A stretch of DNA of 64,000 bases from Whalleya microplaca (taxonomy: Eukaryota > Ascomycota > Sordariomycetes > Xylariales > Xylariaceae): positions 1-64,000 of the forward strand of contig MU385787.1 of NCBI GenBank assembly GCA_022497155.1, in the 5' to 3' direction. Shown here piece by piece: positions 1 to 64,000 of this stretch. Each line of letters starts with the position of its first letter. The first letter of the stretch is position 1. A program made the position numbers and the translations under genes. Below the pieces are notes generated by a model. That model saw only the letters and a list, made by a program, of their open reading frames with translations, ran no database searches and had not been told where the DNA came from.

Positions 1-369
1 CAGGGGATTACGGGTATTGACAGCAGCTTAGGAGCCACTAGAAGCCCCCTGGAGCCACGTCACAGGGCACTCCACAGGGCACTCCACAGGGTATTTACAG
101 GGCACTCCACAGGGCAATTTACAGTGGATCACATACCTGTATTTAGCTGACCTTTTCCCTCACATCTCCTTCACTTTTTTATAACAGATATTACAAGATA
201 GTTAGATAGTCACACACACATAGCTCTGGCAGCTAATATACACTCATTTTGATTTAATATCTCACTTTCGTTTTACCCTAACACCCTGTCCCAAGACAAT
301 AATGAGTTACTAATTATTAAGGATTAAAGAAATGATTAGTGGGTAAATATATCATTATTATTCTACATT
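1..369. repeat. Flank with degenerate 12-bp minisatellite
   Basis: No gene is visible. Positions 61-125 hold a short degenerate tandem repeat of a 12-base unit (cacagggcactc), two perfect copies followed by interrupted ones. The rest is AT-rich sequence leading into the LTR element that starts at 375. Confidence 0.6.
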
Positions 370-374
370 GTTTT
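370..374. repeat. Left target-site duplication of LTR element
   Basis: The five bases gtttt directly before the left LTR are identical to the five bases after the right LTR (2587-2591). A 5-bp duplication is what LTR-retrotransposon integrases usually leave. Confidence 0.7.
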
Positions 375-590
375 TGTCATAAAGCCAGGCTTAAAGGTTG
401 TTATAAAGGCTGTTATAAAGGTTCACCGGATTAATAGTTAATCCGATCCGAGGCTCCATTAGGGTATTTAAGTGCCCTAGGCCTCCTTACATATAGCTGG
501 TTTTTTTTCCTCCTTAAAGCTTATAATAATAGTTAATTTAAGACTTTTTATTTAAAGCTATGCGTTATCCCTTTAATTATAAGTATAATA
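375..590. repeat. Left LTR (216 bp)
   Basis: It aligns base for base, without net length change, to 2371-2586. Shared blocks include ataaagccaggct at the start and ttaatccgatccgaggctcc in the middle. It is more AT-rich than the right LTR. Confidence 0.75.
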
Positions 591-2104
591 GTTATAAGCT
601 TAGTTGCCGCTTAAGTTACTAATTATGCTATTTACTTAATAACTAACGGCGCGTAGCTTTTTTAGCTCTCGTCCGATCTTTTATTTAATTTTTAATTCCA
701 TTCTTAAATTACCTAATTCCTTTAAGATTTTTTAGCTATAGAACTATCTATTATTAACGATTTTAACGCTTCCGTACTTATTAATGTTAAGCTTACTTAT
801 TTTGACAATTAGACCGATTAGTTTATTTAGTTATGTATTTATGCTTGCTAGCGTAGCTTATAAAACTAAATCGATCCCGATGCCCCTAATAATAGTTATT
901 ATCCGCTGTCGGAAGTTTTACGGGCCCCTATACTCGAGTTAGTTAATTTAGCTAAAACTAGCTGTCGTTAATAAAAATATGAAAATTAGGTTATTGCGTG
1001 AAGGAGATTTAATAAGGCTGTACGGGATATTAAGCTAAGGCTTCTAACGATCTTTATATGTAAGGATTTTAAGGCTAGATATAATAACGAGCGTAAGGAC
1101 TACTTAATAAAATTAACCAAGTAATTCTCGACCTTGTTTCGATATATAGTTATTTAAAATTAGATTTTAGCTACCGTTATCTCGAAACTCCTTTTAGCAG
1201 CCCTTCTTAAGCTAGATCTCCTTTAAAATAAAGAGCCCACAATTTAGAGAATTTTATGTGCTCTAAAAGATTAGCTGGCCCCGTTAGATCAGAATATCCT
1301 AAACGCTATACGCGTTAGGTATTTTCGAACACTCCAATCGGCGCGGCTAAGCTTGATACGGCTTAAGACCTGGCTTAATAACTGGAGGGAGGCTTACGCT
1401 AAAGTTAAAGCCTATAATATTCCTAAGATTTAGGGGCAGCTAGCTGTACAGAATTTCCTAAGCTCGCTTTAGAGGCTTTTATTAGACTAGGCTAATTAAT
1501 AGCTTATAAAATTGGCGCGTTATAAAGCCTTAGGGATTCCCGAGATGTTTTTAGAATAATATAGAAAATAATTCGGTATAATCTTTCGGCAAAAAAGCCT
1601 GATCGATAATGAGAATCAGATATTTGTAACGCTTAATAGCATAAAAAGATAATCTGGGAGCTTTTATTATTCCTATATAGCTAATTAATTATATACTTAC
1701 GAATGGCCTTTAAAAAGCTGCAGGAGGCTTTTATATACTGTTAATAGTATCTCCTTAAAGCTCTCTAATCCCTTTGATCCGATATAATGCTTTATTATTA
1801 AAAAAAAGCTTAATATACCTTAATAAGTAGAGCTAAAAACGAAGCTCTTTTAAGCTTAAGAGAGCCAAAAGAATTAGAAGGATTTTAAGATTTTTAATAA
1901 GTTTATGGGCTAATAGCTAATATTGTTAGGGCAATAAACGTAAAGTTAATAAAGCTAAGCTTCCTGCTAACTTATTAAACAATTTATTTTAGTGTAATCG
2001 ATTAATATATTGTAACTTAACGGCTAATATAAGATTAAGGTACTATTGTTATATACTTTAGGGATTCCTTAAATAACGATCTATAAAGGGGACCCCTTTA
2101 GGAA

Positions 2105-2270
2105 GCTTTATAAGTGCCTCTTACGTATTCCTAAGGTCAGACCCTTTTAGGAACTACTAAGAGAGCCTGGGCTTTTATTTTTCGATTAGTGGCTTTATAA
2201 GTACCTTTTATGCATTCTAAAAGGTCAGGCACTTTCTAGGAACTGCTGAAAGAGCCAGGGCATTTTGTTA
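2105..2270. repeat. Imperfect tandem duplication inside the LTR element
   Basis: Two adjacent copies with a period of about 87 bp start with gctttataagt at 2105 and 2192. They share blocks such as aaggtcag, aggaact and agagcc. The differences are mainly transitions. The repeat lies just inside the right LTR. Confidence 0.6.
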
Positions 2271-2370
2271 TTATTTAGAGCTTGATTTTGGCAGCCTCGG
2301 GGGTGGGTAAAAAGCCTGGAGAAATAGGCCTTTAGGATACCCTCAGGTTATCCTAAACCCCTAAGGGGTA

Positions 2371-2586
2371 TGTTATAAAGCCAGGCTCAGAGGTTATTAT
2401 AGGGGCTATTATAGGGGTTTACCGGATTAACAGTTAATCCGATCCGAGGCTCCATTAGGGTATTTAAGTGCTCTAGGCCTCCTTACATACAGCTAGTTTT
2501 TCCTCCTCCTTAGAGCTTATAACAATAGTCAATTTAAGACCTCCTATTTAAAGCTGCGCGCTATCCCTTTAGTTGTAAGTGTGACA
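2371..2586. repeat. Right LTR (216 bp)
   Basis: Partner of 375-590; it begins tgttataaag and ends gtgaca. It keeps more G and C than the left copy, for example gcgcgctatccc against gcgttatccc. Confidence 0.75.
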
Positions 2587-2591
2587 GTTTT
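2587..2591. repeat. Right target-site duplication
   Basis: The sequence gtttt matches 370-374 exactly. Confidence 0.7.
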
Positions 2592-4213
2592 TTATATAAT
2601 ACCCAAGCCCTTTGCATAGGAATAGGCCTATTATAAGGCTGAGGATTAGGTGTTATTGCGGGCTTACGTATGGCCATCGTCTGTACATACTTATATAGGG
2701 GGGTTTTCCCTCTATAGCTCCACATTACACTAATCAAGCAACTGCACTGCTCATTACCTTGCCCTACATTGACAGCTGGAATTAAAGAGCCTTCCCATTT
2801 CACTTCCTTACCTACTGCGAACGCAGAGCCGTGTCTCACAACGGGGCTAGGTATGGATGAAAATATGTGTCTCTTTCACAGCCACATTGATATTACTATC
2901 AAAGAATGTATTTATTCTCTGCGTTTATGGCTATGTCTAAGCAATAAATCAATGGCTACATTCCAAATATGACGACAAACTATTCAAATTATACTATGGG
3001 GACACCCCGGTAATCACTACTGCCACAGTTCAAATATATGGAAGCTTTTTGACATATTCTTAGTGCCGAATGGTGTCAATTTCTATTTGGATTCAGTTGT
3101 TATAGTTTATATGGTTACTATTTCTACTTGCTACATTATACGCCTCATTCTCGCCCCGGCCCCCCTTTACCCACGACAACACACACAAGAGCATTACTAC
3201 GTATACGAGTTATTTCTAGCAACGCAGCTCAAGAAGTTGGCTTCAATCTCTCGGAAATAGTGAATAATATCTCCGATGCCTCGTCGTTATCTCCAGTAGC
3301 AATTCGGATTTTAGGCATCTACCTATTGAAAGCATGAATTATCGACCTAAGCTCATGAGGGCAACCACCTAAATACAATTGCAACAGATACCTAGAAATT
3401 GTCGACTAGGTAGCTTAAATAAGTGCATAGCATTGTATAACTAGGGCTTTTGAATGTCATTAGAAATCCATATATGTGCCATTTCACTGAACGATGAGTT
3501 GGTCATGAGATTACTATACGTTGCCGGTCTGAGCCTAAATATAGGCAGAGTGCTCTCAAAAGAAATAAGGAGTTCGAGGACAAGTCCCTTCCACAGATTA
3601 TGTCATATTTGCCTTCTCACTATCAATTTCACCTCCAATTGATCCCTATGTCCCTTACCATTGTACAATTCCCGAGGGCGATTGCGGTGTTCATGATTTT
3701 ATGGCCATCTCTGTGCTTGGGAATAGTAGTGGACTATCAGCCACTACAATACCCCACCTAGCTATTAACATGGTAGGTCTACAGGTGTAGAGGACTCTGT
3801 TACGACCGTTGCTTTGGTAGTTGTTCGTATCAGTACAAGCTGCGTTTGAAAGGAGCAAGACGTTCTTAAAGCTCCTCAACACAGAGACCAGATAAAACGC
3901 AGAAAGATCAAATACACACTGCTAGTTACGGCAAGTCGTGGGAAATACACACGGAAAGTTAATATGAAAGGGAAAGTGAATTGAATTGAAACCTAGTATT
4001 GTACGAAGAGTTATTGACGTCTGCAGAACGCTGTCTCTAACACCAAGTTTCCCAATCCCAGAGAATGCTAAGCTGCGGTAACGACTGTCTTGTTTAGGAC
4101 CCTTAAATCTATACCCCCTCGCCCTCACCTCAGCTCCTTATCTGCATGTACTCCTGTGTTACAAGGGTCTAGCAGTACCACCATCTGCCCCTTGTCTGAC
4201 CTAGACCAACAAT
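2592..4213. other. Intergenic spacer, no supported gene
   Basis: Only short reading frames (under about 95 codons) without recognisable domains, signal peptides or convincing splice continuations are present. I see nothing functional beyond the likely 3' region of the minus-strand gene ending at 4214. Confidence 0.5.
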
Positions 4214-4563
4214 TTACTTAGGGATGCAGGTCAGAGTACCACCCTGGTTATAGCATGCTATAGGTAATGGCGTTAGTGAACTATAATGGTTCATATCTTG
4301 ATTCTGATATTACTTACTGCCCTTAACGGTTGAACCGTCGGTGGATGAACCGGCCTTGTAAGCGCAACTAGAACCTTCACCGTGGCTGCAGTTGTTAGGA
4401 CAGTTGCAAGCGGAAACTGTGATGAAAACGTTAATTTGGATTCTTTGACTTCAAATGCTGAGCTTATCGAACCTGGGTCGGTGGCAGTAAGAGCCGCACC
4501 CATGGCCTGGCCGGCAAAGAGAAGAGCAATGGCGGAAACGACGGTGGTCTTGTTGAACAGCAT
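4214..4563 (-). CDS. Small secreted cysteine-rich protein (77 aa, 3 exons)
   Basis: I assembled exons 4473-4563, 4318-4416 and 4214-4257. The first intron (56 bp) has a weak GTTCGA donor, a TTAAC branch point and a CAG acceptor. The second (60 bp) has GTAAGT, CACTAAC and TATAG. The product starts with a clear signal peptide (MLFNKTTVVSAIALLFAGQA, cut near residue 22-25). The mature part of about 50 residues has a CxCxxxC cluster and three further Cys. Such compact, disulfide-rich secreted proteins are common among fungal effector candidates and extracellular peptides; no specific function can be assigned. The unspliced frame loses all the cysteines, which argues strongly for the introns. A TATA-like site lies about 130 bp upstream. 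Confidence 0.8.
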
Positions 4564-7500
4564 TGTGATGGATTTCTCTGGAAAGATTGTAAACTAGATA
4601 GTTTGGAAGGCTGATGTTGTGGTGTGTTTGGAAGTTATGGATGTTGATGTGGATGCAGAAGAGAGGTCGACATGGTCGTCCATTCAGTCCCCTTTATACT
4701 TTTTGAACCTTCCTATTTTCAATCTCATTGCTGAATATGGTGGCGTTGCTCTCGAAGTCAATATTCGGAGTCGGAGTCTCCTGCAATCTTTGAGGTTGAG
4801 GATTTTCCTTGTTCTAACAACCCCAGCAAGCGAGGCTCCATGTCTAATCCATATTACGGTATCGATCGTCACTTGAGATTTTTGAGCTTCGCAAATTAGC
4901 ACTGCATTAAGAAGCTTGAAATAAGACAGTGACGATCATGACAACTAGATATGGCATGATACACATTTGTTGGCTATTCGCATGAATTGGGGGTGACAGC
5001 AAGTAGATTAGGTAAATCCTTTTTGTGTTACCAGTAACCCGGGACTTACGTAGGCGAGCGAGTCGTCCAATAAGAAGAATTTGTTTGTCTTCAGCTGAAG
5101 GCAGGTAATGTCGATCACAGGACCGTAGTCAGCTAAAGACGAGGCTGTTCCTGTTCGCTACATCAGCACTGTATAGGATAAAATCTCCGGAAGAAAGCTT
5201 CCACCCTGCCCGTAGTCTACTGCCCCATACTACCATCTCCAAAAACATTTCAAATTGAATACTCTCTCTAAGAAACTGAGCCTCTAGGTTACGGCAGAAG
5301 TAGTGAGTTTGGAAATATTAATAGGTACATGTAATTAGGTCCCTCGGTAGCATGCAATAGTCTGCCCTCAAGGCTGCAGTGACAGCCTCCTGCTCCGCAT
5401 TTGGTGCCACACGTCCCTGTTAGTAGCACGGAGTATGCTATTGGTAATTACAAAACAGGTAGGCGAAGACATCGCTAATGCCATTGTAAAGTGTAATTAT
5501 GTGAAATTTTCTTTTGCGTCGGGAGCTAAGGTTGTGTTTAGTGCGTTTCGATAGAAGTATCGGCGAGCCTCCCAGCTCCTCGAGACACATTCATATTGTT
5601 ATGACTCAATATCCGCGTACCTATCATACAGAATGGAGGCTAGATCGTGGGAAATCAGTCTTTCAACCCATCATATTTTGCCTTCTTTTGCACTTTACAG
5701 AACACGTAAGTCTCCTCTATGACCCCCCTTAGCTATACTCAATCAGGGTATTGATAAAGTGTAAGCGGTAGCTAACTTACGGCCGATATCTGGGGTTCAA
5801 CTACGTACATGTTTTCTCTTGGAATAGTGTCGGATTCCGCTGTGAAGAGAGCAGAAAACGCCCGTAACAAGGCATTTTCTGATACTGACAGGGATAGCTC
5901 AAGGAGTGTCCAGACAGAAGTCTTGTAGAAAAGAACATGTCTATTATAGCGTTCTGAGGGTTAAATGAACGCATGTATTCACAATAAGTCGCCACCGAAT
6001 AACATTATTTCAGGGGCCAACCTGTATGCTAGCTCTTGATAAAGCTGGGCGTTTAGAGGGGCAGCCCCCAAAGCATCTTGGTCTACGGACTAACAGAGCT
6101 CTTACTTTTAGTCCGAGGGCTGAACAACTACGTGTTGATATATACATATGTATATTATCGGCACGGAATGCATGTACAATGCGATTGTAGACGAAGGTAG
6201 ACCATGACTGAATTACCAGGCCTTACTATACCGGTGGAACCACGAACAACTTTACAGTAAGACCAGTGAATCCGTATGTGGTACAACACGTGGTGTGGCA
6301 CAATCCTTTAGCTATCTTTAGAATTGCACATTGACCTGCCGGCACCGGCACGAGGCCTGGGCGACACAAAGTCAACGGTATGAAAAGCCACCGAGTAAGT
6401 GGCTGAGTTTTGAAATAAGGAGCGGCACCCCGCATGAGGACCTGAGACAGGTATAGGTGATGACTCTCTACACAGGTCCGAAAGACATACAGAGTCTCGA
6501 AGTATGACTCGGGGGCAACCAATGTATATGAATTTGACATCCTTAAAATAGATCGGTACTGAAACGTGACGCACGCGGGACGAAAAGACTTCGGGTACTG
6601 GCTAGTTGTGGTCTACCTTTGTGTACTTAAGAGCGTCAGTCCTCAACTACCGATTCCTACAAAGCGTAAGCACGGGTAATAAATACCGCGAAGCCATTAT
6701 TTCCTTAACTGGGAGCACAAGAGATCTAACTATGAAATTTCTTTTTACGATGCCCCTGGATGTCCGTGCAATTTAGATGGTTATCCTAGGGGAGACCAAA
6801 AGTTATTATGGTAGCGCTGACAACTCTAATAGCCGATGTGACAGGTCTAATACTCGCCTCCACGCTACTGATATCGGAGCCATAACTCAACCCCATTGCT
6901 GTTCCTCGGCTAGCTTCTCGCGTACGCGAGCTTCGTATCCTGTCCCCAATGGACGACGATCCTCAGACCGCTCAGGAGTACCGCCTCCTAGAAATGAGCA
7001 CGCCTGAGTGTGCGAGTTGTCGCTGACGGTGAAATCAGGTCTGTCTATGGCAGCAATGCGGTCTCAGACTCCGTGCAAGACTATGAGGCGTGTGCTGTAG
7101 CAACTCCGCGTCCTTGTCGTGTAATACACCTAGACAAGTTTTACGTCATGGTACGCCAAGAACAAATTATACTTAACGGAACTCACAGCAACAGTGATGC
7201 AATGGTTAGCCAAGGCGAATCTTGCCTTGGTAAGGAAGCTAAACTGGTTGACTGACTTGTTCGGATTGGACAGGATGCGGTAGGAGTCCGCCGATGGGAG
7301 CTCATTGTTGGCAGTGCCTCGTCGTAGTCTATCTTGGAGAAATATCGCAACATAACAATAGAAGAGACGGCGACTCTTTAAGTATCGCGCAGTCACAGGC
7401 GACAGGCAAAGACTTGTACCTAGATTTTAGCAGCAACATCAGGAGACTTGGATTTTCATGTAGAGTTCTTCAATCCAATTTGAGGTTACTAACTCTGTGA

Positions 7501-7879
7501 GGAGATAGGTAATAGGCCTCTTGGGGTTGGACATGGATAGTATATGGGTCTTTGGTTTGAAAGGAATATCTTTGATGTAGAGTTGTAGACATGGTCGAAG
7601 GCTTATGTGAAGTTATTAAAGGACGTTGGTGCTAAAGCCTAATTAGATAGGATTATAAGAATGAGATAAGTGTAACAGATTATGTTGCAGCACAAGCAGA
7701 TTTTATTACAATGATAAGGCGGGATGATATATCTGACAGACCTGTGAACCACCCATATGTTAGGATGTCAGACTGAGATACTGCTCCCCACCCAAGCTTT
7801 TATCAAGTGGTTTATGAACACTATACTGGAACATCTTTTAGTAAGGAGGCGGTAAGGAGGATGGCGAATCTATGAAACC
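4564..7879. other. Long gene-poor spacer
   Basis: Apart from the promoter of the gene at 4214-4563, I see no supported gene. Several frames of 60-105 codons between 5500 and 7500 lack domains or matching splice sites. Around 6880-7020 a stretch reads like protein in one frame but is bounded by stops on both sides and could be a worn gene remnant. Confidence 0.4.
4693..4698 (-). promoter_or_regulatory. TATA-like box of the small secreted protein gene
   Basis: The minus strand reads TATAAA about 130 bp upstream of the ATG at 4563. Position and orientation suit a core promoter; there is no experimental support. Confidence 0.35.
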
Positions 7880-9519
7880 TTATAGGGTCACGCTGTCCAT
7901 CCATTCCCTCCTCCATAGCCAGAAGTACCCCACGGGCTTTGACGGACGGTGTGGAAGTAAATAGTAACAACCGCAGATTCCAAGCGGGGTAATCAAACCG
8001 TCCAACGTATATACCACTTGCCTATACTGCTTCTGAAATCGTACGGTGCATGCCGAGTCTGAGGTGCTTACTTGTCCACGTAGCGTAAAGGGCCCCATCC
8101 CGTCCGTACAATTTACTGCTTCGACTTCATATATATCACCATCGACGCCAGACTTACGGAAGTATATGTTCTCCATAGGTGAATCGACTTGACCGCCCAG
8201 GCTCAGACCATGCGTGTAGACACCATGCCACTCTCCCTCGGCTAGGCGTCTGGCCATGTCGCGGACTCGCGTTGTATACCAGGACCACCAGTCGTCGCCC
8301 GCGAATGGATAAAAATATCGTCCTTTCTCGCTACGATGTCCCCGGAACGTGACGAGATTAGGCATCAGGAGAGGGAACCGGGCTCGGAGAGATGAAGAGT
8401 GTGTCCATGACGTGTGGTCCGCATCCTTCTCTGCATTGCCGGTAAAATACCAAGGGCTAATGAACTCAATCTTGCTTGGGTTCGGGAGCTGAATTTGAGG
8501 TGCTGATCGGATACCTAATTCGAGGCCAAGAAGCTGTGCGAGGATACCAGGCTGTCCGTTCTTCGTCACATACCGTATGTTCCGAGAAATGAGGATAGCC
8601 AGAAGAAGTGCATTGGTTTGCCTGCCTATCCATGACCGCCAGAACTCGTTGTTTCCCAGACTGCGTGTTGTGCCCTCGAAGGCAGCCTTAATGGCTGAAT
8701 GGAGGGTATCTGTTCCAGGCCCAACGGCGATCCTTGGGTCTCCGGCATTCACACTATCGGTTCCAGAAGGTTTCCATTCACCCCTTTGAAGGCTGCTTAT
8801 CGCTAAACAGAAGGCGAATTGTAAGGGATGTTCACTACCAATGGATTGGTCGATTCTTAGATGCTGCAATGCTTCAGACTGAGAGAAGAATATGGAACAC
8901 AGGCTGTCAAGTATAGACGCAACGCGCGCACTGCAAACCTCTGTGTCTACGTCGCCATCAATGTTAGCAATTTTAATTCATGAGCAAGGGGTCACCTTTA
9001 TCAAGAGAAGCACTCACACCCCCAAATTGGTAAAGTAGATAGAAATCCTATTGCCCCTTGGAGAGACTCTTTGGTGTCTTTCCTAAGGTATTGTGACTCC
9101 AAGGTTGCATGAAGTTTAACGCTTGATGCCAAGCGCTCAAGTTCCAGCACCATACTTGGAAGTCGAGCGACTGCTACCGCAAGGCAAAGCCATGTAAATT
9201 TAGGGCCATCATTACGCTGGCAAGGTTTCTCATGACCCTCGATATAAGGCTTCATAAATTGCACCAAAGCGCTTTTATTTTCAAAAGCAGTTGAGTCGAC
9301 TTCGGGGAGCTAGCATTACCTATCATTAGACCATATGGTAAAAACTCTAAAGGGTTAGATACGTACATGAAGCTCAAATGAGAGCTGAAAAACCGCGGCG
9401 TTGTCGCATGCATGTCTAAGGCGCCGGCATGTACGGCTAAGCACTAGAATATCTGTAGCCAGGCATTTCCCAGCGATAAGCTGAAGTAACTCAGTAGGGA
9501 GATCAAGCAGTTCCACCAT
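7880..9519 (-). CDS. F-box protein (503 aa, 3 exons)
   Basis: Exons are 9367-9519, 9018-9309 and 7880-8946. Introns of 57 and 71 bp have GTACGT and GTGAGT donors and GCTAG and CGTAG acceptors, with a CTAAC branch in the second. All phases agree and give one frame of 503 residues. The N-terminus is a typical F-box: LDLPTELLQLIAGKCL, then LSRTCRRLRHAC at about residues 27-38. F-box proteins bind Skp1 and bring substrates to SCF ubiquitin ligases. The remaining ~450 residues contain no repeat I recognise, but conserved-looking blocks (for example NCTDGMGPFTLRG) suggest a fungal-specific F-box family with an unassigned target. It is transcribed away from the second F-box gene at 10299. Only the third exon is a long open frame on its own; the F-box appears only after splicing. 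Confidence 0.8.
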
Positions 9520-10298
9520 TATGTGGTAAATTAGATGATGGTCCTTGCGATTTGCCTGGAACCCATCAGGCTATGTAACTTGGACGTTGAGCCGAACACA
9601 CATCATGCCGTAATGATACGGAGTAAAGTTGTCTTCGGCAATGAACCTTGTGGGCATTTCCGTGTGCCCCGCCATCTTACATACAATGGCTGTGCTCATA
9701 AATTGTGGCTATTGACTAGAGCTAATGTGGCTGTGCTCCTGCTTTGGAGACTTGGAGCAGAGTGTAGAGTGCAAAATATCTCCCTTTGTGGACGGGAGTG
9801 TTGATTATTAACGAGTTATTTTATCAGGTTAGAAGAATAGCCTTCTGAAAGCTTTGATGCAGTACTGCATTTTATTGATATTATATCTCCTTTTATGAAC
9901 CGATGAATTTGTATGTATTCCATATACCACATATATGAAAAATCACCATGACATCATGGGGGGAGCAACTGTACTTTGCTGGCTCCCCGCCTTACAGTGT
10001 AGCATGTAAACTATGTAATAAATGTAAGATCAGCTACATATGTAACTTCGCAGGCCATTATTTCCATGTCATCCAATCTCATTCTCATTCAGTCAGGGTG
10101 ATTGTAAAACACTTCATATTTATGATACTGTAGTGAAGTCACGTGGCCTGGTGAGTAGATACCTAGGTACGTAAAATTTCAGACGAGGCACCGCTAGACC
10201 TCCACCTTCAATACGGATTCATCAACTTTGCCCCCAATCCGATTCTTCATTGTGCGCATTCAATACATTGTAATTACATACCCCGTAATCGTTGAGCC
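9520..10298. promoter_or_regulatory. Shared spacer between two divergent F-box genes
   Basis: This 779-bp interval separates two F-box genes read in opposite directions and must hold both promoters. An open frame at 9535-9804 on the plus strand has no recognisable domain, and I regard it as chance. Confidence 0.4.
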
Positions 10299-11150
10299 AT
10301 GGCCAACATCTTAGTTCTACCGAACGAGATCCTCATTACGATCCTCGAATATCTCGGCTTCATCGATCTCCAATCGCTAATCATCTCACAGCTCATAAGC
10401 CGGCGACTTCATGAACTTGTCCCAATCGTTATATCTAATATTCAAAAATATGTTATCGATTATATCAAAGACGCCGACGAGGAATTGAGAATCCACCCCC
10501 TTTTAAGAGCCAAGTTCAAACCGCTCTTTAACTCGGCCGAATGCTTCACGGAGGCTGAGAAGAGACAATTTGCCATTCTGAGCCTTCATGGCGATTACAC
10601 ACTCCCTTTTCGCAGGTTGCCTTGGGCACATTCGAAGAATGACCGCGATGCATTCCTTCGTGCCGACGCGACTTGGCATAATATCAGTCTGACCTTTGAT
10701 CAGCCTCCCATCACACATTTGGACGTGGTGAAGACCTATTCCACTTGCGGTAACGGATTGGTTGACTACTATCAAGTGGAACTACCACCATCAGGCTTGA
10801 CAATGGGCATCTTCTACGAGCTTTTGCTTTGTGAAGATGCCACCTACGGCTTTGAGACGGTCGGTTGGGAGCTACTGCTTGGGCTCAAGCTGCGGAGCTA
10901 TGATGTTCTCTTCGAATATGAGGGCTTCATTCCAGATGATCCGGAACTGGTGATATCGGGACAAGAAGCAAGGCAAGCGGCCGTGTTATACGTGATGGGT
11001 AAGAATAACCCCAACAGTATAGAGTATGGTGCCAATGTCAATGTCAATGACTGGATACTGAATGCCGGCGGTCAATCGAAAGCCCGGCTGCTACCATGGC
11101 AAGGGCCGAATCCGAATATCGTTTGGACGATGTACAACGATTTATTTTGA
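10299..11150 (+). CDS. F-box protein (283 aa, single exon)
   Basis: The single uninterrupted frame starts at the first ATG. Residues 4-45 form an F-box (VLPNEILITILEYLGFIDLQ, then LISRRLHELVP), the Skp1-binding motif of SCF ubiquitin-ligase adaptors. The C-terminal part (about residues 60-283) has no leucine-rich, WD40 or kelch repeats that I can see, so the substrate is unknown. Members of this type, with a short F-box and a variable fungal tail, are numerous and fast-evolving in filamentous ascomycetes. It is divergent from the three-exon F-box gene at 7880-9519. Confidence 0.8.
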   Translation: MANILVLPNEILITILEYLGFIDLQSLIISQLISRRLHELVPIVISNIQKYVIDYIKDADEELRIHPLLRAKFKPLFNSAECFTEAEKRQFAILSLHGDYTLPFRRLPWAHSKNDRDAFLRADATWHNISLTFDQPPITHLDVVKTYSTCGNGLVDYYQVELPPSGLTMGIFYELLLCEDATYGFETVGWELLLGLKLRSYDVLFEYEGFIPDDPELVISGQEARQAAVLYVMGKNNPNSIEYGANVNVNDWILNAGGQSKARLLPWQGPNPNIVWTMYNDLF

Positions 11151-12189
11151 TAAACTAAACAGATGGCGGGCGCCAAGAATAGGCTATGACAATTGCAAAT
11201 ACAATTATTAATCTCAATTTCAATTCGGGTCATTTAACAAATGATTTTCAGATTTGGTGACGAGGTATTAACGTGGATTACTAATTAGACGATGTTACCA
11301 ACACAAGTACTGTCACTTTTTCACTATTGACGATGTGAAACATGATGCCTTGTGTTGATCAGGCTGCCAAATAATGAAGATCCATGCGCGTAATTGGATA
11401 GCCCAGACAATGCATATGCGATATGCAGGTGTCGGTGACCGGCACATATATATATATCCATATATATGCCCATGCGGACAGGTATGAAGCTGAATTGTTT
11501 ACTAATACAACAAGCTGAACTAGCTTGAGAGTCTAGAAACTTCTGTAAACAAATGCACATAATTCTCTCACCGACCGTTGAATTGCTACCTTACCTCCTC
11601 TTACTACTGCAGGCTGCATGGAGGCTATGTACGATGGATATAACAACACCTCGGTAATTAGGTACCTAATGATGGCCGAGGCTACTGTCCAGCAGCCACG
11701 TTGCGAAAGTTGTGGACTTGTACATTATACCTACTACATAGTAGCAGGTCAGACGAGATTCCTCGAGAGATCTATTGAGTGCCTCCATAGCTGAGGGCCT
11801 GCTATGCTAATCATGCAATCATGTAACTGTCCGACCCCGTTTCACGATGCGACGCTGCGCGTGTAATATCCACTAACCGTAGTCCCTTCTCCAGCAATCG
11901 GAAACATAGCGAACTTAGCGTTGAGGTAGTGGATTATTAATAATGCTCTATAAGCTAGAATGGAAGCCACTATCTAAGCAGATATCCAGGGTATTTAACT
12001 CAGGCCCGCTGTTGATGAAGTTATAGCTTCCGTAGTATTTATTCATTGGTTCCCGTCCGCATCTTAATCACAACATTTGGACGACACATTACAACATCTC
12101 TGAACTTTAAACCCCAAACCCCAAATACCACTTCCGTTAGCCTCTCATAACCCAACACCTAACCTAGACCATTTCAATCAGACGACATC
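11151..12189. other. Intergenic spacer, no supported gene
   Basis: It contains the promoter of the GST-like gene starting at 12190, including a CA-rich, pyrimidine-rich leader just before the ATG. A short palindromic tatatatatccatatatata stretch lies near 11447-11467. No coding region is supported. Confidence 0.5.
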
Positions 12190-12909
12190 ATGGCACCTTT
12201 CGGCACGATTTACTCTTACCCAGGCAACTTCCGTGTTGATCGGGTAAGTCCCCCTTCCTGAACGTGCTTAACTTGGGATATCTAACCTCCATTCCAGGCC
12301 CAAGTCGTGGCGGCACTCAATGGCCTCGAAGTACCCCTAGCGGAGAACTTCAAGATGAATGAGACAAACAAGACGCCCGAGTTCTTGGCGAAGTTCCCCA
12401 TGGGAAAGGTTCCGGCGCTGGAGTGCGCAGACGGCTTCTGCATCTCTGAGGGTGCCGCGATCGCCAGCTACCTCGCGAGCGCTGGCCCCAAAGCCGCGCA
12501 GCTGCTGGGAAGCGACCCCAAGACGCAGGCCCGCATCACGGAGTGGTCGTACTTCGCGGAGAACGAGCTGGTGTCGAACCTCCTCCCGCCTGTCATCATG
12601 GCCGTCATGAAGCTCGCGCCCTTCGACGAGCAGGCCTACGGCAAGCACATCGCGAGCCTCGAGCGTGCGCTCAAGCGCATTGAGCTTGCGCTCCAGGGCG
12701 GCAAGAAGTACCTCGTTGGCGAGCAGCTCACCCTGGCCGATGTCATGGTTACGGGCGTCTTGTTCCCGGCTGCCAAGTTCTTCATCGATGCTGAGATGCG
12801 GAAGGATACCCCGAATGTTGTGGCCTATGTCCAGGGGATAGCCGGAATTCCGGAGTTTAAGAAGTTCTTCGGTGACCTGGTTCTGTGCGAGACCCGAGCT
12901 AAGGCATAG
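12190..12909 (+). CDS. GST-like protein, eEF1B-gamma N-terminal type (221 aa)
   Basis: Exon 1 (12190-12243) gives MAPFGTIYSYPGNFRVDR. A 54-bp intron (GTAAGT, TCTAAC, CCAG) leads to exon 2 (12298-12909). The product has a thioredoxin-fold N-terminal part and an all-helical C-terminal part (for example KYLVGEQLTLADVMVTGVLF) as in the GST domain of translation elongation factor 1B gamma. The C-terminal EF1G domain of true eEF1B-gamma is absent: the frame ends right after the GST fold. This shorter form is common in fungi and is often annotated as glutathione S-transferase; whether it conjugates glutathione or has a translation-linked role is open. Exon 2 is strikingly GC-rich in third positions compared with its surroundings. 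A 2-hydroxyacid dehydrogenase follows on the same strand about 0.9 kb downstream. Confidence 0.88.
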
Positions 12910-13814
12910 AAAGAGATCGTCATGGACAGAGAGTGGAGAAATGGAATGGAGAACCTAAAGTTCACCTTCGCGGTCCACAGTGTACCCTAACAAGGATAGG
13001 TCTATCTTCATAGCCTACAGTACCACTATAGCAACGATAAAACTAATCAGAACAAAAAAGATTCTGCTCAGTAGCTTATGCTAGCAAATATGTATAAGCA
13101 TCACCCTAGTACCTGCCATTGCATTCCTAACACGCCTGATTACTAACAGATTTAATTATCCGCAGTCCAGTCTGGTCCAGTCCAGTCATCTTCTCGGACC
13201 ACGATAGCTTCCTTGCGGAGTTAGTTCTGGGGTTCAGTCCCCCTCCTTGTCTGCACACTACTTATGTTAGCCCTATTGAACCTTCTTGCTCTTCATATGA
13301 TCATCAAAGTTGTTACCCCCTGGTTTTGAGGTTGACCGAATAGGCGATTAATAATTATCTAGGTCTGATTGCTGAACTCTAACATTGACAGGGATGAATT
13401 GTTTGCTGAGGTATGTCTGCTTGAGATAAAGTGATATGTTATTTGTATATATCCAAAACTATTTGCTCTTTGAGCTCTTTTCATGTCAGCAAGCCAAGGC
13501 AAGAATTCCTATAAGACGATGTGGTATAGCTCGAGCCTTATATTGACGACGACCTACAGCTTACGCTTGGTGAGATTGGGTTTATCTTTAGGTACCTACG
13601 ACAAACAAGTGGGGAATTTGAGAATAGGAAATCGCGCCCTCCGACTAGACCGATTACACGACTATCTCCGGTCCCGGAAAGGGAAACGGGGCCTGGTTTT
13701 CGGTCTGGGAAGATATATCATAGGTAGTCAACTTCCTGCAGGCCATACTAGTTTCAACAATTAGTGCAATCTCCGCCAGACTTCATTGAGGGCGTTCAAC
13801 GACTGTTAGTCAAA
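12910..13814. other. Intergenic spacer
   Basis: It holds the terminator region of the GST-like gene and the promoter of the dehydrogenase. A 93-codon frame at 13483-13764 lacks any known motif and is probably chance. The dehydrogenase frame stays open upstream of its first ATG, to a GTG codon at 13764, but the ATG at 13815 is the expected start. Confidence 0.45.
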
Positions 13815-14816
13815 ATGGCACCGGCAGGTACTCACCATACCATTGTTGCACTCGAGTCATTCTTCGTCCCAGTTCCAGATCTAGAGCTTCCAGAGCCGCA
13901 TACATACGAGCTTACAGAATATCAGAGGACAAAGCCGGACCAAGTTGTCGAACGCATACGCGATGCTGATATCATCATTATAAGTGTTCTTCCGATCAAG
14001 GCCGAAGTCCTGCGTCCAGAGGTGACGCCGCGATTAAAGATGATCGCCGTCGTAGCATCTGGCGTAGACTGTGTGGATCTGGAGGCCTGCAAGGCGCGCG
14101 GCATCGTTGTCGCGAACACGCCGCATTGCAATGCAACTTCCGTGGCGGAACATGCTATTGCGTTGTACTTCGCTACACGCCGGTCGATACCGCTCTCGAA
14201 CACTCTGACCCGGCAGGGTGAGTGGCCCAAGAGAGGGTCGTTGATGAAAACGCTCGATGGACCGGACGGCAAGCCGCCGAGAACTTGTCGAGATGAGGTC
14301 GTCGGAATTATAGGCTATGGAGCCGTCGGCAAGAGGATAGAGTCTATTGCTAAAAGCCTGGGTATGAAGACAATGATATCTGGGCGCAAAGACGCTCTAG
14401 CACCGGATGGCCGCACGAATTTCGGAACACTGCTTCGAGAGAGCTCAGTCGTGATCCTATGCCTACCACGAACCTCCGAGACCGTGGATTTGATTAAATA
14501 TTCTGAACTGACTACAATGCAACCATATGCAGTTCTTATTAACGTATCACGCGGGGGCATCGTGAACGAGAATGCACTAGTGGCTGCTCTCAAAAACAAG
14601 AAGATTGCCGGCGCTGCAGCCGACGTTTTCTCTCAGGAACCAGCTAGTCCCGATAATAACCCTCTGCTAGGGCCGGACACAGCCGATCTCAACTTAGTGA
14701 CTACGCCGCATGTCGCCTGGTGCGCGGAGGATACGAATGACAATTACAACCAGGCCTTGAAGGAGAATCTACATGGATGGCTATCTACCGGGAAACCAAG
14801 GCATCATGTCATATGA
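13815..14816 (+). CDS. D-isomer-specific 2-hydroxyacid dehydrogenase (333 aa)
   Basis: Single exon. Starting at the ATG at 13815 gives the usual family length. The Rossmann NAD(P)-binding motif GYGAVGKR is at about residues 167-174. The catalytic triad fits the family: Arg in NVSRGG (about 246), Glu in FSQEP (about 275) and His in TTPHVAW (about 299). The N-terminal substrate domain includes VVASGVDCVDLEACKARGI. These cytosolic enzymes reduce 2-keto acids (glyoxylate, hydroxypyruvate, phenylpyruvate or similar) to D-2-hydroxy acids; the exact substrate cannot be read from sequence. A short insert before the Rossmann motif (LDGPDGKPPRTCRDE) is a mild oddity. It may share a metabolic context with the GST-like gene upstream, but nothing proves this. 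Confidence 0.9.
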   Translation: MAPAGTHHTIVALESFFVPVPDLELPEPHTYELTEYQRTKPDQVVERIRDADIIIISVLPIKAEVLRPEVTPRLKMIAVVASGVDCVDLEACKARGIVVANTPHCNATSVAEHAIALYFATRRSIPLSNTLTRQGEWPKRGSLMKTLDGPDGKPPRTCRDEVVGIIGYGAVGKRIESIAKSLGMKTMISGRKDALAPDGRTNFGTLLRESSVVILCLPRTSETVDLIKYSELTTMQPYAVLINVSRGGIVNENALVAALKNKKIAGAAADVFSQEPASPDNNPLLGPDTADLNLVTTPHVAWCAEDTNDNYNQALKENLHGWLSTGKPRHHVI

Positions 14817-17240
14817 GACAATTTGTGTAGTCACGGAAATCGCCTAATCGTTACTGTGTACTGTGGTTACGAGCAAATGTTTTTACACCATGCACGGGTA
14901 CCAGTGGAGGCCGCTAATTTCAACACCATACTCGATAAAGCAAAACGTCATCTCAGGGACTCAAGATACATCAGACTTTTGGCATAATTCGCATAAGAAA
15001 AGGCTACCAACTGCTTTCAGTCTAGCCGCAATACCTGCCAAGATTCAAAAACTTACCCATAATACCAAAGTAATACAAACAGTTCTGGGTTCTATTAAGC
15101 GACGGCTCTCAAATGGCTGCTTCTTAAGCGATCAAATCCGTACCATACGGTCGGGACAAGAACCCAAATATTCCAAAGAAACTATTATATAACATATGCC
15201 TTAGTACAAACAAGGCCACATCCATTTATTACAGTGAGGAACTTTAGACTGGTGTTCATTCGGCAAGACTTCTAGGCTAGGTAAATAACCCCTGAACTGG
15301 TATCAAAATACTAAACGTGACGCTCATAAGCCACAATATCTATAAATAGAATTGCAAGATACTTTAACGTGATTAGATAATGACAGAAGAGGCGTAAGTT
15401 GAGACATAATAGCTTGTTTGTGTAACGAAGGAGAGGGGGGAAAGGTGGCTTTTGACGGGCAATCTAGAAATCATATATATTAGGCGAATAAGCCCAATTA
15501 CATCGTCGACAATAGTGTAGAGTTATTATATGGCCTGTCTATTTTACGGGTGAGGTCATGGAGAAAGTTCACTAAACGGCTTCAAGTCCCCCTGGGATTT
15601 GCTCTTGGGAATACTACGAGCATATTCATAAAAGAAGATCATAATCTTACTTTACGAATATAAGTAGGACTTAGAGTTGTTTAATACCCACCTAGTCCTG
15701 GATGGAGAGAAACAACTGCCTTTTAGACTATTACTTTGACTTGGATACTTCGAGAACGTATTGTCGAAACCCTGACTACTTATCAACCACCTAGAAGAGC
15801 AGATACTACACTAGATGCTCGTATGTGCCTCCTTCAGAAAGAAACCATACTGTTCACAGTAGTTGTATATCAAGGGATCAAAATAACTTTGGTTTGCTTG
15901 TCATTTACTTTCCTTGGACAATATCGACTCCGCGAAAAGTCAAGACGCATTTGTTGACTTTTTACTATCACAAGCTAAATATTCCTTTATGAGGCCTAAG
16001 CTGGCACTTGGTTTATATATGATGATAAAGGGTGTGTGATGGAGTTCGAGTCGGCTATGTCCACTGTGAAAGCCGTAATTATCACAGTGGTCGTAGCTGT
16101 CGAAGCTAAATATTATAAAATAGTAATAATGTTTACCTCGTCATGGTAATAACCTTAAGTAACGAATGTAATAGTCGAGGGAATAAATTTTAATAATCAA
16201 GGTACATCCAGTCACTAGGTAATGTACTACGAGATCATTGGACGAATACTTATCCCATATCGAAGAGCGTCAACGAGTCTGTCGACAGATGGTACTGCAA
16301 GGAAACCAAGAAGCCGGAGCATAACTTAGCGATGCCGACAGAACCTTGATGAAGGTCGACAACGAATACGCGTGCCGCAAGCTTCATTACATACAAATGC
16401 CTTGCAATTGGTAGCACCTAAGTTTAAGCGATAACCACCATGATAATAACGGATTTCACAATGGAAATAGTCGTTTTTGGATGGAGTTATACTTAGATAG
16501 TCAGCTTCTTCTAAGGGGTATGAAATGTTCTTATACGGGCATATATTTAGTCAACAAGTTGAGTGCTTATTCTATAACTCTAGTCTCTACGGATACACTT
16601 CGCCTGATTGTGCTTCCGTATGCGTAAACTCAGTTGATCTTGCAGACAGAACGAGGCAAGTGAGAACTGTTCAAGAGCAATCGTTACACATATGTAAGCT
16701 GCCAATATAATAAGCCTCTAGACATCCGGGCCAATCCGTTTAGTACCCACAAAGATGACGATTGCTTACTTCCTTTACTCATCTTAACTCCGATTCCGTG
16801 CGGCACAGTTATGCCGATTCTAGGCAGTAGCCATTAGATGCTGATGATCTACCTCGTTTATCTCCACCGCTGCCGAAGATGAACAGGATTGGAGCTTGGC
16901 AAGCCTCATCTGCATCTCAGCCACGGCCAGCACGTCAACTGGAGGTCGTATAGTTCATTCAGACGATCTCATTGTAGGGTTCACGACGTGTGCTTGCACG
17001 AAGGATGCACAGCCGAGTAATATATCCACAAATGCTGATATGGACCAAGTGCTCCCTAATCTTATGATGCAATGCCGCCAACGGTGTAATCCTTTATGTG
17101 TTACGTAGAATTGGTTCAGATGGACAGAAGAAATAATCCACGACTAGATACACCTCAGCTCGGGGATTTGTAGGCTTCAGCGTTCTTTCCCCTTTCCACT
17201 TACAACTCTATGTTCCACGGCAACGAACCAGGCCTCTAGC
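14817..17240. other. Gene-poor spacer (2.4 kb)
   Basis: Short unrelated frames only; none shows a domain or splices into a longer protein. The last few hundred bases must carry the promoter of the ABC transporter. Confidence 0.5.
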
Positions 17241-20200
17241 ATGTCTATAATAGTGCAAACATGGACGCTGGTGAGGAAGAATCTCCTCATTGTCGCCAGG
17301 AGGCACTGGATCTCAGCTATCATGCAGGCGATCATCATACCGGTTGTATTTGTGAGTCCATGCAATAGGAACCCATTGACAACCCATCCCGGAGGTTATT
17401 GTGGTAGTATAATATACATATAGGCAGTACTAATATACATGCATAAGACATACATCACGACAATATTCCGTGACTTCTTTCTTCCGCCGTCGCAATTTGG
17501 ATTTGGTGAGACACGACCGATCAAAAACTTGACCCGCGATGCATTCCCAGCTTCATCGAGAAATAGGGTCGCGTTCGTGCATAACGACTTACTCGGCGGT
17601 CCCATTGAAGACGTTATCAATGGCCTGGCAACGTCTCTGAGGGATGTGGGCGCAGATGTGCGGATACTATCTAGTGAGGTCGATTTGAGCTCCGTGTGCC
17701 GAAGCTCTCTCATTGGAGCCTCCAACTGTTTCGCGGCCGCAACTTTCTCCTCGTCGCCCTCGGAAGGCCCGGATCGCATCTGGAACTACACGGCTCGGGT
17801 GGATGCTAGGTGAGTAGAGTCCAGAGTTGTTTATGGCCTTTGTCCTGTCTCACGAGCGAGAATGCAATGCTTGAGTGTCGAAGCTCCTGATATAGGTCTT
17901 GAGTTTTCCGAATACTGGCCAGTCTCTCTGTAGAATGAATACTGACTCCAGATATTATAGTTTGGGGAGACAGATATATATCGGCAGCGGTGATAATGAT
18001 CCTCAGATCTACACTCTCCCCTTTATCCATGCCGTTGATCGCGAGATCGCACGAGTTACCAATGCACCTTTCCCAGAGGAGATGCTGGAATATCCGTACA
18101 CCGATATCACAGGGGAAGAGCGGGATGATGACGTGCAAGTCTTCTACATGAATGCGATGGTCAACGACGTGGCCCTGGTTCTTTTCATTGGCGTCTGTGT
18201 TATAACGTTTCACCTTCCAGGATTTATAGCAGCCGAACGCGAACTCGGTATGTCTCAGCTAATTGATAGTATGGTTCCTAATCGACATCCATGGCAGACA
18301 CAGATCGCTCGCATGATAGCCGCACATCTTGCGTTCGACATCATTTATCTTCCGGGCTTAATTGCCATCACAGTTATCTTCCATGAACTCACCTTCTACC
18401 GTACCCCGTACGGTATCCTTTTTGCCTACCATTTGCTGGTGATGCTTGCTCTTGCTGGATGGGCTTGCTTTGGGGGCAGTTTTTTCCGGAAGTCACAGCT
18501 TTCCGGTATCACCGTCTTGATAGTGTCTTTAGTGCTTGCAGTGGTCGCTCAATTAGTCCCGATGTCAACCACTCCGGTCATAGTACTCAGCTTTCTATTT
18601 CCATCCATGAACTACACATTTTTTATGATAAATTTATCTTCCTGGGAGCGAGCTCTCACAGGTATTGACTTGACTGCTATCTCGCCCGACGAAAATAGGC
18701 CTTTTGATGTCGCTGGCTATATGTTCTTCATTGGACTCGTTGTCCAAATTATTGCTTACCCAATATTGGCAACAATGTCTGAATGGGTGCTGTATGGTAC
18801 TAGCGACACACATCGAAAGCTTTCTTTGAGCACCGCCGATAATGGACCCGCCATCATCTTGAGCAACTTCTCAAAAACATACCTACCAAACTGGTGGCAT
18901 CGATGGGCTGTTGTCCCTGTATTCGGCAAGCGCAAAGATCCGGTGCGGGCGGTCGATGATCTGAGCTTGGCTGCCTCAAGAGGTGAAATGGTCATTCTCC
19001 TTGGTGCCAACGGCAGTGGAAAGTCCACGACGTTGAATTGCGTATCAGGGGTAGACGCCCCTTCAAGCGGTTCAATCGAAATAGATGGGAGCGGCGGATT
19101 GGGTCTGTGTCCGCAAAAGAACATCTTATGGGATGAGTTGACGGTCGAGGAGCACGTGTTCTACTTCAACCGGTTGAAGTCGCGTTCTGGTCACGACTCG
19201 GCGGACCAGACCCGCAAGCTCATCCGCGCTTGCGACCTCAGCGGAAAGTTTGGAAAGAAGTCCAAGACTCTGTCGGGCGGACAGAAACGAAAACTGCAGC
19301 TGGCTATGGCCTTCACGGGCGGCAGTCAAGTGGTATGCGTCGACGAGGTCTCCTCGGGGTTGGACCCGCTGTCGCGGCGCAAGATCTGGGAAATACTACT
19401 GGCAGAGCGAGGAAACCGGACGTTCCTGCTGACCACGCACGCGTTAGATGAGGCAGAGGCGCTCGCTGATCATATCATAGTGCTATCCAAAGGGAGCCTT
19501 AGAGTTCACGGTTCTGTCGTCGAGCTGAAGCATAAGTACGGAGGAGGTTACCAAGTAAGGGTCGCGCAAGACGCGAAATTAGGGGATTCATTCAAGCACG
19601 TTCCTCAGACCACCAGTCGTTTCGAGACTATTTTCCATCTAGCAGACTCCACCGAGGCTAGTCGAATCGCTGATCAACTTGATACCTTACATATCCACGA
19701 CTATCAAATACTAGGGCCCACTATCGAAGATGTGTTCCTCAACCTAGTCGACGAGAGCAAAGAAGAGCTGGGAACCGTAACTCCTGAAACTCCATCTGCC
19801 GAGAAGCATATTAGGGAGTCTAGCCAAGAAACCTTGCCGAGCTCCGGAATCATATCTACTGCTAAGCCGGGGGATTCTCAATTGCAGCTTTCGAGAGGAA
19901 AGGGGGCATCGTTCCCACAACAGACGTGGATCCTATTTCAAAAGAGACTTCGAATCTTCTCCCGCAATTTCTTGCCCTACTTATTCATCCTCGTAATCCC
20001 TATCCTCACGGCAGGATTGGTTACTCTTTTCCTAACAGATTGGTCGGGCATCACCTGCGATGTCGGGCAATCAACCAGCAGTCCGGGACTCGTATCGCTG
20101 CCCGGTTATAATGCCTACCGCCAAGTCAACCTGGTCGCCGGCCCGGAAGATGAGATACCCAGGACACTCCTGACCTCAGTATATGGAGGCCTCGGCGGTC

Positions 20201-22397
20201 GCATCGACGAAGTCCAAAGCTATTCCGCCTTCATGCGGTACGTTCGCAATCGCTATCGAAGCCTGGCGCCAGGGGGACTCTACATGCATGAGAACGACAG
20301 CGGGTCGCCGGTGCTGGCGTACATCGCAAATGGCATGGAGAACAGCGCGTTCGCTAAGAATATCTTCGACTCGCTATTGATGGACACGGATATATCTGCA
20401 CAGTTCTCAAATTTCTTCATTCCTTTACCCAGCAGTGCCGGAGATTCCATCCAGCTAATCCTCTACTTCGGGTTCGCCATGTGTGCATACCCTGCTTTCT
20501 TTGCGCTCTATCCGACGTTTGAACGCTTGCAGAAAGTCAAGGCCTTGCAATATAGTAACGGTATCCGCCCTGAGCCGTTGTGGCTGGCTCATCTCTTGTT
20601 TGATATTTTCTTCGTTCTTGTTATCAGCATTGCTGTTATTGGTCTTTTCGTCGGGGTGAGTTCGCAACATGTCCCCTGATATCGGAATGTGAATACTAAC
20701 AGTACAGTTATCAAATGTCTGGTATGGGCCAGGCTTTGTCTTCGCCGTTTTCGCACTCTACGGAATAGCCGCTATCCTGCTAGCCTATGTCACGTCGCTC
20801 TTCGCGAAGTCGCAGCTGATGGCGTTTGCGTTCGTTGCCGGATGGCAAGCTTTCGTGTTCCTCATCTACTTCATCATGTAAGCTGGAATAGCTTCCCCTA
20901 TTCCCTATTCCCCTATTCCTAACCCAGTTACTAATACGTAGAGAATAGCTACATGCTCTTGATTACTTTTAATAACCCAGAGAGTCTTTTTCATAACCTT
21001 AATATAGTCCAATACACACTCGGCCTGGTCTCTCCCTCAGCCAGCCTCCTCCGAACTCTGCTACTCACCCTAAACCAGTCCCAGCTCCTCTGCCGCGAGC
21101 AGTCGTACGTATCGTACGCGGGCGACATGACCGTGTTCGGCGCCCCGATCCTCTACCTCACGCTGCAGTGCGTGGTGCTCTACACTTTCCTGATCCTCTA
21201 CGACAGCGGCTGGAGCGCGCGCTCCCTCCTCCCCCTTTTCCGCCTCCTCCGCCCCAGTCACGACCAACACCCATCATCATCAAAAACCCCCGACGAAGAA
21301 TCCTCCCCCCCTTCCACCCCACCCAACCCCGCCATCGCAGCCGAAATCGCGCGCACAACCGCCGCCACCGACGGCCTGCGCGTGCTCCACGTATCAAAAC
21401 GCTACGGGCGCGAACCCGCAGTCGACGACCTGACCTTCGGCGTGCCGCACGGCTCGGTATTCGCGCTGCTGGGGCCGAACGGCGCGGGCAAATCGACGAC
21501 GATCGGGCTCGTGCGCGGCGACGTGCGGCTTCCCTCCTCCACATCTCACGGCGGTGGTGGTGGGGGCGACGTGTTCGTGGAGACGCACTCGGTGCGCGCG
21601 CACCGCGCCGCCGCGCGCGCCTGCCTGGGCGTCTGCCCGCAGTTCGACGCCGTGGACGCGCTGACGGTGCGCGAGCAGCTGGCGTTCTACGCGCGCGCGT
21701 GCGGGGTTGCCTCCGTCGCGGCGACGGTGTCGCGCGTCATCGCCGCCGTGGGGCTGGGGCCTTCGCGGGGAGGCAGGCCGCTACGCTGAGCGGCGGCAAC
21801 AAGCGCAAGCTATCCCTCGGGATCGCGCTCGTGGGCGATCCTTCCGTGCTCCTGCTGGACGAGCCGTCGTCGGGCATGGACGCGGTGGCACGGCGCGCCA
21901 TGTGGCGCGTGCTGGCGGGCGTCAAGGCCGGGCGTTCGCTCGTCATCACCACGCATAGCATGGAGGAGGCCGCGGCCCTCGCCGATCGCTCGGGGATCAT
22001 GGCCACAAGGTTGCTGGCGGTCGGGACCACGGAGCAGCTGTGTCAGACGTACGGCGATGCGTACTACGTGCATCTGGTGCACCGGGCCGGGGCCGGGATC
22101 ACGCGCGGGGAGGTTGGGAGGATCGAGCGATGGTTTGGCGAGAATATACCTGCTGCGGTGATGGATGGGGTGGCGCTCCACGGACAGCTGAAGTTCGTGG
22201 TGCCGAAGCAGCAGAGTAGGGGTGGTGGGTCGTCGCCGACGTCGTCGGAGGAGGGAGGAGAGATTTCGATGGCTAGCATGCTACGGCTGATTGAAAGAAA
22301 TAAGGAGGCGTTGAAGATTGAGTACTACTCGATCACTCAAACGACGCTAGAGGATGTATTTTTGAATGTGATGAAATCGGCAAACGGTACGGAATAG
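17241..22397 (+). CDS. Full-size ABCA-type ABC transporter with apparent frameshift
   Basis: Exons are 17241-17351, 17448-17809, 17952-20655, 20708-20877 and 20949-22397. Introns of 96, 142, 52 and 71 bp have GTGAGT or GTAAGC donors. The layout is that of ABCA transporters: one TM helix, a large extracytoplasmic loop, a TM bundle and NBD1 (Walker A GANGSGKST near residue 509, signature LSGGQKRK, Walker B VVCVDEVSSG), then TM helices and NBD2 (Walker A GPNGAGKST near 1290, signature LSGGNKRK, Walker B VLLLDEPSSG). Such proteins move lipids or hydrophobic compounds. In NBD2, between the Q-loop (CPQFD) and the signature, the frame shifts by one base near 21755-21763 in a run of G and C. With one base restored the length would be about 1,600 aa, normal for the family. 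The NBD2 exon is much more GC-rich than the rest and has a Gly-rich insert after Walker A. Either a real inactivating mutation or a sequencing slip. Confidence 0.8.
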
Positions 22398-23221
22398 AGA
22401 GGGTTCCAATTGGATGGCGCACATAAAAGGGGTCTGTAGCTAGTCGAAATAATGAAGCAACAAATTAGACGGTCCTGTAGTCAATTATACCTAATTGCTA
22501 TGGTTCTACTTGGTATGCTTGAGCCACCTGGGAGGTATAAATGGCACCGAAATATTCATTTTATGACGAGGAAAGGCTAGCTAGCCTTTGATATCTTTTG
22601 AGCTCGAATTCATCGGTAGTTATCCGCTAGGATGCTAGATAGAAATATGTTGACAGGGTTCCCATATACATTCAGCAATCATGAGCACTCCGTTGCGATC
22701 TGCGTCCTTTTAATTCGAAAACGCGGAAGACAAAACATGCATCGCTGTCAACGTAACATCAGTATGGTAAATCAGTCGCGTGTGAAAATAACTTCACCAG
22801 TCATCACAAAGAATGCAGGAAATCATAGTAGATTGCTCAACCCCGTGGGAAAGCTTTTCTCTTCGGTATCATCCTATTCCTAGTGCAGGCATCGTCGCCT
22901 CGATGCCAGAGATGGAACCCCGTTGCGTAAGGAAAACAATCGTACATGCAAATACACGCCCTCCGATCATAGCAAGAACTTTTGTTGGCCCTTTCCATGC
23001 GTAACCACCCCCCCCCCCCCCCAGCCAGCCAATAAAACGAGAGAACGTGCCACTTGCTCTCAAGAATTCGTTATTATGAGTAGAGAAAGTTCTGTTCAAC
23101 GCCGACCAGGGTAGAAGGCGTCGTGATCCTCGTCCTCGTCATCATCAAGTTTAACTCTCGAGACATAACCACCGGGTTCCTTGCTCTGCATGTGTCTGCG
23201 GCTTTGCGACATATTTGATTT
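22398..23221. other. Convergent 3' spacer with a poly-C run
   Basis: It lies between the 3' ends of the ABC transporter and DEF1. A run of 15 C sits at 23008-23022, a likely spot for length errors. No gene is supported. Confidence 0.55.
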
Positions 23222-26200
23222 CTAATGGTAATTGCCGCCCCAGCCACCTTGCTGTCGGCCACTGTAGTAGTTTCCGAAACCTTGGTTGTTACCATAACCT
23301 CCTCCGTAAGGGGTACTGCCGTGGCCCTGACCAGCCGAACCACCTAGGCCGTACGCACTGCCTGCAGACTGATTGCCATGAACACCATGGCTCAAGTGAC
23401 TGGGATACCCGCCGTAGCCACCCATGCCTTGAGTTGACTGCGGAGGCGGAAGACCAGATCCCGCGGGTGTGGTGTTCGTAGCGGAGCCCGGCCGTGCTGC
23501 GGCTCCAAGCGAAGGACTGGGTCCAGCAGCCTTAGAATCGCCGTACGGTTTCAGATCATCAGCTCCGGAACCCGCAGTAGAAGCAGGCGCATTAGGAGCA
23601 TTGAAAGCTTGGCCGGCTTGAGTCGGGTAACTGGAGCCACGGCCAAATGCGTCGTGCATACCTCCGAATCCACTGGTACCAAGACCTGGAGCTCCCGACT
23701 GAGCCGAGCCGGCTCGACCATAAGTGTCGATGCTAGAGCCGAGCCCACTGTCACGACCACCTAGAGTCGACTGGCCAAAGCCGCTCGTCGCAGGAGACGA
23801 AGCGTGATCGAAAGGAGCCTGAGGGGACATACCGTATTGGTGAGGCTGTCCATAAAGCGCACCCTTGCCGTACGGTCCACCGCCATATGCACCTTGTCCG
23901 TAGCCACCACCATATTGACTCATGTAACCAGCATAGTAAGGACTGGAGTAGTAAGGATGTGAGTAGGGATACTGGTTAGCATGCGCCTGTTGGTGCAGAT
24001 TAGACTGTGGCTGGTTGGCCTGGGCAGAACTGGGCTGCGCTCCTTGGCCAAGAGGGTTGGGGGTGTTGTGTCCACTGTTGTGAGACTCCGCAGCGGCACC
24101 AGCTGCATATCGGGACTGCTGAGCGCCGCTCTGGGGATACTGACTAAGGTTATCATTGTGAGTAGCGTTGTAGGCTCCAAAACCACGACCGGGGGCGTTC
24201 GGGGTATCATGCTGGGCCTGTCCACCTTGCGACTGGCCATAATGCTGGCCGTAGTAATTGCCGTAGGTGTTTCGGGTCTGGGAGTCGACCGTGTAGTTCG
24301 GGGTATAGTCACCAGGTGCGGAACTAAATGCGCCACCAACCTGCGGCCCTGGTGCTTGAGATGTAGGAGCGGGGAAGCTGTCGAAGCTTCCGGTAGAGGT
24401 TACAGCTGTCTGCTGACCAAAGCCTTCGTATGGCTTTTGGGGGAATCCGGCGGGTTCCTGCGTATTCGCCTGGCCGTAGCGTCCAAATTGCTGGTTGCCA
24501 GACGGCGCTTGCGGCGCTGCTTGGAGGTTAGTAGGATGACTGGTTTGAGGGTATGGCGACATACGCTGAGCCATTGCAGCAGCAGGACCTGTGGGCGGGG
24601 CTACAGGCGGGGCTAGAGGACGGTTAGTACGAGGGTTCTTGTGGTGGAGGTGAAAGGGGATTCTACCAGCTGTGCCCGGAGCAGAAGGTAGCGCGGTGGC
24701 TGTCTTCGAAGCCGCAGAGAATGCGTCGGGAACTGCAGCCGGCTGGGAGACCGGGGGCAACGAGGCACGGGGGACGGCAATGGGTGATTCAGGCGGAGGC
24801 TGAGCTCTGGTCTCGGGGTCTTCGCGGTCACCATCGATGTCGTCCTCGGTTCCATTCAGACTGAAAGCACCAAATTTGACAGCAGCACGATCGACTTCGC
24901 GGTTGCCAGGCATGCGAACCGCTTCCTCTTGCTCGAGCAGCCGTCGTTGGTAGCTGGGCATTCGAGCAGTGGGACGCTCGGTGGCCTTGATCGCAGTCGT
25001 CGCAAAACCGCTTGCATTAGGACGTGCCGGCTGGTGCTGGGCCTGTGAAGCCGAGAGCGGCGTGGCTGTGGCGCTTCCCTGTGGCTGTCGAGGATCCCAC
25101 GAGTCTGCAGTAGTGCTGGCAACCGTAGCTGTTTCCAGAGGGTGCGATTCGTCAGGGAGAAGTTCGAGATTTACTCGAGTCAAGTCAGCTTCGGGCGGCG
25201 GCAAAGCAACCTCGGGTTCGACGACCTTTGGTGTCTCGGCAGCGGGAGGGGGTGCAGCGACGTCCTTCCGAGCTTCTTCACCTTGAGGCTGAGGTTCGGG
25301 TTCGGGGGCGACAGATTCAGAAGGTAACGGGTCGAGAGCTTCAGCAGGTTTGGAGCCAGCAGGTTCTTTGGGCTTCGGTGCTACCTTCGGGGCAGTTGAC
25401 TGTCTCAGCATGCTAGCCCAGGTCTTCTGTGCCGCACCTTGTCGAATTACAGTAGCTTTTGCGGCGGCAGATTCAGTAGAGGCGGCGGTTGGTGCAGGAG
25501 CCGCAGCAGTCTCTGTGGTAGTAGAGTCGGCAGCGGGTAGGCCATTACCAGTAGCTTCGTCACTTGTGGTGGTAGCTCCCCAGCTAGGTGACTCCTCGGT
25601 CGGGACAGAGAGTTGCTGGCCATCCTTCGATCGGTGTCCATTAGTGGTAGTAGTGGTGGGATGTGTGGTTGCTCGACCTCTGCCGCCTCCCCGAGCTCTC
25701 TCGTTACCACGAGCGCGTCCACCTCGACCGCCATCCACGCGACCACCACGTACGGGTCTGCTGTTACCGGTCGACTCAACAAGGCCGGCCGAAGCCGTAG
25801 CTTCCTTGGTCTTAGGGCGAGTCGTTGTCTTCTTCGGTTTCGATACTTCGCCCCATTGGGAAATCGTGCCTATGAAAACATACCACATGTCAATAAGATG
25901 AAACCAGTGGGACAGGCACAGGCCCACCACCAAGGAAGTGAGCGAGGATAGAAAATGGGATGAAGTGGGAGCATAGAGAATAGAGAATAGAGAATAGAGA
26001 GAATAGAGATACATGCCTTCGGCAATACGAGTGGCGGCGACCTCAACTTCGCCGTCGGTCTCCTTGAGGGCATAGAGAATGTCGGCATCGGACCAATCTG
26101 GGAAGAGCTCTTTGATGGTGTCCAACTTTATGCCATACTGCTTTCTGAGCTGGCTGACATCGCTATCGTCATCGAAGCTGGCGGGATCTGCGATTGTAGA

Positions 26201-26317
26201 CTTGTCGCCGTTAGGTCGTCTGTTGCCAGCACTGCGGGCACCGAAGCCCCCTCTGCCACCTCGACCACCTCTGCCACGAGTGGGCGTCGGGTGAGATCTA
26301 GCCTGAACCTCAGCCAT
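23222..26317 (-). CDS. RNA polymerase II degradation factor Def1 (982 aa spliced)
   Basis: Exon 1 is 26017-26317 and exon 2 is 23222-25869. The 147-bp intron uses a GC-AG pair: donor GCATGT after GAAG, acceptor CATAG. Splicing joins RIAEG to TISQWGEVSKPKK, the expected Def1 continuation. The N-terminus is an RG-rich stretch followed by a CUE ubiquitin-binding domain at about residues 55-100 (IKELFPDWSDADILYALKET). The remaining ~880 residues are low-complexity, rich in Pro, Ala, Gly, Gln, Ser and Tyr, with repeated YGQ- and GGYG-like units. In yeast Def1 recruits the Elongin-Cullin ligase to polyubiquitylate stalled RNA polymerase II and is itself cleaved to enter the nucleus. The intron is divisible by three and stop-free, so the unspliced frame also stays open (1031 aa) and would insert a hydrophobic segment. 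Confidence 0.9.
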   Translation of the reverse strand: MAEVQARSHPTPTRGRGGRGGRGGFGARSAGNRRPNGDKSTIADPASFDDDSDVSQLRKQYGIKLDTIKELFPDWSDADILYALKETDGEVEVAATRIAEGMYLYSLYSLFSILYAPTSSHFLSSLTSLVVGLCLSHWFHLIDMWYVFIGTISQWGEVSKPKKTTTRPKTKEATASAGLVESTGNSRPVRGGRVDGGRGGRARGNERARGGGRGRATTHPTTTTTNGHRSKDGQQLSVPTEESPSWGATTTSDEATGNGLPAADSTTTETAAAPAPTAASTESAAAKATVIRQGAAQKTWASMLRQSTAPKVAPKPKEPAGSKPAEALDPLPSESVAPEPEPQPQGEEARKDVAAPPPAAETPKVVEPEVALPPPEADLTRVNLELLPDESHPLETATVASTTADSWDPRQPQGSATATPLSASQAQHQPARPNASGFATTAIKATERPTARMPSYQRRLLEQEEAVRMPGNREVDRAAVKFGAFSLNGTEDDIDGDREDPETRAQPPPESPIAVPRASLPPVSQPAAVPDAFSAASKTATALPSAPGTAGRIPFHLHHKNPRTNRPLAPPVAPPTGPAAAMAQRMSPYPQTSHPTNLQAAPQAPSGNQQFGRYGQANTQEPAGFPQKPYEGFGQQTAVTSTGSFDSFPAPTSQAPGPQVGGAFSSAPGDYTPNYTVDSQTRNTYGNYYGQHYGQSQGGQAQHDTPNAPGRGFGAYNATHNDNLSQYPQSGAQQSRYAAGAAAESHNSGHNTPNPLGQGAQPSSAQANQPQSNLHQQAHANQYPYSHPYYSSPYYAGYMSQYGGGYGQGAYGGGPYGKGALYGQPHQYGMSPQAPFDHASSPATSGFGQSTLGGRDSGLGSSIDTYGRAGSAQSGAPGLGTSGFGGMHDAFGRGSSYPTQAGQAFNAPNAPASTAGSGADDLKPYGDSKAAGPSPSLGAAARPGSATNTTPAGSGLPPPQSTQGMGGYGGYPSHLSHGVHGNQSAGSAYGLGGSAGQGHGSTPYGGGYGNNQGFGNYYSGRQQGGWGGNYH
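25974..26010. repeat. Short tandem repeat in DEF1 intron
   Basis: About four copies of the 7-base unit tagagaa plus a degenerate tail lie inside the GC-AG intron of DEF1. Because the unit is not a multiple of three, length change would break the open frame of the retained intron. Confidence 0.7.
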
Positions 26318-28308
26318 TTGTTAGGGCGAAGGCAATGTGAGTTTGTGGTGTTGTGTGTGTGAAGTGAAGAATGAATGATCTCCCTTCGTAAAAGGGTAGG
26401 TCAACGACAGCAGTCAAATCGGCGATCAAAATGGTCACGAATTTCGGTAGTAGAGTGTGTGGTGATCGTGGTGAGGGTGAATTGATGGAAGGGAGGAAAC
26501 AGAAGAAAAGAGTAGGAAGGAAGAGGAAGAGGAAGAGAAGAGGCGGGCTGAGACAGGATGCAGGTTTGCGAGATGCTCAATGCGAGGGCTCAATATGTGA
26601 GATGCTCAATGCGACTCTCAGCTGACAACCTTGGAAGATTAACTTCGAGGCGTGTCAAGACCGCGACGAACAGGCGAATTGGCCGCTTGCCCGTACGACA
26701 ATGGCAGCCGGATGAGGGTGACTACCTAAAGTAGGCGAAGCTTCAATGTGCAGCGGCCTGGGTGAATATTTGTGCAGTGCTGTGCGTATTTGCGAGTGAA
26801 GTGCAGATGTGTAATGGGGAGCTGTACGGGCAGACAGGTATTGTATCTGTCTGTCTGTAGGCAGTAAGTAGAAGATGGGCGAGACCCAGTTCCAATGCTC
26901 AGATGGTGGAAGGCTTTTTCGGCGGTTGGATTATCTGAAAGTCCAGTCCAGGCTACTTAGGTTCAGTACGTACGTAGCACCGTGTACACATGTACCTTAT
27001 AATTGTGTGTATATACATATGTACATATTAGCTGAGGACCCGCCGAGAATGATCTCAGACGCAGAGCTCCGCATTCCCGCCGTTCCGCCCTGCCATTGGC
27101 TCCCTTGACCACTTGGGACCTGCCTGAGCGCCCTGGCCTCTCGATATACCTATGTACATGCGTACATACCCTACCTAGCACTATGTAGAGGCTGCTTAGT
27201 ATGTACCTTAACCTAGGCAGGTAAGACCCACCACCCACACGGCAGGCTCACGACGCTCTCAGAAGTACATATGTACATACTTCCTTCCATCCAATTCAAT
27301 GTTGTAACCAACCAGGCGTGCGGGATCATCGATTGTGTGGTGGTCAGTGCCACCATCTTAACATTTTTTAACGCCAGTCCGGTTCTATGGTTGGTTTGTT
27401 GGTTCAGCGGTTCTCTCGCTAAGGTAACCTATCCGTCCTTACACATTGGATACTACACATACCAGGTATGTACAGATCTGTATACGTGGTGCAGTGATAT
27501 TTCTACGTACTAGTGAATTTTTAACATTCACATCCCCTCGTGACAAACTTTGCCTAGCACGACACAACCTGATTGAAGCTGCAAATAGCTGTATGTAGGC
27601 ATGAATGATATTGTTGACATTGTTCCCTGTTTTCTATACAAACATTTCGGGTGCGAGCATGCAAGCCTACCTAACATACTATAGTACATATTCCGTGCAT
27701 ACTGCGTACATCCATGAATGGAGGTATGCTCACACATTAAAGCAAAGGCAGTATGCATTTGGTTTTGGCCACTCAGGCTGGGCTATAATTTATATGATTA
27801 TCATCTTGGAGTTCAAATGACATTTCCGGAATATTTCTTAGTTAATATTATCCTACTTCTGTACTATAGAATTGGGAGATATGTGTAAACTGCATACATA
27901 CAAGCTACCTACTGTGTACATGTCCCCATATAATTGAATGCTCAGGTGCAGCATATCGAAGTACCTAGGTACCGTTCAATCTGATTAAAGGTCACGTGAG
28001 ACTTACCCCGACCCCGACTTGAGCGATGTGTAATCGAACGGTCAAAGACGGTCAGGCCGGCAAATGCTCCATTGCTACATCATCATACGACTCAACCCAC
28101 GCCGCTTCGCTCAACCGTAACACCAGAACACCAGCTGCCGCTACCCATGGCCAATTGAAGGCACATACAACGTACTACCTGCCCAATTGACTGAGCCAGC
28201 TTCGTAATTACAATCAAGTCCACCGAGTCTATCGCCCATTGCGCCTCGCCCATGTTCCCGCAACACCAGGCTTGATCATCACGATCCAACTACCAACAGC
28301 CAACAACC
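26318..28308. other. Intergenic region upstream of DEF1 and the 28309 gene
   Basis: It serves as promoter region for the divergent genes DEF1 (minus) and 28309 (plus). Several gtacatatgtac-type palindromes occur (for example near 27018 and 27268). A 16-base unit (gagatgctcaatgcga) is repeated twice at about 26570-26612. No coding gene is supported. Confidence 0.5.
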
Positions 28309-29580
28309 ATGGTCATCCGGACCCCTTCGCTCAACGCGCTCAAGAAAGGCTTCCTCTCCCAGCTTCACCAGCCCTTGCCTCTAAGCCGCCGTGAATCCCA
28401 GCAATTGCTCGAGTCTATCACCGCCTCTTTCCGAAAGAACCTCGATAAAGAACACCCCTGGCAGCCGGACGAGGCCACCTCCCAAGCCTCCACCACTGCC
28501 ACCAAGGCTGGACAAGGTACTGTGTTGACGACGAAACATTCGAACCATTCCAAGGGCCACCGCCCGACCGATCGCCATCTACGCGCAATCCTATCCAACC
28601 CTTTATTTGCTCCCCAGCACAAGGAAAAAGCGACGTTGCCCAGTAGCACTAGCAACCCATTCGATGTCTTCGATTATGCCTTGTCTAAGGGTCTCATGAC
28701 CCCACGCAGTGCCGCTGGTTTTCTCTCTGCCCTCCGATCACGGATTGTGGTCGAATCTCCCGATGATGTCCGTCAGGGCATGGCCAAGTCCGGGGCCGCC
28801 CTGCGCGTGGTCCAGTGGCTCCGAGCCTCCGGTCAAGAAAATAGCTTACAGTTCTTGTCCGATACTGTGCTCATCAAGAAGCTAGTGCCGTTCATGTATG
28901 CCGAAGGCCTTGAAGAAGTGGCCTGGACGTGGTTAACACGCCTCGCTGCTCGTTCGGGTAGCCTAGAGTTCGAAAAGAGCCCCGGCAAACCCAACGTGCA
29001 ATCCTTGTCCCACCTCTTGTTAGCCATGGTAAGAGAAAGCAGCGAATCCAGTGGTAGGCTCAAAACTTGCCTTGACGGCTCCTACGAAGCCATGATACGT
29101 GCGAACCAGATGTTATCCTCACTAGATCCGGCCGCACGAGCCAGCTTGAGGGCTGCGTGGTGGAATATCTCTTGGGCCTCCACGGTCGAAAACTGGGAAC
29201 GACCAAAGCCCTCAGCACCCCTATTCGACTCCTTTGTCGATATCGGACGACCCTTCAAGCTCCTTATAGATATGGCCCACCTGCGACTGCACCATCCATT
29301 GACCCCCAGTCACACGGCAGCTCTTAAATACATGCATACCAAAGCTGACTCCACGGACACGGCACACGGCACGAAAATGAACCTACAGACCCAGAGAAGG
29401 ATGATTTACCTGGCCCTAGACACGGCAGAAAGACTAAAACTGGTTGGGAACGCGGACGAGGCATCTTGGGTCGAGCGCTTCTTGACGAATATGTGTAAGG
29501 GCTTGGATTTTAGCCTATTCAATCCTCCAAATGTAGGCGACTCGCTGGCATCCGAATTGCCACTTTATCGTATGAGTTGA
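28309..29580 (+). CDS. Conserved hypothetical protein (423 aa)
   Basis: Single exon, starting at an ATG in good context after a CCAACA-rich leader. I do not recognise a named domain. The sequence is mostly predicted helical, with the middle (about residues 120-330) rich in amphipathic helices such as LVPFMYAEGLEEVAWTWLTR, which resembles the helical-hairpin proteins found in mitochondria, but no PPR repeat is clear. The N-terminal 40 residues are basic and free of long hydrophobic segments. Codon use and the absence of introns look like a conserved ascomycete gene. It is divergent from DEF1. Confidence 0.75.
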   Translation: MVIRTPSLNALKKGFLSQLHQPLPLSRRESQQLLESITASFRKNLDKEHPWQPDEATSQASTTATKAGQGTVLTTKHSNHSKGHRPTDRHLRAILSNPLFAPQHKEKATLPSSTSNPFDVFDYALSKGLMTPRSAAGFLSALRSRIVVESPDDVRQGMAKSGAALRVVQWLRASGQENSLQFLSDTVLIKKLVPFMYAEGLEEVAWTWLTRLAARSGSLEFEKSPGKPNVQSLSHLLLAMVRESSESSGRLKTCLDGSYEAMIRANQMLSSLDPAARASLRAAWWNISWASTVENWERPKPSAPLFDSFVDIGRPFKLLIDMAHLRLHHPLTPSHTAALKYMHTKADSTDTAHGTKMNLQTQRRMIYLALDTAERLKLVGNADEASWVERFLTNMCKGLDFSLFNPPNVGDSLASELPLYRMS

Positions 29581-30156
29581 TTCTACACCATACAGCAGGG
29601 TAAGGGCGTAAATGGATTTGCAACTTCGGAAGATATCCGCATTCGGTTGGCGTTTAGGGCATTTGGATATCAGGTGATTTCGAACGATATCATGAATCAA
29701 CCAAACTATCATTCGTGCTAGGAGCACGTAAGCACCAGATCTTGAAACTGGCTTTATACTGAAACAGTTGTTTCTTGTATACAAGGCAATCTACGAACAG
29801 AACATCAGGTAGATCCAGATGGCCGGCATGCTACTTCATTTTCTTTGCAGAATGTACCTATCGTTATCGTATATAGCTAGCCATGTAAGTGAGCATGGTA
29901 CATATCATATCTACGTATATATCATTTCCCATCATTAAACACTCATGGCACACTTATTTCCTTGTACATTTCATTCCAGTTCCCTGCGTATCTTTTATCT
30001 TGTACACCGTATTAGATATATATATGGGTATCGTATACTCATTCCTTAATGCCCTCCTACGCCAATGCTGTACATACCAATCACACGATACGCTACCCAG
30101 AATAACCACAGCATATGCTGTATATACACACATACGTACGCACGAACAGAGCAAAT
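29581..30156. other. Convergent 3' spacer
   Basis: It lies between the ends of the 28309 gene and the kelch gene and is AT-rich with ATATAT stretches. No gene is supported. Confidence 0.55.
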
Positions 30157-32818
30157 TCAATCCTCCATCCCATTCACCACCTTCAGCGCCCTCCTCGGCC
30201 CCAGCACAACACTAAAGAAATTCGGCTCCCGCCCATCCAGCAGTGCCTCAGCCGACCCCCCGCTCGCCGTGCTCCGACTGGCCCCGCTCTTCGACCGGCC
30301 GACACCGCCTCCATACCCGCCATCATATGCCCCCCACGTCGGACTGCTCTGGTAGTCCGGGCTCGGCCGCGGCCCCGACGACCCCGAAGACGGCTCGTCG
30401 CTCGACCGCCCCGCCAGCCATTTGGGCTGCTCGGCGCGTCCGGGGCCCACCCAGGCGAAGCGCTCGCCGGGGCCAGTAGTATCGGAGGGGTCGGACTTCC
30501 GCAGCTTCTCGCGCCCGCCGATGAAGCCCCCGACGTCATCCGTGCCCGCGCCCGAGTACCGGTTCGCGACCGCCATGTGCCGCTTGTACGCCTTGACCTG
30601 CCGCCGGTACAGCCACGCGCAGAAGCCGAGGTACAGCGCCAGCACGCCCGCGAGCCCCGCGATCACGGCGGCTGTGATGGTGCCCGGGTTCGGGCCCCCC
30701 GCCGCCGCCGCCGCTCCATCATCCCCAGGACTACCACCACCGCCGCCGCCACTGGAACCGGTTACGGTCGCCGTGCTAGCAGCCTGCGTGATAGTGAACA
30801 CGGGCGCGGTACCGGTCTTGAAGGGGCCGTCCGTGGCGGGGCCCGAGGCCGGCTGCGTGGCGGTCGCGCCGCCGTCGGACGACCCGCCCACGACCGACTG
30901 CACCGCCGCCGGGACCCGGTACCCGAAGCTGCCGGCCAGCACGCCGTTCTCGGGGTGCGCGTCGGCGGGGTGATCGGCGGCGGCGAACTTGCTGCTCCAG
31001 GAGAGGGTGGAGGCGTCGAAGGCGTAGATGCCCGGGCTATCGCACGCGATCTCCGTCCCGACGTAGCCGCCGACGACGACCATCTGGCCGTCGCGCGCCG
31101 CGCACTGGTGTCCCGCGCGCGCGGGGGGCTGCGTTCCCCCCAGCGAGCCGGCCTTGACCCAGACGAAGGCGGGCACGGTCAGGATCCAGACGTCGGCGTA
31201 CTGCGTCTGGTTGCCGTAGGGCAGCAGGTCCTGCCCGCCGTACAGGTAGACGTTGAAGGAGCTGGCGTCGGCGGCCGAGAAGACGACGGCGCAGGGGTTG
31301 ACGCGGACGCGCGGCGCCGCGCCCGTCGTCGCCTGGTGGTACCACGTGCTGGTCGCGATGTCGTAGACGTCGATGGTGCTCATGGAGCTGAAGGCGTCGG
31401 CCGTCTCGTCGTCGGACACCACGCCGCCCCCGAGCCCGAGCAGGATGCCGCGCGGTCCCCACCCGGGCACGTAGACGAGGACGCCGTCCGCGCGCTCGCT
31501 GAAGCCGTCCTGGTTCTGTATCCCGCCCCAGGTGATGTTGCGGTAGGCGCCGCCCTCCGGCGCCCCGGACGCGCGCAGCGAGTCCACGCCGGAGTTCGCG
31601 TAGCCCGGGTGCGTGAACTCGAGCAGGCTCTTCAGGTACACGCGCGCGACCTGGTTGGACCAGCCCGGCGTGGTCGCCCAGTCCAGGTGGCCGCCGAAGT
31701 ACCAGCTGACGCCCAGCTCGGGCACGGAGATGCCCGCGCCCTCGGCGGCGCGCTGGACCGGGGAGCCCGCGGGGTCGGAGAAGTTGCCGGCGGAGGTCTG
31801 GGGGTCCTGGAATTCGGACCACGTCGACGAGGCAACGTCGTACATCCAGGTCGATACGGGTGAGGGCTGCGCTGCGGGGCTGTCGGAGAATTCGCCGCCG
31901 TAGAGGAAGAGGCGGTCGAGGTCGTTCCAAAGGTAGCCGAGTGACACGGCGGGTGGACCAGAGGGCTGCGCGAGGCCGCTAAGAGCCGGTGCACTGATGT
32001 CCCATGATTTTGTGAGGTCTAGGGCAATGAAGTCGTTGTCTACAAAGTGCATTAACGATATTATCTTTTCCTTTAAACCCGCTGCACCTACTCCATGTAT
32101 CTGTCTGTTGGTCTCCGGAGGTTTTCGAGCGGCCGCCATAGTAATATAATGTGCCGTTGAGTATAGCACCTGATCGAATTCAGTCTCTTACTCTCGAATG
32201 GTTGGAAAAACACCTACTTTGGCCAGACCACCTTGTACAGACATCCATTAGGCTGGCTTCCCGGGTTTCGTGGACAGTTTGTCTCGCCGGTCTGATTAAG
32301 CCTGCGTCCGCGCCGCTGGTTTGAATCGTTTGGCGGCCGTTACTGTAACTAAGAGCAGGAAGAACAACAGCAATAAGTAAGGCGATCACGGAGAGCCTTT
32401 GCAGGCTTACGGTGGTGGGAGGTGGCGCACTGGCAGTTGATTTAATTTCTGGGCGCCGTATTGGGGCCAACTTGGATAGCCAGCTGGATCTTCCCTTTGA
32501 AGAACTTCCCTCAGCTGGAGCTTTTTGTTCCGACTGTTTCATTGGTTCTGAGCCAAGTCCCGTTATCTCGCCAAACTCCCTTTCTCTCGAATGACTATTA
32601 GATGTGCGTTGGCCGTCTCCCTCTTCTTCGCTCAGACCGACCTCCTTGAATATCGACCGCCTTCCTTTCCTGATGTTACTAACCATCGAGAATGGTGGAA
32701 TATTGGAGCTCTCTCTAAGCCGGTCTCCTGTGACATGCGAGTTGAATCTTGGTCGTTTGGAAGTGTGGTGGCGATCGCCAGGATCAGAATTACTATGGGA
32801 AAGTTTGACGAAGGTCAT
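30157..32818 (-). CDS. Membrane-bound kelch-repeat protein (about 853 aa, 3 exons)
   Basis: Exons are 32218-32818, 32092-32169 and 30157-32039. The two short introns (48 and 52 bp) both start GTAGGT, and splicing restores the first kelch blade (SAILNGTLYYYGGRSK) and the junction TDTWNNDFIALDLTKSW. A hydrophobic segment at about residues 139-158 (signal anchor or late signal peptide) comes before CTRWSGQ and a kelch beta-propeller with blades such as LFLYGGEF, VYLYGGQD and MVVVGGYV. A Gly/Ser-rich linker leads to a second TM helix near residues 685-708 (AAVIAGLAGVLALYLGFCAW) and a cytoplasmic tail with SxPS-rich sequence. Related fungal proteins sit in the plasma membrane or cell surface; the ligand is unknown. 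The start at 32818 gives a ~138-residue charged extension before the first TM; a later ATG (for example MKQSEQ) is possible. The kelch exon is very GC-rich. Confidence 0.82.
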
Positions 32819-34436
32819 GGTAAGAAACAGACAGAGGTCAGGTATGGTGAATTCTTACAGTCATTTCTCAGTCGCCGCCAGTTATCGCCACGCCATGCAT
32901 ACTGACGACTGTGGGAGGGGCAGACTGGATGTATTTATGGACATGAGGTCACAAGGCAGCCTTACAGATTGCTGAAAGCAAAGAGATGTGGAAGACAACA
33001 TGGGTACGGGGGCAAATGCCACAGCAGATCCTCAGATTGGTTATAACTGCTAATCAAAGTAGAAACATATCAGTCTAGAGCAGATCAATACTTTTACCAA
33101 GCACAAATGTGGTATTCATGTAGCATCTATAGGTCAGCCCAGGACTGCCGTAACGAGTTGCATGAAACCCTTGACCCACTACATCATAGATATCGAGAAA
33201 AATGTCATGACTGCACCAAAGAAGAATGGCTTACAAGAAATCGGGAAACTTGGCAGGCTGTAGATAGGCAGTCAGGCAGTCGGGTACCTACTACGTATGG
33301 AGTCAAGGTGTCACTCGTTGCCATTTCGAGCCAGGAACCGCGAGATTGAAGGTTGTCGATTGGCTGGTTGATAACAGGGGTGGCACCGATTATGACGACA
33401 GTACCCCAGATCTGGTCTGGAGAAGACATCAGGGATCCCAGCAACCAGGAGACTTTGCTCCTGACCACCAACGGATTCCTGTGAGCGAGGCCTACCAATC
33501 AAATGTAAACCTCATGAATTTATGGCCAACAAATACCGCCCAATGTCCTCTAGCATCACCAGTCATTGATATTACAATACTAGTCTTACGGTGATATTGG
33601 AAGAGCATCGGGGCTGGGCTGATCATGGAAAATAGGTGGCGATGTTACCCACAATTGATCTCTGGCGCTAGAATCTAAATTTAGATTGGCAACTGGGAGC
33701 TTCATTCTACAAACAGAGGGTAATTAATAAAACGTCGGTTGGTTGATTGCAAGGTATTTTTGGATCCTTCGATGTTCATGTTGAGTATTTAACTGTCACA
33801 CTGGCTGACTGGTTGTCAGGAGCCCTTGTGACAGTAACGTCTCCTTATAAGTATTAGGTTAGCTTTAAGAGGGCATGGGTACTGGGCTGCTGGGCTAAGT
33901 GGGTAAGGGTTCCTACATGTCCCAGCGGAAGCGTGGTTTTCCTATGCCATCACTATAAGAAGCCTGCCTAGTTGACCCCTGGACTACCTAGGTAGTGTAA
34001 ATGGAATGGCTTCTGTAGTAAATACATGCGTTTGTTGAAATCCCTCGAGTAGATTTTATAGGTACGTATGTCTTTTATAATTATGGCCTCAGAATACTTT
34101 ATTTGGCCTTGTTGATATTGAAACATTTCTTTATAGCGGACTTCTGCCACTGCATCTTCCCATGGCAGAAATTTACATTATTCAGGGTGTAGCCTTTATG
34201 TCCATGTATGTTCTATTTTGTATGTTTGTACCTAGGTACCTATTTTACCTCTTAGTAAGTAACGTCGTACATACACATAGACTGTTTTTATCACATACTT
34301 TCTCTGCTTCCGTTTGACGCAAAACTTTATCGCCGACACTTGCTACTTGCACAGTCCAGAGGCAAGTTTCGTGCCCTCATAGAACGCAATTTTCACACAG
34401 ACATACCTAATCACATCCACATATCTCAACGAGAGC
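32819..34436. other. Intergenic spacer, no supported gene
   Basis: Small overlapping frames around 33100-33600 on both strands lack domains. No RNA gene or repeat is recognised. Confidence 0.5.
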
Positions 34437-36194
34437 ATGGATCGAGTACCTCCCGAGATTCTTCATCTCGTCTGCACCTATCTTTCGCCATCCGACACAC
34501 GATCTTTGCGCGTGTGTTGCAAGACCCTTGCAGATGTTGGTGCCCGCATCGTGTTCAGGAAGATCACATTTTCTCTTTGCAGAGCCGATTTCGAGAAATT
34601 ACATGCCATCGCCCAGCATCCTATTTTCAGCACATATGTCAAGTCACTAGTGTTCACACCTCGGATCACTCACTTTTTTTTATAATTATTTTTTCGACCC
34701 AAATATAGAAATTCTGATAATAATAATAATTATAATAAAAAAGAAAAAAAAATATGAATGATACTACCACCTGAAAATTGTTCTAACGAGTGGGATCGAT
34801 CCAAGACCCTCAAGGTGCACAGTCAAAGCAGGACTCGGAAGCCCCGCTGCTACACCAGGAGAGTTGCAAGTACGGATTTTATTAGGCCTTATAAATTTTA
34901 CTCTCGGGCATCGGCCCTGTATCGGCCCTGGTGGTTTACAGCGTTTGCATCAATTCAATCCAAGCTGTTAAGATACGCCCTATAGGGCTGAGGGTATGGG
35001 CCTACGCATAGCCGGCCTCTACAAGCTTGGCATGCTCCGAGAGCCAGCTAAGACGCTTGAAGAGTGCATAGATAATCATCGGTGCGACAACTTCCACCAA
35101 AGAGCACAGAGAAGCAAGAAAAGCTGACTTCCCGACAGCGAATTGCAAAAGAAGAGACCGGGGAGGTCTCGTAATCCCAGGCTACTTAGCATCTCTATAG
35201 ATGACATCCAGGAGCGCTATAACCACTATATGAGAAAGGTCGAGGAGCAGCGCCACATCTTATCCACGAAGGAAGATTTTACCCTACTAGGGGAGACCAT
35301 CTCGAAGCTCATCAATTTGCAGTCGGTCGAACTTTCTACCAAATTTTGGTTCGAGGTACGTAGGTATATCCTTTAGCAGCTCCTTTCTCCAGCTTACGTA
35401 TGTATCAGGAGCGTAGTGTTCGGCAGACGGAAGCGCTCCTACAAAGATTGACTTGTTCCGGCATCAAACTACACTCATTCGTTGTCAGCGGACTCGATGT
35501 ATTTCATGTTGAGCCAACTTTCTTTGACCAGATCATCCTCGCTTGCAACTGTCTAACGAGCATTGATCTTCAATTCGATACGTGTAAGGTCCTCGAACCT
35601 AAAGAGGGGGCGATTATTCGCGCAATTAACAAAACACCGGCCAATACCGGTATTTTGGCTGCTTTTCTCCAGAGCTTTCCCAGTCTCGTCAGATTATCAG
35701 TTGGCACCACTTATACTGGGCCAGATAAGCCAGGTCTTACCAGCCTTAGCCACGTTGTATCTCCGAGCTTCAAATGGCAATTCTTACGCCACTTTGGCTT
35801 GAAGGGAATCCAGATCGAGAGGCATGAATTGTTAAATTTCTTCAAGCTGCATCAGGCCACGCTGAAGAGCATATCCATGGACAACTGCGCGCTCGGCAGC
35901 ACCTCGTGGACTCGGCTTTTTAGGCAGATGAAAGGGCTTTTAAAGCTCGAAGACATATGCATTTCAGGGAATACCTGTGGTTGGGTAGAGGCTGAATCTG
36001 ATTATGCTGAACCTGTGGTTGTCGGTGAATCACGGGAAAATTGGTCGCTCGGATATCCTGAGGCGGAGAAAGAAAGTTTTCTGACAACTCAGCTTTCTGC
36101 TTGGTTCCTTAACGACAAAACGCCTTATCCTCTAAAACATCATCGCATGTTTTTCATGTCGAGCCATGCAGAATGTGATTCAGTCGACTGGTAG
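34437..36194 (+). pseudogene. F-box gene broken by insertion and stop codon
   Basis: The first part (34437-34685) is a clear F-box (RVPPEILHLVCTYLSPSDTR, then LRVCCKTLADVG) continuing to SLVFTPRITHF. The frame then runs into AT-rich foreign-looking sequence at about 34681-35000. Coding resemblance resumes near 35030 (LEECIDNHRCDNFHQRA), is cut by an in-frame TGA at 35125-35127, and continues as LPDSELQKKRPGRSRNPRLL, then a helix ending FWFE at 35355. A good 53-bp intron (35356-35408, GTACGT to ATCAG) leads to the last exon, 35409-36194, which carries leucine-rich-like segments (LTSIDLQFDTCKVL, LRHFGLKGIQIE). The parent would have been an F-box/LRR-like ubiquitin-ligase adaptor. The insertion plus the stop make an active product unlikely. 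Confidence 0.7.
34681..34880 (-). mobile_element. Possible tRNA-derived SINE-like insertion
   Basis: On the minus strand, an A-box-like motif TGGTGTAGCAGCGG (34844-34857) is followed 55 bp later by a B-box-like motif GGATCGATCCC (34792-34802), the layout of a tRNA with a long variable arm, and then by an AT-rich (ATT)n and poly-T tail down to about 34685. It splits the F-box pseudogene. The far boundary (possibly near 35020) and target duplications are not clear, so this could also be a decayed tRNA-like fragment of another repeat. Confidence 0.35.
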
Positions 36195-37221
36195 ACTTTA
36201 AGAGACTGGACGACCCACATGATAGTCTATGGGGCATCCCTTTAGGGTTCTAAAGATAGCTAGATTTAGACTTTACAGCAATCAACGGGCATTCATGATA
36301 TAGCTGTGGTATCAACTAGCAGGGCAAGTGCTCTTCGTTCTTATCTGCTGGAAACATATAAGATTACATAGACCGCCCGTCGAAGCTCTACCACAGTCCT
36401 ACGGGTAATCGAGACTTGCCTAATACTCAAACTTAGTTTTCCGGTTGTGAGCTCATAGTTCCATGAGGCTGTTTCTATGTCAGCAAGCTTTCTTGTGAAC
36501 ACATAAGTGTAGAAATACATTCGAATACTGGTGTGAAATCATATCGGCGGTTGAAGGCAAATAACCTACTCTCAGCTATGTTGCAAAGTGGAATTATCTA
36601 ATAGACTTCACAAATAATGATTCGCATCTCCTTTAATATTCATGAAGCAAATAAGTCTTTAGTAGTTTCCAAGGCAATAGCTATCGTGGATCGTGATGAG
36701 GCAGCATAGGAGCATTGTATGGACGCGACACTGTTATGTAAGCCTATCACACAATCGACAGCATAGTATCCGCTATATAAGAAGTGGATAAAGTCCTCCT
36801 TGACAATATCAGGAGGGCGGCGTATTCCACATCTTCAAAGCATCCTAATATGGAAACTCCATTTTGAGGATCAGTAACGACAGTACTTGTATAAATGACG
36901 CTAGGAATTGTTCCTACTGATGAACACTGAACTGAGAAGAATATTCTGCATTGTGTAAGTCTCCTTTTGTGGAATACTCGATTGCGAATATTGGGGGTCT
37001 TGCCAAGGTAGGTACAAGGATTTGAAGGATTCCTTGCCAGTATGTATCATTCCTAGATGACCACAACTTTCTACTACTAATACGACCGACAAGATTTTAG
37101 TAATCCTCATCCCTCCCTATAATTCCCAAGGGATATGAGTATATATATTTGCTACATTCTAGTCAACTAAATGTTGTGACATATGAACACAACATCATTT
37201 CAATTTTATCAATTTTTCATA
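36195..37221. other. Intergenic spacer
   Basis: No supported gene. A TATATATA stretch at 37140-37148 precedes the small secreted ORF at 37222 by about 75 bp. Confidence 0.5.
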
Positions 37222-37368
37222 ATGCGAATTTTTACTCTAGTAATGATAGCAGCAGTTACAGTCGGAGCTTTTCCTCCCCCTCTGCCTCAAAGTGCAGCCA
37301 CTATGAGTGAAAATACAGGCATTGAGTATTACCCACCGAGACATTTGATCCAAAGCATAGAGCTCTAA
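37222..37368 (+). CDS. Candidate tiny secreted peptide (48 aa)
   Basis: From the ATG at 37222 the frame encodes MRIFTLVMIAAVTVGAF, a good signal peptide with a predicted cut near residue 18-20, followed by about 30 residues rich in Pro, Glu, Tyr and Ser and without Cys. A TATA-like stretch lies 75 bp upstream. The frame stays open 13 codons further upstream to another ATG (37183), but that start would bury the signal peptide. It could be the first exon of a longer gene or a chance frame; there are no recognisable family features. Confidence 0.35.
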   Translation: MRIFTLVMIAAVTVGAFPPPLPQSAATMSENTGIEYYPPRHLIQSIEL

Positions 37369-38611
37369 TATCTCAGCAGACAGTATGATAAAAGGCAAGG
37401 CATACAATGGGACACTAACCGTGCCCTATCCTGTTGTGTGAGTCACTTGTTGTGCCCTGCCTATGACTCGCATACTTGAGTTGAAACGCCCATCCACTTA
37501 CCCTCCATCCTAGATTTTTTTAATGCACGTATGCTATACTCAACATGTCACCCCATACGACTACCAAAGAGACACAAATTTGTAAGTCCCTATCCTGTCT
37601 AAGTTATGGGTAGCGTTGGGTCATGGTCTCAGTTCAACATTTTAACTTCGACGTAGTTGTCTTACGTATTCAAATTCGTTGGATAATGCACGTTACTGCG
37701 AGGGTCGAGAGCGTGCCTATCGCCTTGCATTTCCTATCAGAGCTCCTAATGGAGACGAAGCTCTAATAGCAAATCGTGTATGTAGAGGTGGGAATTAGGT
37801 TCCATGTGAAAGCTTGTATAAACGCAGAGAGAAAAGACGTGTGGTCTTGGATGTACAAGGGTACAGCGAGCTGGAAATATGTTATGACTGGAGGGATCTA
37901 TTTTAATAATATCGTGGCATACGCATTTCTAGCTACATATTAATATCTCTAATCCCTATGTCTCGCAAAATGAAACTCCCCTGAAGTGGTACAGAACAGA
38001 AGCAATATTGAGGTAGTACATATCAGGGCTTATAGGTCGTGAGAACATTACTAATAAGTTACTAATACGCTTTCACAGGCTTTCCCGCAAATAATTACGA
38101 CGCATTCACAAGTGATAGGTAAACACATAAAATTCCAGATGTATTCAATTATCAGATGATCTTCTGCGGTTGTGAATATGGATAGGGGTTACACCATGAT
38201 TCAGGACGTATAACCTAGAACAAAGAGGTCATTAGTTTGACAATACCAATCATCAGCTCAGGCCATGCTCTTAGCGAGTTACATGTCACCTCATCCAGCT
38301 GTTTGTTTCTGTCTAGATTGGATCTGGCTGTCAGCAAACTGTCGCCAGTCGCTAACTCTCGACACAAGTCTGCGAGTCACTCAAGTTCAAGGTGACTAAG
38401 TCGATATCATCTGTAGCGTCAGAAGACTTAGTCACCAATCACTTCGGTGTTTTTTTCCTCATTTGCGTCTACGAAGCTATTTTGTTTGCAGATATCAGCA
38501 AGTCGATACATCTTCTTTCCCTAATATCCTTCTCTAGACTCTACCAAGCATATTACCTTTGACCCTGGGGGAAACACTGGGTAATACTATTGTCCGCTGA
38601 ATATCGGCAAC
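37369..38611. other. Intergenic spacer
   Basis: No supported gene; this is the promoter side of the LysM gene, whose ATG is at 38612. Confidence 0.5.
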
Positions 38612-39787
38612 ATGCGCGCCTTTATATCGATCATTATTGCAGTGGCACACGTCGGTCGGGCCGTAGGCCTTACTGAAGAGTTCACCAGCACAACTACCAT
38701 AACAATAACTCCGATAATCACCGAGACATGGCTTACAACTATCACAGCTAGCTGCAATGCTAGCTCAGATGGACCGCTTTCGGCTTCGTCTTTTACAAGC
38801 CATGAGAGTGTCACCGCGAATACTTCGACGTCACGGACCACGAGCGCGACAAGTGATCATACTACTCCAAGCCTAGTTTCATCTTCTACTGAGCAGCATC
38901 CGTCTGTTAAAACGGTTGGTACACTGACAGTATCCGGATTTATCGTGAAGTCCTCGACAACAAGTTCAGTTGCCGAGCCTACGGCTGCCGAGTATCAAGA
39001 ATTCCATCCTTGGGATAACACCAACGAGATTGACGGAGCTCGGCAGCACACGACTGATACTCGAAACCCCTCTACAGGTCACCATCTTCAGCATAGAAGT
39101 CCAGGAATGTCCCATAGCCTGTGCCGCACTTTACATTCAATCCAGCGGGGAGAGACCTGCGACTCTATCAGCAAAGACAATGGGGTTCCAGTAAACCAAC
39201 TACTGATGGCCAACCCAGCGTTGAAAGGCAAATGCGACGAGCTACCAGAAGGAGAAGTAATATGTATACCGTATCCTGTAAGTCACTGTATCTCTCAACA
39301 CTTCTTAACACAGTTGCTTACAATAAAAATCAAGATCGTCCCTAGGTCCAGGCCCGACAGCACTGGATGCTACCAGAGAGTACCGGCGCCACAAGGGAAG
39401 CAAAGTTGCGATACGGTCGCTGCGGTAGCTGCCCAGCATAATACCACGCTCGACGAGCTCCTTCGATTGAACTCAGGCTTGCACTTGTATGCCTACGGGA
39501 ACTGCACTGTTCTTGTAGAACAGATAGTAATGTGCGTCAATGGAATCATTGGACCAGTAAACGATTCTGGAAAAAGTCCTGTTGGAACTATGGAGTTGCC
39601 TAAACCAGAGTCTAATATCGGCACTACCATTTCGGAAACTATTACTTCAGTAGAAGCCTCCTCAGCAACCGAAACTACCTCGTCTGCGATTACGACCTCG
39701 TCTGCGATTACGGCCTCATCTGCGATTGGGGCTTCTCTCACCTATTCAACCACAAGCGATACTTTGACAGTCATACCGATCCAATAG
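38612..39787 (+). CDS. Secreted LysM-domain protein (372 aa spliced)
   Basis: Exon 1 is 38612-39277, the intron is 39278-39334 (57 bp, GTAAGT, CTTAAC, CAAG) and exon 2 is 39335-39787. The intron is a multiple of three without stops, so the unspliced frame is also open. A signal peptide (MRAFISIIIAVAHVGRAVG) is followed by a Ser/Thr-rich, probably O-glycosylated stretch to about residue 165. LysM1 lies at about 170-222 (HSIQRGETCDSISKDNGV, NPALKGKC, CIPYP). A second, weaker LysM-like unit lies at about 245-290 (QSCDTVAAVAAQHNTTLDEL, LNSGLHLY, CVNG). The C-terminus is again Ser/Thr-rich with short SSAIT repeats. LysM modules bind chitin or other GlcNAc polymers; secreted fungal LysM proteins can shield hyphae or dampen plant immunity, but this cannot be told from sequence. 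Confidence 0.82.
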   Translation: MRAFISIIIAVAHVGRAVGLTEEFTSTTTITITPIITETWLTTITASCNASSDGPLSASSFTSHESVTANTSTSRTTSATSDHTTPSLVSSSTEQHPSVKTVGTLTVSGFIVKSSTTSSVAEPTAAEYQEFHPWDNTNEIDGARQHTTDTRNPSTGHHLQHRSPGMSHSLCRTLHSIQRGETCDSISKDNGVPVNQLLMANPALKGKCDELPEGEVICIPYPVSHCISQHFLTQLLTIKIKIVPRSRPDSTGCYQRVPAPQGKQSCDTVAAVAAQHNTTLDELLRLNSGLHLYAYGNCTVLVEQIVMCVNGIIGPVNDSGKSPVGTMELPKPESNIGTTISETITSVEASSATETTSSAITTSSAITASSAIGASLTYSTTSDTLTVIPIQ

Positions 39788-41297
39788 CCCCGTAAAGGTT
39801 AGGTGAACCACCATGGCTGACCTATCAGATTTGGAGACGAATGGATTGTGAAGCAATACGAACCCTTGAATGCTTCTTGGCTATGGTTTTGCTATTGCAT
39901 ACTCTATTCTAGGTGTGTTTGTGGGTAACAGAACTAATATTGGCTCTGGTTATCTTGGGAAAGGGTGTGGGATAGGAAAGTGTGATTGCGTGGTTTCTGG
40001 CTGCAGTGCATTGTAATCGAGGTCTACTATAGTATGTCTTACAGCACATAATAGCTATATTTGCTTTACCTCCAAACACTCTCAGTCATATGCATAACTA
40101 CCGCATAGGACTATAATGGGATTTTTGATTCGCGAGTAGGAAATTGATAGGGACCCTCCGTTATTCTACATGGCGCAGACCGCTATATATACGGATTCTT
40201 ACAATGGCGTTTTCGGTAGCCATAATCCTTAGTTGACCTAATTCAGCTGCATAGTCTATTTTGTCATGCTGCCACAGATAAGCTCCAGTGAACAAATATT
40301 GGTAATCAGTTTGATAGATAAAACAGGTCACACTTTCGTAGCTGGAAATAATTTAGAAAAAGGTAGGGTTTCTGTTTTACTATATGATATCAGATATTCC
40401 ATAGTTCTTGTCATACAGATGTAAAAGTGCCCCTTGCATGTGACTGCCCAGTCTGACACATTTGGAATCACGGTGTCCCGATGTAGTCGCAGCTGCTTAC
40501 GGAACCCATGTCGCGCACATATAGCTTCAAAAGGAACCCCCTTGCTGACTCCTGAGAGACGTGATAAATGATGTATATTGGGACAGGCCAATATCCTATC
40601 AGTGCCTGGTGTTCTGTTTAACACTGTTTTACTACTGTTGGCTTCTCACTATCGTGTATATATGTGAAAGATCTACATCAGCAACGGAGCCACATTGATA
40701 GATAGTGCTGACCTTTCTGAAGCTGTCTACTACACTGATGTATGATCATCTACTGATTATGCTAACATGCAGCTCGTGTAGTGTATCAGTTTCTACCCAC
40801 ATATAATACCAGTGTCTTTGCTGATCTATTCTAGATCATTTCACCTAATTACCTGTATGTTGGATTATAAATCTCGTTACTAACTGAAGACAGTGGGTAC
40901 GATGAATCAGCCTAAACTTGGAACGACCCGCCTTGAGAAATGTTACTCAGCTAAGGGATACTATTAGGTACTATACAATGATTATTGTGAGAGTAGGGGT
41001 TTCGTTTCCTATGCCTCTGCTTGAATGGGCAGCACCCATCCTCATTTGCTGAATTACGATAGCTGTTGTAAGAGCTGGTAGAAACAGAAACCTCTCTGCC
41101 AAAAGAAATGCCAGTAATGTCTCTATTATTCTGTATATATAACTGGAGGTGATCCTAGGACATGTTTAAACTAAATAGTATTCCTTCAATTTGCACAAGT
41201 ACTTCCAGAAGAAACATACCGAACCAGTGCGGTAACATACACTCCCTATATTTGAAACACTTTCCCGCTTCTTCTCAAACAGCTTCCTTATAACATA
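39788..41297. other. Intergenic spacer
   Basis: A 98-codon minus-strand frame at 40328-40624 has no recognisable motif and is probably chance. It contains the P450 promoter region. Confidence 0.5.
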
Positions 41298-43011
41298 ATG
41301 GGTCCTATCTTCTCTGCAATGGCTGTCGAGGAAGCCTTCATCATTATGAGTATCATAGCTGTATTGCTGATCATTGGTGCAAAATCATTCTTCATGTTGT
41401 TTGAATACGACAAAAGCCCTTGGTTTCGTACCCAGAAACCGTCACATCGTTTTACGATTCCTCAAGTCCCCTCTCTTCCCATACTAGGAAGTCTAATCCA
41501 AATAGGACATGATCATGTCCGTAATCTTAGGGCTTGGGCTCAAGAATATGGTCCTATATTCTTCATTCGTCTCGGCAATAGGGTAACTATCTGCTCCTTC
41601 TAGGACCCTGCTTTTAGTAGTCCCATATACTAACCAGAGATAGCGCCTTGTCATCGCCAATTCTCCTGAGTCCATCAAATATCTCTGGCTCAAACACCAT
41701 GATGCTCTGATCTCACGTCCACGGATGCACACTTTCCACGATGTAGCTGCGGATGGTAAGAATTTCACCATTGGATCCTCGCCATGGAGTGACTCTTGCA
41801 AACTTTTACGCAAGATCGTGGCTCGAAATTCTAGTCGTTCCGCCATCCAAGCCCATGTTCCGGTCATCGACTTTTTCACTACAGAAGTCATTGCAAGACT
41901 CTTCCAAGATGGATGCGCTAGCGCACAGGATCTTGATCCAGGCGCTTACATACACGAGTACTCTATCAATGTAGTTTTACGACTCTACTTCGGAACATCC
42001 CTGCACTATGATGACCAAGCAGACGCGGAACTTATGCGAAAGATAATCTACAGCGAGCGCGAGATGGCGAAACTGCGATCCATGGGCAACAACTGGCAAG
42101 ACTATCTCCCTCTACTTCGCCTATGGCCGGTGCGGGACTTTCATGCCACCAAGTTGAAGAAAATCCAAGACGAATTTATGGACACATTTTTTGAGCGGCT
42201 GCAGAGAGATATTAATGCGGGCGTTAGCGAGCAATGTGTGGTGGGTGACATCTTGAACAGTGAGGAGAGTCAATTGAGTAGAACCCAGATCAAGACCCTC
42301 TGTCTCTCTACCATTGGCGCTAGCGTTCTGAGTGTACCGGGGAACCTGATTATGGCCATTGCATGGCTGAGCTCTGTGGCTGGTCAGACCACACAGCAAC
42401 ATATATGGGAAGATATCCAGGCCAACTATCCTAATGGAGATGCATGGGAGCGCGTGGTGTATGAAGAGAAGGTGGCGAGTCTCACAGCCTTTATGAAGGA
42501 ATCGCTACGGTATTTCTCTTCACAGCCACTGTCGTTGTCGCGACAAAGCGTCAAGGATATCGAGTATGCCGGTGCTACCATACCAGCGGGTACCGAATTT
42601 CACATGAATGCGTGGGCAGCCAATCACGACTCAGCCAAGTACGACAGACCATTCGTCCTTCAACCTGACCGTTTCCTTCGCAGAGCTGATGAGCATACCG
42701 TTGACGGAAAGGAGAAGGAGGTCGAACATTTTTCTTTCGGCGTTGGGTCACGTATGTGCCCAGGTATGCATTTAGGGAATCGGATGTTATATGCAATGTT
42801 GGCGAGGCTAATACTTGCGTACCGTGTGTTGCCGGCGACGGAAGAGAAAGACTTACCGGAGCTGAACGCACTTGAATGTCGGTTGAATCGCAATGACCTC
42901 GCGCTGGACCCTAAGCCGTTCAAATGCGGATTTGAGCCAAGAGGATCGCCTGACTTGGGAAGAATCGCAACAACTTTGAAGAGTAGTGCGGTGCTGTCTG
43001 CCTGTGAGTAA
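41298..43011 (+). CDS. Cytochrome P450, CYP504-like (550 aa)
   Basis: Exon 1 is 41298-41582 and exon 2 is 41644-43011; the 61-bp intron runs from GTAACT to GATAG with a TACTAAC branch, and the joined frame reads LGNRRLVIANSPESIKYLW. An N-terminal membrane anchor (IIMSIIAVLLIIGAKSFFML) precedes the proline-rich hinge (IPQVPSLPILGSL). The ExxR helix is KESLRYF, the PERF region is VLQPDRFLR and the haem-binding loop is FSFGVGSRMCPG with Cys about residue 467. The most similar family I know is CYP504, fungal phenylacetate 2-hydroxylases, but the substrate is not predictable. It sits alone between LysM and DUF1996 genes. Confidence 0.88.
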
Positions 43012-43423
43012 AGGGGAGAGGGAGAGCTCATGTAACGGGTAGCTTGCACTCTTGCGTGGATGTAGTTCGATACTTGACTCATTATCACTTTTGACCTATA
43101 GGTATTATGCAGTTGACAGCTCTGCCTAAACATCGGGGAGATCAACCCCAAACTTGTTCTACTACGTATCTCGAATATGATTTGCAAGCGAAGCTTCCAT
43201 ATCTTTTGGCATTGTTCGTTTTAGATAATCCAGATCACATGAATTGGCTGACTAACGCTACCTAGCCATGGTCTCGTGGGAAAGGGGTGAATACACAGGG
43301 CGCAATTTACATACACAATGACAGTATACAAGCTAAACCCCCCAGGCAAAGAGGCCCATAAACCCAACGGTGTGTTGGTATCAGAGGTAGTTTTCATGTT
43401 TTGGCCCTTGGCAATGCCCTCCT
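43012..43423. other. Convergent 3' spacer
   Basis: It lies between the ends of the P450 and DUF1996 genes. No gene is supported. Confidence 0.55.
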
Positions 43424-45064
43424 TTAGATGACCGGGTGTCCACCGGGTAATTCGGTAAGCCCTGCCGGGGGGAAAAGAGTTAGCAGGTGGAAGACTGCTC
43501 GGGATGGAAATTTCCATGACCTACAACTATCGATATCCTCTTTGACCATGTCGGGAACTTTGCACTGGTTCTGCTGAGCGATGCCCTGACTCTTAAGCAT
43601 CGGAGCGGAGACGTAGGTATGACCGTCCATAGCCCGTTGTAGTGAATCATCCTATTTCACATGGACTTGTTAGAGATGATTTGGCTCGTAGTCTTTGGGA
43701 GCTCTCGGGAGTGACATAGGAGGTAAACACCAGGTACACAACTCCATGTCTTGCGAGCAAACTGCTCCTGGAACCAACTGGATGGGAAATAAAAGACCAT
43801 CAAGTTACTAACCTTCCAACCAAACATGTAATCAGCATGGGAAGCGTAACCAGTCGAATCGCCCGTGGCCCATACGAATGGCTGTTCATTTGGATCATCG
43901 GGCCAGTCTGCTTTGTTGTTGAACGCCCTGGTATCCCAGACGGTCTCGAGCATAAGTTGGGGCAGTTTGACCGGATGGGTAGAGGGACAAGCGCCTCCAG
44001 ATTCGAAGGTACCAGTTTCCGGGTACGAGACATGGTCTTGATGATTGGGAGAATCGAGGTTCTTACCGTCCCAACAGGTTGGGAAACGATGGTTTGCCAT
44101 GATACCGAGTGTACAAGGTTGAGCAGGAAAGCCTATGGTTTCTGGAGCACGAGTGCCCTGGTTTTCCATACAGATATATGTCAATTGTCGGAACTTTCTA
44201 GCTTGTTCACGGTTATTGAACGTTGAATCGCCAACGAGCATGCGGAAGCCAGGCTTGAACGCTGTAACTGTTGACCTTTGCGCGGTATCGAATAGGGCAT
44301 CAGTCATATAGTAGACGACCTTCGAGTTACGTTAGCCGGGTATTGGACTAGAATAAAATTTAATCGGTACTTACCACTAGAGTGTGAGGAGTCAATATTG
44401 ACTTTCTACGTATTTTGATGAATAATAGGATGTTATAAAACTTGTTTCAGGAGCTTTTGGCTATCCCCCCTAACAGGAAATTCGGGCTCCTTAACAAGCT
44501 ACAGGGGGATAATGACTTACTGCCGCCCTGAGTTCCCTCCATGCCTGCTTGAGCCACTATATGCAGTTCGAAGTTAGCAAATGCTATTTTCAGGTAGTTG
44601 TGGGGCCCCTGAGTGTGTCTTCGTAGTATGAATCTCAGAAATATATGAACAAGGCGGACAGAAGTCCCCTGACAAGATAATATCGAAAGGCAACGCTGAA
44701 TACGTACTCTGCGGGACTCTTTTGAATGTGCCATTCTTTGCACGGAAGAAGAGTACAGCGGTCCAATAATTAGAGAAGTCCTCAGAGAACTGGCAACTTG
44801 TACACGTGGAAAGCGCCGCGAGATCATGCGTCCCGGGCTCCATCGACACGTTGAAAGAATCCTGTGGGTTGTTAGTCACGAGGATTCATATAGAACTACA
44901 ATACGTACGCCACCTATGATCTGATGAAGATGGGATGAAGGATTTTGGCCAGGTTCGACTAGGGGATCGAGACGCTGGACGGTGAGACCAGCACAGCCGA
45001 ATCGAAGAAGCGCGCTGGCGGGTGCAAGCAGCCCGAAGGCAGCGGCACATGTATTGAACTTCAT
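43424..45064 (-). CDS. Secreted DUF1996 protein (369 aa, 6 exons incl. a 2-nt exon)
   Basis: Exons are 44909-45064, 44708-44861, 44521-44583, 44375-44376, 43813-44319 and 43424-43651, in total 370 codons including stop. A signal peptide (MKFNTCAAAFGLLAPASALL) is followed by DUF1996 hallmarks: HLHQIIGG, FNVSM, CTSCQFSEDFSNYWTAVLFF, KPGFRMLVGD, FPTCWDGKNLDSPNHQDHVS, GACPSTHPVKLPQL and a final LPGGHP. The conserved GGMxVYY segment can only be built if the two bases TG at 44375-44376 form an exon, flanked by perfect CTCTAG and GTAAGT sites. DUF1996 proteins are secreted, often next to WSC or cellulose-binding domains, and their biochemical role is unknown. If the micro-exon is wrong, the gene carries a frameshift. 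Confidence 0.78.
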
Positions 45065-46352
45065 CTTCGACGAATCTCTTTACTGTCAACTTGAGTATGT
45101 TGCTGATACTCAAGTAAAAATGAAAAGAGGAAAGACATAAGTCATAGTTATGGTCATGGGTATGGTGATCATTACTTCTTCGTATACAACTGCCGTATCT
45201 CCCACGCCTGCTCAGAAACTAAGCTTGAGATTTTATTTCGGAAAATATCGCTGAGCAATATCGGAAAAACCTTCCGATAGGTGACCAAGGTCGACTTGGA
45301 TCTCGGCTAATGTTGACAGCGTTTACTGGTCCGGGACTTGGAGACGGATATCGAGGGAGTGATCCAACACACTACAGGTAGCCTCACCCGCTGATTCCAT
45401 ACATGACGTATCCGAATGGAATGCTATTTTTACCTAACTAGTAGATTCCTTTGTGCTGTGATCACGATCAAGCGGCCTTCTGGAGTACGACCGTTAAGGA
45501 TCTTAACTATCCAAACATAACAACGAGTGCGGGGAAGTTCCCTCAACGAGATGAGTGCCGTTCTTGTTGCAAAAACTATATTCCGTGAAGCTGACAGAAG
45601 TATGTATAGATAAGTACTGGTGGGCGAGTATGACTCCTATTTCATTCACCTTGAAAGACAAAGTACAGTAGCCTACATCAGAGCCACTTCCTAGAGATGG
45701 CCACACGACACTAAAGTGATTGCACTGCATATCACACCAATGAAATAGTGTATATCTTTAGTCGAAGATTGTGTGAAGTCTTGATGCAGTATCTGTAGCT
45801 ATTCTTGGCAATTCGTCTACCGTCGTGGCCAGGAACTCCTGTCTTTTGCCCTTGTGTCTACTCACCCCTGTATAATGACTACACAGATATTTTATATGAT
45901 ACCCTAGCCATCTACCACAGCTAAATCAGTGTGATATCTAGAGGATGACGTTTTGTTCAAGCCAAAGCAGACTTTGCACCCCACAGCTACAGTAAGCTTG
46001 TACCGACGCCTATAAGACGTAATGACTCATGTAGGTTTCCTTCTTGCTGGCTCCTCCGCTCAATCAACTGGTAAACTATAGTATTTTGCACAATATGCTT
46101 GGCAAATGGGGGTAGGTGACCAATTTTCGGGTGTTACATGTAGCCAGGAAGCCTGCCTCCGGTTGCGAGTGCCGTGCTCGGCTAATATGAAGGGAGTCAA
46201 CACACACAATGCATATTTAATCTAACGCCCTCGAAATGATTCTTACAACATTTGTGTACTGATATTCTTGAACCTGTTCAGTGGATAGTTTCGCCGTGGT
46301 CTTTCAACTCTAAAATCGCCTTGACAAAAATCGGTCTCCGGCACCCTTGCCC
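45065..46352. other. Divergent promoter spacer
   Basis: It lies between the DUF1996 gene (minus) and the Cys-rich secreted gene (plus). No coding gene is supported. Confidence 0.5.
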
Positions 46353-46690
46353 ATGATGAAGCTCTCACTTGGACTCGCGCCCCTTTGGCTCACCGTGGCT
46401 CTCGGACAACAGTTCCCCGAATGCACTCGAGAACTCGCAGAAACTGACGACTGCGCCGATGTCATAAATGCCACAGCCTGCTACAACCAGTTCCGGTTTT
46501 CGGGCACCCAGACGCTCCAGTGTATCGGCGGGGCAGATACTGCGGAGAAGACTAGAAAGGTACGGCATGCACGCAAGCAAGACTTCTGGAGAACGAACTG
46601 CTAACCATCTGGTGTTAGGCATGTCAGTGCTGCAGCTGCGTAGGTACCGCAATGTGTAATTGGGTGACGCAGCAACGTTTCCAATGCTAA
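46353..46690 (+). CDS. Small secreted protein with 10 cysteines (92 aa, 2 exons)
   Basis: Exon 1 is 46353-46559 and exon 2 is 46619-46690; the 59-bp intron has GTACGG, GCTAAC and GTTAG. The signal peptide (MMKLSLGLAPLWLTVALG) is followed by a mature peptide of about 74 residues. Exon 1 carries four Cys (ECTRE, DDCAD, ACYN, QCIGG). Exon 2 adds six, including the tight cluster ACQCCSC and a C-terminal Cys. The even number of cysteines and small size suggest a disulfide-stabilised extracellular protein, possibly an effector candidate. No named family is recognised. Without splicing the frame ends soon after exon 1 and loses the CQCCSC cluster. Confidence 0.75.
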
Positions 46691-49381
46691 AGGGCGGCGG
46701 AGGTGTGGCAGTGACCCCTGGAGTTGGAAAGATGAAGACAGGAAATCAGAATAGAGAGGAGTCTGAGATCAAGTCTTGTATATTGAAAGGCGTGCCAGGA
46801 GGATTTCTTTGAAAACTATGTATTCATTACCTGCCTGACTTTGAGCGAATCCTCTACACAGAGGCAACAAATTAGCTCCTGGAGTATTAAGGAGTTGAAT
46901 TCACAGAAAGCGAAATTTCATACTAGCTGAAAGAGAGAGAAAGGGAGAAAAAAAAAAAGGTTTTATAGCTACTGCGAGAACCAGAATTAGCCACCTTTAT
47001 GGAGTAAGTTGTTTTCAAGATCTGTGGTGTTAGTCATCAATATGACCCAAAAGCTGTTTAGCACCCAGTAATAGTTCATTGTATCTAGAAAATACTGTTC
47101 TATTCTTGAAGTTAGAATCATCCCCCTTTATGAAATATGTTATATGTCAAGATACGTGATGTTAGCTATCCTAGAAGTTGTTGGTGAATTTTATGGCATC
47201 GCTTGACAAGTACTTCCCAGAACGCTAGAAACTTGATTTAGCTTTAGGTATTTGAAACTAGATACCAACTGCCAACTGTAAATGTGCCACCAGTGCCGTT
47301 GCGTGATCAGCAGATAGGTATAACTTTTGTGCGTGTTCGGGATTCGTCAATAGCGCGCAGGATCCCCAACTAATAATAGTGCAAAAGTTATGGCTGGGCT
47401 CAGAAAGCCTGCTCCTGATTAAATAGACGCAGGTTATGAGGAGTATAGTAGTTGTTATTAGAGAAGTATCATCACTAGAGTTTAAGGAGGGAGAACCTCC
47501 TATATATAAGCCACAGCTTGTGGGGCGTCCCAGCCACCCGGATTATCAGCCACACATTCTAGTTCGACACATTCCTCCATAAGGTAGGCCATCCTTGATT
47601 ATCAAGAGACTATTCACGCCTAATAGAGAGTCTGGTTTTAAGTGTTTAAGTAAGTGTTGATCCCATTTGTGCCCTAATGAAAAGCGCCAGCAATATATTC
47701 ATTTTTGAGGTCGTTTCAGCGTCGGAGTCAGTTTTTGTTGCGAAAATTAGGCACCAGCGCAGACAATCCTCTGAATCTCATAAGTCTAGAAGAGACGGCG
47801 GAAGAGACGGAACTGGGCACGTAAGTCGGCTGACACTCGTTCAGTCTTGATCAGCTGAATGGCAATGTAATTACTCGTAACACACAATTGCCTGTGAGTA
47901 ACATGATCATTTGAAGTCAGGACTCAGGAGCACTTTGCATTGCTATTGTAAGTCTTCTAAACTGTAAAACTCAATGATTCACATCCTTAGAAAGCCAATA
48001 GAAACAGCAACAAACTCTTAAACGTAACTAAGACCCAAGTACGATAGTACTGAATTGCCATAATAGAGAAGACCGAGCTTTCGATCTAGGTTCCTGGGGT
48101 CAAGCTCTATCAACGCACAACCCCGGATCGCCGATACTATATGCATTTAATTAAAGTCATGGAAAGCCGTTTGATTCACCATACAGTGAAATGTTAAACG
48201 CTAGAAAGTCGAAAAGCATATGTTTCCTCATCATGATTGGATACCTATGCATAGGATTTGTTCCCTGGCATATCCTACAGCACGATCAATATCACAGTAT
48301 GTAATAGAAAACTTCTAGAATCTTTCCATATGACCCCCACACCATCCCCCCCTCTGGGGCTGCTGGCCCCTGGGACACTGGCATCCACCCGCGAGCTTGG
48401 ATTCGATGCAACGATGCACCTCGGCTGTGGAGGGGTATGATGTAATTGGCTCACCCGGAATCGATCAACGTTTATCTTGTACCACACGCCACCAACGGTT
48501 ATTATACATGTAGTAAATGAAAACATCGCGAGTCGTCAGGGGCACGTGGGACAGCAAAGTGGGAGATACTGGAAGAGATCGAGACAGACACCAGCCTTCT
48601 GGCTCGATTGGCTGGATGCATTGTAACGGCAAATAATGCAACTCTGCTTGATCAATTGCCAGTTACGTAGTAGTATGGAGTGTAAGTAGTGTTAGTAGTG
48701 TTAGTAGTGTTGGAGAGGCCGACTTCTCCAATCTCGGTATCGCGGAGTCGCGATTTTACCGCGATTCTGAATTTTGGTGCCTTGGCCCCTTACATTCTTC
48801 ACTGTATTCTCATGCTTATAAAGCACAGTCTCCCTATTGAATTGATTCTTTTATAAGTAACTTATCCTATTACAATGAATCTTATTGCGTAGTTGATCCA
48901 GAGAATGTAAGTGTATGCAATTGGTCTTGCACCAACTTTGAATCATGGTAAGATTTTTTGTTCATGTAATAGTATAAGAGATATAGTCGTATGTTGTATG
49001 GGTTGTTTTTGGGTATATGTAAAATGAAAAAAATTGATTCAAAGGGGAGACTTGCACTATCGTAATCTACTAGTAACCCGACCCTGACCCCGACATCTGT
49101 GCCCTGTGCCCGGCCGCCATCCCTGCGACATCTTTCAGACCCTCTGACTCTGCGACCCTCCAGATCCAGTCTTCTCCATCTCCATTGCGCGCCTTAACAT
49201 TTAAACCTCCAACCCAGCATCTTTGTCTTCGCTCTGTTGCATGTTGCATTTTCGACATGAAGTTATGACTATTTCTTTTGCACCCTGGTTGATATTTACC
49301 ACCTTCCGGGGACATCCATAACACCAATTCCTAAAACAAGCGACCTGTCGCGATCACCAGACGGCCACGGCACGAGAGACT
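46691..49381. other. Gene-poor spacer (2.7 kb)
   Basis: No gene is supported. A stretch at about 47320-47590 has features of a worn solo LTR (inverted aacttttg/caaaagtt, a tatatataag box and a following transcript-like leader), but no second copy or target duplication is present. The last ~300 bp form the promoter of the ubiquitin protease gene. Confidence 0.45.
48685..48711. repeat. 9-bp microsatellite
   Basis: Three perfect copies of agtagtgtt. Confidence 0.8.
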
Positions 49382-51385
49382 ATGCCCGAGAAACCGCTCA
49401 CGGTCGCTACCTATGCGGCCGGCGCCTCTCTTGCTGCCATTACCCTCATCTACGTGTTTGCCCCGACCTATCTCATCGACAGCGACACCAATTCGGCGCG
49501 CAAGAAAGGGGTGGTCGGCCTCCTGAACCCCGCGAATGACTGCTTCATCAACTCCATCCTCCAGGCCCTCGCGGGTCTCACCGACCTCCGAATCTACCTG
49601 ATACGCGAGAACCACCGGAGGAACATCGATGAGGCATGGGTATATCAGGAGGTGGTTGAGAATCCCGCACGCAAGGACACGCCCGAGTGGAAAGGTCGAG
49701 GCCTGCAGGCTGGAATCGTCACTAAGGGTCTTAAGGACATCCTCGATGCCCTCAACGAACGGCCCATTTACAAGAAGACCATCTCAGCAACCGGCTTCGT
49801 TAAGGTCTTGGAGACGGCGTTTAGGCAGCGCATCAGTCGCCAACAACAGGATGCGCAGGAGTTCTTGCAGGTAGTGGCTGAGCGGCTTTGCGACGAATAC
49901 CATGCTGGGCGAAGAGCTCGGCAAGCCGCTAGGAGGAAGGGCGAAGTGAAGGGTACAGAAATTGATGCCGATTTGGCCAATGGCAAAAGTACAGAAAGAC
50001 TATCAGCAGAGCCAGCTATCAATGGAAACAAGAGCGTCAATGGTGCGGGATCCGCCACCAAATCACCCAAGGTTGAGGCAGATGCATCTGTATCAGACGA
50101 CGATGGCGAAGACGGATTTCCTATGGAGGGCAGGTATGAAAGCCAGATTGAGTGCAAGAAGTGTGGATTCAAGCCTAAACCTACAGAGAGCACATTCTGC
50201 ACCCTGACCCTGAGCGTGCCACAGGCGAGCTCTGCTTCGCTCAACTCCTGTCTAGACGGCTTCTTCAAGACCGAGTACGTAGACGACTATAAGTGCGAGA
50301 AGTGTCGTCTCGTGCATGCGAGAGACTTGTTCCAGGCCGAGCTGTCACGGTCTAACTCGGAACGATTCAAGGCCAACAACCGTGAGGCGATTGCGAAACT
50401 GCAACAGGCGATCGATACCGACCCCGAAAACCCGCCGTTGGACGTTGTGTTACCAGATATGCGGTACGCGCCAAAGTGCAGGATCGCGAGACACACACGT
50501 CTGACGAGCTTCCCCAAGATCCTGGCTATCCATCTTTCTAGATCGATATACGATGCTAGTCACATGTCGCATAAGAATTCAGCTAAGGTCTCATTCCCCG
50601 AGCAGTTGCCCATGGGTGGCCTGCTCAATGGTAAGAAGTATAAATTACTTGCTGCAGTTACACACAAAGGCAGCCACCATAGCGGCCACTACGAGTCTTT
50701 CCGTCGGCAGAACGTGGCCTTGCCGTACTCGACGCCCAATGCATTCCAGCCCTCGGGCGTTTTCACCAAGTCTGCCACGCCCAGCCCAGCTTCCACCCCT
50801 CGGGTCGGCGCAATCCAGAAGTCAGGAGAGCCTAGCCCAGTCGCGTCAACACCGGATTTGATATCGCCTCCATCTCGGACCAGCTCGTCAAACGTCTCCG
50901 TCGATAACCTACCTCGCCAATCGACGGACACAACGTCCCAGGTCCCATCGACATCCAATGGTATATCCCCGTCTCGCCTCAGCCGCATCACCAATTCGAG
51001 AGAACGAGACCCGGATGCTATCAGCCTTAGGTCCGTTGCAGCGTCTGCACGGTCAACCATGTCCCGCATCTCGCAGTCCGCACGAACCAGCCGACCAGGC
51101 AGCCCAGCAGCAGCAGCAGCAGCAGCAGACGACAAGACGTCCGCGGCGCCTCCTCCCCCTCCCGCCTCGAAACCGAAGGCGAAGGCGAAGACGGCGCGGC
51201 GCCGCAAGCAGAACGAGCGCTGGTGGCGCATCAGCGACGAGAAGATCAAGGAGGCCAAGACCAGCGAGGTCCTCGGCATGCAGCGCGAGGTGTACCTATT
51301 ATTCTACGAGCTCGAGCGCGAAACCACCGAAAACGAAAACGTACCGAAGGCGGCGTCGGCGGCGGCGGCGGAATCATCGTCGTAG
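49382..51385 (+). CDS. Membrane-anchored ubiquitin-specific protease (667 aa)
   Basis: Single exon. The N-terminus has one hydrophobic segment (residues 9-31), as in yeast Ubp16, which sits on the mitochondrial outer membrane. The Cys box GLLNPANDCFINSILQAL places the nucleophile at Cys54, and QQQDAQEFLQ is the expected second block. Two CxxC pairs (ECKKC, CEKC) form the USP zinc ribbon. The His box is THKGSHHSGHYESFRR at about residue 430-445, and the fold closes with WWRISDEKI and EVYLLFYELER. A long Ser-rich and a poly-Ala insert sit between the His box and the last block. The enzyme removes ubiquitin from substrates. The stop TAG is at 51383-51385, but coding-like sequence continues in the same frame (next entry). 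Confidence 0.9.
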   Translation: MPEKPLTVATYAAGASLAAITLIYVFAPTYLIDSDTNSARKKGVVGLLNPANDCFINSILQALAGLTDLRIYLIRENHRRNIDEAWVYQEVVENPARKDTPEWKGRGLQAGIVTKGLKDILDALNERPIYKKTISATGFVKVLETAFRQRISRQQQDAQEFLQVVAERLCDEYHAGRRARQAARRKGEVKGTEIDADLANGKSTERLSAEPAINGNKSVNGAGSATKSPKVEADASVSDDDGEDGFPMEGRYESQIECKKCGFKPKPTESTFCTLTLSVPQASSASLNSCLDGFFKTEYVDDYKCEKCRLVHARDLFQAELSRSNSERFKANNREAIAKLQQAIDTDPENPPLDVVLPDMRYAPKCRIARHTRLTSFPKILAIHLSRSIYDASHMSHKNSAKVSFPEQLPMGGLLNGKKYKLLAAVTHKGSHHSGHYESFRRQNVALPYSTPNAFQPSGVFTKSATPSPASTPRVGAIQKSGEPSPVASTPDLISPPSRTSSSNVSVDNLPRQSTDTTSQVPSTSNGISPSRLSRITNSRERDPDAISLRSVAASARSTMSRISQSARTSRPGSPAAAAAAADDKTSAAPPPPPASKPKAKAKTARRRKQNERWWRISDEKIKEAKTSEVLGMQREVYLLFYELERETTENENVPKAASAAAAESSS

Positions 51386-51760
51386 GAGGGCAGAGGAGAT
51401 GCCCGACGCCGGCTCCTCCCCGAGGGCCTCTGGGACCTCATCACGAGCGCCGCGGCGTACGACCCGGCGCGCGCCGAGCTCGACGACCGCGAGCGCCGGG
51501 CCCGCGAGGGCATCGTCGGGCGCGTCCGGAGGTTCCTGTCCCGCCTGGGCAGGCTCCCGAGGTCGATCGCGCGAGCCCTGCGCCGCGCCTGGGACGTGTA
51601 CATGGGCTTCTACGGCGACTTTGCGGACCTCAACGACCCGGGCGGGCCGGCCCCGGAGACGCGGTGGGGCGAGTATCCTAATACGGACTGCTCGAGCTGT
51701 CGCTGCCATAACTGTGCAGGTTCGACCAGTGGGGGGCTTTTTGAGTCGTCGTCCTCTTAG
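51386..51760 (+). other. In-frame coding-like extension after the USP stop codon
   Basis: For 124 codons after the TAG the same frame stays open and reads like protein: LPEGLWDLITSAAAYD, RRFLSRLGRLPRS, AWDVYMGFYGDFADLND, RWGEYPNTDCSSCRCHNCAG, with strong G/C in third positions, ending at TAG 51758-51760. No ATG starts it before codon ~75. Possible explanations are a separate exon, stop readthrough, a nonsense mutation, or a 66-bp intron (GTAGGA to CACGAG, frame-preserving) that would remove the stop. No family is recognised. Confidence 0.5.
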
Positions 51761-53025
51761 AGTGAGCTGAGTTGATATCTGATTTCGAGAGACCGCCGGT
51801 GTGACAGACCTTGGACTACTACCTACGGCGAAGTTCACGTATGTGGCATCATCATTCTATTTTTCTTCATTGTACCCCGGTTTTGGTTCTTCTTTTTTGT
51901 TTTAGGGAGAGAGGGGGGTATCCATGCATCAAGAGCAGCACTGCATTCACAGACCGGCGTTTTCAGGAGGTTCTTTTGTTTTATTTTTGGTTTTGTGCTT
52001 TTTTTACATACGTTTCATGCATACGGGGGGTGTCAGAAGCGGAAGGGGGATGGGGAAGGGGGTGGGGGGGTTTGATTCCAATACCTATGCATTTTGTTTA
52101 GTCTATCTGGCCCGGTCCGTTACGCATACGCATACGCATACATTCCCATACATACAGCGAAGGCATTGCATTGCATTCCAGCATTGTTGGAAAGAGAAGA
52201 GAGTTAGCGGGATTCGAAAGGCGGGCGGCTGGCTGCTTGGATTCCCATTTTATGGATTTCCGATAGATGGCGGTGGGAAGAGAAGAAGAAGGAAGAAAAA
52301 GACATTCAGCTTCTGTCTGTGTGTGTGTTGGACTACTACGGCGGAGAGCATGCAATGGAAGTGAGCATGGATGCGCATACATAGGTAGGGTAAACAACAC
52401 GTACATATTGGAAGCGTCGGCGGTCGGATACTTGATACATAGGGAGCATTGAGCTGATTTGTATTGTATTGCATAGGTAGCAGGTATTCGTGTACATGCT
52501 AGATAGATGTGTATAACAGACATATGCATCAGCCGGAAGTTCCCCTGAGCAATTGATGTTGTTGTTAGTGAACCTGGGCTGTCTCGAGTTCCGTTGTGTG
52601 ATCGTCATTTAGGTGCTGTCGTGCTCAATACTAACTGCCCAGGTGGTTAAAGTAAATTGAGAGTTATATTCTTCTGCATATCAAGGTTCTTGCAGCTATC
52701 AGTGGGAAGATCCATCCCGCTGTTTTAAGTGTTAAGCTCTCGGGCCCATTATGTTCCCGAGTTCCATAAGAAAAAGGGGTCCGTTACTCAGTACACCTAC
52801 CCCTATCGTGACATAGATACTATACACTTGTACTAGATAAGGGAGAGCATGGTTTGATAACATGTACGTTCTTTCGGACCTACTGAAGTCAGCTATAACA
52901 ACACAATTCAACAGGAGAACCAACACAGACAACTTGAAACGACATTGCAGCTAAGTCACCAATTAACTATACATTACACAACTAATCTTTAACACACTCG
53001 TCAGTGACTCTAGTCACAAAAGGAG
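51761..53025. other. 3' spacer with short hexamer repeat
   Basis: Three copies of acgcat lie at 52122-52139. Frames here are low-complexity or lack domains. No gene is supported. Confidence 0.55.
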
Positions 53026-55099
53026 TTACAATTCCACCTCCACAACCGGCCCCTCATACTCCTTCTTTCCTTGCAGAAAGTACCAAACGACTGCAAATAA
53101 TGCGGTCGCACCGAAGGTTAGTACGCTAAAATTCATGGTTTCGGGCACGACTGGCGTAACTGGAGGCCAGAAGGCCCAAAACCATACCAACAACAAATAC
53201 ATACATGCGAATGCATTGTTTAGTACACCTAGTACCCCTGGGATGCGCCATGGTCCCCAATGTAAGTTATGCGGGCCGACCCTTCTGACTTCTGAGCTGT
53301 AAGGTTTGATACCTTGTGATTGTAGGCGTCGCCAGAGAAGCAGGGCGCAGCTGAGAAGGTAGGAAGAGTAAAGTCCAGCGATACTCAGATCGACGATATT
53401 ATTAAATGCAACGCTTGAACCGAGGATAATCAGAGAGAGGAGCACGGATACTGTGGTAGTGAATGCGATGGTGTATACAGGAATGGAGGTACGGTGTCCC
53501 AGCTACAAAGGGGGATGTCAGTATACGAAATCGATAGATGCTTGCAGGATATGTAAACATGAAAGAGCTGTATACTTTAATAAATTGTTTCCAAAGCGGA
53601 ATCCCACGGTCTCTTGCAAAGGACCAAAGCATTCTAGACGACGATGCTAGAACACCAACTGTGCTACACACTCCTAGAGTCACAACGATCAATCCCATGA
53701 CAGCTGCGCCTGGGGTTGAGCCTGTTCCTGTTTGGAATACGAATAGAAACGGGTAACCTAACGTCTCCTGGGATTCTAGGACCGCCTCAAGGTCTCCAAG
53801 ACAGAAGAGATATGCAATTAACATTGCAAATCCTAATACGCCATTGACTGCAATGCTGATGACGATAGCTCGCGGTACTACAGTAGATGCGTTTTTGATC
53901 TCCTCGGACATCTTCAGTCATTAGATTATGTGAGAAAGAGAATTGGTGGAGAGAACCCCTCACATGAACAGCTGAATCAGCACCTTGACCGGAGTTAGAT
54001 AAGACGCAACATGGGCTTAAGTTTTGTGACTTCACCTACCAATGAGGGAGAAAACAGAGGCTGGTAGGCCAATCATGAAGGAGAGACCCTGGGTAGGCCA
54101 TCCGCCTTCATTGATAAACGTGGTGAAGAGGGAGGCGTCACCATGAGGGGCGAGGTAAACCAGAGGAATTAAAATACTAAAGAACCCGAGAATATGTAAT
54201 ATCAAAATTAGTCCTTCGAAGTGCGCCAGTGTTTTGCTGGCAACCGTGTTAATAAAAACTGCGAATGCTAAGATTGCCCAGAAGAAAAGCATTGTTTGCC
54301 ATGGCTGTGGCAGGTAGTCCGATTTGAGCATAATAATAACGCTCTGCAACAGGGTTCCTATAAGGTATGCCGCAGATGCAGTAACTGCTTGCCAGCCGAC
54401 AAACGTCATCCAGCCTAAGTTTTGATTAGTGACCTTGAAGTTGGATATCCGGATTCCCATACCAGTGATGTAGCTCAAGAAGCGTCTGGAAGAGTCAGGG
54501 GCTAACATCGCAACCCAGCTAGAACTGATGTTAGTGGAATGGACCAAGGCAACACTAGCCATATCTTACTGATATTGTCCACCTGCAGTCGGCGCCCTGG
54601 TGATATTTTTCAGTTTTTTTTCAATGAAAATTTCGGCGAGTGCTTACATAGAAGCTAGCTCCGACAGTACTGTAAAGGTTGAGATGGTGCCCGCCCAAAC
54701 AACGAGATATCCCCAGATGACGCCTGCAGGACCACCGCTACGTTGGTGAGCTAGGTAGCAGTGATACAGAATAAGACATACTTTAGTAGACTCTGGGTTG
54801 AGACTCTACGATTTGTTAGCTTTGCATATGCAACACAATGACATCTTTCCAACTACGAACATCAGCATCCCCTCCCAAGTAATTAAGACAGTGCATGAGA
54901 AGCCCAGAATTGACATAAATCCAAAATTGCGCTGCTAATTGTTAGAACGTTGCTGACTCCAGAGTGTTCGACTTACTTTCAACACAGGTTTCTTGCCAAG
55001 CCTGATCAGGTCTCTCTCGTCTCTGGTGTATCCTGACATGTCGCCATTCTCAGTAGCAGAGGCCACTGGGGCAGTCTTCGCTAGGCTCTGAAGCTCCAT
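53026..55099 (-). CDS. Amino-acid permease, APC superfamily (531 aa, 11 exons)
   Basis: Exons are 54977-55099, 54857-54931, 54782-54792, 54648-54737, 54570-54596, 54463-54524, 54040-54414, 53964-53983, 53576-53911 and 53026-53502, with every phase consistent; the upstream part may be an eleventh exon. Family blocks appear in order: TWEGML, NGGPAGVIWGY, LSELASMAPTAGGQYH, SYITGWMTFVGWQA, GADSAVHMSEEIKNASTVVP, RDRGIP, LGHRTSIPVYTI and WGPWRIPG. This is a 12-TM plasma-membrane transporter for amino acids, GABA or choline. Exons of 11, 20 and 27 nt are unusual. In-frame sequence just upstream (NRQIGTNALG) looks conserved, so the true start may be in an exon near 55197, but the gap there would be only 32 bp. 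It may supply precursors or be an unrelated neighbour of the peptide cluster. Confidence 0.8.
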
Positions 55100-55919
55100 T
55101 CCCAGTGCATTGGTGCCGATTTGTCTGTTCTGAGGTGAAGATCAATGAGGATGAAAATTACTCGTTCTTCAAAGTTCCAAGGACTTGAAATTTCCATCGT
55201 TCTGGCTAGGGTTCAGCTCGGAAATGCTGTGTTTTCTGAGTAAGCCACTATGAATCGAGCCTGCTCCAGTCCTTACTGTGATACCATCGCACCATCAATG
55301 TTTGCAATCTTGTGTGGCCACAGGCTGTACCGCTATTCTGCTGCGACGCCACCGTGACGATTACATTATTTTAGTTTCACCCGTATTGTTCAAGCACACA
55401 TGCAAGTAACACATCCTTGGACAATAAGTTATTACAATTGGTTGGATACCGGGCTGAGGCTGAGACAATCGCCGAAATCTTGTGATCTCCGAAAACCGGT
55501 CAACAGTAGGGAGGCGCGATGAGTCTGCCAGATGGTGTACCCAGGCCAACAAAGGCTGCTAGCACCTTCGAGCTGACGGGGTTGCACATGATTTCTGGCT
55601 TATCTTAGTTAACCATTGCCTGCATCGTATATATATTTCAATTATACCCAGATCGGATGTAACCTGATCCTACCGGAGACCCCTGTATAGCAGTCGGCTA
55701 CATTATGCATATGCGGCAACGGAGACTTGCATGCTAAAATTATGTTGACTACTAGCGTAAACGTATAACACGAAGCGGTGGTTTACGCCATAGTCGACAA
55801 TAGATTTCATGGCTGCTATATTAGCCACAGAGCTCAAAGACTTCTGAGAACCAGATCTAACGAAACTTGCCATAGTCCACGTAAGTTCATAGTTCCGAAA
55901 CCTACCTCCCTAGTTTGTC
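55100..55919. promoter_or_regulatory. Divergent promoter spacer
   Basis: It lies between the permease (minus) and the 7-TM gene (plus) and may contain the first permease exon near 55162-55197. Nothing else is recognised. Confidence 0.45.
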
Positions 55920-57165
55920 ATGAGTTTAAAGTCATACCGAAGCAGCCCGCGGGAGACCCCGCCAATCAGCGAGAACCATGCTGCACCATTGGTCCAAATT
56001 CTCGCATGGCTTTTGCTTTCGTTCTCTATTCTATCGGTTGCTGCTAAATTCATCACAAAAAGAGTTGTCTCGAAGCCTTTCGGGACTGCTGATGCAGTGT
56101 TATTCTTTGGACTAGTAATACCTTCTATACCCGACACTTCAAAGGCCCGCTAATGATACTAAAACTGCAGGTATTGGGTACAGGACAGACTTCGACCTTG
56201 TTAAGCCCTGCAGGCCAGGTCATTGGAGATAGCCAAGTTGGACTCCCAGAGGGAGAGATAGATGCAGCTCTTAAAGTAGGTCTTCGGGTCTGTTAAACCT
56301 GGGAAAATACTAAGGAAAGTAGGCCTTGTATAGCGGCGAGATGCTTCATATTGTCACACTCGTTCTCGTCAAGGCATTCTTACTAATCTCCCTCATCTCC
56401 ATAACTCCTATCACTGCCCACCGGGTCGCCATATATATAACAGGCATTGTCACCATGGTTTGGGGAATAACTTCTATTTTTATAATTGCTTTCCAATGCC
56501 CATCGCCAAAGAGGTGGAATGTTTTAGAAACAACATGTATCAACATAGTGAGTTTGTGCATTAAAAATTGGAAAATCAACTGACAACTTATCTCAACACA
56601 GCGGAGTGCTAGGACTTATATGGAGGCGATGAATATCTTGACTGATATCGCTCTAATGGTCATCCCATCAGTGATCATCATACCGATTAAACTGTCTTGG
56701 GGAAAGCGCCTCACCATACTGGGAGGGTTTTGGTTTCGTATCGCGTAAGCGCCACAAACATATTATCTAGTCATTAGAACCGTGTTTTCTTGAAACTTGA
56801 GGTATACTACTAACTGTCTCTTCAGGGTGATAATTGCTTCAATATTCCAAATAATTATCAACCAGTATCTTACCTACGACGAAAACTTCCTGAACAACAC
56901 ATGGCGTGCTGTGATATGTGAGGAAATCGTTCAGGCAACGAGCATAACGACAGCATGTATTCCGTTCCTCAAGCCGTTCCTGATGAGCCTTGAGTCGGGT
57001 TTTCTTCGTGCCGATGATATAAATCGACGAACTGCGGCCGGTATAGCTTCGTCCACGGATAAATCTTCAGGGTGGACGTCGAGGTATATCAAGATTCGTA
57101 ATCAGCAAAGCTCAGCAATTTCCGTGGAGCTTCGAGATCATACTCCTCAAAGAGGACTTGACTGA
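55920..57165 (+). CDS. Fungal rhodopsin-like 7-TM membrane protein (335 aa, 5 exons)
   Basis: Exons are 55920-56114, 56171-56275, 56323-56547, 56602-56744 and 56826-57165; introns are 47-81 bp with canonical sites. The product has seven hydrophobic segments and the family pattern GTADAVLFFGL, ALYSGEMLHIVTLVLVKAFLL, RWNVLETTCINIRS, YMEAMNILTDIALMVIP and W(R)AVICEEIVQATSITTACIPFLKPFL. This is the large fungal rhodopsin/SAT4-like integral membrane family, whose members are often found beside secondary-metabolite genes and whose function is mostly unknown. No retinal-binding lysine is assigned. It ends convergently with the iminopeptidase gene. Confidence 0.85.
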
Positions 57166-57610
57166 TGTATATTCACGAATTGTATATAATGTTAGCCATC
57201 CATATGCAATGAGAAAAAGATTCAATTTGAAACGTTTTTTTCGTATGCCATGGATCTGTTTTCCTGCTGCCTCCACAGCATAGCCCGATAGTTAGACAAA
57301 ACGTGCGAGGCGGGGTTGAAATGATAGACGGGCAAGAATGTTCACTTTTCAGTAGGGTGTGCGCCTGCATGCGGTTGGTGTTACTTCAATTGCTACTTAG
57401 GTACCTAGCAGGATTTGTGCCTCCATTCCCGATCCAGTGCCACCCTCTCGGATGAGGTCTCATATCTCCACGAAAATTTCGACTGCATCCCAATAAAAGC
57501 CTGCAGGTGAAAAACGCCACCTTCGTTTTAGTTTCTGAGCCGAGAGCCTGCAGAAGGCTTGAGCCGAATACCTAGTTCCACCAAATCATACATGGAGCAC
57601 CATGTCATGT
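57166..57610. other. Convergent 3' spacer
   Basis: It lies between the ends of the 7-TM and iminopeptidase genes. No gene is recognised. Confidence 0.55.
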
Positions 57611-58624
57611 CTATGCTAGCAAAAATGCCTCCAAATGTTGAATATACTTCTGTCTTTGGTCAACATGGGAAAAATGGGCGGCATTATCTAGTGTCACCCA
57701 TTTCACTTTCTCGATGTGATCGAAGAATGGCTGCATTGCAACATCCTGGGCTTCATCGTCTGTTCCGTTGAGCAGAAGTGTCGGAACTTTAATCTTACTT
57801 AAAAGTGGGATACAAGTCCAGTCACGGAGTGAGCCAGAGATGTAAAGCTCGCTTGGGCCGTACCTATACCTATTCTTAATGTTGTGATACATTGAGGTTA
57901 AAGTGTTGCGTTACTCTTATCGAGAAAAACTGAATGAATAGAAAGCTTACATTGTACCGTATGTCGTCGCGTCTTTGGTGAACCAGCCGAGTGCAGCCTG
58001 TACCTCTTCTGATGGCCATGGCCTAGCAAGGCTGAGATGTCTCTTATAAAAGACTTCTATAGCAGCCTCATACGCTGGACTTTCGAAATCCTGCTTCTCT
58101 TCAGCACGAGTAAGAACTTGCTGGATATCGTCAGGCAATTGCTCTCTCAACGCAGTTATGCCAACTCTCCATGAATCCATGCTCGCCAGGCTGTTGGAAA
58201 TCACTAGGCGTCGGAGATTGACTGAGTTTGGTGTTGCTGCCCATTCGGCTGCAAGCATTCCACCCCACGAGTGTCCATAGACGTCGATAGGTCGATCCTT
58301 TAGCCCAATATGAGCAAGGAGGTTATCAAGCTCGTTTTTAAATAGGTCCACAGACCAGAATTGTTCATCGCCGGCTTTTTCCAGCAGATGGGTGGATCGG
58401 CCGTTCCCAATTTGGTCATAAAAGATGAGTGGCGTAGATGACGTCGACGCAAGGTCTGTCAACGGCAACAAATATTCATGGCATGCCCCAGGGCCTCCAT
58501 GGACCACAATTAGGGGCGTCTTCGATGTATTCAGGTCACCGACGACTTTGTACCAGGTTTGACATGTCTTGGTCAATCCAGGAACCTCGAATTCGGCAAT
58601 CCCCTCTTCAATGTTGAGCCCCAT
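57611..58624 (-). CDS. Proline iminopeptidase, alpha/beta-hydrolase S33 (308 aa)
   Basis: Exon 1 is 57951-58624 and exon 2 is 57611-57863; the 87-bp intron (GTAAGC, TTTAAC, TATAG) joins TTYGTM to YGPSELYISG. The HGGPG oxyanion motif is at about residues 42-46, the nucleophile is Ser119 in GHSWGG, the acid is in NGTDDEAQ (about 260) and the His is in AAHFSH (about 288). The length is normal for the family. The enzyme removes N-terminal proline from peptides. It lies 211 bp downstream of the UstYa-like gene on the same strand, and the nearby precursor has core repeats that start with or contain Pro-Pro, so a role in trimming the cluster peptide is plausible but unproven. Confidence 0.88.
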
Positions 58625-58835
58625 CTTAGCAGGAAGAGCTGTTGTCCTAATCTTCGGGGGAAAGAAAAGTTTTCAAAGAGTAAAAATAAGGGAGCTGTTG
58701 CAGGTTTCATTGATATTATATAAAGAAAAGCTATCTGCAATTGAACTCTTACCCCACCATGTACCTAGGTACTTCGACGGGCCAATGCATCATTTGGGTT
58801 ACAATCTTTGTCTAATGTACGGAACCTAGGTAACC

Positions 58836-59796
58836 CTACAGGGAGGGTTTCTCAAAAGGTCCTGGCTTAACCTTGTACTTGTCCTTTGGAAGCAGCCTCG
58901 CCCTCGCCCACTCATCGATCGCGTCCCAATTGAGGCACACGGTGTCTGAATTTGACCGAAGTTCTTTGCTTGGAAATGCACTATGATCTCCAATCCAGTA
59001 GGCCGTATAGATAGCCACATCAGCTTTGCACATCAGGCTTCGCCTAATAGTGTCAACGCAGTGTGCTTCCTTTTTGTCAGCTATATATACCTTCCACGAG
59101 ACATTATTATAACTTACTTAAGTGTACAATCTTATATTCCACCTCTTCGGCTGTTGCATTCGGATAGTAGTAGTTGGGAAATATGTTCCTCCGTAAGGCA
59201 TCCTAAGAGCTGTATCGGTGCTATGGACTGGTAGATCAAGATTTCAGAACCTACAAGACAGTGAAGCTCGTGATGTACTGAAAGTACAGATACATATCCA
59301 CCATCCGTGAGTTGTACTATTTCTCTGCTGAAATCTGCATTGGCTTGCTCCAGTTCCTGCTTCGAAGCTCGGATGTTGATGGCTGTATACATTTAGCAAA
59401 CTTGGAACGCCCTTAGATACGACTCTCTCCCTACGTACGTTCTAATAAGTAGTCCCAGGCAGTATCAACATCTTTAGGAAGTCCTGTATATTTTGAATCT
59501 TCACCAAAGTACAAGGGCCTCCGTTGGTATGATAGGACATGGTTAACAGGAGCTATATAGGAGTAATTAATGTCCAGTAATATTGGAAAAAGGGCAAATA
59601 ACAACTAACAGTAAGGTTGCGGTATATGATCCCTAGTCCAAAAGACAAGTATAGGGATTGAAACCATGACATACACTACGCAGGCAATAGATAGAGCCAA
59701 ACGCCATACTGTTGGGAGCCAATGGGTATTTCTGTTTCTGAGAGGAAATACATCGTCAAGAAGTGGCTCACGGATTTGCGAAGGAAGTTTTTCCAT
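58836..59796 (-). CDS. UstYa-family (DUF3328) oxidase (252 aa, 5 exons)
   Basis: Exons are 59610-59796, 59439-59552, 59255-59382, 59118-59202 and 58836-59080; all phases agree. One TM helix (about residues 29-53, WRLALSIACVVYVMVSIPIL) anchors the protein. Then come the family landmarks: VNHVLSYQRRPLYFG, YTGLPKDVDTAWDYLL, GGYVSVLSVHHELHCL (first motif HHELHC, residues 137-142), NYYYPNA, and AHCVDTIRRSLMCKAD (second HC motif at 178-179). These two His/Cys motifs are the presumed metal-binding catalytic site. UstYa/Yb proteins perform the oxidative macrocyclisation of ustiloxin-type RiPPs. The fourth intron is only 37 bp, very short for a fungus. The gene appears intact. Confidence 0.9.
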
Positions 59797-61114
59797 AATG
59801 ATGACCTGAAGCGTTTCTTTAAGCTTAAGTTTCAAATTTGAGATGTGTACTTGAATTCCGATGTGGGAAAAACTTTAGTAGACGAAGTCGAAAGACATCA
59901 TTCAAATCTGGTTTCCTACGCTGCATCGGAATGCTAACTGATATCTAATATTGCGGATGCAATCGCGAATTGCTGAGGTCACAAACCCCTCTTTTCAAGG
60001 GCGAGTAGCACCATGCAGATACTCGTCAGTATGTGGTGACCCTGTTCAACTTTAGGCCAGGCTACATCCAGAACTCTCCGACCTCTTGCATCTCTGCACA
60101 GTTATTAGCGTGTGGCTTGCAAAGCGGGAGATACCACAACTGTATGGGGTGGGTTGCACCAACTCCTTGATACATGTAGCCAATAGCTTTTCACCTAGAC
60201 CCTCTCTTGGCCCAATCATTGAATTATCTATGTGACGACCCGTCGCTTCTAGAGCCTCACTGATAAGGTTTATTTGGTCCTGAGACGGATGTAACCCTGA
60301 AGCAGTTTGGCCGTGAGATGCCTCATTTCCACGCCTATTTCTGTGACTACAGCTTGATATGCCATGGGTAGTAAACCTAGAGTGCATCCAGATGAATTAC
60401 CTGCTTAGTGTCTCAGTGTCTGCCGCTGTGTACCGTCTCTAGAGCGGCAAAGCGTGTGGATGAACTCCAGAAGATGCAACATGGCAGAATCCATACAATG
60501 TGTGTGCGACTGTCAGGCTGACACGAACAGCAGACAAGGCCTCCTATTTGTGAGTTCTCCTCATCGATTTGATGCGATGTAAGACATTCGGTGGTAACGT
60601 TATAACTGATTAATTTAACTTCGGTTGACTTCTATGGGTATAGTGTTGCTTTACTGGACGCTGCTCACCGCCACATGACAAGATAACTACACCATCGACA
60701 ATGTTGCGCAAGATAACCATGGATCTTCTCCCTAGCTATATATTAATTACTGTTGCATGATCCTAATGCAAGGTATCGTATAGCATCGGTAAGCTATTCA
60801 TGACAGCAGCATACTTTCCCGATCTACTCAATGCTCACCTTTATCAACCCCAGCAGCATTGGGCCCTCCTTTCTATCTACCGGCATGAGAGAAGTGACAC
60901 CGAAGTTCATGCCAAAATCCAAGAAAGTTATCGCACTTTTGGGACCCCTCTTGTTCTCGTCAACCAAATCATCTGCCGTGGGTGGCTTGGTGGAATGTTG
61001 TACCCAAGAATACCATAAATACCTTTCCTTCTTCTATGAGATACTTTCTTGAAAGTCGAATCTACGAGCAAATCATCTTTCCAGTGCTGAGTATAATCGA
61101 TCTTACATTCCACC
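59797..61114. promoter_or_regulatory. Divergent spacer between UstYa-like and precursor genes
   Basis: This 1.3-kb interval holds the promoters of both genes. Just before the precursor are an AT-rich box (about 61013-61020) and a pyrimidine-rich stretch. A 111-codon minus-strand frame (60052-60387) has no recognisable domain and is not called. Confidence 0.45.
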
Positions 61115-61571
61115 ATGCATCTTAATCTAGTCCTTCTGTTTGCTTTCTCCCTGGCTGCTATGTCTGCACCAATAGGTCCGTGTTTCAACAGATTTGGTTT
61201 TAAATGTTTTGTCACTAATTTGTTAGCAAATGAAAACAATATGGCCTTCCAAAAGCGTTTGTTTTATCTCCCTCTTGTATTATTAGATACAGTAATTAAT
61301 ATTTGAAGCAGAGAAGCGTGCTATCCTCTCTCGTCCACCACTCTGGGATGGTGGAGTAGACTTTGAAGAAGAGAAGGCGAAGCGCACTAGTCCTGAGCCT
61401 CCACTATGGGATGGCGGAGTAGACTTTGAAGAGGAGAAGGTGAAGCGCTCTAGTCCTGAGCCACCACTATGGGATGGCGGAGTAGACTTTCAAGAAGAGA
61501 AGGCGAAGCGCAGCAGTCCTGGGCCTCCACTATGGGATGGTGGTGTTGAATTACCCTCAAGCAGTGAGTAG
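61115..61571 (+). CDS. Dikaritin-like RiPP precursor with four KR-separated repeats (106 aa)
   Basis: Exon 1 (61115-61175) encodes a signal peptide, MHLNLVLLFAFSLAAMSA. The 136-bp intron (61176-61311) has a GTCCGT donor and a GCAG acceptor, with an alternative AAG acceptor 3 bp earlier. Exon 2 (61312-61571) starts with a Lys-Arg site and encodes four repeats of about 21 residues, each centred on PPLWDGGV(D/E). The first three end in acidic residues followed by KAKR or KVKR; the last lacks a terminal KR and ends at the stop. This is the layout of ustiloxin, phomopsin, asperipin and epichloecyclin precursors, where Kex2-type proteases release repeated cores. The only aromatic residues in the repeats are Trp in the core and a Phe after it; there is no Tyr. 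The intron donor is somewhat weak, so exon 1 is less certain than exon 2. Confidence 0.82.
61320..61568 (+). repeat. Coding tandem repeat of precursor cores
   Basis: Units are 61320-61385, 61386-61448, 61449-61511 and 61512-61568. The two middle units are 63 bp each and differ at 5 positions, so the repeats are recent or homogenised. Unit 1 has its own N-terminal part, and unit 4 diverges after the core. Confidence 0.9.
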
Positions 61572-63281
61572 GCTTCGGCTGGACGGATGGATCATGTCGA
61601 CTTGAGAGATAGGCCATCTTAAGCTACTGGGTCTCCATACGGAACATCTACTGAATTTTCTATCATTTTTTCCCTATATATAAGAGCAAATAATATTCTC
61701 CTAAACACATACATATTATTGATGTCACATATTTTAGGCAAGTCTACCCATCTCTACATACAACAAGTATTCTCCACATTATACATAGTGAGGGAATATT
61801 CTTCACGGGTAGCATTGCAATATATCCCCAAGCAAGAACTAAGTAGTCATTGTTTTACAATAAATGAATACTAGCAAGGCATTCTTGTAATGGAAGCATA
61901 TATGAAATGATTTCGCACGAGGTGGGACGCCTGTACCTTGGTGCTCACAGACCCGGATTCTACTGTACTTACCCTTTTCTCGCTGCCTTTTGTCGAAATC
62001 CGCCAGGAGCACTGATGCTAGACATCACCATACTAGGGATAGTTTACAACAATTCTGCGTAGTCTTGGCAGGGCATAATTAGCAACCCTGAAGCTTTCCT
62101 GCTTTTCAACGACACCTAGATGGAATTATTACCAATGACAATATTGTGCTATCGAATACTTTGAAACTGCCATTGTCTTCTCAACAAGATTGTTTGGGGA
62201 GGGGGGCTTGCCAATTGAAGATCCCGAAGTATGTAGGTACGGGATAAGTCGAGTGTGGTTGGATGGGAAACTTATGGAGGAAAGGGAACGCGGCTGGCCC
62301 CAGAGCAGTGGTAGTTAGGTGGCAAATACTTACCCTGGTAGCATACATGTAGGTAGGTAGGCTTTAGATTAATAGGGCCAAAATAAAGTCTCGGGTATGC
62401 TCTCATCCGTAGGGCCCCAATTGCCTCACAATGTACGGTATATAGTCCTGATTCCTATAATGGCGCTTAATTACATCATGAAAGGGTATTGTCACCCTAT
62501 AGATACTTCCTGCACTCATATTGGACATTCCTTCTAGCGGATGACATGAGCGATTAGGGTCACACGCGCTGATAGGAGGATCGAGGCTGTGGTTATAGGC
62601 ACAACTTCGTAGTGCCTTTGCTGTTGAAGTACAACTAGAACGGTAGTTCTTACTACAAGGATAGCACTTAATTCACAATACTTCGAGTGTTCAGGAGGAC
62701 TGCTACTCGGTACTGAACTTATTAGTTTCATTGCATATTGTGATATCTTTGTACTTGTTACTACCAATGCGCTACTTATTTTAATATGTTACACCTCTCA
62801 CACTTCTGGGGTGCAGTATGTCGCACAAGATAGAGGCCCTTTGATCCCTGTAATTCAACGTTAGAACAGTGTACCACATCTACGCTTTGCTGCAATGCAA
62901 CTATGGTCGCTACGGGCACTTCTGGATACGTGGCGCATCCCAGATACATACTACCTTACTGAACGACTACGAACTATACGAAGCAGAACGGTACTGGGTT
63001 AAGGCTAACAGTGTACATCCTTGAGATCCGCAGCACGTGCAGTTAGCCACATATGATAATCAGCGTGCCAAGCCTTGTCTGTAGCAATAAGAAGAAAGCG
63101 TAATACGTTTTCCTCGATGCAAAAGAAAATCAGCTTGAATTCATAAGCCTAGCGTCTATCATCAGTCTAGAATTGGCAGCAGTTAGTATCTCGTGAAACC
63201 AACTACTTCCCCCCCGGGGTTTTGATTAAAGTGGAGTTCTGGTTGAGGAATCTCGTTATCTTGCTTGATTCGCACTTAGAC
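61572..63281. other. Gene-poor spacer (1.7 kb)
   Basis: No second UstYa gene, tyrosinase or methyltransferase frame is visible here. It contains the 3' region of the precursor and the promoter of the transporter. Confidence 0.5.
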
Positions 63282-64000
63282 ATGGAAGCGATAGAGGATC
63301 AAAATACCTTCCCACGGGATGCGACTCCCGAGGAGATCCAAACACTCATCCACGAAGTTGATGAGATACCGACCACAGTCTGGCTCCTGACATTCACTGG
63401 GGCAGCTTCGCAGCTTGCACGATACGGAATCACAGTGGCATGGCGTGAGTCTGAGCAATCCTAGGAGTGGCAATCTCTCTCACAGAATTTAGAAAACTAT
63501 CTCCAAAATCCGCGCGGGAACGAGCTCCTTCCTGGGGCACTGAACCTGGGCCAGTCCAAGGCGACGATAATCCAAAATTCCTTTTTGTTCTTTCAATACT
63601 TGACTCCGCTGCCATTTGCACTGATATCAGATATGTGGATTGGGCGTTACAAGACCATGCTCATATGTCTTGGGTGAGTGACGTCCATGACTATGAGATC
63701 AAGTCAAGCTTCAATAACTGAGACTGGTTAGACTATTGGTAATAGGATACATGGTGTTAGTTACTACATCTATTCCTGGAGCACTGGAGCACGGAGCCGG
63801 AATTGGGGGTCTAGCGACTACTATGGTGCTAATTGGCCTGGGTCAAGGAGGTTTGTCAGCAGTCATGTATCCATTCATAGGCAAGTAAGATAGACTTTAT
63901 GGAGAGTTGTCCTTGAACTAATAGTAACTTAGCCGATCAGATCCCAGACGCAACCCCGAAAGTAAAGCGGAACAAGAAGGGTGAGCTTTTTGTGACGGAC
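63282..64000 (+). CDS. POT/PTR2 peptide transporter, 5' part (runs off window)
   Basis: Exons are 63282-63444, 63493-63673, about 63746-63880 and 63933 to beyond 64000. The joined sequence shows family blocks QNYLQNPRGNELLPGALNLG, ATIIQNSFLFFQYLTPLPFA, ISDMWIGRYKTM, MVLIGLGQGGLSAVMYPFIA and DQIPDATPKVKRNKKGELF, typical of proton-coupled di/tripeptide transporters. The intron at 63881-63932 is a GC-AG intron (GCAAGT donor). At the second intron the canonical donor GTGAGT leaves the frame one base out relative to the next TM segment; one G fewer at 63672-63674 would fix it. That may be a true frameshift or a sequence error. The gene could be the transporter of the neighbouring peptide cluster. 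Confidence 0.72.

Follow-up and report, generated by a model that had tools for sequence, protein, structure and literature searches.

A locus on a 162,368-bp contig of Whalleya microplaca (Xylariales; genome 48.1 Mb) is best read as a small dikaritin-like RiPP pathway, in which a UstYa protein oxidises the Trp-containing, Tyr-free core of a Kex2-processed repeat precursor; we put the probability of this reading at about 0.78. The locus lies in the window, the whole 64,000-nt stretch analysed (bases 1–64000 of the contig). The reading draws on the repeat precursor, the conservation of its core, an intact UstYa gene adjoining it, apparent linkage of the two genes elsewhere and core divergence between copies that is silent only. 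The pair is probably a real natural-product pathway of a known type, with a putative product.

The precursor gene (F5B20DRAFT_476755, plus strand, 61115–61571 of the window) encodes a signal-peptide-like N-terminus followed by four copies of PPLWDGGV with Lys-Arg between them. The first-pass annotation, made from the letters alone, had expected ordinary gene callers to miss so short a split gene; it is in fact already annotated, the deposited protein (P0003) having 133 residues. In the deposited model exon 1 (61115–61256), which begins MHLNLVLLFAFSLAAMSAPI, is joined to exon 2 (61312–61571, four core copies and stop) across a 55-nt GT..AG intron (61257–61311, GTTTGT..GCAG). This differs from the junction 61175/61312 proposed before, in which exon 1 ends at 61175 and a 136-nt intron has the donor GTCCGT. 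Both versions give an identical frame, signal peptide and repeats, and the splice choice sets the residue ahead of the first KR. The putative signal peptide, assigned by eye, is the first ~18 codons of exon 1 (MHLNLVLLFAFSLAAMSA), a hydrophobic stretch with AMSA at its end; the precursor's relatives (see below) have similar starts, except P0010. Exon 2 reads KR-AILSR-PPLWDGGV-DFEEEKAKR-TSPE-PPLWDGGV-DFEEEKVKR-SSPE-PPLWDGGV-DFQEEKAKR-SSPG-PPLWDGGV-ELPSSSE-stop, and codon-by-codon comparison places copies 1 to 4 of the core at 61335–61358, 61398–61421, 61461–61484 and 61524–61547 (all plus strand). The four Lys-Arg-separated repeats are therefore present as first claimed, in the translation and as a 63-bp tandem array. 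Their description as near-identical holds for the four cores but not for the ends of the array: ahead of copy 1 stands AILSR, where the other copies have [TS]SPx, and copy 4 runs into ELPSSSE and lacks a following KR.

Tandem Repeats Finder reports the 63-bp unit in 3.2 copies at 61338–61540 (90% matches), with a score of 336, which tops the 11 rows reported for the window. When open frames were scanned for similar segments flanked by dibasic sites, the window yielded the precursor array (3 similar pairs) and one Arg-rich low-complexity frame (1 pair). The same scan, run on 60 resamplings of the window by a first-order Markov model, gave 0 frames of either kind (0/60), and a chance repeat was set aside as the source of the array. 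In the 48.1-Mb genome the core pattern, with ≤3 mismatches allowed, matches solely in this array (3 places), and the exon-2 protein searched against the genome at E ≤ 10 has this locus as its sole match. Weak Pfam matches of exon 2 (CI-B14_5a and three others) fall under the curated cut-offs and are taken as repeat noise. Having at least two similar segments split by dibasic sites, the precursor shows the layout described for Kex2-processed repeat proteins (KEPs) by Umemura 2020 (PMC7329392).

The UstYa/DUF3328 gene (PF11807) occupies 58836–59796 on the minus strand, head-to-head with and divergent from the precursor gene, the start codons being 1.3 kb apart. It is the strongest evidence for the reading and does not figure in the first-pass annotation. 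Its five exons (59796–59610, 59552–59439, 59382–59255, 59202–59118 and 59065–58836, the last including the stop) encode 247 residues, and the deposited protein P0011 matches the joined exons exactly. PF11807 is detected on adjacent minus-strand exons with E values of 1.2e-14 (55.1 bits, above cut-off) and 7e-05 (23.2 bits, below cut-off alone). P0011 joins this match to the second hallmark of the family, both HxxHC motifs being intact (HELHC and HLTHC). A splice model with a 37-nt last intron breaks the second motif and was rejected; the deposited intron (59117–59066) keeps it. In CctR, another UstYa/DUF3328 protein, the two motifs together build a two-copper centre, and activity is lost when they are mutated to alanine (PMC12435403). 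P0011 is predicted to resemble CctR in having an N-terminal hydrophobic helix (residues 27–57) and two HxxHC helices (134–148 and 161–185), in an AlphaFold model of low confidence (mean pLDDT 54.1; 10-residue mean mostly 68–84 in the motif helices). Compared with PDB sequences at E ≤ 1, the UstYa protein gave 0 matches. The six frames of the gap between the two genes (59797–61118), translated with stops as X, contain no Pfam match at E ≤ 0.5 (0/6), and a third gene between them was set aside. UstYa genes are common in this genome, since at least 34 PF11807 matches occur in it (counted exon by exon); on this contig there is one UstYa among the matches listed. With a PF11807 gene 1.3 kb from a KEP precursor, the locus has the pairing expected of a dikaritin cluster, UstYa being the enzyme by which such clusters are defined.

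A search of related genomes for homologous repeats, which the first-pass annotation had proposed as a check, yielded seven further precursors with this core. The protein search (E ≤ 10) gave 8 precursors among 1188 candidates, from Whalleya, Xylaria curta, Camillea tinctor, Melanomma pulvis-pyrius, Monosporascus sp., X. grammica and X. digitata, together with the JGI protein P0010. Monosporascus sp. belongs to the Xylariales and Melanomma pulvis-pyrius to the Dothideomycetes; the precursor core thus spans two classes, Sordariomycetes and Dothideomycetes. The copy that aligns best in each protein reads PPLWDGG in 8/8 precursors, a set biased towards sequences that keep the core because relatives were found by core words. 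The 8 precursors hold 21 copies in total (4, 3, 2, 2, 3, 2, 2 and 3), 17 of which match PP[LI]W[DN]G[GA][VIM]. The four degenerate copies are the third of X. curta, the third of Monosporascus and two of the three in P0010, and the relatives of the Whalleya precursor have two intact copies at most. Counted manually over all 21 copies, Trp is in place in 17, PP in 18 and the first Gly in 17. Among the 17 intact copies the invariance of P, P, W and G is no evidence, the selecting pattern demanding them; at the variable positions L occurs 15 times and I twice, D 16 times and N once, G 16 times and A once, and V 13 times, I three times and M once. The flanks of these copies are mostly S-P-x ahead and [DE]-F behind. 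The residues ahead of the unit are KR in 11, DR in 2, and RR, QR, ER and RA in 1 each, RA at that offset being Whalleya copy 1. As KR precedes 11/17 units, kexin cutting is unequally likely among the copies. No Tyr occurs past residue 20 in any of the 8 precursors. Cys past residue 20 occurs in Whalleya P0003 alone of the 8, within the disputed linker; exon 2 and its four units contain none.

When the four Whalleya cores are compared codon by codon, 5 nucleotide sites vary and 5/5 of these changes are silent. Random single changes in the core would be silent in 27.8% of cases, and 5/5 would arise by chance with a probability of about 0.2% if sites are independent, a test that is approximate owing to gene conversion between copies. 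In the flanking codons compared, 29/29 variable sites lie in codons with a differing amino acid, a count made per codon that includes some silent differences.

The pairing with UstYa appears to recur in other genomes. At E ≤ 1e-20, 19 UstYa homologs were found among 229 candidates, and location on the same contig was inferred from contigs of equal size in bp. By this measure 5/8 precursors, Whalleya included, have a close UstYa homolog on their contig: Whalleya (162,368 bp, tags 476755/565440), Camillea (591,403 bp, 669589/669587), Melanomma (77,685 bp, 324692/324690), X. grammica (448,630 bp, 375290/364129) and X. digitata (392,469 bp, 462513/462510). The X. grammica UstYa tag number is distant from that of the precursor; tags are not always positional, because the Whalleya genes, 1.3 kb apart, are themselves 476755 and 565440. 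The probability of the four coincidences beyond Whalleya is about 2e-9, assuming genomes of ~45 Mb and independence. Among the 19 homologs none lies on the precursor's contig for X. curta, Monosporascus or the JGI contig, and 14/19 UstYa homologs lack a partner among the precursors found; precursors near those 14 may be unannotated, diverged or absent. Paired HxxHC motifs are present in 15/19 homologs. In the other four (P0022, P0023, P0027 and P0028) at least one motif is missing, apparently because of mis-splicing. Neither motif is present in P0027, the X. grammica model, and the C-terminus of P0029, the X. digitata model, is aberrant; both models look mis-spliced.

The claim that the precursor has the exact architecture of dikaritin precursors stands in part. 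Ustiloxin, phomopsin, asperipin-2a and victorin share with the Whalleya locus a signal-like start, near-identical kexin-separated cores and an adjoining UstYa/DUF3328 gene, and asperipin-2a, as the 2020 KEP survey presents it, has a single UstYa as here (PMC7329392). The likeness ends at the core, which lacks Tyr and has no known cyclised product. In ustiloxin, phomopsin and asperipin-2a the cross-link is made at Tyr (PMC7329392), whereas 8/8 precursors are without it past residue 20. According to the survey, 22% (1758) of 7878 KEPs have DUF3328 genes nearby, and the repeats of DUF3328-linked KEPs contain Tyr in 65.6% and Trp in 20.5% (PMC7329392). Tyr is not universal in the group, because about a third of these repeats do not hold it, and by the same percentages a UstYa-linked KEP with Trp and no Tyr is, as a class, not without precedent. 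Seven of the 23 abundant KEP types are DUF3328-linked, of which P-3 is noted for W (PMC7329392); the sources given there for P-3 (Fonsecaea, Cladophialophora, Galerina, Psilocybe and Coprinellus) include none of the genera carrying PPLWDGG. Counting against the preferred reading, DUF3328-linked KEPs show no enrichment of W in the survey (20.5% with, 24.5% without; PMC7329392), the core has no Tyr, and none of the 19 UstYa homologs shares a contig with 3/8 precursors. The units lacking KR ahead of them, the four degenerate copies and the X. grammica UstYa model weigh on the same side.

In the proposed pathway a repeat protein with four PPLWDGG[V/I] cores would enter the secretory pathway, and kexin would cut after Lys-Arg, freeing units of ~19 residues such as SSPEPPLWDGGVDFQEEKA. 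Membrane-bound UstYa, presumably with two coppers as in CctR, would then oxidise the conserved core, and trimming at both the N- and the C-terminus would leave a short modified peptide, a step in which peptidases specific for Pro may share, the adjacent S33 enzyme possibly among them. Calculated [M+H]+ values for candidate products are 646.3195 for LWDGGV (644.3038 after loss of 2H), 743.3722 for PLWDGGV (741.3566), 840.4250 for PPLWDGGV (838.4094) and 1102.5204 for PPLWDGGVDF (1100.5047). If UstYa cross-links, Trp is the likeliest partner because it is the sole aromatic residue of the core (Phe lies just beyond). We suggest tentatively, at odds below even, that the single copper UstYa joins the Trp indole to a neighbouring Leu, Asp or Val side chain of PPLWDGG[V/I]. 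The product would then be a Tyr-free, Trp-bridged macrocycle, by analogy with plant BURP-domain peptides, and could represent a widespread fungal family, a suggestion as speculative as the bridge itself. Were such a family real, conservation of the core in Sordariomycetes and Dothideomycetes would speak for a single conserved target and against a fast-evolving toxin.

UstYa might instead modify the core without forming a ring, by hydroxylation, halogenation or desaturation. This is a sub-case of the preferred reading and holds a similar, minority share of the probability. DUF3328 proteins have been implicated in halogenation, hydroxylation, macrocyclisation and isomerisation (PMC12435403), CctR hydroxylates cyclochlorotine, and the UstYa homologs of phomopsin also desaturate residues (PMC10512285). 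The core, moreover, offers no Tyr for the known ether link. Against this, the role documented for UstYa in KEP clusters, as set out in the survey, is cyclisation of the core (PMC7329392). A minimal conserved precursor with one UstYa and a Tyr-free core offers a compact test of what these copper enzymes do without tyrosine.

It is unlikely, though worth weighing, that the precursor yields an unmodified secreted signalling peptide (a pheromone-like KEP) and that UstYa is an incidental neighbour; kexin and dipeptidyl peptidases would then free a linear receptor ligand of the SPxPPLWDGGV type. Alpha-pheromone precursors of ascomycetes are likewise secreted kexin-processed repeats, with Pro-containing N-terminal dipeptides, and their core is Cys-bracketed (W-C...C-W). 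The X-Pro dipeptides ahead of the Whalleya core fit dipeptidyl trimming, and a core kept across genera and two classes is ligand-like when set against hypervariable RiPP cores. The four units, however, differ from alpha-pheromone precursors in lacking the Cys-bracketed core, exon 2 having no cysteine, and in having a DUF3328 neighbour, and a mating pheromone was rejected on these two grounds. The pheromone pattern WCxxxGQxCW has 0 exact matches genome-wide and did not locate Whalleya's true pheromone gene. The recurrence of a UstYa homolog on an equal-sized contig for 5/8 precursors also argues against an incidental neighbour, and the KEPs annotated in the survey as mating factors or pheromones are without DUF3328 neighbours, with three exceptions (PMC7329392). 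That the array is a functionless decaying tandem repeat, as the degenerate copies of X. curta, Monosporascus and P0010 might suggest, is very improbable given the open frame, a core that diverges at silent sites only, the occurrence of relatives in two classes of fungi and the intact UstYa adjoining.

The statement that no described peptide has this core agrees with a search of 5.39 million full texts, figures and supplementary tables aside, from which PPLWDGG, LWDGGV and LWDGGI are absent; the main text of Le Marquer 2019 contains neither WDGG nor PPLW (PMC6339444). The core may possibly have been catalogued earlier in supplementary tables or figures. A 2022 review lists five characterised UstYa-processed fungal peptides (PMC10512285), few beside the 1758 DUF3328-linked KEPs counted in the survey. 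KEP repeats are described there as highly diverse (PMC7329392), against which a conserved core poses a testable question about function. Among related fungi, ustiloxin-like RiPP clusters are reported in Hypomontagnella species, H. rubiginosum and H. pulicicidum in a survey of Hypoxylaceae and Xylaria hypoxylon, where the RiPP finding, as described, hinged on similarity to known precursors (PMC8403587).

Downstream of UstYa and on the same strand lies a gene for an S33 proline-specific peptidase (P0030, 308 residues, 57611–58624, minus strand), with PF00561, PF12697 and PF12146 above cut-off. The protein resembles in sequence the proline iminopeptidases 7a6g and 3wmr of the PDB over residues 20–302 (E 2.7e-72 for 7a6g), and it aligns with both in the regions of the catalytic Ser, Asp and His, at positions that we take to be those of the triad; it is on this basis an alpha/beta hydrolase with the Ser-Asp-His triad of S33, and its role in the pathway is putative. 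A possible substrate for trimming is at hand in that the core starts with PP and most copies have SPx ahead. S33 homologs number 1633 at E ≤ 1e-30, and among the 120 of these that were listed, at least 8/19 UstYa proteins have one on an equal-sized contig. In Xylariales sp. 14919 the S33 and UstYa tags are neighbour-like (ANO14919_111970 and ANO14919_111980), and a JGI contig of 12,314 bp appears to carry both precursor P0010 and an S33 (P0123). Three other shared contigs exceed two megabases, and contig sharing there therefore means little. In a tree of the 69 listed proteins of at least 280 residues (of 120), the nine S33s on contigs equal in size to those of UstYa or precursor are scattered, which leaves a dedicated pathway S33 unsupported. 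Many genomes with S33s of the subfamily have no UstYa homolog among the 19, and Whalleya itself has a closer S33 paralog on another contig (C13), more than 400 kb from that contig's UstYa matches. P0030 is accordingly a plausible, unproven candidate for the Pro-trimming step of this pathway.

On the other side of the precursor, the probable 5' part of a POT/PTR2 oligopeptide transporter gene (63282–64000, plus strand, start set by eye) is a candidate neighbour. The gene extends to contig position ~65223 (L004:1223), and its Pfam match lies solely at L004:258-1223. In a six-frame Pfam scan of 52001–64000 (E ≤ 0.01) the matches are to UstYa, alpha/beta hydrolase (S33), amino-acid permease and a trace of fungal rhodopsin, with none to a tyrosinase, methyltransferase, P450 or flavin monooxygenase; such a scan misses some split exons, the precursor and the PTR2 start likewise going unmatched. 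Just past PTR2 there is an aldehyde dehydrogenase exon (L004:3020-3475, minus strand, PF00171, E 2.4e-35). Amino-acid permease exons occupy 53026–54565 (minus strand), and between these and S33 lies a fungal rhodopsin trace (PF20684, 56323–56583, plus strand; 28.7 bits against a cut-off of 27, and 25 bits in the six-frame scan). A cytochrome P450 gene (41644–43011, plus strand, E 6.2e-40) is found about 15 kb from S33, with a DUF1996 gene (43657–44331, minus strand) and a LysM protein gene (38585–39787, plus strand) as neighbours.

Other UstYa-linked loci were seen in the Whalleya genome. A second adjacent pair of S33 (102719–103835, minus strand) and UstYa (104439–104898, minus strand) lies on contig C20 (98500–112000; L047/L048), arranged and oriented like the pair in the window. 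The repeat scan of 13.5 kb around it detected no KEP, and Tandem Repeats Finder gave 0 rows on 7.5 kb of this stretch. Frames in L047 that by eye resembled fungal rhodopsin received no confirmation from Pfam and were set aside. On contig C23 (396458–399949; from L012:472, plus strand) a repeat precursor lies close to UstYa matches, reading EEPSVDVGDGF-KR-EEPSVDVGDGF-KKR behind a signal-like start; the sole aromatic residue of its repeat is Phe. A third KEP-like frame, by a UstYa match on contig C4 (378989–382222; from L029:2925, plus strand), has the Tyr-containing repeats DNYFEPGSFARR and DEETYFEPGSFAKR.
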